From Gossypium raimondii (taxonomy: Eukaryota; Streptophyta; Magnoliopsida; Malvales; Malvaceae), in the NCBI RefSeq assembly GCF_025698545.1, contig NC_068569.1, positions 19,654,001 through 19,718,000 of the forward strand: a stretch of DNA of 64,000 bases, read 5' to 3'. A program made the position numbers and the translations under genes. Each line of letters opens with the position of its first letter. The first letter of the stretch is position 1. The notes below the pieces were generated by a model. The model was given only the letters and a program-made list of their open reading frames with translations, was not told where the DNA came from and made no database searches. Positions 1 through 64,000 of the stretch are shown here, piece after piece.

Positions 1-1190
1 GACGGTGGAGGCCTAAATAAACCAAACATGAAACCATTTTCGAACCCTAAATATTAGTATCAAAATTTTGATATTTCTTATTTAGGTTTTAAATTTATAA
101 TTTTAAAATATAATTATTCTGGTAATTATATATATCTTTTTGCTTACATTATATATGTTGATACTAGGATGAACAAGAGAGGAAATAAAGAGGTTATGGT
201 AGTCTAATGGAGGTCGGTTCATCTTAACAAGTGAAGAGTCAAAGAAAGAAAATAAAAAGAAGGAGGAGACCGTGAAGGTTAAAGAAGTTACTTGCCGAGA
301 ATAAGTGCTCAAGAATTGCTTAGGGGAAAAAGATCTTTTTCTCATCATTTGGGAGGGAGAGGTCCTCTTATCCTGTACTGGTGATGTGGCAAGGTGGTTA
401 CCATCATACTGTAAATAAAAGACATGCACAGTGGGGCTTATTATGTTATGCATTTTGAGAGAATACGAGGTCATTATGTTTAGGTGGGACCCTAAAGAGA
501 GTGTTCACACTGAAAAGCGAGACTGTGGTGAGCTGATAATCCAATGAAAGGGGATGTTATCTTCAATCAACAGGGAGTCTCATAGCAGTTGAGGACATCT
601 TGACGGATGGGAGGTGAAGGATTGTCTTGAGACATCCATTTGATGCTTTTTGGGAGTGCCACGTGTTTAGCCTGGAAGAAGTTATAATAATATATATTCT
701 ATTTCAATTTAATGATGAAAAAATAAACAAGTTAATAAATATTTTAAATATTTATATTAAAATATATGATATTTTTATTTTATATAAATAAAATTATATA
801 TATAAATATAAAACAAAGAAACTATAAATTTGAAAAGAGTCTTGAGTTTAATTTATATTTTAAATGAATATTTTCCAAATATTTTTTAAAATTGCTCACA
901 GTGTATTTGATAATAATATTAAAATAAATTGTATTATTAAATTTAGAAATATTTAAAGCTACTTTATTTTAAAACTGATAAGGTCTTCTGTATGTATTGT
1001 CGTATAGTATTTTCATTTTCAGTCACACATAAGTATTTCAAACAGAGGAGAAAAAGGCCAAAGCTAATCCATTCACAATTAAGCGACACCAGTCAAACAC
1101 TCCAAACGGATAAACCACCAAATTTTCCAAACCCTCAGATCCAATCCAATTCCTCTTTCTACCCTCCGATCTTTATCCCGCATCAAACAC
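1..1190. other. Intergenic DNA upstream of the cold-shock protein gene
   Basis: No gene is recognised. Bases 160-700 are less AT-rich than the surroundings and look like old repeat sequence, but I could not assign them to a family. Bases 690-970 are almost pure A/T. The short open frames here have no recognisable motif. Confidence 0.5.
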
Positions 1191-1205
1191 GAAAATAGCC
1201 CGCCC

Positions 1206-1228
1206 CCAATATTATTGGAGCAGCCAAT
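1206..1228 (+). promoter_or_regulatory. Cluster of CCAAT boxes upstream of the cold-shock protein gene
   Basis: CCAAT occurs at 1206-1210 and 1224-1228, and its complement ATTGG at 1214-1218, about 100 bases before the start codon. CCAAT boxes are NF-Y sites in plant promoters. Use as a promoter here is inferred from position only, and no clear TATA box is visible close by. Confidence 0.3.
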
Positions 1229-1320
1229 AAATCCACACAGAAGAAAAGAAGAAAAAAAAAAAAGGCCCCGGTGGAGAAACTTATTTACTTTAGGAATTTT
1301 CTAGAACCTTCTCGAAGGCA

Positions 1321-1878
1321 ATGGCTGAGGCGACCAGCACCCAGAGATCCACTGGCACGGTCAAATGGTTCAGCGCCCAGAAATGTTTCGGTTTCATAGC
1401 TCCCGACGACGGAGGCGACGACCTTTTCGTCCACCAAACCTCTATTCTTTCCCAAGGCTTTCGTACCCTCTCCGATAGCCAACCCGTCGAGTTCTCCATC
1501 GATGTCGGTGAAGATGGCCGAGCTAAGGCCGTTGATGTAACTCCTATGCCTCGACCTCGCCGTCCTTCCCGTGGTGGTGGAAGAGGAGGATATTTTGGCG
1601 GCAGAGGTAGAGGTGGTGGTGGTTACAGGAGAGGAGGTTATGGTGGTGGCGGTGGCGGAGGTAGTGGCGCTTGTTATAATTGTGGGAGGACGGGGCATAT
1701 AGCCAGGGATTGTTATCAAGGTGGTGGAAGTGGAAGTACGAGATACAGTAGCGGCCGTGGAGATGGTGGTGGAAATAGAAGATACGGTGGCGATAGCGGT
1801 GATGGACGAGGAGCTGGGGGACGATGTTTTAATTGTGGAGATGAAGGCCATTTTGCAAGGGATTGCCCTAACAAATAA
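1321..1878 (+). CDS. Cold-shock-domain, glycine-rich, CCHC zinc-knuckle RNA-binding protein
   Basis: Single-exon gene of 185 residues. Residues about 10-75 form a cold-shock domain: TGTVKWF, an RNP1-like KCFGFI and an RNP2-like DLFVHQ. A glycine/arginine-rich linker follows, then two retroviral-type CX2CX4HX4C knuckles ([14 protein letters not shown] and [14 protein letters not shown]) separated by a second glycine-rich stretch. This is the layout of plant CSP/GRP2 proteins, which bind and melt RNA or single-stranded DNA in nucleus and cytoplasm and act in cold response and development. The ATG is chosen because it begins the conserved N-terminus directly before the domain. RNP1 carries Cys where the family usually has Gly (KGFGF). 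The family is clear; which paralogue is not. A long open frame on the opposite strand is a shadow caused by the Gly-rich codons. Confidence 0.93.
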
Positions 1879-2764
1879 TTCAGAAAACAAAACCGGACAT
1901 TTCCTATAATATTTAGTGAGTATAAGTTTTTCTTTTACGGTGTTTTGGAAAGGGGTTTATCAGCAAAAGAAGAAGAAACCGGAAAGTTGTCCATTCTTTC
2001 CGATCAGGCTTACTTTTCCCGATTCCGAGTGATCTGGTAACATCGTTAAAAAAAAAAAAGTCCATTGTTTTGTATAATGTGTTGTAATTGTTGTCATTCT
2101 CTTAATTCTTATCGATTCTTCTTTCTTTAATCCTCTATTCTTAGTCTTTGCATTTACAGTATGAATGGGCAATCATTTGTCTTCCTTGAAGTAAATTTCT
2201 TTTGTTTTTCATGTTCGCTGTTATTGACTATCGATTGCTTTTAGTTTTACAGTTTGATGCTTGAAATATATAATATATATGCAATTAAAGAGCAAAAAGT
2301 AACTAGATCCTTTTGCTAAACTAGTAAACATAGGTGACGTGTAACTGTTTTGTATCCACACTAATTTTTAATAATAAAAATAATTAATTTATTATTCATA
2401 TATTAGATATTAAATTATTTATTTTTAAATAAAAAAGAAAAATTAAACGTACATGTCATGGGACACATACGCTAGAGTAACGTAGGATAGAATGTATTGG
2501 CATATTGTGGTTTTTTTTTTTCAATCTCGTGGATATTGTAATTTGGTTGTTATGGAAGGTACATTGAAGAGGGAAAGAAAGACACTCATGAGATTTGCGG
2601 GTCTCCACTTGTTGTGTTATGAGAATCTTAAAAAGGGCATGTTGAAGGGCTCAACTGACGTGTTTCCTTTTGAAAAGGATGAGGATTGAGGACCATATAA
2701 TCCTTATCTTGCTTTATAACCTTTTGAGAGGTTGCTGTTTGATTGGCGGAGATTACAGATACGG
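1879..2764. other. 3' flank of the cold-shock protein gene and intergenic DNA
   Basis: Bases 1879 to about 2200 are probably the 3' untranslated region, T-rich with no clean AATAAA. The rest shows no gene; a 65-codon frame at 2492-2689 has no recognisable motif. Confidence 0.4.
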
Positions 2765-3545
2765 TCACAAGATTTAGTTAAGGTTTAAATCATTTTTGGA
2801 TTTTGAATTTAGTATTTTTTTTTTCAAATTAGACCTTCAATTCGATAATTATTTTATATTGAGGTTTAATTTTTTTTTGTCTAAATTAGCTCATGACCTG
2901 GGTAATTATTCCCACGTTGGGTCTTGACTTTTTTTTTTCCAAGCTAGTCCGTAAATATTTCTTTAAAAACTTTGAAGTTCAAGCCTTAATATAGGAACAA
3001 TTGCCAAGTTCAATGATTAATAAGTTCAAGCCCAAATGTGGGAACATTTGCATGGTTCAGTCCCCAATGTGAGAACGATTACTAAATTTAAGGTCTAATT
3101 TGAACAAAAAAAAGTTCAGCCCCCAATGTGAGAAGTATTGCAAAATTCAGTTTCCAAATATTGATTTAACCATAATCTTAAAATTTTTGCTTTCTTTTAT
3201 TCTTTTTAGGGTTAAATAAGTATTTGGCTTCTAACTTGACAATTATTCTCTCATTGTAGCTGTTTTTTTTGTTTAAATTAAGCCCTAAACTTAGCAATTC
3301 TTATCACATTGAAGCCTAAACTAGGCAACTATTCCCACAATCCCTAAACTTGATAATTATTCCCATATTAGGCTTAAACTTGGTAACTGTTTTTACATTA
3401 AAGCCTGGAATTTAGGGTTTTAAAGAAAATATCAAGTATAAAATTGGACAAAAAAAAGTTCAAACCCCAATATAAGAACAATTGTCAAGTTTAGGTCTTA
3501 AAAAAAATTAGACTCCAAAGTGGGGATAGTTGCAACCTTATTGGT
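2765..3545. repeat. Modular foldback repeat region
   Basis: Modules of about 40 bases recur in both orientations. T-rich forms (taattattcccac-like, at 2850-2930 and 3290-3380) face A-rich complements (gtgggaacaattgc-like, at 2990-3150 and 3430-3530). This makes two adjoining inverted-repeat blocks, 2765-3180 and 3205-3545. It looks like a non-coding foldback or miniature inverted-repeat element; no terminal duplication was resolved. Confidence 0.6.
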
Positions 3546-4913
3546 TCTTTTAAGTTTTATTTTAAATATTAATTTGATATCTTTATTAAGTATTATTCTA
3601 TCCATAAATTTAATAGTTGAATTGTTAAAATATTAATTATAAAAAGAGATAAAAATAGTAAAACTATTTTAATTTTATATTAATGCAAGTGAACCTCTTC
3701 ATTTATTCTAGTACTTATATTTTAATTTTATATTAATACAAGCTTGACTCATATTTTAAACGGACTTAATTTTAGTTTAAACGTGCTTTTTGAGCATAAT
3801 ATTTTTGTCTAAGCAAATCAAAATGGAAAACAAGCATTGAAGTTAACTGTTGGTAGGGCTTATTTATGTGAAACGTTATAGGGAGAAAATAAAGTGCCCA
3901 ACAAAACAGATGATAGAGACATCAATTAACCACACTTTAATTTAAACCGAACAGGCCGTTTCCACCATTCAATTTACCTACCAACAGTTATCTATATAAT
4001 AATAATTATTGAAAATGTGATATTAGGATTTACGAGAAATATCTTAAGAAATACTTCATAAATGATCTTCCACTTTGCACCACTTCACTTGTCATCTAGT
4101 CACATCCCTTGGCCATTCACTATTGATCACCCGCTCCCCCCCGTTTTTAATAGATTGCTTTTATTTCTTAATGCGAAAATAATTATTAAATTTAAAGATT
4201 ATTTAGACCAAGAAAATTTAAATGTCAATGTGAGAGTACATGTGAATTTTACTTAAACTTAATAAATACAATTAAATTGTTTAATAAATATAAATTTTAG
4301 ATTATTCTACATTTTATCTTTAATTTTTAACACAATAAAAATTTAAATGTCAAGTCTTTATAAGATAATGTATTGTTAAAATAAATAAAATACAATTAAA
4401 TTAATTAAAAATATCCTCTATTAAGCCATAAATAACTCTTATCTGCTTCTCATTTTACACTTTTCTATAGATAAATTCAATCAAATTATTTTATTTTAGA
4501 TTATGAATCACTAAAATATTAAATTTCAATTGATTTAATTAAATCATTGAATATGCGCATGTCTTTGAATTTTTAAAAAAAAAACCATGTATTTAAAGCA
4601 TAAAGATCGTATCCGCATATTCATAATAAAGAGTTTGTAACTTAATTTGCCTTAATCATGCTGATTATAAACAAGTCTTGTGAGCCTATTTCGTTAGTCT
4701 TTTACTGTTTGCAGGTTTTCAGAAATGATGGAAACCATGGGTCATTTGAATGATAACCTAATAATCATTGAAAAGATGGTACAGCAATGAACAGAAGAAG
4801 AAGGATGGAACTTGAAACGGTACATAAAGCTTCACACACATATTCCTAGATACGGTAATTCTTATTCTCACTGCAGAGCTGGCCATGGAAGCTTGCTTAG
4901 CTAAAGCTGTAAT
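3546..4913. other. AT-rich intergenic DNA
   Basis: No coding region or recognisable element. Bases 4680-4913 may include the distal 3' end of the dioxygenase transcript, which runs on the minus strand. Confidence 0.4.
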
Positions 4914-4919
4914 TTTATT
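4914..4919 (-). terminator. Polyadenylation signal AATAAA of the flavonol-synthase-like gene
   Basis: The minus strand reads AATAAA about 20 bases after the stop codon at 4937-4939. The motif is canonical, but it lies unusually close to the stop, so more distal signals may be used. Confidence 0.4.
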
Positions 4920-4936
4920 TATGGTAAAGAAACAGC

Positions 4937-6406
4937 TTATTTGGGAGTCTTGTTGAGCTTGCAGAAACAGTACTGAGAATACTTTTTGGATTCGAATTGA
5001 GGTGGATTTGCTTCATTAACGAGCTTAGGATGAGGCCCTACTTCTAAGTCCGATGGTGGCTCCACAAACACTGGCCATGAAATTCTTGTCTTCTCTTTAT
5101 TCACTTTGGCCCTATGAAGCACACTCTTGTATTTTCCGTTGCTCACAATCTGTAAAAGTACGTTAATAATAGATCAATTAATGGGATAATTTTGGTGATT
5201 TTCCCAACAATACTATACAGTTTTTTAAGTCATATGATATATTTTTATCTATAAAAGCTAATTTATTTTTGTTTAAGGTGCACACTAGCATAGGCGAATC
5301 TAAGGGTTCGCAGGTTGGGGCTTCCTAAAATTAAAAAATTTAATTTAATCATTTAAAAATTGTAAAGATATAGACTATAAAAAATTAAAATTTCATTTAA
5401 TCTCTAAAAAATTGTTCTAGCTTCGCCCCTGCAATAAGTATATTCAAGTTGATATTAAAATATATATTTTAGTGTTATAGAAATTATACACAATTTTTTG
5501 TAACATACCTCGACTTGGTCTCCAATGTGAACAATGAGTGCATTAGGAATGTATTCAACATCATACCAATGGTCATCTTTACAAGCTTGGAGGCCCTGGA
5601 CATCATTAGGCACCAATATGGTGATGGCAGACATGTCGGTGTGAGCCGGCACGCCGAGCGCCAGGTCCGGCCGAGGGCACTGCGGATAGTAGTTGATCTT
5701 AAGAAGGTAAACCATGTTGTCGCCACCCATAGCCTCCTTCATCTCATTCCCTTCCAGCCCTAACCCTAATGACAGACATCTAAACAGCTTGTTGACCACC
5801 CCATGCATGTGCTTTGCGTATTCCTCGTTATTCTTTCTGCCATTATCCAAAGAAAATCATACATAAATGGAAACATCCCATGAAATCAATATATTATATA
5901 GGTTAGTCCACGCATATATGTGAAGGAAAAATGTGGATTCGAGACCTGTAAGAAGGTGGGTTTTTAGGCCAAAATTGATAGTTAATTTCAGAAGGAGGCC
6001 AGATCTTATGGAAGAGATGATCAACCCAAGCTTTCTTCCCTTCAACTTCTCTTTGAAGCTTCGTTCCATAGCCTTCAATGGATTGAGATCCTGGGGACTT
6101 GGCGTAAGCTTCCTTTTCATGTGGTGGGAGCTCGAAGAAAGCCTTTCCGACCTCTTTCAGCTTCCTTACGGTTTCATGGGGAATGCCATGGTTCACAACT
6201 TGGAACATTCCCCAATTACTGCTCGCATCCACAATGGCTCGGACAACCTTCTCTTCATCGGGGTCGCTTAGATCGATAACCGGGACCTCTAGCACCGTCC
6301 CCTGAACCGTAGTCAGTGCTGGCTGCTCGTACGTTGTCCTAATGAACTCTTCCGGGATTGTTTCTTTCGAGAAATTAGCAATCTCTTGCACTCTCTCCAC
6401 CCCCAT
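4937..6406 (-). CDS. FLS: Flavonol-synthase-like 2-oxoglutarate/Fe(II) dioxygenase, 3 exons
   Basis: Coding exons are 6406-5946, 5836-5509 and 5149-4937, with GT-AG introns and phases that join cleanly into 333 residues, the usual flavonol synthase length. The true ATG is at 6406 ([10 protein letters not shown]); upstream in-frame codons lack an ATG. Visible features: a DIOX_N domain (about 40-150), the [13 protein letters not shown] block, the HTD iron ligands in GVPAHTD, the distal His in VLHR, and RxS in KTRISW for 2-oxoglutarate. The flavonol synthase signatures PxxxIRxxxEQP ([12 protein letters not shown]) and SxTxLVP (as SAITILVP) are present, as are the [16 protein letters not shown] and VFVEPPS blocks that line the flavonoid site. 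Family knowledge: it converts dihydroflavonols to flavonols in the cytosol. A related dioxygenase with another substrate is possible. The gene looks intact. Confidence 0.88.
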
Positions 6407-6457
6407 TTCTCTCAATTTTTCTTGGTTAGATGTTTAAAATAGCTTCACTATTTATGA

Positions 6458-6465
6458 TTATATAG
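6458..6465 (-). promoter_or_regulatory. Putative TATA box of the flavonol-synthase-like gene
   Basis: The minus strand reads CTATATAATC about 55 bases before the start codon, a plausible distance for a TATA box with a short leader. No transcript evidence is available. Confidence 0.45.
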
Positions 6466-6469
6466 GAGC

Positions 6470-7620
6470 CGAAACATCCAACACAAAATTTCCAGCAACC
6501 TATTGGTAGTTGCTAAAAACATAATAATTTTTATATGGAACAGAATCTACGTACCTAGAGATTTTTACATAAAACGAGTTTCTTTTCTTATGATAGGAGA
6601 TCAAAAATGTAAGCATCAAAACCAGAATTAGTTAATTGAGTACCCACATATTCAATTGATATTTTACATGTTATGATCCATGAGATTTAATTTTATCAGA
6701 TTTAATGGTTACTTTTCTCAATAATCTTACTTTTACAATTTGAATTTGATTTCTCTCCTAATAATACAACGTGCCTTAGTATAAAACATAATTATTACTT
6801 ATTATCGCATTACATCTATAATCCAACACTAACCATATTAAATTATATTACACTTTTAAGAAGAGAATTCATATTTGAGCTTTGGAAACAAGATTATTGA
6901 GTTGAGAAAGCCAACTCCAAACCACAAATATGAATTATAAAACAAAAACTGAAATATAATAAGTTTAAAGTTGTTATTAAATAAATTTATGACGTGATAA
7001 CTCTATAAAAATAACATATATGATATAACAACGATAAAACCTTATTCATTTTAAGGTTGACCTTTCTCTATAAACTAATATGTTAGAACTTGAAGTATAA
7101 ATTGATTCAATATGTTCTCTCCTTTTCTTTTTGGTTCATATAGGCTTGTATATGTACTTCACTAATAATCTATTCATATGAAACCAACGTAGTAACCTTT
7201 CTTAAAAAAAAACAAACTAATAACTATATATGTGCTTTTTACAAACAATTTAAAGTTTGAGGATATTTCATTAGAATATTTATAGTTTTCATTAATTGCT
7301 ATAATTATTCGATTTAAATTTTTTAAATTTGAAATAAAATATATTGAAAATTAAAAAGTAATTGAATCCAGTTTCATTAGTAGTATACAACTATTTTACT
7401 AGATATCGACAACTTCTGGAATGCAATAAATACAATATTAAATTATTACTTATGAAAACAAAATTAACAGCGTGAGGCCGAGGACCACCAAAGGGGAAAG
7501 TAGTGGTCTGGCGACAATTATTGTAATATTTATGGTATGTTGGTAAACAATTATATTTAAAATATTTTATATGTTGGAAGATGGCAACCAGCCAACTACC
7601 AGCTTCAAAGTGGATGATTG
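6470..7620. other. AT-rich intergenic DNA, promoter side of the dioxygenase gene
   Basis: No gene recognised. It is very AT-rich, with short frames lacking motifs. Confidence 0.4.
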
Positions 7621-7990
7621 GTGCCAATATATATGGCGAAGGTGGGAACTGGCGGGGTGATTAGAGGACCAAGTGAAGGGTGGTTGGTGGTCTTCAAAAT
7701 GTCGACGGGTATTGGGTTGAAGTTAGAGTGGTTCTCGAAGCTCTAAAGTTCGCTTGGAGCGGAGTTTTCGGACGGGTAAATTTGGAAAGCGACAATGTGA
7801 CGTTGATTGAAAGTATTCGAAATGGGTTAAAAAGGGGTAAGTAATGTAGAGGAAATCAGAATGATATATGGTTGGTGCTATAAAAAGTGGAAAGTTAATC
7901 ATCAATACATTCAGAGAGGTGCTAATAAAGTTGTTAATTGGGTAGAATTGATCAGTTGCTTTTGGCAGAGGAGGTTCGACCGTCACTGAT
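7621..7990 (+). pseudogene. Degenerate RNase H domain of a non-LTR (LINE) retrotransposon
   Basis: Read in shifting frames, the plus strand gives GGVIRGPSEGWLVVF, then EALKFAW, NLESDNVTLIESI, and a C-terminal NHQYIQRGANKVVNW. This is the order of an RVT_3-type RNase H from plant LINEs: the strand around the first catalytic Asp, a helix, ESDN with the second Asp, and the terminal HxxRxxNxxADxLA region. Stops and frameshifts interrupt it and no reverse transcriptase lies upstream, so it is a dead 5'-truncated fragment. Confidence 0.6.
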
Positions 7991-8119
7991 GGAGATGGAT
8001 AGACGGCGAGTGCCCTTATGTTCCCTTAGACATGTTCTACCAACAAAAATATTTTATATGTTTTGTAAATTTTGATAATACTTATAACAGATGTTTTATA
8101 AGTCTTATGTACCATCGTA

Positions 8120-8435
8120 GAATAATAACATGACACATTATTATTAAATAAAGCAAAAAATAGTGAAAAATTTATAAATAAATATTAATAATTTTATTTA
8201 AATATAATTAAATAATAATTAATTGTAAATAAATGTTAAAACCCTAAACCTAAGACCTAGACTCTAAACCCTTAAACCAAAGATCCTAAATATGAAAGAT
8301 ATTAATATCTATTTATAATAGTTATGTTTAATGTTTAATTATGTTTAAATAAAATCATTAGTATTTATTTACAAATTTTTCATATTTTTATTTAATTTAA
8401 TAATATTTATATTATACACGATATCATATATATAT
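8120..8435. repeat. AT-rich miniature inverted-repeat element
   Basis: The sequence at about 8155-8215 (gaaaaatttataaataaata and onward) reappears inverted at about 8335-8395, and the outer acattattattaaata region also has an inverted partner near 8400-8420. The central loop holds tandem ccctaaacc-like runs at 8238-8275. This is a MITE-like foldback; the exact ends were not fixed. Confidence 0.6.
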
Positions 8436-9159
8436 TTTTAGCTTTAGGGATTTGGGCTCAAGGGTAGGTCGCTAGCTGGAAGGAATGAAAATAATAATGA
8501 ATGAGGTGAAATTGCTTAAGAGTAGGATTTGTCCAATTTATTATTTGCACAACGTTAGTTTCAATTTCTTTTTTAGTCCCTTTTATTAGTTACTTTAGGT
8601 TTAGATCTGCCAAATCTAATCTAGAAACGAAAGCCTGGCTCAATCAACTCGATCTAATCTATTTTTATTTTAAAATGCAATAGTCTAAACTTATTTAATT
8701 TGAACTTGGATCGATTAAAATTCAAAATTAATTCAAATAAAAATGACTTCAAACATTTATCTAAATAAGTAATTTGAAATATTCTAAAACTGTAGTGACC
8801 AAATTCAAAAACTTAAATGATCAAACTTTATGTAAACCTCAAAAATAAAATAATCCAAAAGTTTAAGCTTCATCTTTGTGATTATATGGGTGATGAACTC
8901 TAGATGTTATATATGAAAATTTAGATTTCATCCTACATTAAAATTTAATTGTAAGTTAGTTGTGTTACTTGTGTATATTAGAATTTTTTTTGAGTATTTC
9001 TATTTTGGATAAATATAATTTTTATACATATAATATATGCTTACATTGTATACAAAAGTTAAATCAGGATTAAAGTGTAATATATATAATTGTATTTAAA
9101 ATCAATTTTCTTGTATCACGTTATAGATTAAATCAAATTTTAATTTTAAATTTGAGATT

Positions 9160-9330
9160 TATTTTAGGGTAAACTATACCAAAAGTTACCTTAAAAATTG
9201 CATCATTCCTATTTTGACTATATACAAAAGTCAATATAGTCACTATCGTTAGAAAAATTGATCAAAATGGTCACTCAACCATTAAACCCCTAACAGGTTG
9301 CTAATTGGACCTGGAAAAAAAGGAAATTCG
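9160..9330. repeat. Short dispersed-repeat-like segment
   Basis: Contains text of the form caaaatggtcactcaacc and tatagtcactatcgtta, which resembles widespread short non-coding plant repeats. Ends and duplication are not resolved. Confidence 0.3.
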
Positions 9331-9450
9331 TTCTTTTAGCTCCTTAAAAATTACAAAATTTCAATTAATACTATTGCTATACCCACGAAGTTTTAATTTT
9401 TTTATGCTAAGGCAAAGGAAAATATAAAGATTTACATAACTCTACCCTCT

Positions 9451-9759
9451 ATGACATTACCACCATCTCCGCTCCATTGTTTTTCACCTGAACAAGAAAA
9501 CTTTATCATGGTTTCTGCCCTAAAAAATGTCATCACTGGTTCAACACTTTCCTTTTCCTTCACTGTTGATGTTGTTGTTGACTTTAGTTTGGATTTTGAT
9601 ACCTTGACTGTGGCTGGGGGTTCTTCTTCTACTTCTATGGTATTACAACCGAGTGAAGTTATGGATAAGTGCCACGTGTGTGAAATTGACGGTTGTTTGG
9701 GGTGCAACCTTTTTCCCACCAAGTCAATAAGAAGACAAAAATTGAGCCGCCACTACTAA
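9451..9759 (+). pseudogene. ERF-family transcription factor N-terminal fragment lacking the AP2 domain
   Basis: An open frame of 102 residues carries two blocks I associate with ERF proteins: an N-terminal PEQENFIMVSALKNVITG motif and, near the end, CHVCEIDGCLGCNLFP. In those proteins the Cys-rich motif lies just before the AP2/ERF DNA-binding domain. Here the frame turns basic (SIRRQKLSRHY) and stops at 9757-9759, and no RGVRxRPWGKW-like AP2 sequence follows in any frame nearby. I infer a truncated gene copy that cannot bind DNA as an ERF. An expressed short protein that acts by competition cannot be excluded. Assignment rests on motif memory, so it is moderate. Confidence 0.5.
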
Positions 9760-9769
9760 TAAAACTAGA

Positions 9770-10860
9770 ACTAAACATTTATTTTTATATAACTATTTTT
9801 TCTTAACTATTTAGATGCACCATTTTTTTGCCTATTGTTACTTATCTCTCACATAACTTCCTACTTTTATAAAAAATGGTGAGTCACAAAGTTGTCATTG
9901 CTCATAGCTACGGTTTTTGGGGATGCGACCACCTTTTACCTTTTATCAAGGTCGTAAACGTTCTCAGCTGGACTTTTTGACTAGAATTGTTACACCCTCA
10001 TTTGTTTATTTCTATTATTTGAGGCAATATTTGCAAAAACTACAAAAGACAAAATTAGCATCCAACCATGTAAGCCATCAGAAAAGTGGTTAAGCACTAC
10101 ATACCCGTCGAGGACCTAACAACTATTGTGACATACTTGTTTGAAGAAATGCTGACACCGGGAGAAGAAACTGGCTCCTTCAGTTTTGGCTTCAGCATGA
10201 ACACCATGTGTAGAGCTTAGCGAGGGACCTACCACCTACGATCCAAGAGCCTCGCATACTTAGTGATAAAGTTTCATGGCTCCAGCTACAATCCTCGGAG
10301 ATACTTAGCAATAGTATCCTAGGAGTAAAAAGGCTATGAGTGTTCACATTGTTTCCAGTGCCTAAGATCATTCAAGCCATTTAGTAGGTTTGCAGGTACA
10401 TATCCTATTGCACATTTATCACGGAGGCAATAACCAAATATCCTCAAAGAGAGATGTCCTGAGAAACGACCAAATGACCATTATGATTAAGAATATTATA
10501 TAATTTTTAGCCCAATCATGAATCTCCTCCACCTTCAGACGATATAGAAAGTAAGATGGCATTAGCCTAGTTTTAACTCCACCAAAATATACTTTTTAGG
10601 GTCTAGCTTTAGCTTTACCACACTTCTGAAGATGAGTTTTTCATTCCCTCCCTTAGAACAACAAAATAAAACCCTTGGTGGTTTTCTTTCTCCCGAAGGG
10701 TGTACATGTTGAGAAATGTGCTCATATTGTAGTAAATATGCAACTGTTTTCTATTTATTTGAACGATAAATAAATACATAAAGTTAATTTTACATATCAA
10801 TATTATGTCTTTTGTATTGATGTCTTCTATATTTTGCATGCATAGCGAAATTGTGACAAA
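9770..10860. other. Intergenic DNA, probable old repeat
   Basis: No intact coding region. Bases 10020-10560 have more balanced composition than the surroundings and may be decayed transposon sequence, but no domain could be recognised. Confidence 0.35.
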
Positions 10861-11978
10861 CAAATATTAGCTCATTAATTGTCTAAGTTCAAACTGAAGA
10901 TAATTGGCATTGTAAGAACGGTTACATTATGAGAAAGATAACTTACTTCAGTAGATAATCTAAATAAGTTTGTAATCCTATAAAAAATCGAAGTGAGCAT
11001 TTGATTCAAATACTGAGAAGGATTATTATGTTGTCTACAATTTCAATTTGGGAGATGACTAGTCTTGGCTATTAGAGCAATTGACTCTACAGGTAGAGAC
11101 ATAGATGTATTTATTGGTAGAATGATACATTGGACTAGACCCAAGATGAATTAATTTTGAATCAGTTTGTGAATTAATTCACTTGTGACGTTCATGGTGT
11201 GATTTACCTAAATCTTGAGTTAGTCACTGACTATGCGTAAAAAAATCATGTGCTTTGACATAAGTGGAGGCTTATGCTCTAAAGATCATCGAGCCCATAG
11301 TCGGTATGTTGGGTACATGACTTGTGTATGGCATGACTTTACTAGCAATAGTGGAATTCATAGGCCAATTAAAGAGTTAATGATATCCTCTCATTGATAT
11401 TGTGTGGATTGATAAATATGAAACGTGACCACGGGTTGTTTATTCTCGAATGAATAATTTATCACAATCATTTGTTGATAGTGATCATATTAATCATTAG
11501 GAAGACACAATAGTGACAATGAGATAAAATAGGATTGTGTTGAGAGAGCAAATGTAACTTAAAGGAATCAAGGATATCATATGAGGGTAACACACACATT
11601 ATGAGCTCATTGGACAAAGCAATTGGATAAATTGCTTTCGTAAATAGTATACAATAAGGAGTTTCCAATCATGGTACTTCTTGTAGATTGACTCCATGAT
11701 TAAGTAATTATGAATTATTGGAACGATACTTCTGGACATAATTGCAATTACTAGAGCCTAATTGTATATGTTTGATTGGTCCCTCCACTAGCTCAATAAA
11801 AACTCAATTGGACTACATTTGAATAAGAAGAAAATTCTACGACTTTGGAAATAATTTAATTGAGTCGATTTATTTGATGTAGAATTAAATTAAGTGATCG
11901 TGAGAATTATTCAACTAGAGAATTTGATTAAAGAATTTTCTTGAAAATTTAATTTAGAAAATCTAAGTGATTTTTGAA

Positions 11979-11983
11979 AAATT
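11979..11983. repeat. Target-site duplication, left copy (AAATT)
   Basis: The same AAATT lies at 14371-14375 directly after the right LTR, defining the Copia insertion. Confidence 0.85.
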
Positions 11984-12417
11984 TGTTAGAGTTGTGTGAC
12001 CTAAATTCTAAGAAATTGCTTGCAAGTCAAGTTAAACAAAAATATTTTTAAAAGATTTAGTATTTATTAGTATAATATATTTAACATTTATTAGCATAGT
12101 TTATTTGACTTACTAATTTAGCATATAAATAGGCTCTTTTATAACCTTAGAAATACACAACCATTAGAGATTAGAACTCATAACATATTTAAAGAATTTT
12201 GTGTTTACGTTTTGAGGGTTCTTTGTTTTCGGGGTTTAGTTTTATCTCCATTTTTTGTACTCTTCGTTCTTTTACCATTATAGTAAAGTTATCTTTTCTA
12301 GTGGTTTTTTATCCTCTTTGGAGGGTTTAGGTTTTTCCATGTTAAATTTGTGTGTTCAATTTCTTAATTTATTTCGCTATTTTTTTTCTTGTTGCTTAAT
12401 CGAGTCGATTCCTAACA
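11984..12417 (+). repeat. 5' LTR of the Copia element
   Basis: Starts TGTTAGAGTTGTGTGACC and ends GATTCCTAACA. It has an atataaata box near 12123 that the right LTR has partly lost. Confidence 0.9.
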
Positions 12418-12419
12418 AG

Positions 12420-12431
12420 TGGTATCAGAGC
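12420..12431 (+). other. Primer-binding site complementary to initiator tRNA-Met
   Basis: TGGTATCAGAGC lies two bases after the 5' LTR. This is the standard plant LTR-retrotransposon primer site for tRNA-Met. Confidence 0.92.
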
Positions 12432-12464
12432 TAGTTTAATTTTCATAGATCAGCCCATTCAGAG

Positions 12465-13145
12465 ATGGCAGCAACAATGTTTGAAATTGAGAAGTTTGAT
12501 GGTGAGAAAATTTTTAATTTGTGGCAAGTTCAGATGATGACAATTCTAATTCAAACCGGCTTGAAAAAGGTTGTTACCGGGAAAAAGTTTGAGAATCTAA
12601 ATCAAACAGAATGGGAAGAGCTTGATGAAAAGGCATTGTCTGCAATCCAGTTGTGCCTCGCGAATACAGTATTGTAGGAGGTATTGATGAAGAATACCTC
12701 ATTTGCCTTGTGAAAAAAGTTAGAAACTCTTTATGCGACTAAGTCTTTGGCTAACCGTTTAGTGTTGAAAAAATATCTATTTACGTTTCGTATGAACGAA
12801 TGTGGGCTTTTTAGAGATTACATCAGTCAATTTATTACTCTTTTAAATGATTTAAAGAACGTTGAGGTTCATATTAACGATAAAGATCAAGCTATGCTAT
12901 TATTGTGCTCCTTACCCTATTCATACAAGTCTTTCAATGAGACCTTAATTTATGGAAGAGACAAACTCTTGTTCGAAGTTGTGAAGGGTCATTTGTTGAG
13001 TAGGGACAAACTCGACAATGAGTTTGGTTTGGATAACAAGGCAGATAGGCCAACTTCCGTTTTGGTAGCATCAAAGAAACGAGACAAAAGGTATCGCTAT
13101 TGTAAAAAGTTAGGTCACGTCAAAGCAAATTGTTATAAACTATGA
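12465..13145 (+). pseudogene. Copia gag (UBN2-like) with degraded zinc knuckle
   Basis: The first part (MAATMFEIEKFDG, WQVQMMTILIQ, TEWEELDEKALSAIQLCL) ends at an in-frame TAG at 12675. The second part continues in the same protein order (LYATKSLANRLVLKKYLFTF, YISQFITLLNDL, LLCSLPYSYKSFNETLIYG). Both are the hallmark order of Copia gag. The nucleocapsid knuckle reads YRYCKKLGHVKANCYKL: the first Cys of CX2CX4HX4C is Tyr, so metal binding is probably lost. Confidence 0.85.
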
Positions 13146-13832
13146 AATAAAAGAGCTGCTGAGAGTAATGAGGAAGATGTAGCTGGTGCTAATTTGACCG
13201 ATGAAGGTGGTAATAATTTCTTGTTAGTGTCAACGAGCGATAACTCCAAGCTTACGTCTGAGTGGATCCTAGATTCGAGATGTTCTTTCTACATGTATCC
13301 CAATAGACAATGGTTCTCCACATACAATTTGGTTGAAGGTGGAGTTATGCGCATGAGAAACTATTCATCTAGTAAGGTAATTTGTATTGGTACTGTTAAA
13401 ATTAGGATACACGATGTGACAATTAGTACACTCTCAAATGTCAGGTATGTACCTGATTTATGAAAGAATCTCATCTCCTTGAGTATTTTAGACTTGAAAG
13501 GATGCAAAATCAACATCGAGTCGAGCGACATTAATGTATCTTGTGGAGCTCTCATTTTGTTAAAAGGTAAAAGAACCGGTAGTCTTTATATTCTGGAAGG
13601 TTTTACAGTGACTGGTGAAATCGGACGTCCCTCGTTCGTTACGGAGTCGAAGTCAACTCGTTTGGAGCGGAGACAACTTGGTCATAGGAGGGAAAATGGT
13701 ATGACTGTTTCGTTGAAGAGAGATTCTCTTTTGGATGCAGGTTTTGAAAAGTTAGGGCACTGTGTTCGTGAAAATCAAACCCGAGTTATTTTTGATTTGG
13801 CAGTGCACAAGTCGAAGGCTAGAGTCTTCTAG
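13146..13832 (+). pseudogene. Copia protease and pre-integrase remnant
   Basis: The aspartic protease region is visible as EWILDSRCSFYMYP, where the catalytic DSG has become DSR, and NVRYVPDL further on. After a stop at 13461 the GAG-pre-integrase region follows (RRQLGHRRENGMTV and LGHCV), with its zinc-ligand pattern eroded, and ends at AVHKSKARVF. Nothing of the integrase core, reverse transcriptase or RNase H follows. Confidence 0.8.
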
Positions 13833-13939
13833 CTTCTAAGCACAGATTCAACTCAGTTAATTTCTTGCATAGTTCAAGATAGGCCCGTGGTGGGCTTTGA
13901 CAAAGATGGCGTTGAATGAATTAATGTCAATGTGGAGAT

Positions 13940-14370
13940 TGTTAGAGTTGTGTGACCTAAATTCTAAGAGATTGCTTGCAAGTTAAACAAAAAATATATT
14001 TTCTTTCTAGAAGATTTAGTATTTATTAGTATAATATATTTAACATTTATTAGCATAGTTTATTTGACTTACTAATTTAGCCTACAAATAGGCTCTTTTA
14101 TAACCTTAGAAATACACACCCATTAAAGATTATAACTCATAACACATTTAGAGAATTTTGTGTTTACATTTTGAGGGTTCTTTACTTTCAGGGTTTAGTT
14201 TTATCTCCATCTTTTGTCTCTTCATTCTTTTGTTATTATAGTAAAATTATCTTTGCCCGTGGTTTTTTATCCTCTTTGAAGGAGTTTTTTCTATGTTAAA
14301 TTTGTGTGTTCAATTTCTCAATTTATTTCGCTATTTTTTTCTTATTGCTTAATCGGGTTGATTCCTAACA
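13940..14370 (+). repeat. 3' LTR of the Copia element
   Basis: Same start and end as the 5' LTR. The differences, about 30 scattered substitutions and a few small indels by eye, point to an old insertion. Confidence 0.9.
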
Positions 14371-15405
14371 AAATTAATTTTGATCAGGTAAAATTAAATT
14401 AATCAAATTAATTAAAGTTAATATGATATTTTTAGAAATTAATTTTCAAGTCAGACAATTGGCCCAATGAGTAATTGAACTTGAAAATTGGACTTGAGAC
14501 CATAAATTGAGTATGGAGCAAAAAACGAGACCATGACCCAAAAACTGGTCGAACTAGGCCTGGTATGTGAAGCTGGACCGACGATCCAACCGGTGGCTAG
14601 ACCGATTGAGTTGTCACTGACCCAGACCGAACTGGCAGTAGCCGAACCGGCTTGGGGTGCCGTAAAGGTGTCGCACCTGCATTACTTAACACGACGGCTG
14701 TGACAGCAGCATCCTAGTTGCCGGTGACAGTTGGTCTTCGGTAGTTGAGTAGTGGAAGTGTTACACTCTTACTGGAATTCTACCAGAGAATTTGATTTCA
14801 GATTAACTATTCCAATAATAATAATAGTTTAATAGTTTAATATTAAATCTAATTTAATACTTATCTTAATACTATTTTATTAACTTAATATTAATTTGAT
14901 TATCTTATTATTAAAATTAATCTTTATAAATATTATATTAATTTAATATTAAAGTGATTAAGTTTAATTATAATTGAACTTTTTAAATTCTCCTTATATA
15001 AAGAAAGCATTGGGTTATTATTTTACACACACTTAAATTCAAGAGAAAGTTGTAGAGAGAAAATTCTTTGAAGAGATTACGTCAGAAAATTTTTAGAGAT
15101 ATTTTTTTGATTTACAAATTGACTCAAAAGTTTAGAAAAATTGCGAAATTATCTCATTGGTTATTTTTATGAAATTTTTTCTAATTCGAATCGAGTCTAC
15201 ACTCGGCAGACGTGAGCTTGAGGATAACGGATAAGACTACTCGGTCGAAGCGCTTATCCTACACGAATTAAAAAGGTATAATTTTGATTAAGTGTTTATT
15301 GCTTTAGATATCACAACCAAGATCTTATTTTGAAAAAAATTAAAACTCTGTTTTTCCTAAATTTATTTTCCGCTGCGCTTTTCAAACTCTTTTTTTCCAA
15401 TCCAT

Positions 15406-16672
15406 GCCGACAAAATAGAGAGAAACGTACATTACGGCAAACATTTCAATAGTTCTTAATTTTTTTCATTATATATTGCAAATAATATGAAATGTAAAGC
15501 ATCCAATTAATAAGGTGGGACACACACAACATTTTTCTTTCTCTTTGCTATTTTTGACAAACCATTGTTGTAGACCATAATCAAGCATTCAAGTTTAGAT
15601 TCTTATAAACTGCTTTTGTACTAATAAAAATGGATATAAAAGGAGGAGAATGCTTAAACTATATCTAAAAATCAAAATTGCATATTTGATGGATTAATAA
15701 ATATGATATAAATTCGTATACTATTAGTAAATATCATATTTGTTAAAAATATAGTTATTATTATCGTTTTGTTTTTATATTTTAAAATTATTTTTTAGTA
15801 AAAAATTATTTACTTAATATCATTGATAATTTATAAATTCAAATTTATAATATGGAAGTGTGTCACACACAAAATGTTAATAATGATGAGTTTGTGTAAA
15901 GCAAGCAAGAGCATGGGGCAAAAATGATGGATCCATTTATGGTGCAATTTCTAAATTTTGGGAATGTGTTTTTTAATTTCGTCATTTTACTATATTTTCC
16001 TCATTTTTAACATAATACAAGAAAATTTTTGTCTGAACTTGCTCCAAATTGAGTTAGGTCGGGCGAGTTGTTTGACTCTTGGGATAGATTTAGTAACAAG
16101 TTTTTCACGGCTTTTAATTTCATAATTTTATGAGATTCATTATTTTTTTTTAATTTTTTCAGTAAATTAAAAGTATCTTTATCCGTATTTTTAAGTATAG
16201 TCTTATTCGGACAAAGGATGGTATTCAAGTAAAGCCCTCCCAACAATTCGAATTTATTTTTAACTATTTAGTGAGATTCATTACTTTTATTATTAAATGT
16301 TATACCATGTTGATTATATGGATGGCAAAATTACAAAGAAACATATAAAATAATTAATAATTTTTAAAATTTTTAATAATTATTAATAAACTAATAAAAT
16401 GTACACAATTGTAGATAAAAGAATACATAAAAAATAAGAAACAATTATTGATAAAATTGTACACAATTGTAAAACATTGGGTTTGTGGAGAAATTATAAG
16501 GAACTAGTGGGTAGATTTTCAAGCTTTGGGAAATTACTAAAATATTTAATGTTATATCTTTTATATCTAAATATAATCATATTATTTTTCAACTAAGTTA
16601 ATATCTAATTAATCTATGACACTAAACTCACTTGAAAAAATTATATTAGTACGGATATAGAACAAAATACGT
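15406..16672. other. AT-rich intergenic DNA
   Basis: No gene or clearly bounded element. A 79-codon minus-strand frame (16007-16246) lacks recognisable motifs. Confidence 0.4.
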
Positions 16673-16681
16673 CTAATATAA
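16673..16681. repeat. 9-bp target-site duplication of the MULE, left copy (CTAATATAA)
   Basis: An identical CTAATATAA is at 26374-26382. Nine bases is the Mutator-superfamily hallmark. Confidence 0.88.
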
Positions 16682-16992
16682 TGTTTTTTACCTAAATAAT
16701 ATAAAAAAATTAATTAATTACAAAAAGGTATGGAAAACAGATTAATTACAAAAATAAGCATTTACTATAGTGTTTTGACGATGTCGCCTGACATATTGGC
16801 GGCATCAAATTAAAATGTCACGATCTAAAATATTCAGGGACCTGTCTGTAAATTTCTCGTTTTGATTGGCAAGTGAAAAAAGCTTTAAGGGTGTTGTCTG
16901 AGTTGCGGCATCAAACTTTAAATAGGGTAAATTGTTTCATTAACCCCCTTATTTATTATTTTATTTTATTCTCTTTTAACACAAAAAATAGA

Positions 16993-17386
16993 GAGGCCTC
17001 TTACCAATTAGTCCAAAAAGTTTTTTTCTACTAAAAAGTATTTTTGTAAAAAACTTATTCAACTGAAATAAATTTTATTTAATTTTCAAAAATAATTTAT
17101 TTGCTCAAATTACGTCTAACAATTAACAATATTCATAGTAGTTTTCTTTCATTCACATTATATTTGAAAACTATAAATTTAACTAATAATTATAAATTAT
17201 ACATAATAAAATTTTTCTAAAATTTTATAATTATAATTTATACCGTGTCCGTAAATCAAATTGATAATAAAATTATAATTATTTTTAAAAAAATAAATAA
17301 AATTTATTTTCAGTTGGAATTGGCTTTTTTATCAAAATACTTTTTGGTAGAAAAAAATTTTTTAGACTAATTGGTAAGAGGCCTTT
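16993..17386. mobile_element. Small inverted-repeat element inserted in the left MULE repeat
   Basis: The ends match in inverted orientation over about 90 bases: GGCCTCTTACCAATTAGTC at the left and its complement at the right, then the tttttttctac and caactgaaataaatttta blocks. The right MULE repeat lacks this segment, so it is a later insertion. No protein is encoded. The flanks do not form a simple direct duplication. Confidence 0.8.
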
Positions 17387-17478
17387 CTATTTGGGCAATT
17401 TACCAAAAAAAGCCGTTTTTTTTAAATTTACCGAAATGGGCCGATTTTTTGATTATTTACCGGAATTGACCATTTTCC

Positions 17479-17612
17479 GGGAAATCGCGTCCACGTCAGC
17501 GCGATGTCAGGGTACGTGTCAGGACATCGCGTCCATGTCAGCGCGACCTGCTGACATGGACGCGACGTCTTGCCACGTGGCGCGTTCCCGGGGACGCGAT
17601 TTTGACGCATTT
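17479..17612. repeat. GC-rich subterminal arm with internal palindromes
   Basis: Repeated CGCGTCC/ACGTCAGCGCG motifs in both orientations, for example gcgtccatgtcagcgcgacc against ctgacatggacgcgac, in otherwise AT-rich DNA. It mirrors the right arm at 25806-25960. Confidence 0.75.
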
Positions 17613-17697
17613 TTCACGTTTGGTTTTTTTTTGGCTTTTAAGGTTTAGGGTTTAGGCTTTTTAGGGTTTTTAGGTCCCGGAATAAATTATTTCAAGT

Positions 17698-18046
17698 TGA
17701 CGTTTCTGGTCAAATAGTATAAAATCGCCTCTACCAGGATGCTATTTGAGAAGAAATTGTGAAATTGCGCCATTGTGGACGTGATTTTGCTACAGTAGGT
17801 CATGTAAGAAATATTTTTTTTGACGTTTCTGAGCAAATAGTATAAAATCGGCTCTACCAAGATGCTATTTGAGAAGAAATTGTGAAATCGCGCCCTCGTG
17901 GACACGATTTTGCTACAGTAGGTCATGTAAGAAATAAATTTTTTTTACGTTTCTGAGCAAATAGTATAAAATCGCCTCTACCAGGATGCTATTTGGGAAG
18001 AAATTGTGAAATCGCGCTCTCGTGGACGCGATTTTGCTACAGTAGC
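17698..18046 (+). repeat. Three tandem copies of a ~123-bp repeat upstream of the transposase
   Basis: Copies start near 17698, 17821 and 17945. Each begins acgtttctg, contains agtataaaatcg and gatgctatttg, and ends tttgctacagta; the third is shorter and runs into the probable transcript leader. The agtataaaatcg motif could serve as a TATA-type box in each copy, with the last nearest the gene. That role is inferred. Confidence 0.85.
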
Positions 18047-18146
18047 AAGTTTGGGCTGAGGCTATAAATTAGGCAGAAAATGTTCTTAGAATGCATAAGT
18101 CATAGCAGAAACAATTTAGAGAGGCTAAGAAAGTTAGAGTTTCAAA

Positions 18147-20476
18147 ATGAGTGAACGTATTAGTGCTGTTATTTACTACGATGGTGAGGTTTGCCAAACC
18201 GAGAATTGTGTTGTTTTTTTGTCGGAGAATACGGTGCGACTGTCATTTAACCAGAACATAGATTTGACAGAACTTCGTAAAAGAATTAGGCGTAAAATCT
18301 TCGGAACGACACCAATGAAAGTTCTGTCAATCACGTATCGATTTTATTCTTGTGTTGATCCAGTGACATATGACTCGTTCGACATAAAATGTGCTCGTAG
18401 CTTGGAGGCAATGGTGCAGACTCATCTTGCTAGTGGAGCAACTTATATTGAGTTATATGTACAATTTACGTCGCCAACTGATGTACTTCCGTCATTGTTC
18501 GAGATGTATACACGACCCACAGGTCGACACTCGTGAGTTACAAAATATGGAACGACCCATGTTCGATGGCGATGTCGAATGCATATCCACCGCAAGACAC
18601 TTTGTCCGATGGATGGGACATGTCGTCGGTGGCTCGACGTTTGATCTTTGAAATACGTCTTGGGAAGCGCATCAAGTTCTAGTGGATGGCAATCTACATC
18701 CAATTGGGGACGTTATCAAATGCCCAGAAAAATGGATGACGTACTACCTACGACGTCAACCGGTGAGAGGACGTCGTACGCTGCAGATGATTGTGGGTTA
18801 GAAGATGACTCCGATGTGAATCCACCTCGAGAGCCCAGGCCGGATGGTGCAGAAGTGAGATTATTTTCTGAACCGGAGTCGATTCCAACAAAGGGTGAAT
18901 ATGCTGAAAGGAGTTCAGATGAAAAAGAAAATCCACGATTCAGAGCATACTCACCTCCAACCCACATGCATAATGTCGATCTGTCAACGGATGATGCTTT
19001 AGAGTTGCCAGATCTACCATACCAGTTGCGCGATCGTACAAGTTTGGGGGTAGATTTCGGTGAACTTGAAGTTGGTAATCAGTTTACTAACAAAGATAGT
19101 TTTATTGGTGCTTTGAAATAGCATAGCATCAAAAACGGCGTTAATTACCACGTCGTTAAATCAAAATCTGATAAGTTTGAGGCGAAGTGTGTGGTGCAAG
19201 ACGACACATGTTCATGGAAAATCGTCGCCTTGTTAAGGAAAAGGACAGGGTTGTGGGAGATAAAAAAGTACAAAGGTCTACATACATGTGCTGCAGGTAC
19301 CTGATTGAATGTATCTGAATAATAATTTTATTTTGCAATGTTGTATTATTTAATGTACTCCCTCTGTAGGTGTTTCACAAGATCATCCCAAAATGGATTC
19401 AACTATGTTAGCTAGCTTGATACTGCCCACGATAAAAGCAGATCCTAGGACTTCAGTACCGGTGATAATTGCCAATATCCATAGCCAAATGGGGTACACG
19501 CCTTCTTACATCAAGGCTTGGATAGCTAAGCAGAAGGCGTTGGAGAAGATGCATAGTGGGTGGGACGCTTCATATAATGAAATATGGCAGTGGTGTCAGG
19601 TGATAGAGAGATACGTCCCAGGTGCCATCACAGACCTTGAAACGGAACATGCGTACTACAACGGCCGATTGCTACGTGGATGCCAAGTGTTCAAACGCCT
19701 ATTTTGGACCTTTAAGCAATACCGAGATGCATTTCCATACTGTAAGCCGTTGGTACAAATTGACGGTACCTTCATGTTCGGTAGGTATACTCATCGGCTA
19801 TTGGTTGCAGTGGCACAGGACGGCGGTGGGAGAATTCTTCCAATTGCATTTGCAATAACACTGGGGGAGTCGTCTAATGACTGGGATTTCTTTCTCTCGA
19901 GGTTAAGGAAACCTGTGTGCCCCCAACCTGATATCTGTGTTATTTCAGATCGGGACACCGATATACTAGCTGCATTTGATCGAGAGGGAAGCTTGTGGCA
20001 GCGCACACACCATAGATATTGCCTAAGACACGTTGCTTCGAACTACTACAGGCAATATCCATCTAAGAGCGAACGACGATAAGTGACCAACATGGGTATT
20101 TAGTCTATAACTGTATTATTTCGTTTGTCAATTTGAATTTGTTTTATTGGTAGAAGTGGTATAAAATATTCGCTATGATCTTATATTGGCAGGGTATGAA
20201 ATAAATAAAGATCGTTTTGTCGAGATGTTGGCAATTTTACGATCCCAAAACGGAGAAGGGGCAGACTACCTTTGTAACATACGTTTCGAACAGTGGGCAC
20301 AAGCATACGACGGAGGCCTACGATATGGCCATATGACGTCGAACCTGGCAGAATACATAAATTCTGTTCTTAAAGGAACGCACCATCTACCGATAACATC
20401 GGTTGTGCGAGAGACATATTTCCTTTTGGCGGCGCTATTTCCAAAACGAGCAGCAACTTATGCAGTCCAGGGTTAG
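18147..20476 (+). pseudogene. MuDR-type MULE transposase gene, 3 exons, truncated and interrupted
   Basis: The reading starts at MSERISAVIYYDGEV and runs, with breaks, to 20476. Exons end and start at 19296/19370 and 20095/20193 (GT-AG). Domains in order: an N-terminal ubiquitin-like/PB1-like region (18147-18536), an acidic linker (18648-19000), a MuDR DNA-binding domain with Cys/His ligands (19020-19296, ending KYKGLHTC), and the MULE catalytic domain. Within the catalytic domain VQIDGTFM holds the first Asp, CVISDRD the second, and NLAEYINSVLKGTH the Glu. Damage: a frame break near 18537-18648, TAG at 19119-19121 and TAA at 20080-20082. The protein ends at AATYAVQG, without the SWIM zinc finger and C-terminal knuckle usual in this family; the telomere-like repeat starts exactly there. 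Confidence 0.88.
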
Positions 20477-20960
20477 GGTTTTTAATTAAGTTAGGGTTTT
20501 TAATTAGGTTAGGGTTAGGGTTTTTAATTAAATTAGGTTAGGGTTAAGGTTTTTAATTAAGTTAGGGTTTTTAATTAAGTTAGGTTAGGGTTGGGTTTTT
20601 TAATTAAATTAGGTTAGGGTTAGAGTTTTTAATTAAATTAGGTTAGGGTTAGGGTTTCTAGGGTTTAGGATTTTTAATTAAGTTAGGTTAGGGTTAGGGT
20701 TATTAATTAGGTTAGGGTTAGGGTTTTTAATTAAATTAGGTTAGGGTTAGGGTTTTTAATTAAATTAGGTTAGAGTTAGGGTTTTTAATTAAGTTAGGGT
20801 TTTTAATTAAGTTAGGTTAGGGTTAGGGTTTTTAATTAAATTAGGTTAGGGTTAGGGTTTTTTGGGTTTAGGGTTTTTAATTAAGTTAGGTTAGGGTTAG
20901 GGTTTTTAATTAAGTTAGGGTTTTAAATTAAGTTAGGGTTTTTAAATAAATTAGGGTTTT
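20470..20960. repeat. Telomere-like minisatellite (TTAGGG plus TTTTTAATTAA units)
   Basis: About 490 bases built from units of roughly 18 and 29 bases, each joining TTAGGG or GGTTAGGGTTAGGG to TTTTTAATTAAGTTA or TTTTTAATTAAATTA. It resembles, but is not, the Arabidopsis-type telomere repeat TTTAGGG. It separates the 3' ends of the two convergent MULE genes. Confidence 0.92.
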
Positions 20961-23114
20961 TATTACATCAAATTGAACTTCTATTTTATTATATTAAATA
21001 AACTTATATTTTATTACATCAGATAATAAATTTAAATACGGCAATCAATGTCTATGCCCGGGGGATTCGGTTCCACATGGCGGCCGTCGACGGTTATGCG
21101 CTAGATTCCTCCTTCCTCTAGCTTTCGGGGGCGGTTGTTATTCCTCCGGTGGTGATTGTGGTTCTTCTGGTTCGACATCTGGTTGTCGGACTTGGGACGA
21201 TGATCCACCTTCAAAGAATAGTGTATGTGGAGGTGTTTGAATCATGAACGGTGACGGTGTTTGAAAGCCATATGTTGGTGGCGAGTGGTAAAAAGGAGAG
21301 CTCCTCGACGGCCCCCCTTGCGATCCCTCCTGCGTCGCTGGCCTAGATATTGGCGGTCCGCTCAGCATAATAGGAAATAGAGCTGAACCGAACATTTGGC
21401 TCCAACCTGCCATAGGATTCGGAAAAGGATACATGTAAGGGTTAGGGTACATATAAGGGCTAGGAACCACACCTGGCATCATAGGGAAAGGCGTTTGCGT
21501 GGGTATCATCTGTTGAATTGCTGCGTCAGGTGACTGCGTCGGTGCTCTCGTTGGGGACGGTGATTGCATGGCCGCTGATGATGAGCCGGGTGACTGTCTG
21601 GGCCTCGTTGAGGGGCTGCCTTCGTAGTCTTCTCGTCTTGGATTTAGAGGCCCGCGCCTTTCCCTTCCGACACGTATTTGCCGCTGCCTCTCCTCTGGCG
21701 TAAGTAAATACGGCTTGCTATGGATCCTAAACCATGGCATGTATTCTGGAACGCACGCTAACTCCGGAACGATGATTTGTTCCCGAGTAGGTAGATATTC
21801 ATGCTGATTTTCCCATATTTTCGTGTACTCAGACGAGTATCTAGGCCAATCCGTACCTAATAGCTGAAGGTCGATTTTGTGGTGATCGTCAAACACTTCA
21901 GGGTCCGCAGGAATCGGTTGTCTACATCCAAACTGTCGTAGCACTCTGTCTGTCTGGTGGGGCTCCACGGTTGCATAGTTGATCAACACCACTTTCGCGT
22001 GCCAAGCGTTTGGATTTTGTAAAAACTCTTCCGAGATTACTGCCCGAATTGCCGGGTCCTCGTATGGTGTCCATTGAAACTATATGAATATGATAGAAAT
22101 ATTAGTTATATACATAATACTAAATACTAAATACTAAATATCAATCGACTAGCGAATGTATGAAAATATCTATTTGTAATAATACTTACTTCTGCTTCCG
22201 ACCATTGCTCCAATAGAAGCCGTATATCTTCAAGTTCAGACGGTAATCCACGATAACTTGCCGGATGGTTCCACCTAATTAAATAAATTTTTAGCATACT
22301 TTTATTCTTACAAAATCTACATAATAATTCCAAAATTTAATATAAAATTTACCTCGTTATGAGTGGGAATGTATATGGGTGGTTCACTCGAGGACGTAGA
22401 AATGGAAAGCGAAACCGTGCCCATGATTGCAGTAGTGACAGGCAACCTCCGATGTTTGCTCTCCTCGGTCCCGTCGCCCCGCACATCTCCCAATATAATG
22501 TTGCTAAAACGGCAGACGCCCAACTAAATTCACCGACTCCTCTAAAATCAACGAGTTTTAGCAGCCACCTTAGATGTACACGGCTCCGTGTTGTGTCGGG
22601 CATCAGATAACCTCCAATTATTTGAAGAATGTATGATCGAGCATATTAGATTCTTTCAATTTCGGTTGAATTTGCATTCGGATCAAGGAAGGTGTCACGT
22701 AACCAACCCATCTCGACCTTACCTCCATCCATTTTATCCGGAATAGCGCCCAAAAGCTCGTAGCACACCGCCTCCCAATTGCTAGATTAAGCAGACCCGG
22801 TGACTTGGCGCCCGTCCACCGACAATCCCAATTGCAGATGGACATCTTCTAGAGTGATAGTGCACTCTTCACATGGAAGATAGAATGTGTGCATCTCGGG
22901 TCTCCACCTCTCGATCAATGCACTGGTCAGTTTCGGGTCCAACTTGCATCATCGGCCTACCGTCGCCACGTGCCAGAAACCCGCTTCCCGCAGGTAGTTC
23001 TCTACTAACAGTGATGGAGGAGCATGCATATTCCGGATATTGCATTCCAATACCCGATCTTCAGACTTTTATAACAAATAATAAATTAATAATTATCTAA
23101 AAATACATAAATAA

Positions 23115-23119
23115 AAAAA
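23115..23119. repeat. Target-site duplication of the solo LTR, left copy (AAAAA)
   Basis: AAAAA also follows the element at 25445-25449. The site is A-rich, so the match is less informative than for a mixed sequence. Confidence 0.6.
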
Positions 23120-25444
23120 TGTAATACCCTGAAAATCTTTAAGTAAGATATTATCTTTGATATAATAAAATAAGAAAATAAAGCGTCAAAAAGGGGAATT
23201 TTGGAGTTATGTCAACATTGGGTCGTATATTATGAGATATTAGTTCAAGAAAGGATTAAATCGTAAAAGTGAGAAAAGTTTTGTTGCCCAAGAGTAAATA
23301 CTCAAAAATTAAAGGGTTAAAGTGTAAATATGAAAAGTTGAAGGACCAATGGTGTAAATATTTTAAGGGTGGAATGATCTAGAAACTAAGAAAAATGGAT
23401 GGATTAGGACCAAATTGAAAAAGGTGAAGAAGTTTGAGGGACTAAATCACAATTTTACCAAATTGAGTGATGACTCAAGATGGAATTTTAAAAGATCATG
23501 AAGGGCAAAATGGTCAATTAGAAGAGAGAGAAATCTAGAAGATAATGATGATGTTGGAGATATTTTAGATTAAATAAATAAATAAATATTAGTTTATTAA
23601 TATTTTGATTTGATTTTTAAATGATATGTTATTATTTTATTATTTTAATATTTAGTATATATATATATGTGGAAAGAAATATGAGAGGGATGAAACCCAC
23701 CATCTTTTCCATGCAATTCACGTTAGAAGAGAAGAGAAGAAAGAAAGTTTTACTTTCTTTACAATTTAGTCCTTCCACCAAAAATTCATCATTTTTATCT
23801 AGAAATCAAAAGAATTTCCATATCCATCAAGAGAGAAAGATAACAAGGAGACTATGGGGAGCTAGAATATTAAGTTAGATTCAAGAAATAGAAGCTGGAG
23901 GAGAGAGAAAATCAAGTTAAAGATTGAAATCAATATGACAAGGTAAGTACATCAAGATTTTAATATATTTTTAAGTTTGATATTATTGAAAAAGCATGGA
24001 AATGATGTTAATGTAAAGTTTTGTATATATGGTCCTATGTTCTTGATATGTTAGTGAAGAGAAAATAAGAGAAAGTGATGAGAAATAGTGTAGAGAAAGA
24101 AAATAAGGGTGTTATAAACATGGTAATAAACATCTTGCACCAAAATGGTTTTGGACAGTAACAGTGGGCTCACTTTGAAAAATCACCATAAATTATGAAA
24201 ATCGAATTAGAGTATGAATAAAATATATAATTAAATCTTATTGAGTCTAATTTCTCATAAAAGAAACGGTGTAAGTAACGGAATTGTAAATTATGAGATA
24301 TAATAAATTTTGTGAGACAAGGTCAGAATGAATTCAGGTTTCCCTGTTCTGAATTGGAAAAATCATTAAAAATTGTACAAAAATATTTATGGGTTACAAT
24401 TTATATGTTTAAAATCCTTAATGAGTCTATTTTCAATAGAAACAAATGGGGACATCATCCGAATTCTGAACAAAGAGATAATTAATTTTTAGTGAAGAAG
24501 GGTCGGAATTGTCAGACAACAGAACAAAGGTGACTTTAAAGAATAAACTGTACTTATTGGCTGAACCAAAAATTCTGAAACTTTTATGGTAAGAAGGTAT
24601 GTGAGTCTAGTTTCAGATAAAATTAGCGGATCCTAATTTGGAGTTCCGTAGCTCAAGATAAAAATAATTTAGTGGCTATGACTCAAATGGACAGCTTTGA
24701 ATAAATTTACAAGTAAATTGTGAAATCATAGATAATGTTACTTCTAAGCATGTATTATAAATTAAGGATGTGGAATGGAGAGGAGGAGGAGGAGGAAAAT
24801 ATATATATGAATATTCAGTTAGCATGGATAACTTGCACGTTTTAGACTCAGGGACTAAATTGAATAAAAGTAAAACTTTAAGGGTAAATTTGTAAAAATG
24901 TCAAAAAGTGAACAAATTGCATGAAATGAATTGTTTTATTATTTAAATTAGTAAATGGAATGAAATATTAATTTAGATCAAGATTGGGTGAAAATTTGAG
25001 AAAATAGAAAACTTCCAAAATATCCACAATTTTGGTATTTACGCAATTTAGTCCAGTAAGCTCGAATGAGCTATATTCGTAATAATTTTAATTGAAGTGA
25101 ATGCTATTTGGTAATGAAAATTATATATATGTGTGTATTATTATATGTAATATATATAATTATTTGATACATTTAGCTGATTATTGGAAGCTAAATTGAG
25201 TTGGAAGCTTGTTGGAGATATATCACAGTATCCGTTGGTTCTATCGATAATTTTGGATGATTTGATTCTGGTTATAATGGCATGTATAAGTTAAATTGGT
25301 TAACGTTAGCTCATTAATGTATTGATTTTGATTGGTTATAAATATGAAAGCTAGATAAAAATGAAATGTCTGAAAATTAATTAGTAAACTCTGGTAATGC
25401 CTCGTACCCTATTTTGGTGTCGAATACGGGTAAGGGGTGTTACA
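23120..25444 (+). mobile_element. Solo LTR, TGTAATACCC...GGTGTTACA family, in PMD intron 1
   Basis: Starts TGTAATACCC and ends GGGGTGTTACA, with a 5-base flank duplication. It is highly similar to 33764-37458 over its first 1.8 kb and its last 250 bases, but lacks most of the 1.7-kb middle of that copy. No PBS, gag or pol adjoins, so recombination between LTRs left one copy. It has a TATA-like tatatatatatgtgg near 23660 and a donor-like aaggtaagta near 23940. Confidence 0.88.
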
Positions 25445-25486
25445 AAAAATCTTAAATAATATTTAAAAATTAAATTTAATACTTAC

Positions 25487-25546
25487 CATTTTCATTTGCT
25501 CCACCGATATGTGATTCCTATCAAGACGAATTAATGATCCGGCCAT
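25487..25546 (-). CDS. First coding exon of the PMD gene
   Basis: Twenty codons, MAGSLIRLDRNHISVEQMKM, ending ATG|GTAAGT. It lies over 2.4 kb from exon 2 because of the solo LTR in the intron. It is too short to detect as an open frame and was found from the conserved family start. It belongs to the PMD pseudogene entry. Confidence 0.8.
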
Positions 25547-25805
25547 TGATGAAAATATAAAAAAATTTAAAATTATTTTTAAAAAATATTAAAAAATTTA
25601 AAATTATTTAAAAAAATGAAATTGAGGGGAAATTGAAATTAAATATGGATTTGAGAGAATTTTGGAAGGAAATTGAGAGGATTAGAGAGGAAAAATTAGA
25701 TAGGATTTGTTTGTGAAAAAAAATAAAGGGGTGGGGGTATTTATAGTTTTTTTTTAACCGTTGGGGGGGCAACGGTCAAAATTTTGACCGTTAGGGTACT
25801 GTTCA

Positions 25806-26373
25806 CGCGCGGCCTACATCGCTTCCACGTCGGTAGCGACTGGCGACGTGGAAGGAAATCGCGTCCCTCGGGACGCGATTTCCTTCCACGTCGGCAGTCG
25901 CTACCGATGTGGACGCGATGTCCTCGACATCGCATTCGACATCGCTACGACGTGGACGCGATTTCCCGAAAAATGGCCCAATCCGGTAAATAATAAAAAA
26001 ATCAGCCCATTTCGGTAAATTTTGAAAAAACACGACTTTTTTTGGTAATTTGCCCTTTCTATTTTCGGTGTTAAAGGTGAATAAAATAAAATAATAAATA
26101 AAGAGGGTTTATGAAGCAATTTACTCTATTTAAAGTTTGGTGTCACTACACTGTCAGGCGGCACCCTTAAAACCCTTTTTTCAACTGCTAATCGAAACGA
26201 AAAATTTATAAATCAGGTTCCTGAATATTTTACATCATGTTTTAGTCTGGTGCCACCAATATGTTAGGCGACACCGTCAGAACTCTGTAGTAAATACTTA
26301 TTTTCGTAATTAATCTATTTTCCATACCTTTTTTGTAATTAATTATTTTTTATATTATTTGGATAACAAAGCC
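25806..26373 (-). repeat. Right terminal inverted repeat of the MULE
   Basis: Inverted partner of 16682-17612. It keeps the block (about 26050-26080) that is interrupted by the small element in the left copy. Confidence 0.85.
25821..25916. repeat. GC-rich near-perfect palindrome in the right subterminal arm
   Basis: Arms of about 46 bases flank a 2-base centre at 25868-25869 (gcgtccc|tc|gggacgc). They include ttccacgtcggtagcgact on the left and its near-complement on the right. The density of CG is far above the window average. Confidence 0.88.
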
Positions 26374-26382
26374 CTAATATAA
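26374..26382. repeat. 9-bp target-site duplication of the MULE, right copy (CTAATATAA)
   Basis: Matches 16673-16681 exactly. Confidence 0.88.
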
Positions 26383-26480
26383 ACTAGAAATTGAACCCCC
26401 GTTGTGGGTGAAAAGTAATAAAATATTAATAAAAGTATGTATAAGAGAGGTAAAAAAGGTATTGTTATGGTATTAAAAAG

Positions 26481-28330
26481 ATAAAGTAACATTTAGTCCT
26501 TAAATTTGACAAAAATTCACCTTGATCTATGAATATTTTTGTCCACATTAGTTCTAGAATATGACAACTTTTCTCAATTTAATCCCTAAGCTTGGATTTC
26601 GTTAAGGTAGTGACATTCCACTCTAAGACTATACCATGTCATCACTTGAATTTTTAAATATATATATTTGATAACCATTTGTTAATTTTAGATTTTTTTT
26701 AAAATTTTCCAAGTGATGATGTGGCATGATCTCAAAGTGCCATATCATCATACCTTGATGAAATCTAAGACTTAAAATAATGCAATTAAATATGTTAATG
26801 AAGCGCAGTATCTACAAGTGTACAAGTTAAATTATAATATAATTAACTACAACGAAATACTTTGGAAGTATTTTGAGGATCGTACTCAAGGGAGGTCCGT
26901 TTAAAAAAATTAATAGTAAAGCCTAACATGCTAAGCTAAGTCTAGGTAGCTACTAATCTACTTAACGTAGTACGATTAAACACTAAAATTGATATTTTAA
27001 AGTAAGAAGGTCTAAAGTGCATAAATAATAAAAATTTCAAATTAACAATCAAGATTAACATGCAGAAGGGTGATTAACGTCCATGGTTGTGATTAACCTA
27101 AAGTCGGAAATTTTACCAATTAATTAAGAATTAACCTAGTTAATACCTTTCGGCTCATAACTAAATTAATTAATCAACTTAGTCCACTTATCTTTTCACT
27201 TGACGGAACTAAACTAGGTTAAGTTGAATTGATTCTAAGTAGAATACCCTTTCGGTCTCATTTACCTAAATAACTTCTTAGAGTCATTAATTCTAGGATT
27301 TAAGTACATTCAACATAATCCAATTAATTAGTTTATGAACACTAGCCTAAGCTAACCACACTCACTTCAGTCAACCAACCTTCCTAGGGATTTAATTATG
27401 AGTCATTCTATATACGATTAATCTTACCCAATTATCAAACATCACAAACAATGTAAAATAATAAAGAGTAAGAAATTCTCAGGAATTTCGGTGAATCCAA
27501 GACTTGTGATTGATTGAATGGCCACGATGATCCACAAAATATGACGATTATTGCTTTGCAATGAAGCCCGAACAAAAAGAAAATAAAATGGAAATAGCAA
27601 ACGAAATTGAAAATAAATTAAGTTGAAAACTGAAGAATAAAGAAACAATCCTTGGAAAAATTTGAAATCTACTAAACTATGAATCTAAAACCCTAAAACG
27701 AGCTCGTTAAAGTGATGGTTTAACATAATATTTATAGTCTAGGTGTATTTTGACCTAATTAAGTCGATTACAATCTGAATTACAATTAAATGAGACTGTT
27801 CGGACAAAAACACTATTGTAGAATCTTTGGGACTGGGTTGAATGTCGCGACTTTACTATCCTAGTGTTGCGACTATGAGGCCAATAAGCTTGCCTTGTGG
27901 ATCTTGGTTGAAATTTTGACTAAGGGTTGAGGCAGCTTCCAATGTTGTGACTTCCATGTTGAATGTTGCGACATTCAGGCTAAGTCATTGGCTCCTTGGC
28001 TTAGGTTGTTTCCTTCATACTCGATTAACTTGTTAGTTCCACCTTAGGCCTAAATCGGCCTAATAGGTCATAAAAGATCACAAGAAGCTCAATTTATACA
28101 ATTGCAACTAAACACTAAATACTTCAGAAAATAAATAAAAATAACACAAAAATGCTTGAATACAAGCTTCTTAAGTAGTGAAAAGAGCCTAATTTGTTAT
28201 AATAAATTATGACAGATCAAGACCAAAATTGGGAAAAGTTGACAGGTTCTAGGACTAAAGTAGAGCAAAGGTCTAAGGATCAAGTTGAAAAAAGTTACCA
28301 AATTCATGGACTAAATATTATTTTATCCCT
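26481..28330. mobile_element. Foldback/MITE-like element split by a later insertion
   Basis: The left arm (26481-26600: acatttagtccttaaatttg, then acttttctcaatttaatcc) pairs inverted with the right arm at 28205-28330 (complement of ggactaaatattattttatc and related blocks). An inner inverted pair at 26620-26650 and 26710-26750 surrounds gatgtggcatgatct-like text. The arms are now 1.4 kb apart because of the insert at about 26775-28205. Confidence 0.65.
26775..28205. mobile_element. Unclassified insert inside the foldback element, possibly LTR-derived
   Basis: Text such as agcgcagtatctacaagtgt followed by gaggatcgtactcaaggga resembles a widespread plant non-coding LTR family. No gag, pol or PBS is seen, and the ends and flank duplication were not settled. 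A 68-codon minus-strand frame at 27442-27648 has no motif. Confidence 0.45.
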
Positions 28331-29660
28331 GGAAGAAACATCATTATAAAAGATTAAAAGTGGGAAAAGTTGGTTGAGTTTTAGCTTAATTGACATCATT
28401 ATTGTTTATATAATATGTAACAAAACATGAGTTCGAGTGCTTTTAAGCATGTATTATCTCTCAAATGTAAGATTTTAGGGAGTTGTCCGTATAGCTTTAG
28501 AAATTAGAGACTATTTTTGTTTTTCATTTTCTTAAAAATGAAAATTACTAATAAAACAAGTATTTAATTGACATTTTGAAAAATAATTTTGAAATAAAAA
28601 TTAGAAACAATAAAAAATTTACTTTCATTGAAAATATTTTATAAAATGAGAGTTCTTAGATTTATTAATTATTTGTTCGTGGTGCAAAATTCATTGAAAT
28701 GTATAAATATTTATATTTTCAACAAATTTTAAATATCAAAGATTCAAATACATATAAATGTATACATATTTATTTTATTTTCCATATTTCTATTATAAAA
28801 AAAATAGTGTACTAAACATGTTTTTCTATTTTCATTATTGAAAATAATATATATTTTAATTTCCAAACATGTTTTTCAATTTTCAAAAAAGTTTAAAAAA
28901 AATCAAATGGAGCCTTATTATTAGTATAGATATAACAATAATTAATCATGAGGTGAGATGTGATAATTACTTACCTTGCCTCATCTCTTAATCATGACTT
29001 AACTATGATATTGTAGTGCAATTTCCATCCATGAAAGTAAAATACATATCAAGATCAATCGTTTACCTCCTTAAAAAAACACTCGCCAAAAGAAAATTAA
29101 TTTCATCAGAAGTGAATACCTGATTTCGACTAATATTTTATGTGAACCCAAAAATCTTGCTACTCGTTTCAAAATTAATTTAAATTAAGGTGTGAAGTAT
29201 GTTGGGCATTGCGTATATATGATTATTTCATCTTGGGTATTGGATATGGCATTCGGTCCGAAACAAATTACCTTGTCCGAATAAACTGAAAAAGCCAACT
29301 TATTTCAATTAGATTGATTCAGTTCACTTCAATTTGATCCGCTCACCCCTTATTCAAATGGTTTGAGACATCAATAATGTATTAGGTCTCCAGTCATGTG
29401 GGCATGCATAAGTTCCTCACTGTTACCTGAAATACAATCTTGACATCCCTAAATAATCTCTTCAAAACAGAGTTCACACACAGAGAAACTAATGGAACAT
29501 GTTTCTCGAATCAAATCGACATGTTGTAGAAACAGAGCAGTATCAGCCCACCATTTAGCAAAAGTTTGAAAGTACATAAAAGCATCTCTGGTTTTATAGA
29601 GGTTCAAAGTTGCCTGTTTCACAGGCAATCTATTGACATTAAAAACATGTGGAACATCCT
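28331..29660. other. Intergenic DNA, 3' side of the selenoprotein K homologue
   Basis: No coding region recognised. The last 200 bases are probably the 3' untranslated region and terminator region of the gene on the minus strand. Confidence 0.4.
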
Positions 29661-29725
29661 TACTTATAATAAGAGGACTTTAGCTATATAACAGTGTACA
29701 TGCACAAGATGTATGCTTGCAGCAT

Positions 29726-31390
29726 TTAGCCACCGCAGCAGGAGCCACAGGCAGGAAGGGAACCTGAAATATAGCACCAGAAAGAAAAATCTTTTAACGG
29801 ACAAATCAAAAGGAAAGAAACGAAAGAAAGAGGAAAGCTGTGACAAACAACAGATAAAAAAGGGGGCAAATGACGTACTATGGTCAATTCCCCGAACATT
29901 GTCCATTCCCCGTGGTGGTCGTCGTGGGCCACCACCTCCACCATATGGTCCACTTCCAGGTCCTCCTGGACCATCATCCCATTTCTTGCTTGAACCAAAG
30001 CCTTTTCTGTAGGCATCGGACTTTTCCATCTGATGCACATCCAAAAGTCAAGTTTCCAGTTGATTGATACAGACTAACAAAATAATGAAAAAGAAAACAG
30101 AAACCCTAAACAAAGGTCAATGACAAAAGGAAAAAATGAAAAACTTACCGAGAACATGGTCGAGAAGAACACTCCGATGAAATTGATAATTGCCCAGAAA
30201 AAATCAGTGATAGTTCTCAGTCGCCATATTGAACGCTTTGATTTCAAAACACCTAAACAAACATGCATGGACAAATGTTTCCTTATGAATGAAGAGAGGG
30301 GAAGTCTACATGACAAATAGGAATATGCTGAAGTAACGAAAAGGCCATTTTTTCATCACGAAGACAATATGCCATAACTTATCTTCAAATTACCAATGTA
30401 TTTATGAATGCTATGCAATTATAGTCATCCATAAACTCAGAGCAAAGTTTAAGAATATCACCAGCAACTCCACAATCAATCAACCCAAGACAGGTAAATC
30501 AACACAACTATATCCTCCTGATATATAACAAAAACACACGTACATACACTCATGGGCTAGGGCTACATATGGAAGAACATAAAGAACTTTCAAATTCATA
30601 ATAACATTAGGAATTAGGAAATAACAGTCTTCAAATATCACAGTTTTAGCCGGTATCAACCACTAGATGTAAAAACAAGAAAAAGAAAAAGTTGAACCAT
30701 TAAATGAAAACACAACGATAGATATATCAAAGAGAGGACTTTTGCAAAACCATTGAAACTTTTTGGGAATGACCTGAGTTGATTCCAATGAAAAGCACCT
30801 AAGAACACTATAATATATGCATTGCCTCGTTTGGAAAAACTCTGTGATTTCATCTGGACTGCAATCAGAATATCAAATAGGTTCAAATTTCGAATTCATT
30901 TTGAATGTTACCTAAAAAGTTTTTTCTTTTAAACCAGAGTTCCCGCAAACCCTAAGACAATGCCAAACTAGGCTCAATAATAGCTGAAAGCGGCATAACA
31001 GCGTGAAGAAGAATAACTCAGACAGATTCATATAAAAAAAGGGTTAGAAATTCAAGATTGTTCGAAACTAGAACAATTCTCATTAAAGACATCGTCGAAT
31101 CACAGACAACCCCAATTTGGGCGAACTCAGAAGAAATTACGATCTATAATCATCCGATATCATAAATACGATAAATACGCTCCTTTCTCATACCTAATTA
31201 GATTACTACAATATTAAATTTCAACACCCAGAAAGAAATCCTTATACATCATAAGAAAAGATCGGCAACAAATTTCGAATAGAAACTAAAAGATCTCATA
31301 ACATAAACAATAATTTGAAATATTATAAGTAAAAAAATTAATTTTGAGAGAAAGAGAGAAGGGATACAAACCTCCCTCGACGTAGGCCAT
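29726..31390 (-). CDS. Selenoprotein K homologue (SelK/SelG family, Cys form), 4 exons
   Basis: Exons 31390-31372, 30252-30149, 30029-29879 and 29763-29726 have GT-AG introns and join to 312 bases, 103 residues plus stop. The protein opens MAYVEGG, then VLKSKRSIWRLRTITDFFW and one membrane segment (about residues 22-40, FFWAIINFIGVFFSTMF). A Gly/Pro/Arg-rich cytosolic tail follows (GGPGSGPYGGGGGPRRPP), and the end is LPACGSCCGG. This is the SelK/SelG layout: a small single-pass ER membrane protein, in animals tied to ER-associated degradation and calcium signalling. Animal members carry selenocysteine near the C-terminus; this plant copy has Cys, needing no SECIS element. The first exon has only 19 coding bases. 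The gene looks intact. Confidence 0.9.
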
Positions 31391-32265
31391 GAGAAAAACT
31401 CCAGGGTCTTCTCCTCCAAAAAGAGGAAAATATAAGAGACGATTGCGGTGTTCTAATCGGCGTATTTTAAACGTTTCATTGACTTTTGATGTTCAGTTGG
31501 AAGACTTAAATTTGATTGGTTTGCAGTCGTTTAACTGTACACGCGTCTTGTTATGATTCGATATGCTTATGGAAAACTCTCTACGACCGCCACGTGTAAA
31601 ACAATTTATTTGCAAAAGGGTCTGACTCTAAATTTGATAAAAACTGACAATTAGTTACGTCAATATTAAGAATTACCAAAATAGATAATTTATCGATTTC
31701 TATATATTTATTAATAATTATAATAACTTTCTAATTTTTTAAAAATACGATAATAAAATTTTAAAAATTAAAACAAAAATGAATTTCACAGTCAAACCAT
31801 TACAAAAATATCACCAAAATTATAGGTTTGTTTCACAAGCGTTTTAAACTATAACCTAACTATATGCAAAATATTAATATCATACCAATTAACTACTTCA
31901 ATTAGCTTAAATTTTAAACACATTTACATGCTGTGATTGTTTATTATAATGTATCATTGAATTTTAAGAGGATTAATTTTAATACCTTAAATTTAAATTA
32001 TGCATGCAAAACCAACTCCTTTTATATATGCCCAACTTCATATTTGATCTAGTATTTATGCCTAAACTATTAGTTAAACTAATATAATAACTTGATTGAT
32101 TCGATATTGAAAATTCAAGAACTCAATTAAAATATTTTAAAATTTAAACTATAGTTTGAAGGTGTCTTGTGAAATAATCCAAAATAATGTCAAGTAGACC
32201 TAGCCAATTTTTTTCCTTTTCTTTTAATTTACAGCTAACAAATTACATCAACAATTTCGATCAAA
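31391..32265. other. 5' region of the selenoprotein K homologue and AT-rich intergenic DNA
   Basis: Bases 31391 to about 31440 are likely 5' untranslated leader, and 31440-31620 the promoter. The rest shows nothing recognisable. Confidence 0.4.
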
Positions 32266-33480
32266 ATTAATTATTACAAGTATAGAACTTTATTAGATTA
32301 ATTATATTAATATTTATGTGATTAATCTTATACATGAATATGATAATATTTAATATAAGATTAGTTAGTGAATGTGTAGGAATTTATTTGATATTACCTA
32401 TAAGGCAATATTATGTTTTGAATTGAAAGAATCGAAAAGGAGACTAATATGTAAAATGAGAAAAATTTTATATGAAAGATAAAAATTATGATTGAATATT
32501 ATATATATATATGAAGAGATATATGTTATTGAATGATTTGTATAATGACTTTGAATTGCTATGAGAATAATTATTGAATTTTGAATTGATGGGGGACTAA
32601 ATTGAAAATAATTCAAACGTTTATATAATTATGTTTTGAAGTGTAAATGAGAAATTGATTCTATTATATTTGTCCATGTAGACAATATATGAACTAGTAG
32701 GATATAGATTGCATGCCGTTAGGAAGCATTTAGCACGATCTCTGTTTGTTTGAAGCACTTCGGTGCTACTCTGTTCAGTTGAAGCATTTCAGTGCCACTC
32801 TGTTCTAATAAAGCCCTTCGATGTCGTTCTGTTCTATTATTGCACTTCGGTGCTACTCTATTCTGCTTATCCATTTTGGTGCATATTTGTTTTAATTTCA
32901 CATATCTTGCATGTTTTGTTAAGTCTACATTGGGCATCCGATAAATTCTAAAAGATAAAAAAAAGTTATGATAATTGTGACAAGATTAAGGTAAGCCATT
33001 GAAATGATAATGAATCCAAGTACGATAAATGATGTCTAGTATAGAATTCTATTGCTAACAAGTTCTAAACTTACTTATTATGACATTTTTGTATTTTGTT
33101 TATACTTAATGAATGAAAAAGTAAGTTTAATTCTCCTTGTACTTACTAAGCTTTCACAAGCTTATCACATTATTTCTAACTTGTAGGTAAAAATGTGAAG
33201 TGAGGATTTGCTGAAGATCAGTGTCTTCACATCTCATCATATCTCAAGGGCTTGGAAAAGAGTATGATATCTCCACTATTTTGTTTTAAGTATATGGCAT
33301 GTATCTAGGTGAATGTAAGTAAATAGGGAGCTAACTGATTCTCACACTTGTGTTTGATGTGTTTTGGTGAGTAAATATAATGTATTATTTGGTATTTGAG
33401 TTATGGTTTATGTTTGGAATGATTATGAATGATTTCGATATAGTTTGGATGGTCAATATAAGGTATTATTTTGTTTTTTT
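32266..33480 (+). other. Probable LTR-derived sequence without resolved ends
   Basis: It contains a short tandem repeat and text such as agtaagtttaattctccttg and aagctttcacaagcttatca, reminiscent of long non-coding gypsy-type LTRs. It is joined on the right to another repeat family. No genes. Confidence 0.35.
32734..32885 (+). repeat. Short tandem repeat, ~33-bp units
   Basis: At least four imperfect units of the form gaagcacttcggtgctact followed by ctgttc run in direct orientation (near 32750, 32780, 32813 and 32840). Confidence 0.75.
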
Positions 33481-33720
33481 TTCCATTGTTTAACAAGTCT
33501 TCACTTTTAGAAATTTTTGTTTACTCTTGTAGTACGTTTTTTACTCTTGTAGTCTTGTAGTATGATTTTTAGTCTTGTAGTACGCTTTTGCGAGTGATTT
33601 TAGTATTGGTTTTGTCGCTGTCCTCTCTAGTTTGGTGGATGCTCAGTTCTTTTGCCGATTTATGTCCGCTATCTTAGACTATCCGGGGCTGATTTCCTTA
33701 CTGTATTAAGTGTATACAAT
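33481..33720 (-). repeat. Dispersed repeat, inverted copy of the 53545-53935 family
   Basis: ttccattgtttaacaagtct, cttgtagtacg runs, ttttgcgagtgattttag and agtttggtggatgctc match the reverse complement of 53727-53930 closely. The segment also has a local cttgtagta tandem repeat (33527-33580). Confidence 0.8.
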
Positions 33721-33763
33721 CACTTCTGATATGTTGTATTTGAGTTGTGATAGAGTTAATTAT

Positions 33764-36700
33764 TGTAATACCCCAAAAAATTTTACAGTAAGATATTATC
33801 TCTGATATAGTAAAATAAAGAAATAAAGTGATAAAAAGGGTAATTTTGAGTTATGTCAACATTGGGAAGTATATTATGACATATTAATTCAAGAAAGGAT
33901 TAAATCGCAAAAGTGAGAAAAGTTTTGTTGCCCAAGAAAATTTGAGGGGTTAAAGTGTAAATACGAAAAAATTGAAGGACCAAATGTGTAAATATTTTAA
34001 GGGTAGAATGATCTAGAAACTAAGGAAAATGGATGATTATGACCAAATTGAGAAAGGTGAAGAATTTTGAGGGACTAAATCTTAATTTTACCAAATTGAG
34101 TGATGACTCAATGATGGAATTTTAAAAGATCATAAAGGGAAAAATGGTCATTTAGAAGAGAGAAAATCTAGAAGATAATGATGATGTTGGATATATTTTA
34201 GATTAATTAAATAAATAAATATTAGTTTATTAATATTTTAATTTGATTTTTAAATATTATTTTATTATTTTATTATTTAGTATATATATGTGGAAAGAAA
34301 GATGAAAAGCCACCATTACAACATCTTTCCTATGCATTTCACGTTAGAAGAGAAGAGAAGAAAGAAATTTTTGCTTTCTTTACAATTTAGTCCTTCCACC
34401 AAAAATTCACCATTTTCATCTAGAAATCAAAAGAATTTCCATATCCATCAAGAGAGAAAGATAACAAGGAGACTATGGGGAGCTAGAATATCAAGTTAGA
34501 TTCAAGAAATAGAAGCTGAAGGAGAGAGAAAATCAAGTTAAAGATTGGAATCACTATGACAAGGTAAGTACATCAAGATTTTAATATATTTTTAAGTTTG
34601 ATATTATTGAAAAGTATGGAAATGATGTTAATGTAAAGTTTTGTATATATGGTCCTATGTTCTTGATATGTTAGTGAAGAGAAAATAAGAGAAAGTGATG
34701 AGAAATAGTGTAGAGAAAGAAAATAAGGGTATTATAAACATGGTAATAAACATCTTGCACTAAAACAATTTTGAATGTAAATAGTAGGCTCACTTTGAAA
34801 AATCACCATAAATTATGAAAATCGATTTAGAGTATGAATAAAATATTTAATTAAATTTATTGAATCTAGTTTCTCATAAAAGAAATGGTGTAAGTAATGG
34901 AATTGTAAATTATGAGATATAATAAATTTTGTGAGACAAGGTCGAATGAATTCGGGTTCCCTATTCGACTTGGAAAAATCATTAAAAAGTGTAATAAAAT
35001 AATTATGGGTTATAATTTATATGTTTAAAATCCTTAATGAGTCTATTTTCAATAGAAACAAATGGGGACATCATCCGAATTCTGTACAAAGAGATATTCA
35101 CTTTAAAGAATAAACTGTACTTATTGGATGAAACAAAAATTTTGAAAATTTTATGGTAAGAAGATATGTGAGTATAGTTTCAGATAAAATTAGAGGATCC
35201 TGATTTGGAGTTCCGTAGCTCAAGATAAAAATAATTTAGTGACTATGACTCAAATGGACAGCATGTTATATAAATTCAGGACGTGGAATGGAGAGGAGAA
35301 GGAGGAAAATATATTAATATTCAATTAGCATGGATAATTTACACGTTTTAGATTCAAGGACTAAATTGAATAAAAGGTAAAATTTTATGGGTAATTTGTA
35401 AAAATGTCAAAAATGATCAAATTGCATGAAATGAATTGTTTATTTATTTAAATTATAAAATTGAATGAAATTTAGAACAAGATCGGGTGAAAACATGTTT
35501 TAGGGATTAAATTGAAAAGTGTTGAAATTATGAAAAATTCTGATATCTTATAGAATTCATGGTTTGTTATCAAAATGTATGGGAATAATTAGGTTTAAAA
35601 CAAGGACTAAAATTACAATAATTTATTTTTCTGAGCCCAAGGATTAAAATCGTCATTAATTAAAAGTTTAGGCGCAAGATGGTAATCTTGCCTAGAGCAT
35701 TAATTGAATATATCAGAATATGAAATGAATGAAAACGATGATCAAATTTGTTTAGAAAGATCCGAATGACTCAAATACAAGACTTGAATGTGGAAAAGAA
35801 AAGACATCGGATTAGTGAAATTGTAAACACGAACAAGTAACGAGGTAAGTTCGTGTAACTTGAATTATATTTTTAAATGCTTGAAATGCTTGTTATTGAT
35901 GTGAATATGATTTGAATGTTCATTGTATGAAAATTGATGAAACAGTGATATATTTGATAAAAAGGGGAAGAAATTCTGGTTGAATGGATGGAAAATTCGA
36001 TGGATCTCTGAAAAGGAATTGAAGGTAAAAAGGATCTAGCCCGGACGGGTGATCTTATCCTGATATAGCCCTCTCGAAGAATATGTGTGAAAAAGATCTA
36101 GCCCGGACTGGTGATCTTGATATAGCCCTCCCGAAGAATATGTGGAAAATGGATTTAGCCCTGGACGGGTAATCAATTAGGTCTCAATTTAGCTCGATGA
36201 TAATTCGGATCCAAGCTCATTAGAGTAATTGTCGTTGCGAGGATTTAGCTTTGACTGGTAATCCCGACAACACTCGATGAGTTTATATTACAGGGGATTT
36301 AGCCTGGACTGGTAATCCTACTGTAAGGAATGAGGTTCGCGGGAGTGTGCTCTCTGAAATGGAAATGTGTGCACATGAATATGAATTGACGGACCCGGAA
36401 TTGTACACTAAAAGTGTACATCTGAAAAATCCATCGAATTTCTAAGAAATTCAACGGGATAAATATGGGAAATAATAAGGGTAATAGAAAACATGAAATT
36501 GAATTATTATTGGTATTGATCTTAAATAAATATAACCATTGATATTTAAATGATATAACGGGTAAAGTTCTAAAGTGAGATAACATGAATTTGAAATGAA
36601 CTATTACTGGTATGTACGAAATTCATGAAAATGATGGTACATGAAATATCGAAATAGTGAAATGAATGATATATGTCTATGAAAAACGACAAGAGAATGA

Positions 36701-37458
36701 TATATATCATGACATGTAAATGTATGATTATCTTTAATATGTTGATGCAAGAAAATTATGCATGATGAGTTTGTATGTAATGTGTGCAAGTAAACTAACT
36801 AGTATTATTGCTTGATGCTTAGGCAAGTGCCAAGCTATTGGTTGAATGGTATTATGATAATTTATATAATGCATTGAATTGGAAAGTATTTAAGTGAAAA
36901 TATGATAGCGCTCACTAAAAAAAATGGTAGGGTTTAGATTATACAATTTCTTATGAAATAACTTATCATGTGATCAATTCGAAAAAGACTTTGGAAATGC
37001 ATTAGCTTGTGACTGTGGTTAAATGAAATGTTTATGACTTATGTGTCACGCATATGGAATAAGCGTGGAAAGTAAAGAAATGCAAATGAAAATAAAGAAA
37101 TTATGAAAAGTTAAGTTATATAAAATCTTACTAAGCATTCATTGCTTACACATTTATTTATTTATTTATTTATTTACTCTACAGATTATCAAAAACTCAA
37201 TTGGTTTGGAAACTTGTCGGAGATATATCACACTATCCATTGGTTTTATCGGTAATTTTGGATGATTTAATTCTGGTTATAAAGGCATGTATAAGTTAAT
37301 TTGGCCAACGTTGGCTCATTAATGTTTTGATTTTGGTTGGTTTCAAATATGAACGTTAGATGAAATGAAATGCCAAAAAAAAATTTAAATTAATTTGTAA
37401 ATTTCGGTGATGCTCCATAACCCTATTCTGACGATGGATTCGGGTTAGAGGTGTTACA
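33764..37458 (+). mobile_element. Long LTR copy, TGTAATACCCC...GGTGTTACA family, mismatched flanks
   Basis: The first 1.7 kb matches 23120-24950 and the last 260 bases match the end of that copy. The middle (about 35461-37160) is extra and contains a repeated gatttagcc(c)ggac(t/g)ggtaatcc motif. Flanks are ATTAT on the left and CTTGT on the right, so there is no target duplication; either the copy is a recombinant or a flank was lost. No internal retrotransposon genes adjoin. Confidence 0.75.
36025..36325 (+). repeat. Imperfect tandem motif array inside the long LTR
   Basis: About five occurrences of tagcccggacgggtgatct or the related tttagcctggactggtaat lie 50-80 bases apart. The role is unknown; such arrays are common in long gypsy LTRs. 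Confidence 0.7.
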
Positions 37459-37723
37459 CTTGTCAACGTATCATAATGTTCTATAGATGCTAAAACGAAA
37501 GGTTTTGTTGTGTTGATGGCACTTATCCTTCAACTCGTACAACATGTGCTTGTTATCCCTAAATTAAATGATCTCATCCATTTAATGAATTAATGAATTT
37601 CTCAAAATCTAAAATCTTAAAATCTTTCGGCACTCAATTATATCATTTCAATTAAAATCAAATTTCGTTTCCATAGAAATTAATAGGTAAAAATAAACCA
37701 TTTCTCGAGCACTTTTTCCCATC
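37459..37723. other. Short spacer between two LTR elements
   Basis: No recognisable feature. Confidence 0.4.
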
Positions 37724-37728
37724 CTTAC
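37724..37728. repeat. Target-site duplication, left copy (CTTAC)
   Basis: CTTAC is repeated at 41168-41172 directly after the other LTR. Confidence 0.85.
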
Positions 37729-38352
37729 GTCAGGGGGCTAGATCTTTCGTCTCGCGATCCGTGCGGCCTTAGGCGGTCCATTCATCCAAACTCGCCTAAG
37801 TCATCCTTTACTCAAGTGAGGATTTCTTAAGAACTCCACCAAGGCACCAATTTGTAGAGCGAAAGTGATTTATGCCAAAAGAAGTTTACAAAGAACAACA
37901 AAAAAGCACACACAAGGTGTTTGAGTAAATGCTCTCAATATTCTCTTATTCACAAAGAATAATGAAACAATGAATAGAATGAGTACAAATGAGGGGGAGG
38001 CTCTCTATTTATAGTTGAGCTCCCTCAAAACCGAAGGTCAAGATTACAATACATCGACAGACGAGATTCATCCTATCTTTTAAATCATGGGATTTACAAG
38101 ATATGCCATATCAAATCAAATCTAATCTTTACAAGATATGATTCTATCAATCTTCTAATATTAGTTACCAAAATAGCCTAAGTTGCCATATCTTCATTAT
38201 CGGGCCAACCAGGCTTCAATCTAACGGGCTTCTCCAATAAGTTACCGAATCAGGCCAGTTCTTACGGGCCAAATAATCCTTATCTACATAATAGACCTTC
38301 ATCGGATGCATTTGGTGCGATGCTCACAGGCTTTGAACTCTGGCCCGTGACA
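37729..38352 (-). repeat. 3' LTR of the gag-only element
   Basis: Same length as the 5' LTR. The terminal base at the duplication junction is altered (plus strand GTCAGG where TGTCA is expected). Confidence 0.85.
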
Positions 38353-38672
38353 TTCTCCCAAGATTACAATACATCGACGGATGAGATTCATCCTATCCTT
38401 TAAATCATGAGATTTACAAGATATGTCATATCAAATCTAATATAATCTTTACAAGATATGATTCTATCAATCTTCTAAGATTAGTTACCAAAATAGCGTA
38501 AGTTGTCATATCTTTATTATCGGGCCAACCAGGCTTTAATCTGGCATGCTTCTCTAACAAGTTACCAAATTGGGCCAGTTCTTACGGGCCAAATGATCCC
38601 CATCTACACAATAGACCTTCACCGGATGCATTTGGTGAGATGGTCATAGACTTTGAACTCCGGCCCTTGACA
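38353..38672 (-). repeat. Partial tandem copy of the LTR and polypurine tract
   Basis: Bases 38353-38672 repeat about 320 bases of the adjoining LTR (from agattacaatacatcgac to ggcccttgaca), so the polypurine sequence occurs twice, at 38353-38359 (short) and 38673-38682. Confidence 0.85.
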
Positions 38673-38845
38673 TTCTCCCCCACCCATTCTTACAACGCCT
38701 TTGTTGCGACTTTCGAATGGCACTGACTTGATTCGCCTCGATCTCGTCTTAACGCCTTAGCTTTTCCTTTCTTTCGGGACTTCTACCTCGGCTTACATCG
38801 CTTATTAACTCGAATTGTCCTACTCGTTGCATTTACTCTGGTCAA

Positions 38846-40505
38846 CTATCCAACTTGCATCACTTTTTTTTCCTTAAAGTTCAAAGCACCACCCACTACC
38901 CCTATACGTGGAAGCCTTGTTGATAACTCGATCAACTCCGACGCTTCACTCGAATTGAGCCTTATTGGTCCCAACTTTACTGTTTTCATCGTAACTTTTT
39001 CCTCTAAGTTCGATGACAAACTCACCTCTTCCTTGGGTGGAAGCCCCTCCGATGACTCACTAAGCTCAAATGTTGCATTTCCTTTGACTATGGCTTGCTT
39101 TGGACAGTTTCGCAACTCATGCGGACTACGGCACAAGAAGCACTTTACTCGCTTATTCTTGCTCCTCTTTGCCCTCTTGGCTTCGACTTTTCCCTTGTTC
39201 GGACAAAGCTTATTGGGCTTTTTGTCTGTTCTATCATCCCATTCGATGACAGACTTCCTCAGACACTTTCGCAACCTATGCAGACCATGACATAAGAAGC
39301 ACTCCACTGGTTTCTTCTCACTTTCAGCCTCATTGGCTTCAACACCCCTTGTGCTCGAACTAAGTACCAAGGCCTTACCTACCGGCTTTTCTTTATTCGT
39401 TGATTTTTTCGGACATTTCTTCAATATATGTGGACCATCGCAGAGAAAGCATTTTAACTTGTCCCTTTTACTGTTAGGTTTCTTCTTCCCAAATCGTGAT
39501 TTCCCATTACCACCATTGTCGCCGTTGCCATTGCCATCAACAACACCTTCCTTATAATCCCTTTCACATACGCCCCTTTCCTCGAATTTGGATGGCCCAA
39601 GCTTGTCTTTCCCTAGACCAAAGCTTGACCATAGATTCCGCTACCATCATGGCTTCCGACAGCTTTTGGACACCTCTTTGTTCCACCTCATGTTTGACCC
39701 ACGGCTTCAATCCATTCTAGAAAGCAAGAATGCTTCTTTCTCAATCACATCTGAAACTTGAAGCATGAGTTCCTTGAACTCTCGAACATACTCCCCCACT
39801 GTGCCCTGTTGCGTTATCCCTTGCAACTTTGCCCGAGCTTCTTCTTCGGTAAATTCTGGGTAAAATTTTCCCTTCAACTCACATTGAAACTCTTGCCACG
39901 TCTCAATCTTATCTTGCCTTTTATCTGTGGTCCTACCTCGTCACCATAAAAGCGCAATATCTGTAAGAAACATTGAAACAGTGTTTACCTTAACCGCATC
40001 ATCCGTGATGCCTTTGGCACGGAAGTAGTTTTCTATCCTCTACAAGAAATTGTCCACATACAGACCTTGTCCCTACAAACTTTTTCAGCTTTGGGACATC
40101 CTCGTTACTGAGTGCTGCACTTGACACTCCTTTTTCCCACGGTTGCTTGGCACAAGGCCAGCTCTCCTTCGAGCTCATCTATTCTTGTGCTCAAAGCCAT
40201 CGTCGTGACCATTGTTTTCTCCTTCAAAGTTATCACCATGGCTTCGAGAGCATCGTTCCTTTCTGCCAACATTTTCCTTTAGAAATCTATTAACTCTTGC
40301 ATGCTATCCCTATTGGAAGTGAGACACATAGCCACAAAGTCCTTGGACTCTCTCTCAAGTTATCTATGCTTTCCCCAAGTGTATTATCTGACTTTTTCGT
40401 GTCCTCTATGGACTCCTCAAGTTTACCCATGCGTTCCTCAATAGCCGACAACATTTCCCTCAAAGACTTTTTGGCCCACCTTTGTTCGAACTCTTCTTTT
40501 GGCAT
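38846..40505 (-). pseudogene. Gag protein with zinc knuckles, frameshifted
   Basis: Pieces in order on the minus strand: an N-terminal coiled-coil-like region (40505-40290, SLREMLSAIEERMGKLEES); the Retrotrans_gag core near 39850-39760 (GTVGEYVREFKELMLQVSD, interrupted soon after); then an open frame 39424-38846 with 192 residues. The last part carries CFLCHGLHRLRKC and CFLCRSPHELRNC, CX2CX3HX4C knuckles, and an upstream third near 39450 can be read as KCFLCDGPHILKKC. Stops and shifts separate the pieces. Confidence 0.75.
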
Positions 40506-40529
40506 CCCAACGGTGCCTTCGAACTAATA

Positions 40530-40541
40530 GCTCGGATACCA
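40530..40541 (-). other. Primer-binding site (tRNA-Met-like) of the gag-only element
   Basis: The minus strand reads TGGTATCCGAGC just inside the 5' LTR, one mismatch from the usual TGGTATCAGAGC. Confidence 0.85.
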
Positions 40542-40543
40542 CT

Positions 40544-41167
40544 TATCATGGGGCTAGATATTTCATCTCGCGATCCATGCGGCCTTAGGCAATTCGTTCG
40601 TCCAAACTCACCTAAGTCAACATTTACTCAACTGAGGATTCCTTAAGAACTCATCCAATGCACCAATTTGTAGAGCGGAAACAATTTATACCAAAAGAAG
40701 CTTACAAAGAACAACAAAAAGAGTGCACCAATGTGTTTGAGTAAATGCTCTCAATATTCTCTTATTCACAAAAAATAATGAAACAATGAATGGAGTGAGT
40801 ACAAATGAGGGGGAGGATCTCTATTTATAGTTGAGCTCCCTAAAACCGACGGTCAAGATTACAATACATCGACGGACGAGATTCACCTTATCCTTTAAAT
40901 CATGGGATTTACAAGATATGCCATATCAAATCTAATCTAATCTTTATAAGATATGATTCTATCAATCTTTTAAGATTATTTACCAAAATAGCCTAAGTTG
41001 TCATATCTTCATTATCGGGCCAACCAGACTTCAATCTGACAGGCTTTTCCAACAGGTTATCGAATCGAGCCAGTTCTTACGGGCCAAATGATCCCCATCT
41101 ACACAATGGACCTCCATCGGATGCATTTGGTGCGATGGTCATGGGCTTTGAACTGCGGCCCATGACA
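40544..41167 (-). repeat. 5' LTR of the gag-only element
   Basis: On the minus strand it starts TGTCATGGGCCGC and ends CCCCATGATA. It aligns along its whole length with 37729-38352. Confidence 0.87.
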
Positions 41168-41185
41168 CTTACATCTACCCATACG

Positions 41186-43705
41186 TGTAACACCCCTTAC
41201 CCGTATTCGACACCGAAATAGGGTACGAGGCATTACCACTTGTAAACGTATTTAACCAAGTTATAAAATTTCATCTAAATTAAAACTTTCAAAATTATTA
41301 ACATGCTTTTATAACTCTTCACAATATATCCTCAAAATATTTTAATCATAATAAATAGGGCCTACGAGACCCGATACATACTCATGCAATTCAATGCTTC
41401 ATTTCCATTTCATTCACGTACAATTCAATGTCATTAAGTTCAATACTAATACGTATTTACCATTTAACTCAACGTATATCAATTATATCATTCGTTAACA
41501 CATTTATGAAATTCTCAATTTTGTAATGAAAATATCATTCTAGCTTAAATAACGACATCAATTCAACTCATCATCCCCTTTTTCGTCATTTTATCCTTCA
41601 AGTATGAACTTACTATTTCGTTACCTTTCCAAACTTGTTCCTATGCATATTACACAAAACATAAACATATCATTACAATGCATAACTTATAAGTTTAACG
41701 TGGCATAATTCAGCCACAACTTGGCCAAAGCCTAAGCATGTACACCAAACATATTAGTCAAATAAACATATAGCATAAGCATTATAAGCATGGATGAGCA
41801 CAACATTTATTCACGTATCAAACTTACCAACATGTGTTAATTCATAAACCATTCATGACATTACTTCATGCCAAATCATATACCAGATATATCATACATA
41901 CATACTATGAAACTTTATTTTCCCACATGAGTTTAAACCATGACCAATAATGCACAAATATAAGCATCATTTCTATTTCATCATTTATCAATTATAATCG
42001 AACATATAACCAATTATACACAATTCATTCATATCTATTTTCCCGCTCCTCCTCTTCATTCCACATCCTTAATATATAACACACTCAATTATCATTATCC
42101 AAAATTTCACTATTTGCTCATATGTAAATTCAAAGCTGTCTGCCTGAGTTAGAGTCACTAATTATTTATATCTCGAGCTACGGAACTCCAAATTAAGATC
42201 CGTTAATTTTCCCCAAAACTATACTCACATATCTTATTACCATAAAAATTTCAGAATTTTTGGTTTAGCCAAATAGTACAGTTTATTCATTAAAATCTCC
42301 CCTGTTTCACTGTTCAACAGTTTGGGCCACTCTTCACTTAAAATTAATTATCTCATATTACAGAATTTGTATAATGTTGTCATTTGTTTCTTTTGAAAAT
42401 AAACTCATTTAGGATTCTAAAAATATAAATTTTAGCCCATAATTATTTTTTTACAATTTTTGATGATTTTCCAAAGTCAGGACAGAAGATTCCGAAATCA
42501 TTCTGACCTTGTCTCACTAAAATTTAAATATCTCATAATATAAAACTCTTTTGCTTTCTCTGTCTCTTTTATGTGAAAATAAACTCAATAAAATTTTATT
42601 TCATTTTTTTTATCCTCTAATTCAATTTCTACGATTTTTAGTGAATTTTCAAAGTCAGACTACTGTTGCTGTCTAAAACTGTTTTAATGCAAGATGTTGA
42701 TTACTAAATTTATAACTCCCTTATTCCTTTTCTCTATAATATTTCCTATCACTGTCTCTTATTTCCCTTCACTAATATATCAAGAACGTAAGACCTTATT
42801 TAAGAAAACTCTACTATAACATCATTTCCATACTTTTTCAATAATATCAAACTTAAAAATATATTGAAATCTTGATGTTCTTACCTTGTCCAATTAGTTT
42901 CAACCTTTAACTTGATTTTCTCTCTCCTCCAGCTTCTCTTTCTTGAATCTAACTTGATGTTCTAGCTTCCCATAGTTCCCTTGTTATCTTTCTCTCTTGA
43001 TGGCTATGAAAATTCTTTTGATTTCTAGGTAAAAATGGTAAATTTTTGGTGGAAGGACCAAATAGTAAAGAAAGCAAAATTTTTTTTCTCTCTTCTTCTC
43101 ACGTTGGATGCATGGGAAGATGATGATTTCTTTTCATCTTTCCTCCATTTTATATTAATCATTTAATAATAAAATAATACTAAAAATCTTAATAAAATAT
43201 TAATTAAATAACATTTATCTAATTAATTAATTAAAAATATCACCAACATCATCATTACCTTCTAGAGTTCTCTCTCTCTAATTGACCATTTTACCCTTCA
43301 TAATCTTTTAAAATTCCACCCTTGAATCATCAATTAATTTGGTAAAATTGCGATTTTGTCCCTCAAAATTCTTCACATTTTCAATTTGTTCCTAATTCAT
43401 CCATTTTCCTTAGTTTCTAGATTATTCTACCCTTAAAATATTTGCACTATTGGTCTTTCAATTTTTTCATATTTACCTTTACCCCCTCAAATTTTGAGTA
43501 TTTACTCTTGGTTAACAAAACTTTTCTCACTCTTGCGATTTAATCCTTTCTTGAATTAATATATCATAATATACTTCCCAATGTTGGCATAACTCAAAAT
43601 TTCCCTTTTTGTCACTTTATATCCTTATTTTACTATATCAAGGATACCTAATTTCTTATTATAGTAGTTTTCGGGTATTTCAGTAGTAATTTTCGGGATA
43701 TTACA
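41186..43705 (-). mobile_element. Solo LTR, TGTAATATCCC...GGTGTTACA family, TSD ATACG
   Basis: On the minus strand it begins TGTAATATCCCG and ends AAGGGGTGTTACA. ATACG stands on both sides (41181-41185 and 43706-43710). Blocks such as ccttccaccaaaaatttacc and gaaagataacaaggg are shared with the copies at 23120 and 33764, in opposite orientation. No PBS or coding part adjoins. Confidence 0.9.
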
Positions 43706-43938
43706 ATACGTCTAGTCATAATAGACAAAATAACAACATAAATTTCATCAAATAGGCAAAGTGAACATCTAATAATATTAACTGTGATTCTAATAGTTCT
43801 CAAGGAAATATTTGTACAAAAAGCTGAATAAAATACAGCCAACCCCCACATTTAGATTTTTTTTTCCTCTACAGGAAAATATACACAAACATTGCCAATT
43901 CTTAATAGAATAGTGACCAAGTTCCACCACCATTTACA

Positions 43939-46575
43939 TTATCTGGGGCCTGAGATTTGTTGTGAAGAGATATACGAAAGGCATGTATTTGAACCACTTG
44001 TATTTTTACTACTACGAGTAGCATTATCTTGTTGAAAAAACACGAAATGAGCATCGCTTTGCCTATTATCCCCTTCTGCCATGGAAGCCTCTGTAAATGT
44101 GCGGCCATAATAGCGCAAAAAGTTCAAGGATTCCACTCTAGGCTGACCTAAAGGAAGCCCACCTTCCAACATCCCAACAACAGCAGCCATGCTTGGCCGA
44201 AGTGCAGGCTCCTCGTGAACGCAACATAAAGCGATCCGCACTAGTTTCTCCACTTCGTTATTGTTTACTCGCTCCTCGAGTCTCGGATCTGCCAGCTCCA
44301 AGTATCTGCCCTGTTCATGCATCTCGAGTGCGAATAATGGGAAATAAACCAATCCCGCTACCGATGACGTTGAGGAGTTGTTGGCTCCGCCACTGTTGGT
44401 TTCATTGAATGTATGCCTGATTGATTTTAACGAGCAGTTTTTCCTGCCGCTCACCAATTCAAGCAGTACCATCCCGAAACTGTAAACGTCGGTTTTTTCG
44501 GAAATGGCGGAGTTTGTAAGCCATTCCGGCGCTAGATAACCTCGAGTGCCTCTCATTGTTGTGAAGAGACTTGATTGTTCAGGTGTTAGAAGCTTTGAGA
44601 GCCCGAAATCGGAGATCTTTGCCTGGAAATGATCGTGTAAGAGAATGTTTTCTGGTTTAACATCACAATGAATGATCTTATGTTCGCAGCCGCCGTGCAA
44701 GTATGCGAGCCCACGAGCAGTCCCAAGTGCTATATCGAACCTCTCTTGCCATTCCAAGGCTGGACCAATGCCGAAAAGGGATCGATCGAGGGAACCTCTG
44801 TTCATATACTCATAAACCAAAAACCTTTGTCTCCCATGGGCACAAAAACCTCTCAGTTTAACCAAATTGACGTGGTGAATGTTTCCAATGACTGCAATTT
44901 CAGTGCAGAATTCTTTTTTCCCTTGCGTGCCTGGATTTGTTATCTTCTTCACTGCAACAACAGTTTTGTCAGGGAGCGTGCCTTTGTATACTGCACCAAA
45001 GCCACCTGATCCGATTTGGGTCTTGAAATTATGAGTGGCCAATTCAATTTCTTCGTAATTGAACTTTTGGGGCAAGCCTGGAATGTAAAACCCATCGAGA
45101 TCGTCCGACGAGACTGAGTTTTGGTGGCCTAATTTTAACTCTTCAGTTTTGTTGAATTTCCATCTTTTCGACCAGAAAAAAACTAGAGCAGCTAATAGGA
45201 AAACGCCGGTAAAAGGTAAGAGCACAGCGGCAGCTGTTGGGAACTTTTTCCTTTGGTTGCTAATACCATTGTCGCCATCGGGATCAGTCGAAGTAGGTCC
45301 AACAAGTACTTTAACATACCCTTGAAGATCATTTGCACCGGTATCGCTTAATATAATGGACCCTAATTCATTTTCAAGCACGTAGCAAGAACCAGAAGAA
45401 TTTTCGTGGAAAACTCCCAAGCAAGCACAGTTCCCCGTGCATACATCTTGACAAACTGAGAAATTTACACCGTATATATCAGGCTGAGAGAAAACAAGAG
45501 AAAAATACTGCATACCAGAGCCTAGTTTGATATAGGAAACATCCGAAGAATTTGACTCGCTAACGCTGACATTTTTGGTTGAATCACAAGCAGTGGGTAG
45601 AGAGTAAGAACGATCATTTGGCAGACACCCACCAATATTTTGTGAAGCTGAACGAAAACCAGAGGGGCATGAACAAGTGGGGGAATTTGAGGTTGATTCA
45701 CGAGTGCATAATCCCATTTTGCCACAGTTTGTTGGAATTTGACAATTATCAATAGGGCCAACAAATTCCTGAACCCATTTGCCACTAGAGAAACTACTTA
45801 CAGAGAACTGACCTGAAGAACCCAGCTTGGCAATCCGGAAGTTGGTCGTCGACAAGTTAACCCGAATGACAACAGCCGATCCATTACGACCAAGGAGATA
45901 TAGGCCTGTTTTGTTTATTGCCATGTACTCGACATCATAGCTTGAGTCCACATAGGCCTTGGTATCCATGGACAGTTTCCAAAACGCCTGTTTATACCAT
46001 TGCAATATTGCATCAGAAGCTGTAACCGTGAACCTGTAATCACCGGTCGACAAGTTACTTTCCGAGACAGCACTCGACAGATTCGCCCCGACCGAAAGCC
46101 GTTGTCCGAACACAATTGTATCCGTCGGATAACGGAAGCTTTCCCAAAGAGAAGCATTGAATTGATCGAGCAAAACGAGATTGCCCATCTCAGTCAACAC
46201 CAACGCGTGAACCGTTGCTTTTAACCGTGGAGTTGACCATTTGAGATGACCATCTGAGTTAACAATGCTAATTCCTTGGATTGTAAGACCCATTTCGCCA
46301 GAGCTGGAGATGGGAGAATCACGATTGGCTGACCAGATGATGGTGTTGGATTCAACGTGTATGATGCATAAATAAAAGTCGGTTTCCTGAGCTTTGGGAT
46401 TGTAGATGGAAGCTTTGAATGTTCCATTACGAGAGAACAAGAAGGCGCCATTGTCGTTGATAAATTGAAAGTGTGAAGCAGTGAAGTTTGGGGAGATAAA
46501 TTCCGTGAAAGAAACCCCGGAGACGGAAAAGGGATAGAAATTAAGGAGACCGATAAGAAAGAATAAGGATCCCAT
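43939..46575 (-). CDS. G-type lectin S-receptor-like serine/threonine protein kinase, intronless
   Basis: Intact 878-residue protein. The start MGSLFFLIGLLNF at 46575 is preferred over in-frame codons upstream because it begins a signal peptide. Order: signal peptide (1-22), mannose-binding bulb-type lectin (about 28-155, with the SANRDSP and FRYPTDT motifs), EGF-like Cys cluster (278-317), PAN/apple domain (about 330-425), membrane helix (447-468), kinase (521-803). The kinase has the glycine loop IGSGGFGAVY, Lys543, HCDVKPEN with Asp638, DFG at 656-658 and APEW. The residue before Asp638 is Cys, making it a non-RD kinase, a type often linked to immune receptors. It is expected in the plasma membrane. 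It resembles the At5g35370 group; the ligand is unknown. Confidence 0.93.
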   Translation of the reverse strand: MGSLFFLIGLLNFYPFSVSGVSFTEFISPNFTASHFQFINDNGAFLFSRNGTFKASIYNPKAQETDFYLCIIHVESNTIIWSANRDSPISSSGEMGLTIQGISIVNSDGHLKWSTPRLKATVHALVLTEMGNLVLLDQFNASLWESFRYPTDTIVFGQRLSVGANLSSAVSESNLSTGDYRFTVTASDAILQWYKQAFWKLSMDTKAYVDSSYDVEYMAINKTGLYLLGRNGSAVVIRVNLSTTNFRIAKLGSSGQFSVSSFSSGKWVQEFVGPIDNCQIPTNCGKMGLCTRESTSNSPTCSCPSGFRSASQNIGGCLPNDRSYSLPTACDSTKNVSVSESNSSDVSYIKLGSGMQYFSLVFSQPDIYGVNFSVCQDVCTGNCACLGVFHENSSGSCYVLENELGSIILSDTGANDLQGYVKVLVGPTSTDPDGDNGISNQRKKFPTAAAVLLPFTGVFLLAALVFFWSKRWKFNKTEELKLGHQNSVSSDDLDGFYIPGLPQKFNYEEIELATHNFKTQIGSGGFGAVYKGTLPDKTVVAVKKITNPGTQGKKEFCTEIAVIGNIHHVNLVKLRGFCAHGRQRFLVYEYMNRGSLDRSLFGIGPALEWQERFDIALGTARGLAYLHGGCEHKIIHCDVKPENILLHDHFQAKISDFGLSKLLTPEQSSLFTTMRGTRGYLAPEWLTNSAISEKTDVYSFGMVLLELVSGRKNCSLKSIRHTFNETNSGGANNSSTSSVAGLVYFPLFALEMHEQGRYLELADPRLEERVNNNEVEKLVRIALCCVHEEPALRPSMAAVVGMLEGGLPLGQPRVESLNFLRYYGRTFTEASMAEGDNRQSDAHFVFFQQDNATRSSKNTSGSNTCLSYISSQQISGPR

Positions 46576-47641
46576 CAGAGGTGGGGGAAAAGAACTCAAC
46601 GATGGAGGCCTTGTTGATGATAATGGCGGAACTGCTATGGTTTTCTTTATTTGTTTTTTTTTTCCTTCGTGCTCAGCAGGCGTTGACCAATGAAGGTGCA
46701 CACTGAACAAATCCAGATTAATAAAAGTAAAATCAGTTTCATTTGATGTTAACAGCAACTGGGCATGTAAGATAACGAAACATTGCCGGTCAAAGCCAGT
46801 GAAATGTTTGTCTATGATTGTTCCCATGGGTTGAAATAAAATCATATTTATATGAACTAATATTGATTGATTAATAGTTAAAGTGATAATATATTTAAAG
46901 TTCTACCCAAGGAGTAAAATCATAAGCTACTAAACAATTTGGATTCGATATCAAAAAGAAAAAAAAAATGGTGGGTGAATAAAAATATTTTACATTAAAA
47001 AATATATTAACAAATGGTTATTAGTGAAATAATAAAGATTTTTATATGAATTGTTGGTCTTGTATTTGATTCTCAAATAATATTTTTAATTATTTTATTT
47101 GAACTTTATGTAAAAGCATGAAAAATATGAAAATACTCTTATAATAATATTAATTTTCTTTTTAAGCAAGGGCATTTTAGCAATTTCACAGTTAAGTTGG
47201 TGCTGAATTGACTTATGACACCAATTCAGTCTACCATTTTATACATAGTATAGATAAAATATAAAATATAAAAATAATATTTTCATTAATAGTGTTACCC
47301 TTATTATCACAACTAATTAGACTCCGAATACATATTAAGTTATGCTTGTTATATTTAATTATCACTTAATGTTAATAAGGCCTTGGCATAATTGACAATG
47401 GCGGAAGTTTTGGTTTTTGAGTCTCAAGGTTGGAGACCTATTATACGCAATTAAATGTACGAGTCTTTGATCCCCACCATGAACTATTATTATGTGTGGG
47501 TTTTAATCCATTTAGTTAGTACGTAATCTAGATTATTCCAATTTGTAGTTTGTTTGTGCTGAGATAATTTAATTCTTTTTTTTTTGGTAAATAATGAAAC
47601 ATTAGCCAAGGGTAAACTGTACTAGTACCAATCTTCAACTA
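46576..47641. other. Upstream region of the lectin kinase gene and AT-rich intergenic DNA
   Basis: Bases 46576-46900 are probably the leader and promoter. Nothing else is recognised. Confidence 0.4.
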
Positions 47642-48105
47642 TCAATGTATGATCACATGATGGATATTGTCTTCTAGTAGACTTCTCACATATTTTAGTG
47701 GATCTACATGGATAATTAATTGCTCCATTTCGCCTCTAGCCTCTTTAGCAATACAATCAACCACCTTGTTGCTGTCCCTCAAGATCTGGTGAAATGCCAC
47801 ATCCCAATCTTTGAAGCACCACTTGTATGCTTGACAAACTTCACTGTACTTGCTACTCACAGCTAACCTGTTTTGGATGATAGCAATCAATAAAGTATTG
47901 TCGCGTTCAATCTCCACTTGGCGGTATCCTTGTGCCCAAACAAATTTTAATCCTTTAAGCAGTGCTCAAGCTTCAACCTGAAAAATATCTGGCAGTCCTA
48001 TCTTCATCTCAAAGGCCCCCATCCAACCTCAATTTAGTCCTCTCACCATTCCCCCATGGACGCCTTTGGTCTCGTTGTTAACACTGAGCCATTCGCATTC
48101 ACCTT
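47642..48105 (-). pseudogene. LINE RNase H fragment
   Basis: The minus strand reads LKGLKFVWAQGYRQVEIERD, then a frame of 91 residues with VCQAYKWCF and HQILRDSNKVVDCIAKEARG. This is the C-terminal half of an RVT_3 RNase H domain: the EIERD strand, and HxxRxxNxxxDxxAKEA at the end. A stop lies between the upstream helix (EVEA*ALLKG) and the rest, and no reverse transcriptase adjoins. It directly borders the PIF/Harbinger relic. Confidence 0.75.
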
Positions 48106-48186
48106 TATTCATTCGTTATGTTCTTAATTTGTTTGCTAATTAATATAAGATTTATCATTATACATTGATTTATTAGCAAGATAACT

Positions 48187-48189
48187 TTA
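48187..48189. repeat. Target-site duplication TTA of the PIF/Harbinger element, left copy
   Basis: TTA is also present at 49774-49776. Three bases (TWA) is the PIF/Harbinger rule, although a short match is weak evidence alone. Confidence 0.55.
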
Positions 48190-49773
48190 GCGTCGGTTTG
48201 AACAATATAGAGTAAGTAATTGGGTGAAAGTGTAATTATTAGGGTAGTAATTACATTCTTTTGTGATTACAAAAATTATAATTCTCCAAACTGTTTGGTG
48301 ATGAGTGATAATTACATTGCAATTCCTATATAATATTCGAAGTACAAATTATAATTACAGTTTGTAAGTAAACATTTACATAATTTATATATTTTTAAAA
48401 ATATTAATTCCTATAAAATTTGTTAGTATAAATGTTAGTTCAAGAAAGTAGTCAATTATATGATTACTAATAAAATTAACTAGAAAAATAAAATCATATG
48501 CAAATTTATCTAATTATTCTAGCATTTCATATTTTTAGGTATTCCTCTTTAACATTAAACATATACTCTTTATAATCATCCATTGGTCTCTGGATGAGTT
48601 CCTTGTCATCTAAATATAAATAAACATCATTAAAATTATCAATATCTTCTTCTTACATGTACTTTTCAAAGTATGGATATCTCAATTCCACCTACGAATG
48701 AAATTATGAAGTACGCAACATGCTAGTACGATCCATTAACACGATTAATATGAAAAATCTTTTGTTAAAACAACAAATGTTCTCTACCACATTTTAAAAC
48801 TTTGAATGTATTAAATTAAAGAGTTCACAAGTCGTCTTTGATACTTATGTCTAGCTCAATTCTTTCAAATGGTATCATATCCCACGATATCGTATAAGAA
48901 AAACTTTTGTATTTATATAACTAGCATCTACCACATAATACTGGATTCACAGTAAAAGCAGTCTATAACTTTCATTATAAAAATTTATATAAAATTAATA
49001 TAGTGAGAAACTTAGGTTATAAATTTTTTATATAAAGTTATAACTCTTTTATACTACGTAAATTAGATTAAAAATAATATAAACTATATAACTTTTAGAA
49101 AAATAGTTTTATCATGTGTCCAATAACTAACACTTCTCATAAATAATTTTTATTTGCCATTGGTTTAAAAGGTTATTTTTATAAATAAATTATGGCAAAA
49201 ATTATAACATTTTATATAAATAAGTATATTATTTTTATAATGTATAATATGGACACATAAATAAGTTAAGTCTATTTTTTACTATAACTTTTTTATAAAT
49301 AATCATATTATAACATAATTATAACACATAAATTATTTTTATAATATACATTTCATCTGTAACATTAGATCTTTTTAGGATTTAAATAATATAATCTTTT
49401 ATAACTTTATGAGATACACAAATTATTTTTAAAATATAATATTTAGAATTTATAATAAAATTTTAATTTTTTGTCATAATCAACCTAAGCACTTGTAGAT
49501 GTTCATGCTTATAATATAATTTTATAACTTAAACTTATACAAAAAAGTAAATTTTAAAAGTTAAATCATGTAGGAGTGTTTGGAAAGTCATAGAGTAATT
49601 AGATTTTGATGTAATTACTCACGTAATTACTCCAATCCTCACATGCGTAATTACATGTAATTGGGGTGCTCCAATCACACTCAATTCAGTGGGACACACC
49701 AACTACAATAATTATCAAAACATATCACCCTTACACAAAAATCTAATTATTCAGTGCCTTTCCAAACACTACC
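48190..49773 (-). mobile_element. PIF/Harbinger DNA transposon relic
   Basis: Imperfect terminal inverted repeats share a GTTTG core (left GCGTCGGTTTGAAC, inverted right GGTAGTGTTTGGAA) and further pairs of taattac-rich subterminal text. TTA flanks both ends. A decayed Harbinger transposase reads on the minus strand at 48656-48941. Bases 49000-49500 are AT-rich with repeated ttataact motifs and no coding content. Confidence 0.65.
48656..48941 (-). pseudogene. Harbinger (DDE_Tnp_4) transposase C-terminal remnant
   Basis: The minus strand gives YYVVDASYINTKVFLIRYRG, then YHLKEL, then CELFNLIHSKF*NVVEN. This is the family order of VDAGYxN...FLxPYRGxRYHL followed by the ELFNxRHSxLRNVVERxFG region with the final catalytic Glu. 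Stops interrupt it and the first two catalytic Asp regions are not found. Confidence 0.7.
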
Positions 49774-49779
49774 TTAATC

Positions 49780-50073
49780 TAGTAGCATCTAAACAATAAA
49801 TTGAAAATAATTAAGCTTTTAGTATTATTTGATAGGTTTTGGTCTTTGTTTTTAGAACTGGACTAACTAGTCGGATTGGATTAGGAATCGGCTTGGGTAT
49901 TAGTCTAGAACAAGGGATTGGACCGATTAACTTGCAAACTGGTACAAATTGGCCAAAAAATCAAATTTTCTCTATTTTAATATTTATTATTTTTAAATAA
50001 ATTATTTAATTGACCAATTGGAAACTTGTGGTCTAACCAATTCAATCACCAATCTAGTTTCAAAAACTTTGGT
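49780..50073. other. Short intergenic segment
   Basis: Contains ggactaactagtcggattgg and tgaccaattggaaacttgtgg, inverted-repeat-like text that may be a minor repeat. Nothing firm. Confidence 0.3.
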
Positions 50074-51200
50074 TTTGATCTAGATCTCTTTCGTCTTTGG
50101 CTTTTAGAGGAGATAATTCAGAAGATCGTTGGGATACCTCCACCTCATTCGGCAACCGGGGTTGACAAGATTATTTGGAGAGGTACTTCGACTTGTGGTT
50201 TCTCCCTTAAAAATGCTTATATGAAGCTTCAAGAGGGATCATGGAATCCGAAAGAGCCTATGTGAAGAATTTCATGGAAATTTCAAGGACCCCAATAGAT
50301 TAGATTATTTATTTGGCTTGCTTTCAATCAACTCATGCTTACTAAAGTGGAATTAACACGCCGCGGAATAGGACATGATTTAGCCTGTGGGGTTTGTGAT
50401 CATGGTCCTGAAGATGTGTTACATGCTATTAGGGATTGTCCTGTAACAGCAAGGAATATTTGGGACCAATTAATCCCTCTTGATTGGTATTCTAGATTCT
50501 ATGCAGGTAACATACATGAGTGGCTAGATTCTAACCTTGAAAATCAGCACGACTGGTGTTTGGGAGATGTGGACTGGCAATGTCTTTTCGGGATCACTGC
50601 TTGGCGTATTTGGAAGAATCTCAAATTTTTTATCTTCCAAGGTGCTTCATGGAGTGTTAGTGAAACTATTAAACCGCTTTATATATTTGGGCAAAGCAGT
50701 ACCTATCTACTACTATAGGGCAAGACGAATGAAACACGAGGTGAGTCTCCGTTTTCTGAATTAGCTAAAGGTTGGGTATGTTTGAGTACAAATGGATCTG
50801 TCCAGAAATAAGCTGAGTTCGTGGTGACAGGGGGAATTTTTCGTGATCGAGATGGAGAGTGGATTATTGGTTATAATAGATTTATGGGTAATTGTCCTCT
50901 TTTTTATGCGAGTGGTGGGGTATTTTGGACGGTCTGAGTCTTCTTATTGAGTGAGGATATGACAAGGTGCTTATTCAGTCTGACTGTTTCAAGGTGGTCA
51001 TAGTTATCCAAGCGAATTCTCTAGAAAGGTACAATTCTGCCTTGATTAGGAGGATCCATCAGATGTTATTCCGGTTTAGACAGTAGAAAGAGAGGATAAT
51101 AAAGAAGCTGATTGCTTGGTCAATTTGGTCCAACATAGAACATATAATTTACTTTTGTTTGAGACCTCCCCGTTGGATGGGATAGTCTAGTTTTTGTAAT
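50074..51200 (+). pseudogene. LINE reverse-transcriptase C-terminus: zf-RVT plus RNase H remnant
   Basis: The first frame (to 50265) gives EIIQKIVGIPPP and DKIIWRGTSTCGFSLKNAY. After a stop the next (50335-50718) gives LTKVELTRRGIGHD, then CGVCDHGPEDVLHAIRDCP and WRIWKN, which is the zinc-binding zf-RVT domain (CxxC...H....C). A degenerate RNase H follows at 50777-51150 (GGIFRDRDGEWIIGYNRFMG, then IQSDCFKVV in a shifted frame). The reverse transcriptase fingers and palm are absent, as in 5'-truncated LINEs. Confidence 0.8.
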
Positions 51201-52462
51201 TAGTTTAGTTATGCTTTTTCTTTTTCACAATTATGGATTTTTTTACTATAATATTTTGAAATATTATATCTATCAACTAATAACTACTAATATTAATATA
51301 GATTAAATGTGAGAGAGAGTTCTTTGAAGAGAAAATATTAAGAGAGTGACTGGTTCTAAGAAAATTAAAATTAAGGAAAGTAAAAATATATTATTTAATG
51401 AATTAAAATTAAATGTATAAAATTAGGTGTCATGTATGTTAAATTAGAAGTTATTATATATATGAGTTAATATATGATATTTCACAATATATAATTTTAT
51501 ACATAACTAATGAAACAGTTAAGATAATGCGAAGCCTTATTACAAACTATTTCAAATAACATAGCTTCTAGCATGTGGTACTCTTATTCTACAAGCCATA
51601 GGGACATGCAAAATTTATATTTTGTTTGAGGAAAAGTGATTGTACGAAACAGTGATTTCATACTATTTATATCTTTTTTAAATAATTTAATGTTACATCA
51701 ATATTTTCATCCCGTAATAATATTTTAAACTGATGGATTCATTTGTATTATTCTTAATTTTCATTTCCGATTCTTTAATTATCCAATAATATAGAATGAT
51801 GAAAGTATGGGTCTCATATTAATATTTTAGTAGACCTTCCATAATTTAAAATAAGTGATAGGTAAAAGGTGAAGTCTCCGTCCTAATAGTATCTCGAAAG
51901 GTCGATTTGAATAAAATTCCCCTACATAATGAACCGTACGTTACTTTTTTTACATCAAAACATTCAAATTTAAGGCGAATATTTTAATGAAATCCGTACA
52001 AAGAAACTATTAATGGCGTAAGTTAACATGCTTAAACTTTGAAACTTCAGCGTTTAGGGGAAGTTGAATGGAGTGATTAAAATTTCTTTCATTACTTAAA
52101 ATGTATCAATTTTAAATAAAATAATTTGATTTAGTCAAATACAGAAGTAATCAAATTAGTGAACAGTGGTTTATTAATGTAACAATCAAGTTGGCCTTAT
52201 TGACTCTTAACCCCCAAAAAAGCCATAATAAAATGTCAAATTAATCAAATGGGTTTACTGTTTTTGCACGTAACAAGTCGGTGTTTAATTTTGACAAATG
52301 TTGTAGGAAAAACAAAAGTACTATTAATGAAAGGATATTATCATGCTGGTATATGTCTTAAGTAACGCATTAATGGTTTAGTCATCCGCGTACATTTTTA
52401 AGTCTAAACATATGCTTCTTAGGCCGATTGAGTTTTAACTTGATTGGTATGAATATTGTTAT
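51201..52462. other. AT-rich intergenic DNA
   Basis: No gene or bounded repeat recognised. Confidence 0.4.
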
Positions 52463-52800
52463 TGTTAGAGTTGTGTGATTAGAATCCTACTTTATCCGAT
52501 CTGAAAAGCTTGAGGTATAACTCACTTGTTAAATAAATAAAATTTTGATCTGGGTTGAAAATGTGATACGGACCATACTGCACAAGTTGAATCTGTATAT
52601 GACTATGCTTCTTCTATTATGCATTGATTATAACAGGATTGTTTAACTCTTAAAACGCATGTAGCCGAAAACCTCTTATACTGTTGTTTTTCAATAGTAG
52701 TGAATTTTTCTTCCTATGTTTATGGCTTTTCTCGATAAGAGTTTTCAACGTAAAATTCGTGTGTTCTTATTTTTCTTTTTTATTACTTTGCGACCATTCC
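52463..52800 (+). repeat. Copia LTR fragment
   Basis: Begins TGTTAGAGTTGTGTGA, the same start as the complete Copia LTR at 11984, and contains cgtaaaattcgtgtgttctt-type text as in the U5 region of that family. The end is lost and no primer site follows. Probably a decayed solo LTR of a related family. Confidence 0.6.
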
Positions 52801-53544
52801 TGCTATCATTTTCGACCCATAGTATATCAATTGCCAATATAGGAGGACATGGGTTCAAATGCGTTGAACAGCATTGTCCTCCTATTTGTGGGTTTGGGAT
52901 GAGCTATGAGTAGTTTTAAATATAATGTCGAAAAAAACAAACATTATCGTAACCTATAATGAAATTGTTGAAAAAAAATAAGTTTATTCGGCGATTAATA
53001 TACAATTGATTATGTAAACAACTATACGAATAATTTGACATCATTTAGACTTACTATTAGTCATAAAAACAACTTGTGGATTGATTTTGATTTTACCAGT
53101 GCAGAGTAATAATAAATTATTAGACTAGAAATCTTAATCCGAGCTAGCAAATACCAACAGATGGGTTTGCATTGATTGCCAACCTACCTGCCTAGCCGTA
53201 GCTGCTAACGGCAAACGGCTTAAATTCAAGTCTCCGCCAGCCAACAGCAAGTTGTGTCCCTTGGATTATATATTGCATATAATAATGTGAAAGACTTAAT
53301 TTGGTACATGAATCTCGTTACGCCTGCAACTGCTGGTTTTCGGGATTTAGATTCAGAATCCCCTCCATGATTGGTTGTGAGTTGTCGCCCCATCCATCAT
53401 CTCTTTAATTTTCAACTCTCCTGTTCCGATTCCTATTATTTTACCATCGACTATCCTTTTGTTTACATTATTTTATTGTTGAGATGCATCCACCAAAACC
53501 ATCACAAAGATTTAGGGATATTTACAGATTAGTATATTTTTTTA
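52801..53544. other. Intergenic DNA
   Basis: No coding region recognised; 53160-53460 is less AT-rich but has no identifiable motif. Confidence 0.35.
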
Positions 53545-53935
53545 AAGGAAAATTTATTAATTCATTCAATGAATGAGATGATATAATTTAGAGAGAAAAA
53601 TAACAAACACCTGATGTATTTATTGAAGGATAAACTCCATCAACACAACAAAAGCTTCAACTTCAGCATCAATAGAACATTATGGCACGCTGACAATTGG
53701 TTCTGTCACAAATCAAGCATAACATATCAAGAATGATTGCAATGGTCCAAAGCGGCGGTTATAAATCGGCAAAAGAATCGAGCATCCACCAAACTAAAGA
53801 GGACGGCAACAAAATCAACCCTAAAATCACTCGCAAAAGCAAGACTACATGTATAAGCAAGACTAAAAAGCGTACTACAAGAATAGACAAAAACTTCTAA
53901 AAGTGAAGGCTTATTAAACAATGGAAAAACAAACA
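53545..53935 (+). repeat. Dispersed repeat family, copy A
   Basis: Shares with 60925-61330, in the same orientation, blocks such as aagaatcgagca(t/c)ccacca, ttctgtcaca/tttgtcaca and ctccatcaa; with 33481-33720 it shares an inverted core. On the minus strand both large copies translate in one frame to similar text (LVDARFFCRF here, LVGARFFCCF in the other), so the family may derive from a coding 3' end of a retroelement. Confidence 0.75.
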
Positions 53936-54859
53936 AAAAAAACATATAAAACTTAAAACAACACGAATCCAAACTGACTCATGAAATCATTTATTATTTT
54001 GAAATACTCTCAAAACAGAAAGAGATTAAGAATTCAACGAAAAGCTACCCACTTTCTAAAAGAAACTGTCGGTAGTTAGTGGTGTTTCAACTATGATAGG
54101 CATCGTCATCTGTCCATCACAACTTGTGAAGACAACAAAGATACCCACAAAATAGATCTGTAAACTGAAAAGAGAAAAGAGCATGGACTGAATGAGAAGA
54201 AGAAAGAAAAAGAGGGTTGACGGGTAGGAGAAAAAAACGTACGGTAGACAATAACAAAAAGACAAGAAGCAAACGACTTGGAGAAAAAAAAGTTATTAGG
54301 GTTTTTTTTTTACAAACTAGTGTATTTGTGTTCATATGTTTTGTTATTCAAAGTAAATCAAATTTTAGTTAGTTTATAATTTTATGATTTTGACGAATAT
54401 AATGTAAAATTAGAGTCAATTATTATATTTGACGAAGAAGAATATCACGATAAATTAATTTCTTTCTCTTAATCTTTTCTCTTTTGTTACATAAACCCTT
54501 AGTGAGGAGACTAAAACTTTCTATTAGTTTATGTGTAGCCCTAGTAAGTATAAGGATGACCAATGTATATATGATCAACTTTAATCCAATATAATTATGT
54601 AGCAATCGAATGAGCCGATAAGATGTAATGTCTATTAATTTAAATAATTCAACCACTTTAAATTGAACCATTTAATTTATATACTTTTGATTCATAATAT
54701 GAACTAAAATCTTACATCTCCCACTTGGATCGATGCAATAAAATATTAACTTTAATAACATAAATATTGAATACCCATAAGAAAATATTAATCATCATTT
54801 TTACCATATTATAATAAATTGAAAATGAGATATTTAATTAACATGCATATCATCACAAT
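53936..54859. other. AT-rich intergenic DNA
   Basis: No gene recognised. Confidence 0.4.
54855..54859. repeat. Target-site duplication, left copy (ACAAT)
   Basis: ACAAT also follows the element at 57613-57617. Confidence 0.85.
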
Positions 54860-57612
54860 TGTAACAATTCGCTAGTCACGGGTGTCGAAAAGTGCATTTC
54901 TGAGACTCCGTTATAGTAAATTAGACTCGTAAATATTTATTAAAAATATTTACGACATTAGTTGTTTAGTTAATTAGATTTTGGTTAGGTGAAATTGCAT
55001 GAATTAAGAGTAATTAGGTAAAAGGATTAAATTGCATAAAGAGTAAAAGTTGAATTATAGATTAAAGAAAAATTAAAGGGACTAAAGAAGCAATTATACC
55101 ATTGGCATTAAATGAGGCGGCATAAAATTAAAACATGTGTAAAATTTAATATATATTATAATAAAATATATTTACTTAACATTTAAGTATATATATTATA
55201 ATAATATATAATAAAAACAAATAAATAAATAATAAATAGATAAAATAAATAGAAAAGAAATAGAGATAGAAACGAAAACAGAAAGGGAAAGAAAGAAAGG
55301 AGAAATTAGGGTTTCAAATTTCAAAGCTCAATTGGTGAGTTAATTTAGTCTTTTTTGTAATTTTATATTTTTAGAATTTCGTATTAAATACTACCCGACT
55401 CATGTCAAAATTTTAGAAATTATTAAGTTTTTAAGTGTTGTTTATGTTGAATAATTTTAGTATTAGGGATTAAATTGATAGATTTTAAGTTAGAAATGAA
55501 AAAGGATTGAATTGTAGAATAAATTGTAAATTTTGAGTAATAGGGACTAAATTGTGAAAATTTTGAAATTTAGGAATTTAAATGAAATTAGGGAGTTAAA
55601 TTTAGTTTAAAGTAGAATTTGTATGAAAATATAAGATTGATTGTGAAGAAATAAAGTTAGTCTCGGTTTATGGACTAAATTAGAATTTAGGCAAATATTG
55701 AGTAAAAATTGAAATATTAAATATGAGATTAAATTGCGTTATATTGATGAATTTTAATTGTTTTAATTCTGTAGCTAACGTCGTACCGGAATCCTCGACT
55801 AAAAAGGGAAAAGATAAAGTCGACAAGGAATAGCTCGGAATTTTTGGTTTGTATTTCTATAATCCAAATCTAATTATTAATTGTTGTATTTTGATTAAAT
55901 GTTATGGTAAGTGATTAAGGTGAGAATTATTGTGTTTTACAATTGAAATGGATTTATTTAGTATGTGATGAATTTATTGAATTTATATTGATTGAATTGG
56001 TATATATATATTGAGTATATTGATTATTTGAAATGAAATGAATATTGGTTGTATTTGGAAAGTGAATTGAAACTCTATTAACTGTATCAGGTTGAGTCGG
56101 ATATAGATGGTATGCCATATGATTGGAAGAGTTCAGGGATTTCTTCGACTTCGAGTCAGTGAGACACTGGGTGTCAATTTACTACTCTGGATTAATTCGA
56201 TAAGGCACGGGGTGCCAATTTACTTCGGTTTAGCTGATGAGACACTGGGTGTCAATTTATTACTTCGAATTATCCGATGAGGCACTGGGTGCCAAACTGG
56301 TGTGTTTTGGTTGGATCCGTGTATCCGTCCGAGTCCGAGTTGTGTTAATAAGGGTAAATGAATAATAAAGTTTTATAATCGATATTGAAATGACATGGTA
56401 TGTGGAATGAAAATGGGCCGTTGAATTGAAATATGGATTGAGACACGTGAATTGTGTATTCATGAATTGCATATGGAATGAACAATATTGTTGCTTTAAT
56501 GATATGTGTATCATATTGTGAAAAGCTATTATATAACAAATGATGAGAATTGAGTATGGTATGAATGATGTATTTATGAAGTGAAAATTTGAATGACTAA
56601 TGTTATTGTATAAATTAATGTGGTTTTTAATATTCAATTTTACTTATAATTAAAATGTACATATTATATTATCTTTTGTCTATAAATATTCAGATTATAG
56701 AAATACCACTGAGTTTTTACTCAGTGTACAGTTTTGTTTTCCGTGCGTAGGTTAAGTACTAAATTTTGATCGTCGATTCAGCATTCAACAATGATCTCGA
56801 ACTCAAACGTGGTGATGTTTTTTCATTTGTGTCGGCATATACCTAGAGTGTCTAAATATTAATAATTTTGTGGATTGATTTTAAATAAGATTATAAGTTA
56901 ATATTTTTTGGTTATACACATATAAATATGTGTTTATATTTGAGGTCATATTATGACATGTTTTAAATTATTGCGTAAATGAACATGATATAGGCAACAT
57001 TAGGTTGAATTTGGTATCTTTACAAATTTGATTTGAATGATGTTTAAATTAATATGTTTTGATAATATAATTGTGGTACCTATGAGGGTACATTGGTTAG
57101 ACATCTAGGTTGATTATTTTGACATGTTTTGAAGATATTTGATTTTGTTTCGAATTGGTTGAACAATTGATTTTTTAGTTGTTTAATATTCAAGATTGTA
57201 GGGAATGGTAAACTTGATGTTTAAGGTTCATTTTGAGTCCACACGGCCAGACACATGGGCATGTGACTGGACCGTGTGAGACACACGGCTAACACATGAG
57301 CGTGTGGTTTGACCGTGTGTCCCCTGCAACTTTAAAATTTCAAAACAAAATGCTCAGGTATTTTCACACGGGCGTGTGTCCCCCTATTTCTTTGAAAAAT
57401 TTTGATGTTTTCGGAAAAATTTTCTGAGTACTCGGTTTAGTCCCGATTTGTTTCTAACATATATTTTAGGCCTCGATGGCTCATATAAGGGACAATATGA
57501 TTGATTTATGACATGTATGTTAAATAATATGTAATGTCTATTTTTGATATAAAAAGTCCGGTAATGCTCTGTAACCCTGTTTCAGCGACAGATAAGGGTT
57601 AGGGGTGTTACA
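54860..57612 (+). mobile_element. Solo LTR, TGTAACAATTCG...GGGTGTTACA family
   Basis: Begins TGTAACAATTCGCTAGTCAC and ends TTAGGGGTGTTACA, with perfect ACAAT duplications. Internal sequence differs from the other three long LTRs, but the end (ggtaatgctctgtaacc onward) is related. It includes a leader-like acgaaaacagaaagggaaag near 55270 and an array of gaggcactgggtgcca units (56150-56300). Near the 3' end are cacacggcc and ggccgtgtg-like inverted motifs (57240-57380) typical of Malvaceae gypsy LTRs. No PBS or genes adjoin. Confidence 0.88.
56155..56300 (+). repeat. Tandem array of ~60-bp units in the solo LTR
   Basis: Four units containing gagacactgggtgtcaattt or gaggcactgggtgcca lie in direct orientation, about 45-60 bases apart. 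Confidence 0.75.
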
Positions 57613-57617
57613 ACAAT

Positions 57618-60600
57618 AATATCTTATAATTTTTTTTTCTATTTTAAATTGTTTTAATAAATTATGTGCAATGAATCATAATAAACAAGAAATAATTAAA
57701 TTTTATATTAGAAACATAGTTATTGAGTATTATTATAAAATATCATTCATCAATATAACCATGACTCATTCTATGTATATGTTCTTCAGATGTCTTTAGT
57801 TATTTTATATCATATTTAATTATTTTTCATATCATATTATAAATTTTATGTCATAGTTTATGCGATTGTCCTCATCATTTTGTCTTTTTTTTTTTAACTA
57901 ACATAGGATTTGTTAGTTTAATTGTAAGGATGCTTTTTTTCTTTTTGATAAATTACAATAATAATATAAATCCCTATTAATAATGCGGTTAGTGTAATTC
58001 AATCTCAGACCATACTTAAAACGATGAATACTCCAACTATGATGACCAACACATGGATTTTAAAACTATAATGGCCCATCATTCAATCACCATTGGCATT
58101 AAGGCATCCCATGCTTAGTCAAATTAGCTTTATTAATAAGATAGAGATGAAGTCCTTTTTATATTCTAATTTTAAAAGATCTTTCAATACAACTAACAAT
58201 TAGAAATACATGTGGTTGACATGATTTATGCAAACCAGTTAAAATATTCTACACATATATCTATGTGTTTAGTATTCATTAGGTATAAGCATATACCTCC
58301 AGAATTATGTGGCAAGTAAAAACAAAAAACAGTAAGCCTTAGCCACTACTTTTTTTTTTCTTTACTAATTTTAAATTTTTTCTCGTCTTTTTTTTTTCCA
58401 TAAGTGGATTAACAAACAAAATAAATAAATACTTTCCCTCCACTACAATGTAGGAACCGTCCACCATGACTTTTGGCCAAACTTTTATATTGGCGTAAGA
58501 ACATTCCAAATTTATTTTTGACCAAAAATTATTATTTTAATTAAAATATAAAAGAACGTCCATGTGATGGTCTGATAGTTAAAATGTTCAGTATTTTAAC
58601 TGTGGTCTTAATTTGAGTAGTATTAATTATATTTATTATTTAGATTTTATCCTATTATTATAATTTATATATATAAGGAGGAAAGTCTTAATTAAAATTG
58701 CCTACCAAGATACAAAAAGGTGAAATGAAAATGACAAAAACTTCAAAAATTGGTACCGTCAATTGCACTACCTATTTTGTAATTGGGTGGACATGACGTG
58801 GGAATTTCCATAATCAACTTTTTATTGGATTCTTTATAAGTGATTCCGAAGAAGGAATTTTTTAATGTGATAGTAAAATAATTCACATAATTGTGTGCCC
58901 AATATTAACTCAAGTGAAATTAAGATCCTCAAAGATTTTGTTCAATTAAGAAAATTTCAATCACGTCGTAATTTGGGACTGCAATCTTTTTTCTTTTGCC
59001 AATCCGATTGATGAATTAAAATCGGACTTGAATGAAATTTGTTTGAAGATTATACACTTCTTTGAGAAATTGATTAATATCGAAAGATCTTGTTTAGGTT
59101 TTTTTTTCAATAAAAAATATCAACTGCAATGAATAGGCCACAAGTCTAAAAGACAAATACAATAATGAAAGTCCAAGGACTAAAGCTCCCAAAAACCGTA
59201 ATAGTCGCATTCTATCGCCACCTTATAAAGGAGGAGGGGGAGAGGGTAACGGCAAAAATCAAGCACAATATCATTATAATTTGGAAATAACCCAATACAC
59301 ATTCTCAATGCAAAACTTCAACACAATAATGATAGTATCAAAATCTATAAAAATAAAAGAAAAATATAGGTTAAGAATTTACTTGTAAGCTTAACAATGG
59401 AATTTGCCATTGCTCACAAAACCACTACTCGCAAATACCTTAAAAGAAGCTTTAAAATCGCACTCAACCTAAAAAGATTAAATGCGACACACTACAAACC
59501 CTAATTGATATGGTACAATGAACACGAACAGTGCCCACAAAACCCTAAAAAGAACTATGGGGAAAAAAGACTAAAATATGTAGTCTTTAAATATTATAGA
59601 GGAGCAATCTTAAAGATTTTAGATCATGAATTAACTTATAATATTTTAAGATTAATTTAGGATCAATTTTACAGCTTGATGCAGCATAGAAGTAAGATAC
59701 AAGTGAATTAGTTAAAAATTACAAGAGAGCTTTATTTCTTTATCTTTAAGTATTCTTTAAGATACATATTTTTAACATTTATTTTGTACATAAATTTTAT
59801 ATAATTTAGCACTTAATTCATTATTTTCCATATAAGTATAATTATTATCTATTGTATCAAAAACAAACGAATATGAGTTATGACACAAAACAAAAATTTT
59901 AGGATGGTTAATTATTATTTCTATTTAACTTGTTTATTTTTATGTTTAATTAATTATTATATATATGGAATAGAAAGGGAGGCGTTTTACTGCCACTAAA
60001 ACCTTTTTATTTTAATTAAATTTTTCTATGTTATTTTTATTTTATTTTTCTTCAATTTAAGGGTAAATAATTTTCATCTAATTTTTAGGTTGATAATTAA
60101 TTCAGTATTTGAATGTCGAAATTTTAAATTCGCACTTAATATATTCTTTTAATTTTCTAATTTAAGAAACAGATTCAGTCATTTCAGCATTCCGTCCAAT
60201 ATTAAATTACATGTCTTAAAAATATTTGAAACCTATAATTCATTATGTATAGGGTGGTGTGGAGACAATTCGACCCTCCCACAAAACAAATCTTGCTTTT
60301 TCTTTGGTTTGGCAATTGTGAAATGGATGCACTTTATTTCCAATCTCAACTTAACATTAGTATTAATTAATTACTCTAAATTAAAGCTTCATCATAGAGA
60401 CTTGTTGGAGCCTCAACCTCTCAATAGGATGGAGATTAAAAAAAAAAGTCTAAGTTGATAATATTATGGATAATTTGACATTATTTTATTAAGATTGCAA
60501 TTAAACCTTAATGAAAAAATATAGGCATAAATACTTTTTTTGTCTGAAATTAGTACTTGAATGTTTTTTTTTCTGTAAATTATCTTCGTATTTTTAGGAC

Positions 60601-60924
60601 ACACGCACGGTACTATAAGATTATAACGCATGTCAATGATGACATTTGTTAAAAAATATTAACTAAAAATTCTATAAAAATATTTGATGAATTTTAAAAA
60701 ATGAAATAATGTGTATATAAAATAAGATATATTAAGAATTATGAAAATTAAATAAAAATAAAATATGCAATTATACATATCTATTTAAATTAAAATTTCT
60801 TAAAATCCTTATCTTCCAAAGGAACACAATGTTGAAGTTGTGAAAATCCAGAAGCCAAATCAATTGGAACCAACTATTCTGGAATCACTAAGATTCATCT
60901 CAACTTTATGTTGCTTTATATGAT
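57618..60924. other. AT-rich intergenic DNA, possible minor repeats
   Basis: No gene recognised in 3.3 kb. Bases 59110-59580 are less AT-rich and resemble decayed retroelement sequence on the minus strand, but no domain can be named. Confidence 0.35.
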
Positions 60925-61330
60925 TTTTTTAAAGAGAAAATTCATTAGTTCATGAATTAGACTATACAATTAAGGTAAAAGAAAAAACAACAAATGCTCT
61001 TTAGTGGCAATGAAGGACAAGCTCCATCAATATGAAAAATGTTTCAGTTTTAGCGTAAATAGAATATTACAACATATTGACAATTGACTTTGTCACAACT
61101 CAAGCACGGTATATCTGGATTGACTGCAAGCAACTACCACAATAAGAAAATAAATCCAAGATGGTCCAAAACGGCGAGCAGGTAAAAACAACAAAAGAAT
61201 CGAGCACCCACCAATCTGAAGAGGATAAGAACAAAACTATTCCTAAAATCTCTTGTAAAAGTAATACTATATGCATAAGCAAGATTAAAATACCTCCTAC
61301 GTCTTTTATGCCTCGTGCGATTATGAAAAT
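60925..61330 (+). repeat. Dispersed repeat family, copy B
   Basis: Related to 53545-53935, same orientation, more diverged: gacaagctccatcaatatg, ttgactttgtcacaactcaa and aaagaatcgagcacccacca align with that copy. Confidence 0.7.
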
Positions 61331-61405
61331 AGCATAATCGCAATATCACTAAGAACAACAATTATGTAACATCCAATCTCATTAATAATTTCAAAATTTT
61401 AAGAG

Positions 61406-61543
61406 TGAGTTTGGATGAACGGTGTGTTTACTTGCGGTTAGTGTAAAAACAGCGGTGGCGGTGATATTAGATACTGTAGCGTGAGACAAAAAGTAAGCTA
61501 AACGCACCGCACCGCACCGCACCCAGTCACCCATCCAAACCCA
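61406..61543. mobile_element. MITE with GGTTTGGATG-type terminal inverted repeats
   Basis: The left end gagtttggatgaacggtg pairs with the inverted right end gggtttggatgggtgac. The interior is GC-rich (agcggtggcggtg; cgcaccgcaccgcacc), unlike the flanks, and codes for nothing. The flank duplication was not settled. Confidence 0.75.
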
Positions 61544-61544
61544 T

Positions 61545-63200
61545 CATAAGTCTTGAATCTGATCACATTTAAATCATACCTTGATTTGATCTAAATTGGA
61601 TTTGACTAGAAAAAACAATCATACGATGAGGAATCCACATTGGGTCCTCTTTCGTCTATAAATCATCATTTCTGAGTAAATTTTCACACACAATGTGAAT
61701 CACTTTCATTTTAGAAACGCTTTCTTATAACTTAGCTTTTACAACAATTATATTATATAATATATGTAAAATGTATTTTATACATAATATATAACCTAAC
61801 TTTTATAATATGTGCAAAGTTAACGATATTTAGATTTATTAAAGGAACAATTTTGACCGATCAACTAATGACAAGTGATATTAATTGATTTATTAAGAGC
61901 GTAATTTTTAGATTTTTTAATTTTACAAAACAATAATTTTTTAAGATAAGAATTTTAAAATCATATTTAAAAAGTGTATTAATTTACAAATTAAATTTTA
62001 AATATTGAGCAAAAATAAATTTTAAGTATAAAAGTTTTAGATGTACTTGTTTATACTATATGTTTCTTTTTCAAAAATATTTTAGAAACAAAAGTAAAAA
62101 TATAAAATATGTAATTAAATCATTTTAATATTTTGTTTTAATACATTTTAAAAGGAGAATGTTTAAATTTATATTTTTTGAAAGGTTTAAAATTCTATTT
62201 TTAAACATTAGCAACTAGTTTTAAAAACAACTTATTAGTTAAAATAAAATAGAATAAATAGTTAATAAATATATTTTAATTTAAAAATAATTTTCATACT
62301 TTTAAAAATTAAATTTAATTTGTATTGAAAATGAAATTTTGTTATAATTTTTTAGTAAAGTTAAAAGTTTTTGAATTAATGCACATACAATATTAAACAT
62401 TTTAAAAGTAGAAGTATTAAAATTTTAGGGTCCATTAATCCAAATAAAAACAAAAATAAGAAAAAATATTTGTACTTAATTTAACTTTATTATTAAAATT
62501 TTTTAACTTTAATGTTTAAGGTAGTATACGAGGTTTTTTAATTAGACACTTGAATTCTTTTTACTCACGAAGCTCTTAAGTTTGACTTTAATATTTAATT
62601 TGGTATTTAAACTTTTTGTCTCGATTAAGTATTTACATTTTTAATTAGAGTACACATGTCAAATATTCATTAAGCCACATGATATCGCTTAGTCTGAGTA
62701 TCAAATTGGACATTGAAACTAAACTCGGATACCAAATGATATATTAACCTTAAAAACAATAAAGAATTCTTGCTAATAATATTTTTAAAGTATTATTCTA
62801 AAATCATCCCTAATAAATTAAAAATAAAATTATTATTTGGTATACCGACAGTGTATTTTTTATTCCATAAGTAGCCTTAAAAATTGTTATGTGTCTACTT
62901 TTTAAAATATTTAATATTTAATATTTTACTATAACTTTATAGGGACACTTCTCTTATTTATGGAATCAAAAACTCGAAAGAGAATGTTGTAAATAATTTC
63001 TCTTAAAATAAAAAATAAAATGAGGAGGATTGGCATAGTATCCATGACCATCAAAATTTTGATTTAGAGGATTTAGAAGCGTTAAAGTACATTTTAACTC
63101 ACAATTTCTAGATTATTATTTTATTATTAAAAACTAAAATATTAATTACTTTTAAAAGGTATGTCAAAACCACTGGGTAGCACAACTCTGAAGTAACAGA
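61545..63200. other. AT-rich intergenic DNA
   Basis: No gene recognised. Bases 62500-62760 contain inverted text (tttggtatttaaac; taccaaatgatat) and may be a decayed foldback repeat. Confidence 0.4.
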
Positions 63201-63459
63201 ACACCAAACCCAAGCGTCTCTAATCACGACAACTTATCACCTCATAATCTGACACGTGTTGCGAGATCTACCTATCCTAACTCCACACCCAACTCCACGC
63301 GCTCTTTTTTTTCCTTCCCCAAGGGTCCGAAAGAAAACGAGGGAAAATATAAATAAGAGAAAAGGAAAAGAAACTGAGAGAGAAAGAAAGTGAAAGAAAA
63401 GGAAAATAAAAGGAAAATAAAAAGAAAAGGGAGAAGAAAGAGGGAAGACAAAGGAATCG

Positions 63460-63781
63460 ATTGTCGGCGCCCCATGTTTCCGCCGACCAATCTTCATTTC
63501 ATTATCTCTTCCACCTCCACACACTCCTTCTCTCTCTATTAAAAACAATTTCTTTTCTCTCTCTCTCTCGAAACTTCTTTTAAAACCCTAACCTTTCTTT
63601 TTCCCTTTGTTTTTTTTTTCTTTTTTTTTCGGTGCCTTCCTAATATTTTTTTGAACTAATTGGAAGTTATCCGAGTTTTTATTTGATCTAGGGTTATAAT
63701 TTTCTTTCGTTTTTTTGTCAAATTAATTTTCGTTTTCGTTTTTTTTTTGGGGTTTTATTTGAAGTTTTAATTAGAAAAATT
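63460..63781 (+). promoter_or_regulatory. Pyrimidine-rich promoter/5' leader of the terminal gene
   Basis: A long C/T tract (ctctccacctccacacactc, then repeated tctc and ttttttctttt at 63545-63640) and aaaaccctaacc are typical of plant leaders next to transcription starts. An intron in the leader is possible. Long frames on the minus strand here are shadows of the C/T tract. Confidence 0.5.
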
Positions 63782-63896
63782 ATGAGGAGAGGTAGCGGCG
63801 TTGTGGAGTCGTCTGTTATTGTTGAGAGGGTTGACGATGTTGATAAGGAGAAGAAGAAAAAACGACGATCTAATCGTCGATCCAAACATAACTCAG
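63782..63896 (+). CDS. First coding exon of a gene running off the window (basic N-terminus)
   Basis: ATG at 63782 after a pyrimidine-rich leader opens MRRGSGVVESSVIVERVDDV, then a Lys/Arg-rich stretch (DKEKKKKRRSNRRSKHN), and the exon ends CTCAG|GTGTTT, a good donor. The open frame continues into intron-like sequence to 63991, but codon content changes there. A short acidic-then-basic start of this kind resembles plant DIS3-like exonuclease 2 (SOV) proteins, but that is a weak recollection and 38 residues are not enough to name it. The basic cluster could be a nuclear or RNA-binding segment. Confidence 0.55.
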
Positions 63897-64000
63897 GTGT
63901 TTTTCATATTACTGCACTAAATTTTCCTGATAAAAGCCTAATTCTGTATATTCAAACTGAGTTTTTGGTGATGTTACTTGCTATTTATTAGAACTTAGTG

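What the first reader, a model, noticed from the sequence alone, without database searches (positions are those of the whole stretch)
16682..26373. A 9.7-kb MULE that carries a plant-mobile-domain gene convergent to its transposase
The sequence shows a perfect 9-bp duplication, long inverted ends, a MuDR-type transposase on one strand and a four-exon PMD gene on the other. PMD genes are known as both host genes (MAIL1/MAIN group) and transposon passengers. Finding both genes between one pair of ends, with family-typical exon structure, suggests a stable two-gene element, comparable in outline to maize MuDR with mudrA and mudrB. Inference: the PMD protein may serve the element, for example by counteracting silencing, rather than being a chance capture.
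Basis: partly seen in the sequence, partly recalled or inferred. Interest (0 to 1): 0.78.

Follow-up and report, generated by a model that had tools for sequence, protein, structure and literature searches.

The report
Two-gene cotton transposon inside another transposon
This is a jumping gene in cotton that carries, besides its own transposase, a second gene related to plant gene-silencing factors; in the copies sampled the pair is nearly always together and both genes bear the mark of selection, so the second gene probably helps the element rather than being a stray passenger, although elements of this kind had been listed before.

Summary
Both genes are real: a MuDR-type transposase and a convergent four-exon plant-mobile-domain (PMD) gene. 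The 9-bp duplication and inverted ends at 16682/26373 belong to an outer ~1.02-kb palindromic element that also exists alone. The two-gene MULE is nested in it: 17393-26055, TIRs of ~170 bp, its own perfect 9-bp duplication. This copy is dead: both genes are broken, the transposase lacks its SWIM/CCHC end, and a 2.3-kb insert sits in PMD intron 1. The family is large (at least 127 PMD and 150 transposase places in this genome). Of 20 loci chosen by transposase alone, 19 have convergent PMD sequence. PMD copies show purifying selection (N/S 0.59 of neutral in exon 2, 0.76 in exon 4; transposase pieces 0.45-0.76); out-of-frame dN/dS is 0.96-1.21 overall. But antisense PMDs in plant MULEs were tabulated in 2019, in a group that includes Gossypium raimondii: a new member of a known kind. 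Lead: PMD faintly resembles DUF1985 of the VANC anti-silencing proteins.

The parts
16682..17392 (.). Outer element, left part: left arm, loop and the start of the right arm of a ~1.02-kb almost fully palindromic (foldback-type) element; host of the nested insertion
   Evidence: Stand-alone copies elsewhere; joined flanks align across the junction in 7 of 7 fetched loci
26065..26373 (.). Outer element, rest of the right arm
16673..16681 (.). Target duplication CTAATATAA of the outer element, left copy (right copy 26374-26382)
   Evidence: sequence
17384..17392 (.). Target duplication TTTCTATTT of the inner two-gene MULE, left copy (right copy 26056-26064)
17393..26055 (+). Two-gene MULE (inner element), 8,663 bp, ends GGGCAATTTACC / GGTAATTTGCCC
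   Evidence: the end sequence is found at one or both ends in 8 of 8 full relatives; complete pair with duplication in L042 (9/9) and L046 (8/9)
17393..17560 (+). Left terminal inverted repeat of the inner MULE (about 168 bp, 84% to the right one)
25885..26055 (-). Right terminal inverted repeat of the inner MULE
17697..18066 (+). Three units of a ~123-bp tandem repeat just upstream of the transposase; at least one unit in 9 of 9 full copies, two or more in 7 of 9
18147..20476 (+). Broken mudrA-like transposase gene: N-terminal part (weak PB1-like match, below cut-off), DBD_Tnp_Mut (19122-19304), MULE/DDE exon (19354-20082), exon 20165-20476; C-terminal SWIM and CCHC part missing
20470..20990 (.). 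29-bp minisatellite (GGTTAGGGTTTTTAATTAAATTA type) between the two gene ends; arrays of this type lie in the same place in 8 of 8 other full copies
21138..22079 (-). PMD gene exon 4 (end of the PMD domain and a proline-rich tail)
22188..22277 (-). PMD gene exon 3
22358..23067 (-). PMD gene exon 2 (most of the PMD domain); broken here (3 stops in frame), open over 239 codons in L018 and L044
23120..25444 (.). 2,325-bp insert TGTAATACCC...GGGTGTTACA (solo-LTR-like by its ends) in PMD intron 1; absent from intron 1 of L018
25487..25546 (-). PMD gene exon 1 (MAGSLIRLDRNHISVEQMKM, then a GT donor)

Best explanation
It is one dead copy of a large cotton family of MULEs that carry two convergent genes, a mudrA-like transposase and an accessory PMD gene, nested in the arm of an unrelated ~1-kb foldback element. 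Shown: boundaries, nesting, two genes in nearly all sampled copies, an average of purifying selection on both genes. Inferred: the PMD protein was kept because it helped active members to spread; most likely it interferes with the host silencing that its host relatives (MAIN/MAIL1 type) uphold, either as a competitor in their complex or as a targeted anti-silencing factor in the manner of VANC.
For: Nesting and true ends. Association: 19 of 20 transposase-selected slices hold at least one PMD exon piece (E up to 1e-5) on the opposite strand; 8 of 8 full loci, which were picked because both genes were listed near each other and with few stops. Selection: pairwise dN/dS exon 2 0.67 (95% codon bootstrap 0.54-0.80), exon 4 0.79 (0.68-0.97), other frames 0.96-1.21; neutral placement test on 200 random pairs 0.59 and 0.76; transposase N/core/C-term in 9, 9 and 8 copies 0.76/0.59/0.45; PMD in the nine full copies 0.56 and 0.72; the same nine by dN/dS, PMD 0.65 and 0.79, transposase 0.79, 0.58 and 0.58. 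Weakest on the nearest disjoint pairs (exon 4 N/S 2.44 against 2.43 neutral, exon 2 1.71 against 2.29), as expected if copies decay after insertion while the active line is constrained. Literature lead for the role: MAIL1/MAIN silence TEs and MULE PMDs were suggested to act against silencing (PMC5418596, passages; PMC8616336, passages).
Against: No expression, binding or methylation data. The proline-rich tail of PMD is nearly unconstrained (0.88 of neutral; dN/dS 0.86, interval 0.68-1.09). Copies share branches, so pairs are not independent, and '0 of 200 placements' (reached in all nine tests, even the tail) is not a probability. Out-of-frame controls vary by bin from 0.78 to 1.69; the closest-pair bin of exon 4 in frame 1 is 0.78 (0.65-0.93), so single bins can stray below 1 without function. 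1 of 20 slices (L058) had no PMD; L064 is rearranged and L057 keeps only an exon-4 piece. The sample comes from the 150 best-scoring transposase places, not from the whole family. Most exons examined carry stops: 6 of 39 exon-2 and 7 of 50 exon-4 rows are stop-free with at most 10 gapped codons. The motif of VANC21 (YAGTATTAY) is not repeated in the element: one per copy in 9 of 9.
Confidence: 0.8

Rival explanations
1. PMD is a passenger: a host gene fragment caught once and copied along with the transposase, with no function for the element.
For: MULEs are known to catch host genes; the exon 4 tail is nearly neutral and the nearest exon-4 pairs are neutral.
Against: 19 of 20 retention and constraint on the PMD domain in the range of the transposase (0.56 of neutral for exon 2 in the nine full copies, 0.61 for the domain part of exon 4). 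Only 30-35% identity to the host gene L005, while relatives in Hibiscus and Lupinus are at 44-53%, so no recent capture from that gene.
Confidence: 0.12
2. The PMD protein serves transposition itself (for instance integration, as is said of maize mudrB in PMC6446971, passage), not anti-silencing.
For: The layout of two genes in one TIR-MULE with a helper of unknown role is that of maize MuDR; nothing here measures what the protein does.
Against: Its relatives among host genes act in silencing (PMC5418596, passages); faint resemblance to DUF1985 of VANC.
Confidence: 0.3
3. One reading: a single 9.7-kb MULE with ends at 16682 and 26373.
For: Perfect 9-bp duplication and long inverted ends at these places.
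Against: The outer sequence forms a stand-alone ~1-kb element in 7 of 7 fetched loci and the joined flanks align across the junction; 8 of 8 two-gene relatives give no match to the outer ends; the inner ends have their own perfect duplication.
Confidence: 0.01

Closest known systems
Plant MULE groups with antisense PMD (groups 42, 47-50 of Dupeyron et al. 2019, PMC6446971, Table 1; MUDR group 50 contains a Gossypium raimondii sequence)
   Same: 9-bp duplications, TIRs of tens to hundreds of bp, SWIM-bearing transposase, PMD on the opposite strand
   Different: The place of this family in their tree was not tested; the passages read give no copy counts, nesting or selection test for the PMD
PMD-C carrying MULEs of grasses and Amborella (Ikeda et al. 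2017, PMC5418596)
   Same: A MULE with a PMD; anti-silencing proposed
   Different: Described there as fusions with the transposase; here a separate convergent gene in a eudicot
VANDAL elements with vanA/vanB/vanC (Hosaka et al. 2017, PMC5735166)
   Same: MULE with an accessory gene; 9-bp duplications (table of PMC6446971); tandem repeats in non-coding parts; DUF1985-like signal in the accessory protein
   Different: VANDALs lack TIRs or have short degenerate ones (PMC6446971 passage; its table gives 46-174 bp for the group); no VANC21 motif array here; the DUF1985 signal is below the curated cut-off
Maize MuDR (mudrA/mudrB)
   Same: Two genes in one TIR element; long TIRs and 9-bp duplication are recalled
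   Different: Homology of mudrB to this PMD was not tested
Host PMD genes (MAIN, MAIL1, MAIL2, MAIL3)
   Same: PMD domain; the intron before the ...W.PY... motif is at the matching place in the host gene L005 (by eye)
   Different: About 30-35% identity to L005 only; other introns differ; TE-borne and in many copies

Membership tests
Mutator-like elements (MULE) | MULE-type transposase domain with MuDR DNA-binding domain | tested here: met
   PF10551 E 4.3e-13, PF03108 E 7.4e-6
Mutator-like elements (MULE) | 8-11 bp target duplication | tested here: met
   Window 9/9, L042 9/9, L046 8/9, L044 7/9; L039, L040, L041, L043, L045 gave no convincing pair, partly because an end was degraded or outside the fetched stretch
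Mutator-like elements (MULE) | Terminal inverted repeats | tested here: met
   149-241 aligned columns, 84-92% identity in window, L042, L044, L046
MULE groups with antisense PMD (Dupeyron 2019) | PMD gene antisense to the transposase in the same element | tested here: met
   8 of 8 full loci, chosen for both genes; 19 of 20 transposase-selected slices
MULE groups with antisense PMD (Dupeyron 2019) | Transposase falls in group 49 or 50 of their tree | not tested
   Their alignment was not at hand
PMD-C | Nearer to MAIN/MAIL genes than to PMD-B or Gypsy PMD-A | tested here: inconclusive
   Profile of TE-type PMDs scores 228 bits on L005 and under 30 on L001-L003; the tree sets L001-L003 apart by a long stem but its deep inner nodes have support of 40-80. 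That L005 is MAIL2-like and L001-L003 are PMD-B is my recollection, not a call; no PMD-A was included
VANDAL | No or only short degenerate TIRs | tested here: not met
   TIRs of 149-241 aligned columns at 84-92%
VANC anti-silencing proteins | DUF1985 domain | tested here: inconclusive
   18 of 43 TE-type PMDs match at E up to 1, best 1.3e-4; host L005 1.6e-3; 6 of 10 looked at singly match, in one register; scores shown are below the curated cut-off; no DUF1985 match at E 0.001 in this genome, and that search rang in no control genome either, so it shows no absence
Pack-MULE | No transposase of its own | tested here: not met
   Transposase in 8 of 8 full loci and the window
Maize MuDR | mudrB homologue | not tested
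   No mudrB sequence was at hand

The most novel reading that the evidence does not exclude
The PMD gene of TIR-MULEs and vanC of VANDALs are branches of one superfamily of MULE-borne anti-silencing genes: PMD and DUF1985 share a fold, the domain is held by selection while the tail varies, and the protein acts on tandem repeats in the element's own non-coding parts (the 123-bp units before the transposase, the 29-bp minisatellite between the genes). Host MAIN/MAIL silencing factors would then be the tamed side of the same protein family.
Probability: 0.18. Interest if true: 0.8.

Novelty: new member of a known kind. Interest (0 to 1): 0.42.

Why it matters
It turns a suggestion in print (TE-borne PMDs as counter-silencing genes) into a case with numbers: a high-copy family in a sequenced cotton in which the PMD is kept and constrained about as much as the transposase. 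It shows too that the outer ends were those of a different element, a warning for calling MULE ends by duplication alone. If the link to VANC held, one mechanism would cover the accessory genes of two big plant transposon groups.

Tried and rejected
Single 9.7-kb element: rejected. A 400-bp MITE in the left TIR (first thought from the 68-bp inverted pair 16986-17392): rejected, it is the loop and inner arm of the outer element. Structure of the PMD protein: the model of P0057 is poor (mean pLDDT 54.8) and no PDB match reaches E 0.001. VANC21 motif arrays: none. Cotton DUF1985 proteins for a profile comparison: no match at E 0.001. IQ-TREE codon models printed no omega. Binning pairs by their own dS biases the ratio; replaced by binning on the other exon. 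Print on selection of TE-borne PMDs: searches listed 3 and 4 papers of the open library; from titles, abstract starts and the passages read in PMC7156037, PMC8616336, PMC11152179 and PMC5418596 I saw no such report; PMC4583175 and PMC9289625 were seen as listings only. Literature searches gave mostly noise.
Full report
What was claimed. A 9.7-kb MULE at 16682-26373 with a transposase on one strand and a PMD gene on the other, both between one pair of ends, perhaps with PMD serving the element.

Where it is. The window is a stretch of a 751-Mb genome in 281 contigs. The named proteins among the 120 best hits listed for PMD exon 4 are from Gossypium, and several contig lengths of the genome (for instance those of C6, C8, C10, C11) equal those given for G. 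raimondii proteins, so the assembly is most likely G. raimondii (inference).

The genes. Pfam finds DBD_Tnp_Mut (E 7.4e-6) and MULE (4.3e-13) on the + strand, and PMD (5.3e-18 and 3.5e-11) in two exons on the - strand. The PMD gene has four exons, with GT and AG at the junctions looked at. In the window both genes carry stops and frame changes, although the central transposase exon is open. Other full copies have a transposase tail with a SWIM-like and, in L039, a CCHC-like pattern (read by eye; Pfam gives SWIM in a cotton relative, P0206). The window lacks it: after ...TYAVQG a minisatellite begins. A 2,325-bp insert with LTR-like ends lies in PMD intron 1.

The ends. Eight full loci were fetched. 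They were chosen because the lists showed both genes close together, with few stops, so they do not test association, but they do test the ends. In 8 of 8 the outer end sequence gave no match; the inner end sequence was found at both ends in four and at one end in four. The inner pair GGGCAATTTACC/GGTAATTTGCCC bounds 8,663 bp in the window with a perfect 9-bp duplication, 7,368 bp in L042 (perfect) and 7,075 bp in L046 (8 of 9). L044 has both ends with 7 of 9; L039, L040, L041, L043 and L045 gave no convincing duplication, in part because an end was degraded or outside the stretch.

The outer element. The 711 bp from 16682 to 17392 give 99 matches, with 40 of 325 candidate places scored. Seven fetched copies (L068-L074) are 0.89-1.03 kb long, and the joined flanks of the inner element (1,020 bp) align across the junction in 7 of 7; the joined sequence is 78% complementary to itself over nearly its whole length. 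Duplications of the stand-alone copies were sought with ends free to move by up to six bases, and even so only one is perfect, three have one mismatch and three have two or three, so they carry little weight.

Do the two genes travel together? The transposase exon has at least 150 places at 85-100% identity (150 scored of 3,597 candidates); PMD exon 4 at least 127 (127 scored of 3,476, 128 matches); both counts include the window. From the transposase ranking I took about every eighth place, 20 in all (one moved to its neighbour because it was already held, the last one from the end of the list), and read only the 2 kb where PMD should lie. At least one PMD exon piece on the opposite strand was there in 19 of 20; L058 had none, L057 only an exon-4 piece, and L064 is rearranged, with inverted transposase pieces beside the PMD. 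In G. stocksii a PMD protein and a transposase bear consecutive locus tags, J1N35_023270 and J1N35_023271.

Selection. Of 55 distinct places (L009, L026, L033 and L034 dropped as duplicates) 54 had PMD; 39 gave exon 2 and 50 gave exon 4 at 70% coverage or more, the others were dropped. On the 37 with both, dN/dS is 0.67 for exon 2 (0.54-0.80) and 0.79 for exon 4 (0.68-0.97), and 0.96-1.21 in the other frames. By divergence of the other exon, exon 4 falls from 1.04 in the closest pairs to 0.74 in the farthest; exon 2 runs 0.70, 0.72, 0.71, 0.65, 0.57. The other frames mostly move the opposite way and range from 0.78 to 1.69 by bin, so single bins should not be leaned on. Stop-free rows alone give 0.63 (6 copies, exon 2) and 0.83 (7 copies, exon 4). 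A neutral control that places the observed changes at random in matching CG/CHG context gives observed/expected N/S of 0.59 (exon 2) and 0.76 (exon 4) on 200 random pairs of each, 0.61 (domain part of exon 4), 0.88 (tail); transposase N-terminus 0.76, core 0.59, C-terminus 0.45 in 9, 9 and 8 copies; PMD in the same nine 0.56 and 0.72. In each test 0 of 200 placements reached the observed value, but pairs share branches and this is no probability. Disjoint nearest pairs (19 and 25) are neutral for exon 4 (2.44 against 2.43) and less so for exon 2 (1.71 against 2.29). This is the pattern of a gene constrained in the active line and free in dead copies. No branch-wise model could be run.

Where the PMD comes from. 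A profile of TE-type PMDs scores 228 bits on the host gene at L005 and under 30 on L001-L003. Identity of TE-type PMDs to L005 is 27-36%; the Hibiscus proteins are at 46-53% and the Lupinus ones at 44-45% to the cotton copy L018. One intron, before the ...W.PY... motif, matches a host intron; the others differ (by eye). So the capture is old, or its donor was not this cotton gene. Whether the Lupinus and Hibiscus PMDs sit in MULEs was not tested. The names MAIL2-like for L005 and PMD-B for L001-L003 are recalled.

What is known. Ikeda et al. 2017 (PMC5418596, passages): PMD first described with a rice MULE; PMD-C caught twice by MULEs, in grasses and Amborella, as fusions; anti-silencing proposed. 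Nicolau et al. 2020 (PMC7156037, passages): eudicots hold mainly genic PMD-C. The Cells review of 2021 (PMC8616336, passages) repeats the counter-silencing idea. Dupeyron et al. 2019 (PMC6446971, table rows and passages): PMD antisense in group 42, sometimes antisense in 47 and 48, often in 49, in most of 50; group 50 includes a G. raimondii sequence. So the arrangement is in print, and this family may even be the one they had; this was not checked.

A lead. 18 of 43 TE-type PMDs match DUF1985 at E up to 1, best 1.3e-4, and 6 match DUF7745; among ten looked at singly six match DUF1985, each in its C-terminal half and against the same part of PMD; the host gene L005 matches too, 1.6e-3. The scores shown are below the curated cut-off. 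DUF1985 is marked in VANC proteins (PMC5735166, figure legend), whose targets are often tandem repeats in non-coding parts (passages). This element has such repeats: a ~123-bp unit before the transposase in 9 of 9 copies and a minisatellite between the genes. Against: the VANC21 motif is not repeated here.

Verdict. Observation partly confirmed, interpretation partly supported: a real, stable two-gene MULE family with a constrained PMD, wrongly bounded in the finding, of a kind already listed. The role against silencing is plausible and untested.

Noticed in passing
window 16682-17392 and 26065-26373: A ~1.0-kb, almost fully palindromic element family with 40 scored places of 325 candidates in this genome, mostly near 80% identity; the source of its transposase is unknown.
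   Followed up: partly
window 23120-25444, 33764-35493, 42023-43682: The 2.3-kb solo-LTR-like insert in the PMD intron has two long relatives (85% and 82%) elsewhere in the window, on different strands, and shorter pieces at 37152-37458 and 41186-41238.
   Followed up: no
window 20470-20990 and the same place in L039-L046: Telomere-like minisatellite (TTAGGG within a 27-29-bp unit with TTTTTAATTAA) between the two genes of the MULE, about 41 units in L041.
   Followed up: partly
A1 proteins and L005: PMD proteins give repeated sub-threshold matches to DUF1985 and DUF7745, hinting at one superfamily.
   Followed up: partly
window 1294-1878 +: Intact-looking ORF that reads as a cold-shock domain plus CCHC glycine-rich protein (by eye).
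   Followed up: no
window 43939-46902 -: 987-codon open frame that reads as a G-type lectin S-receptor-like kinase (by eye).
   Followed up: no
Hibiscus syriacus P0175, P0178, P0189, P0194, P0218: Database proteins in which PMD or MULE parts are joined to ordinary enzymes (by their names or Pfam domains), probably gene-model fusions over TE insertions.
   Followed up: no
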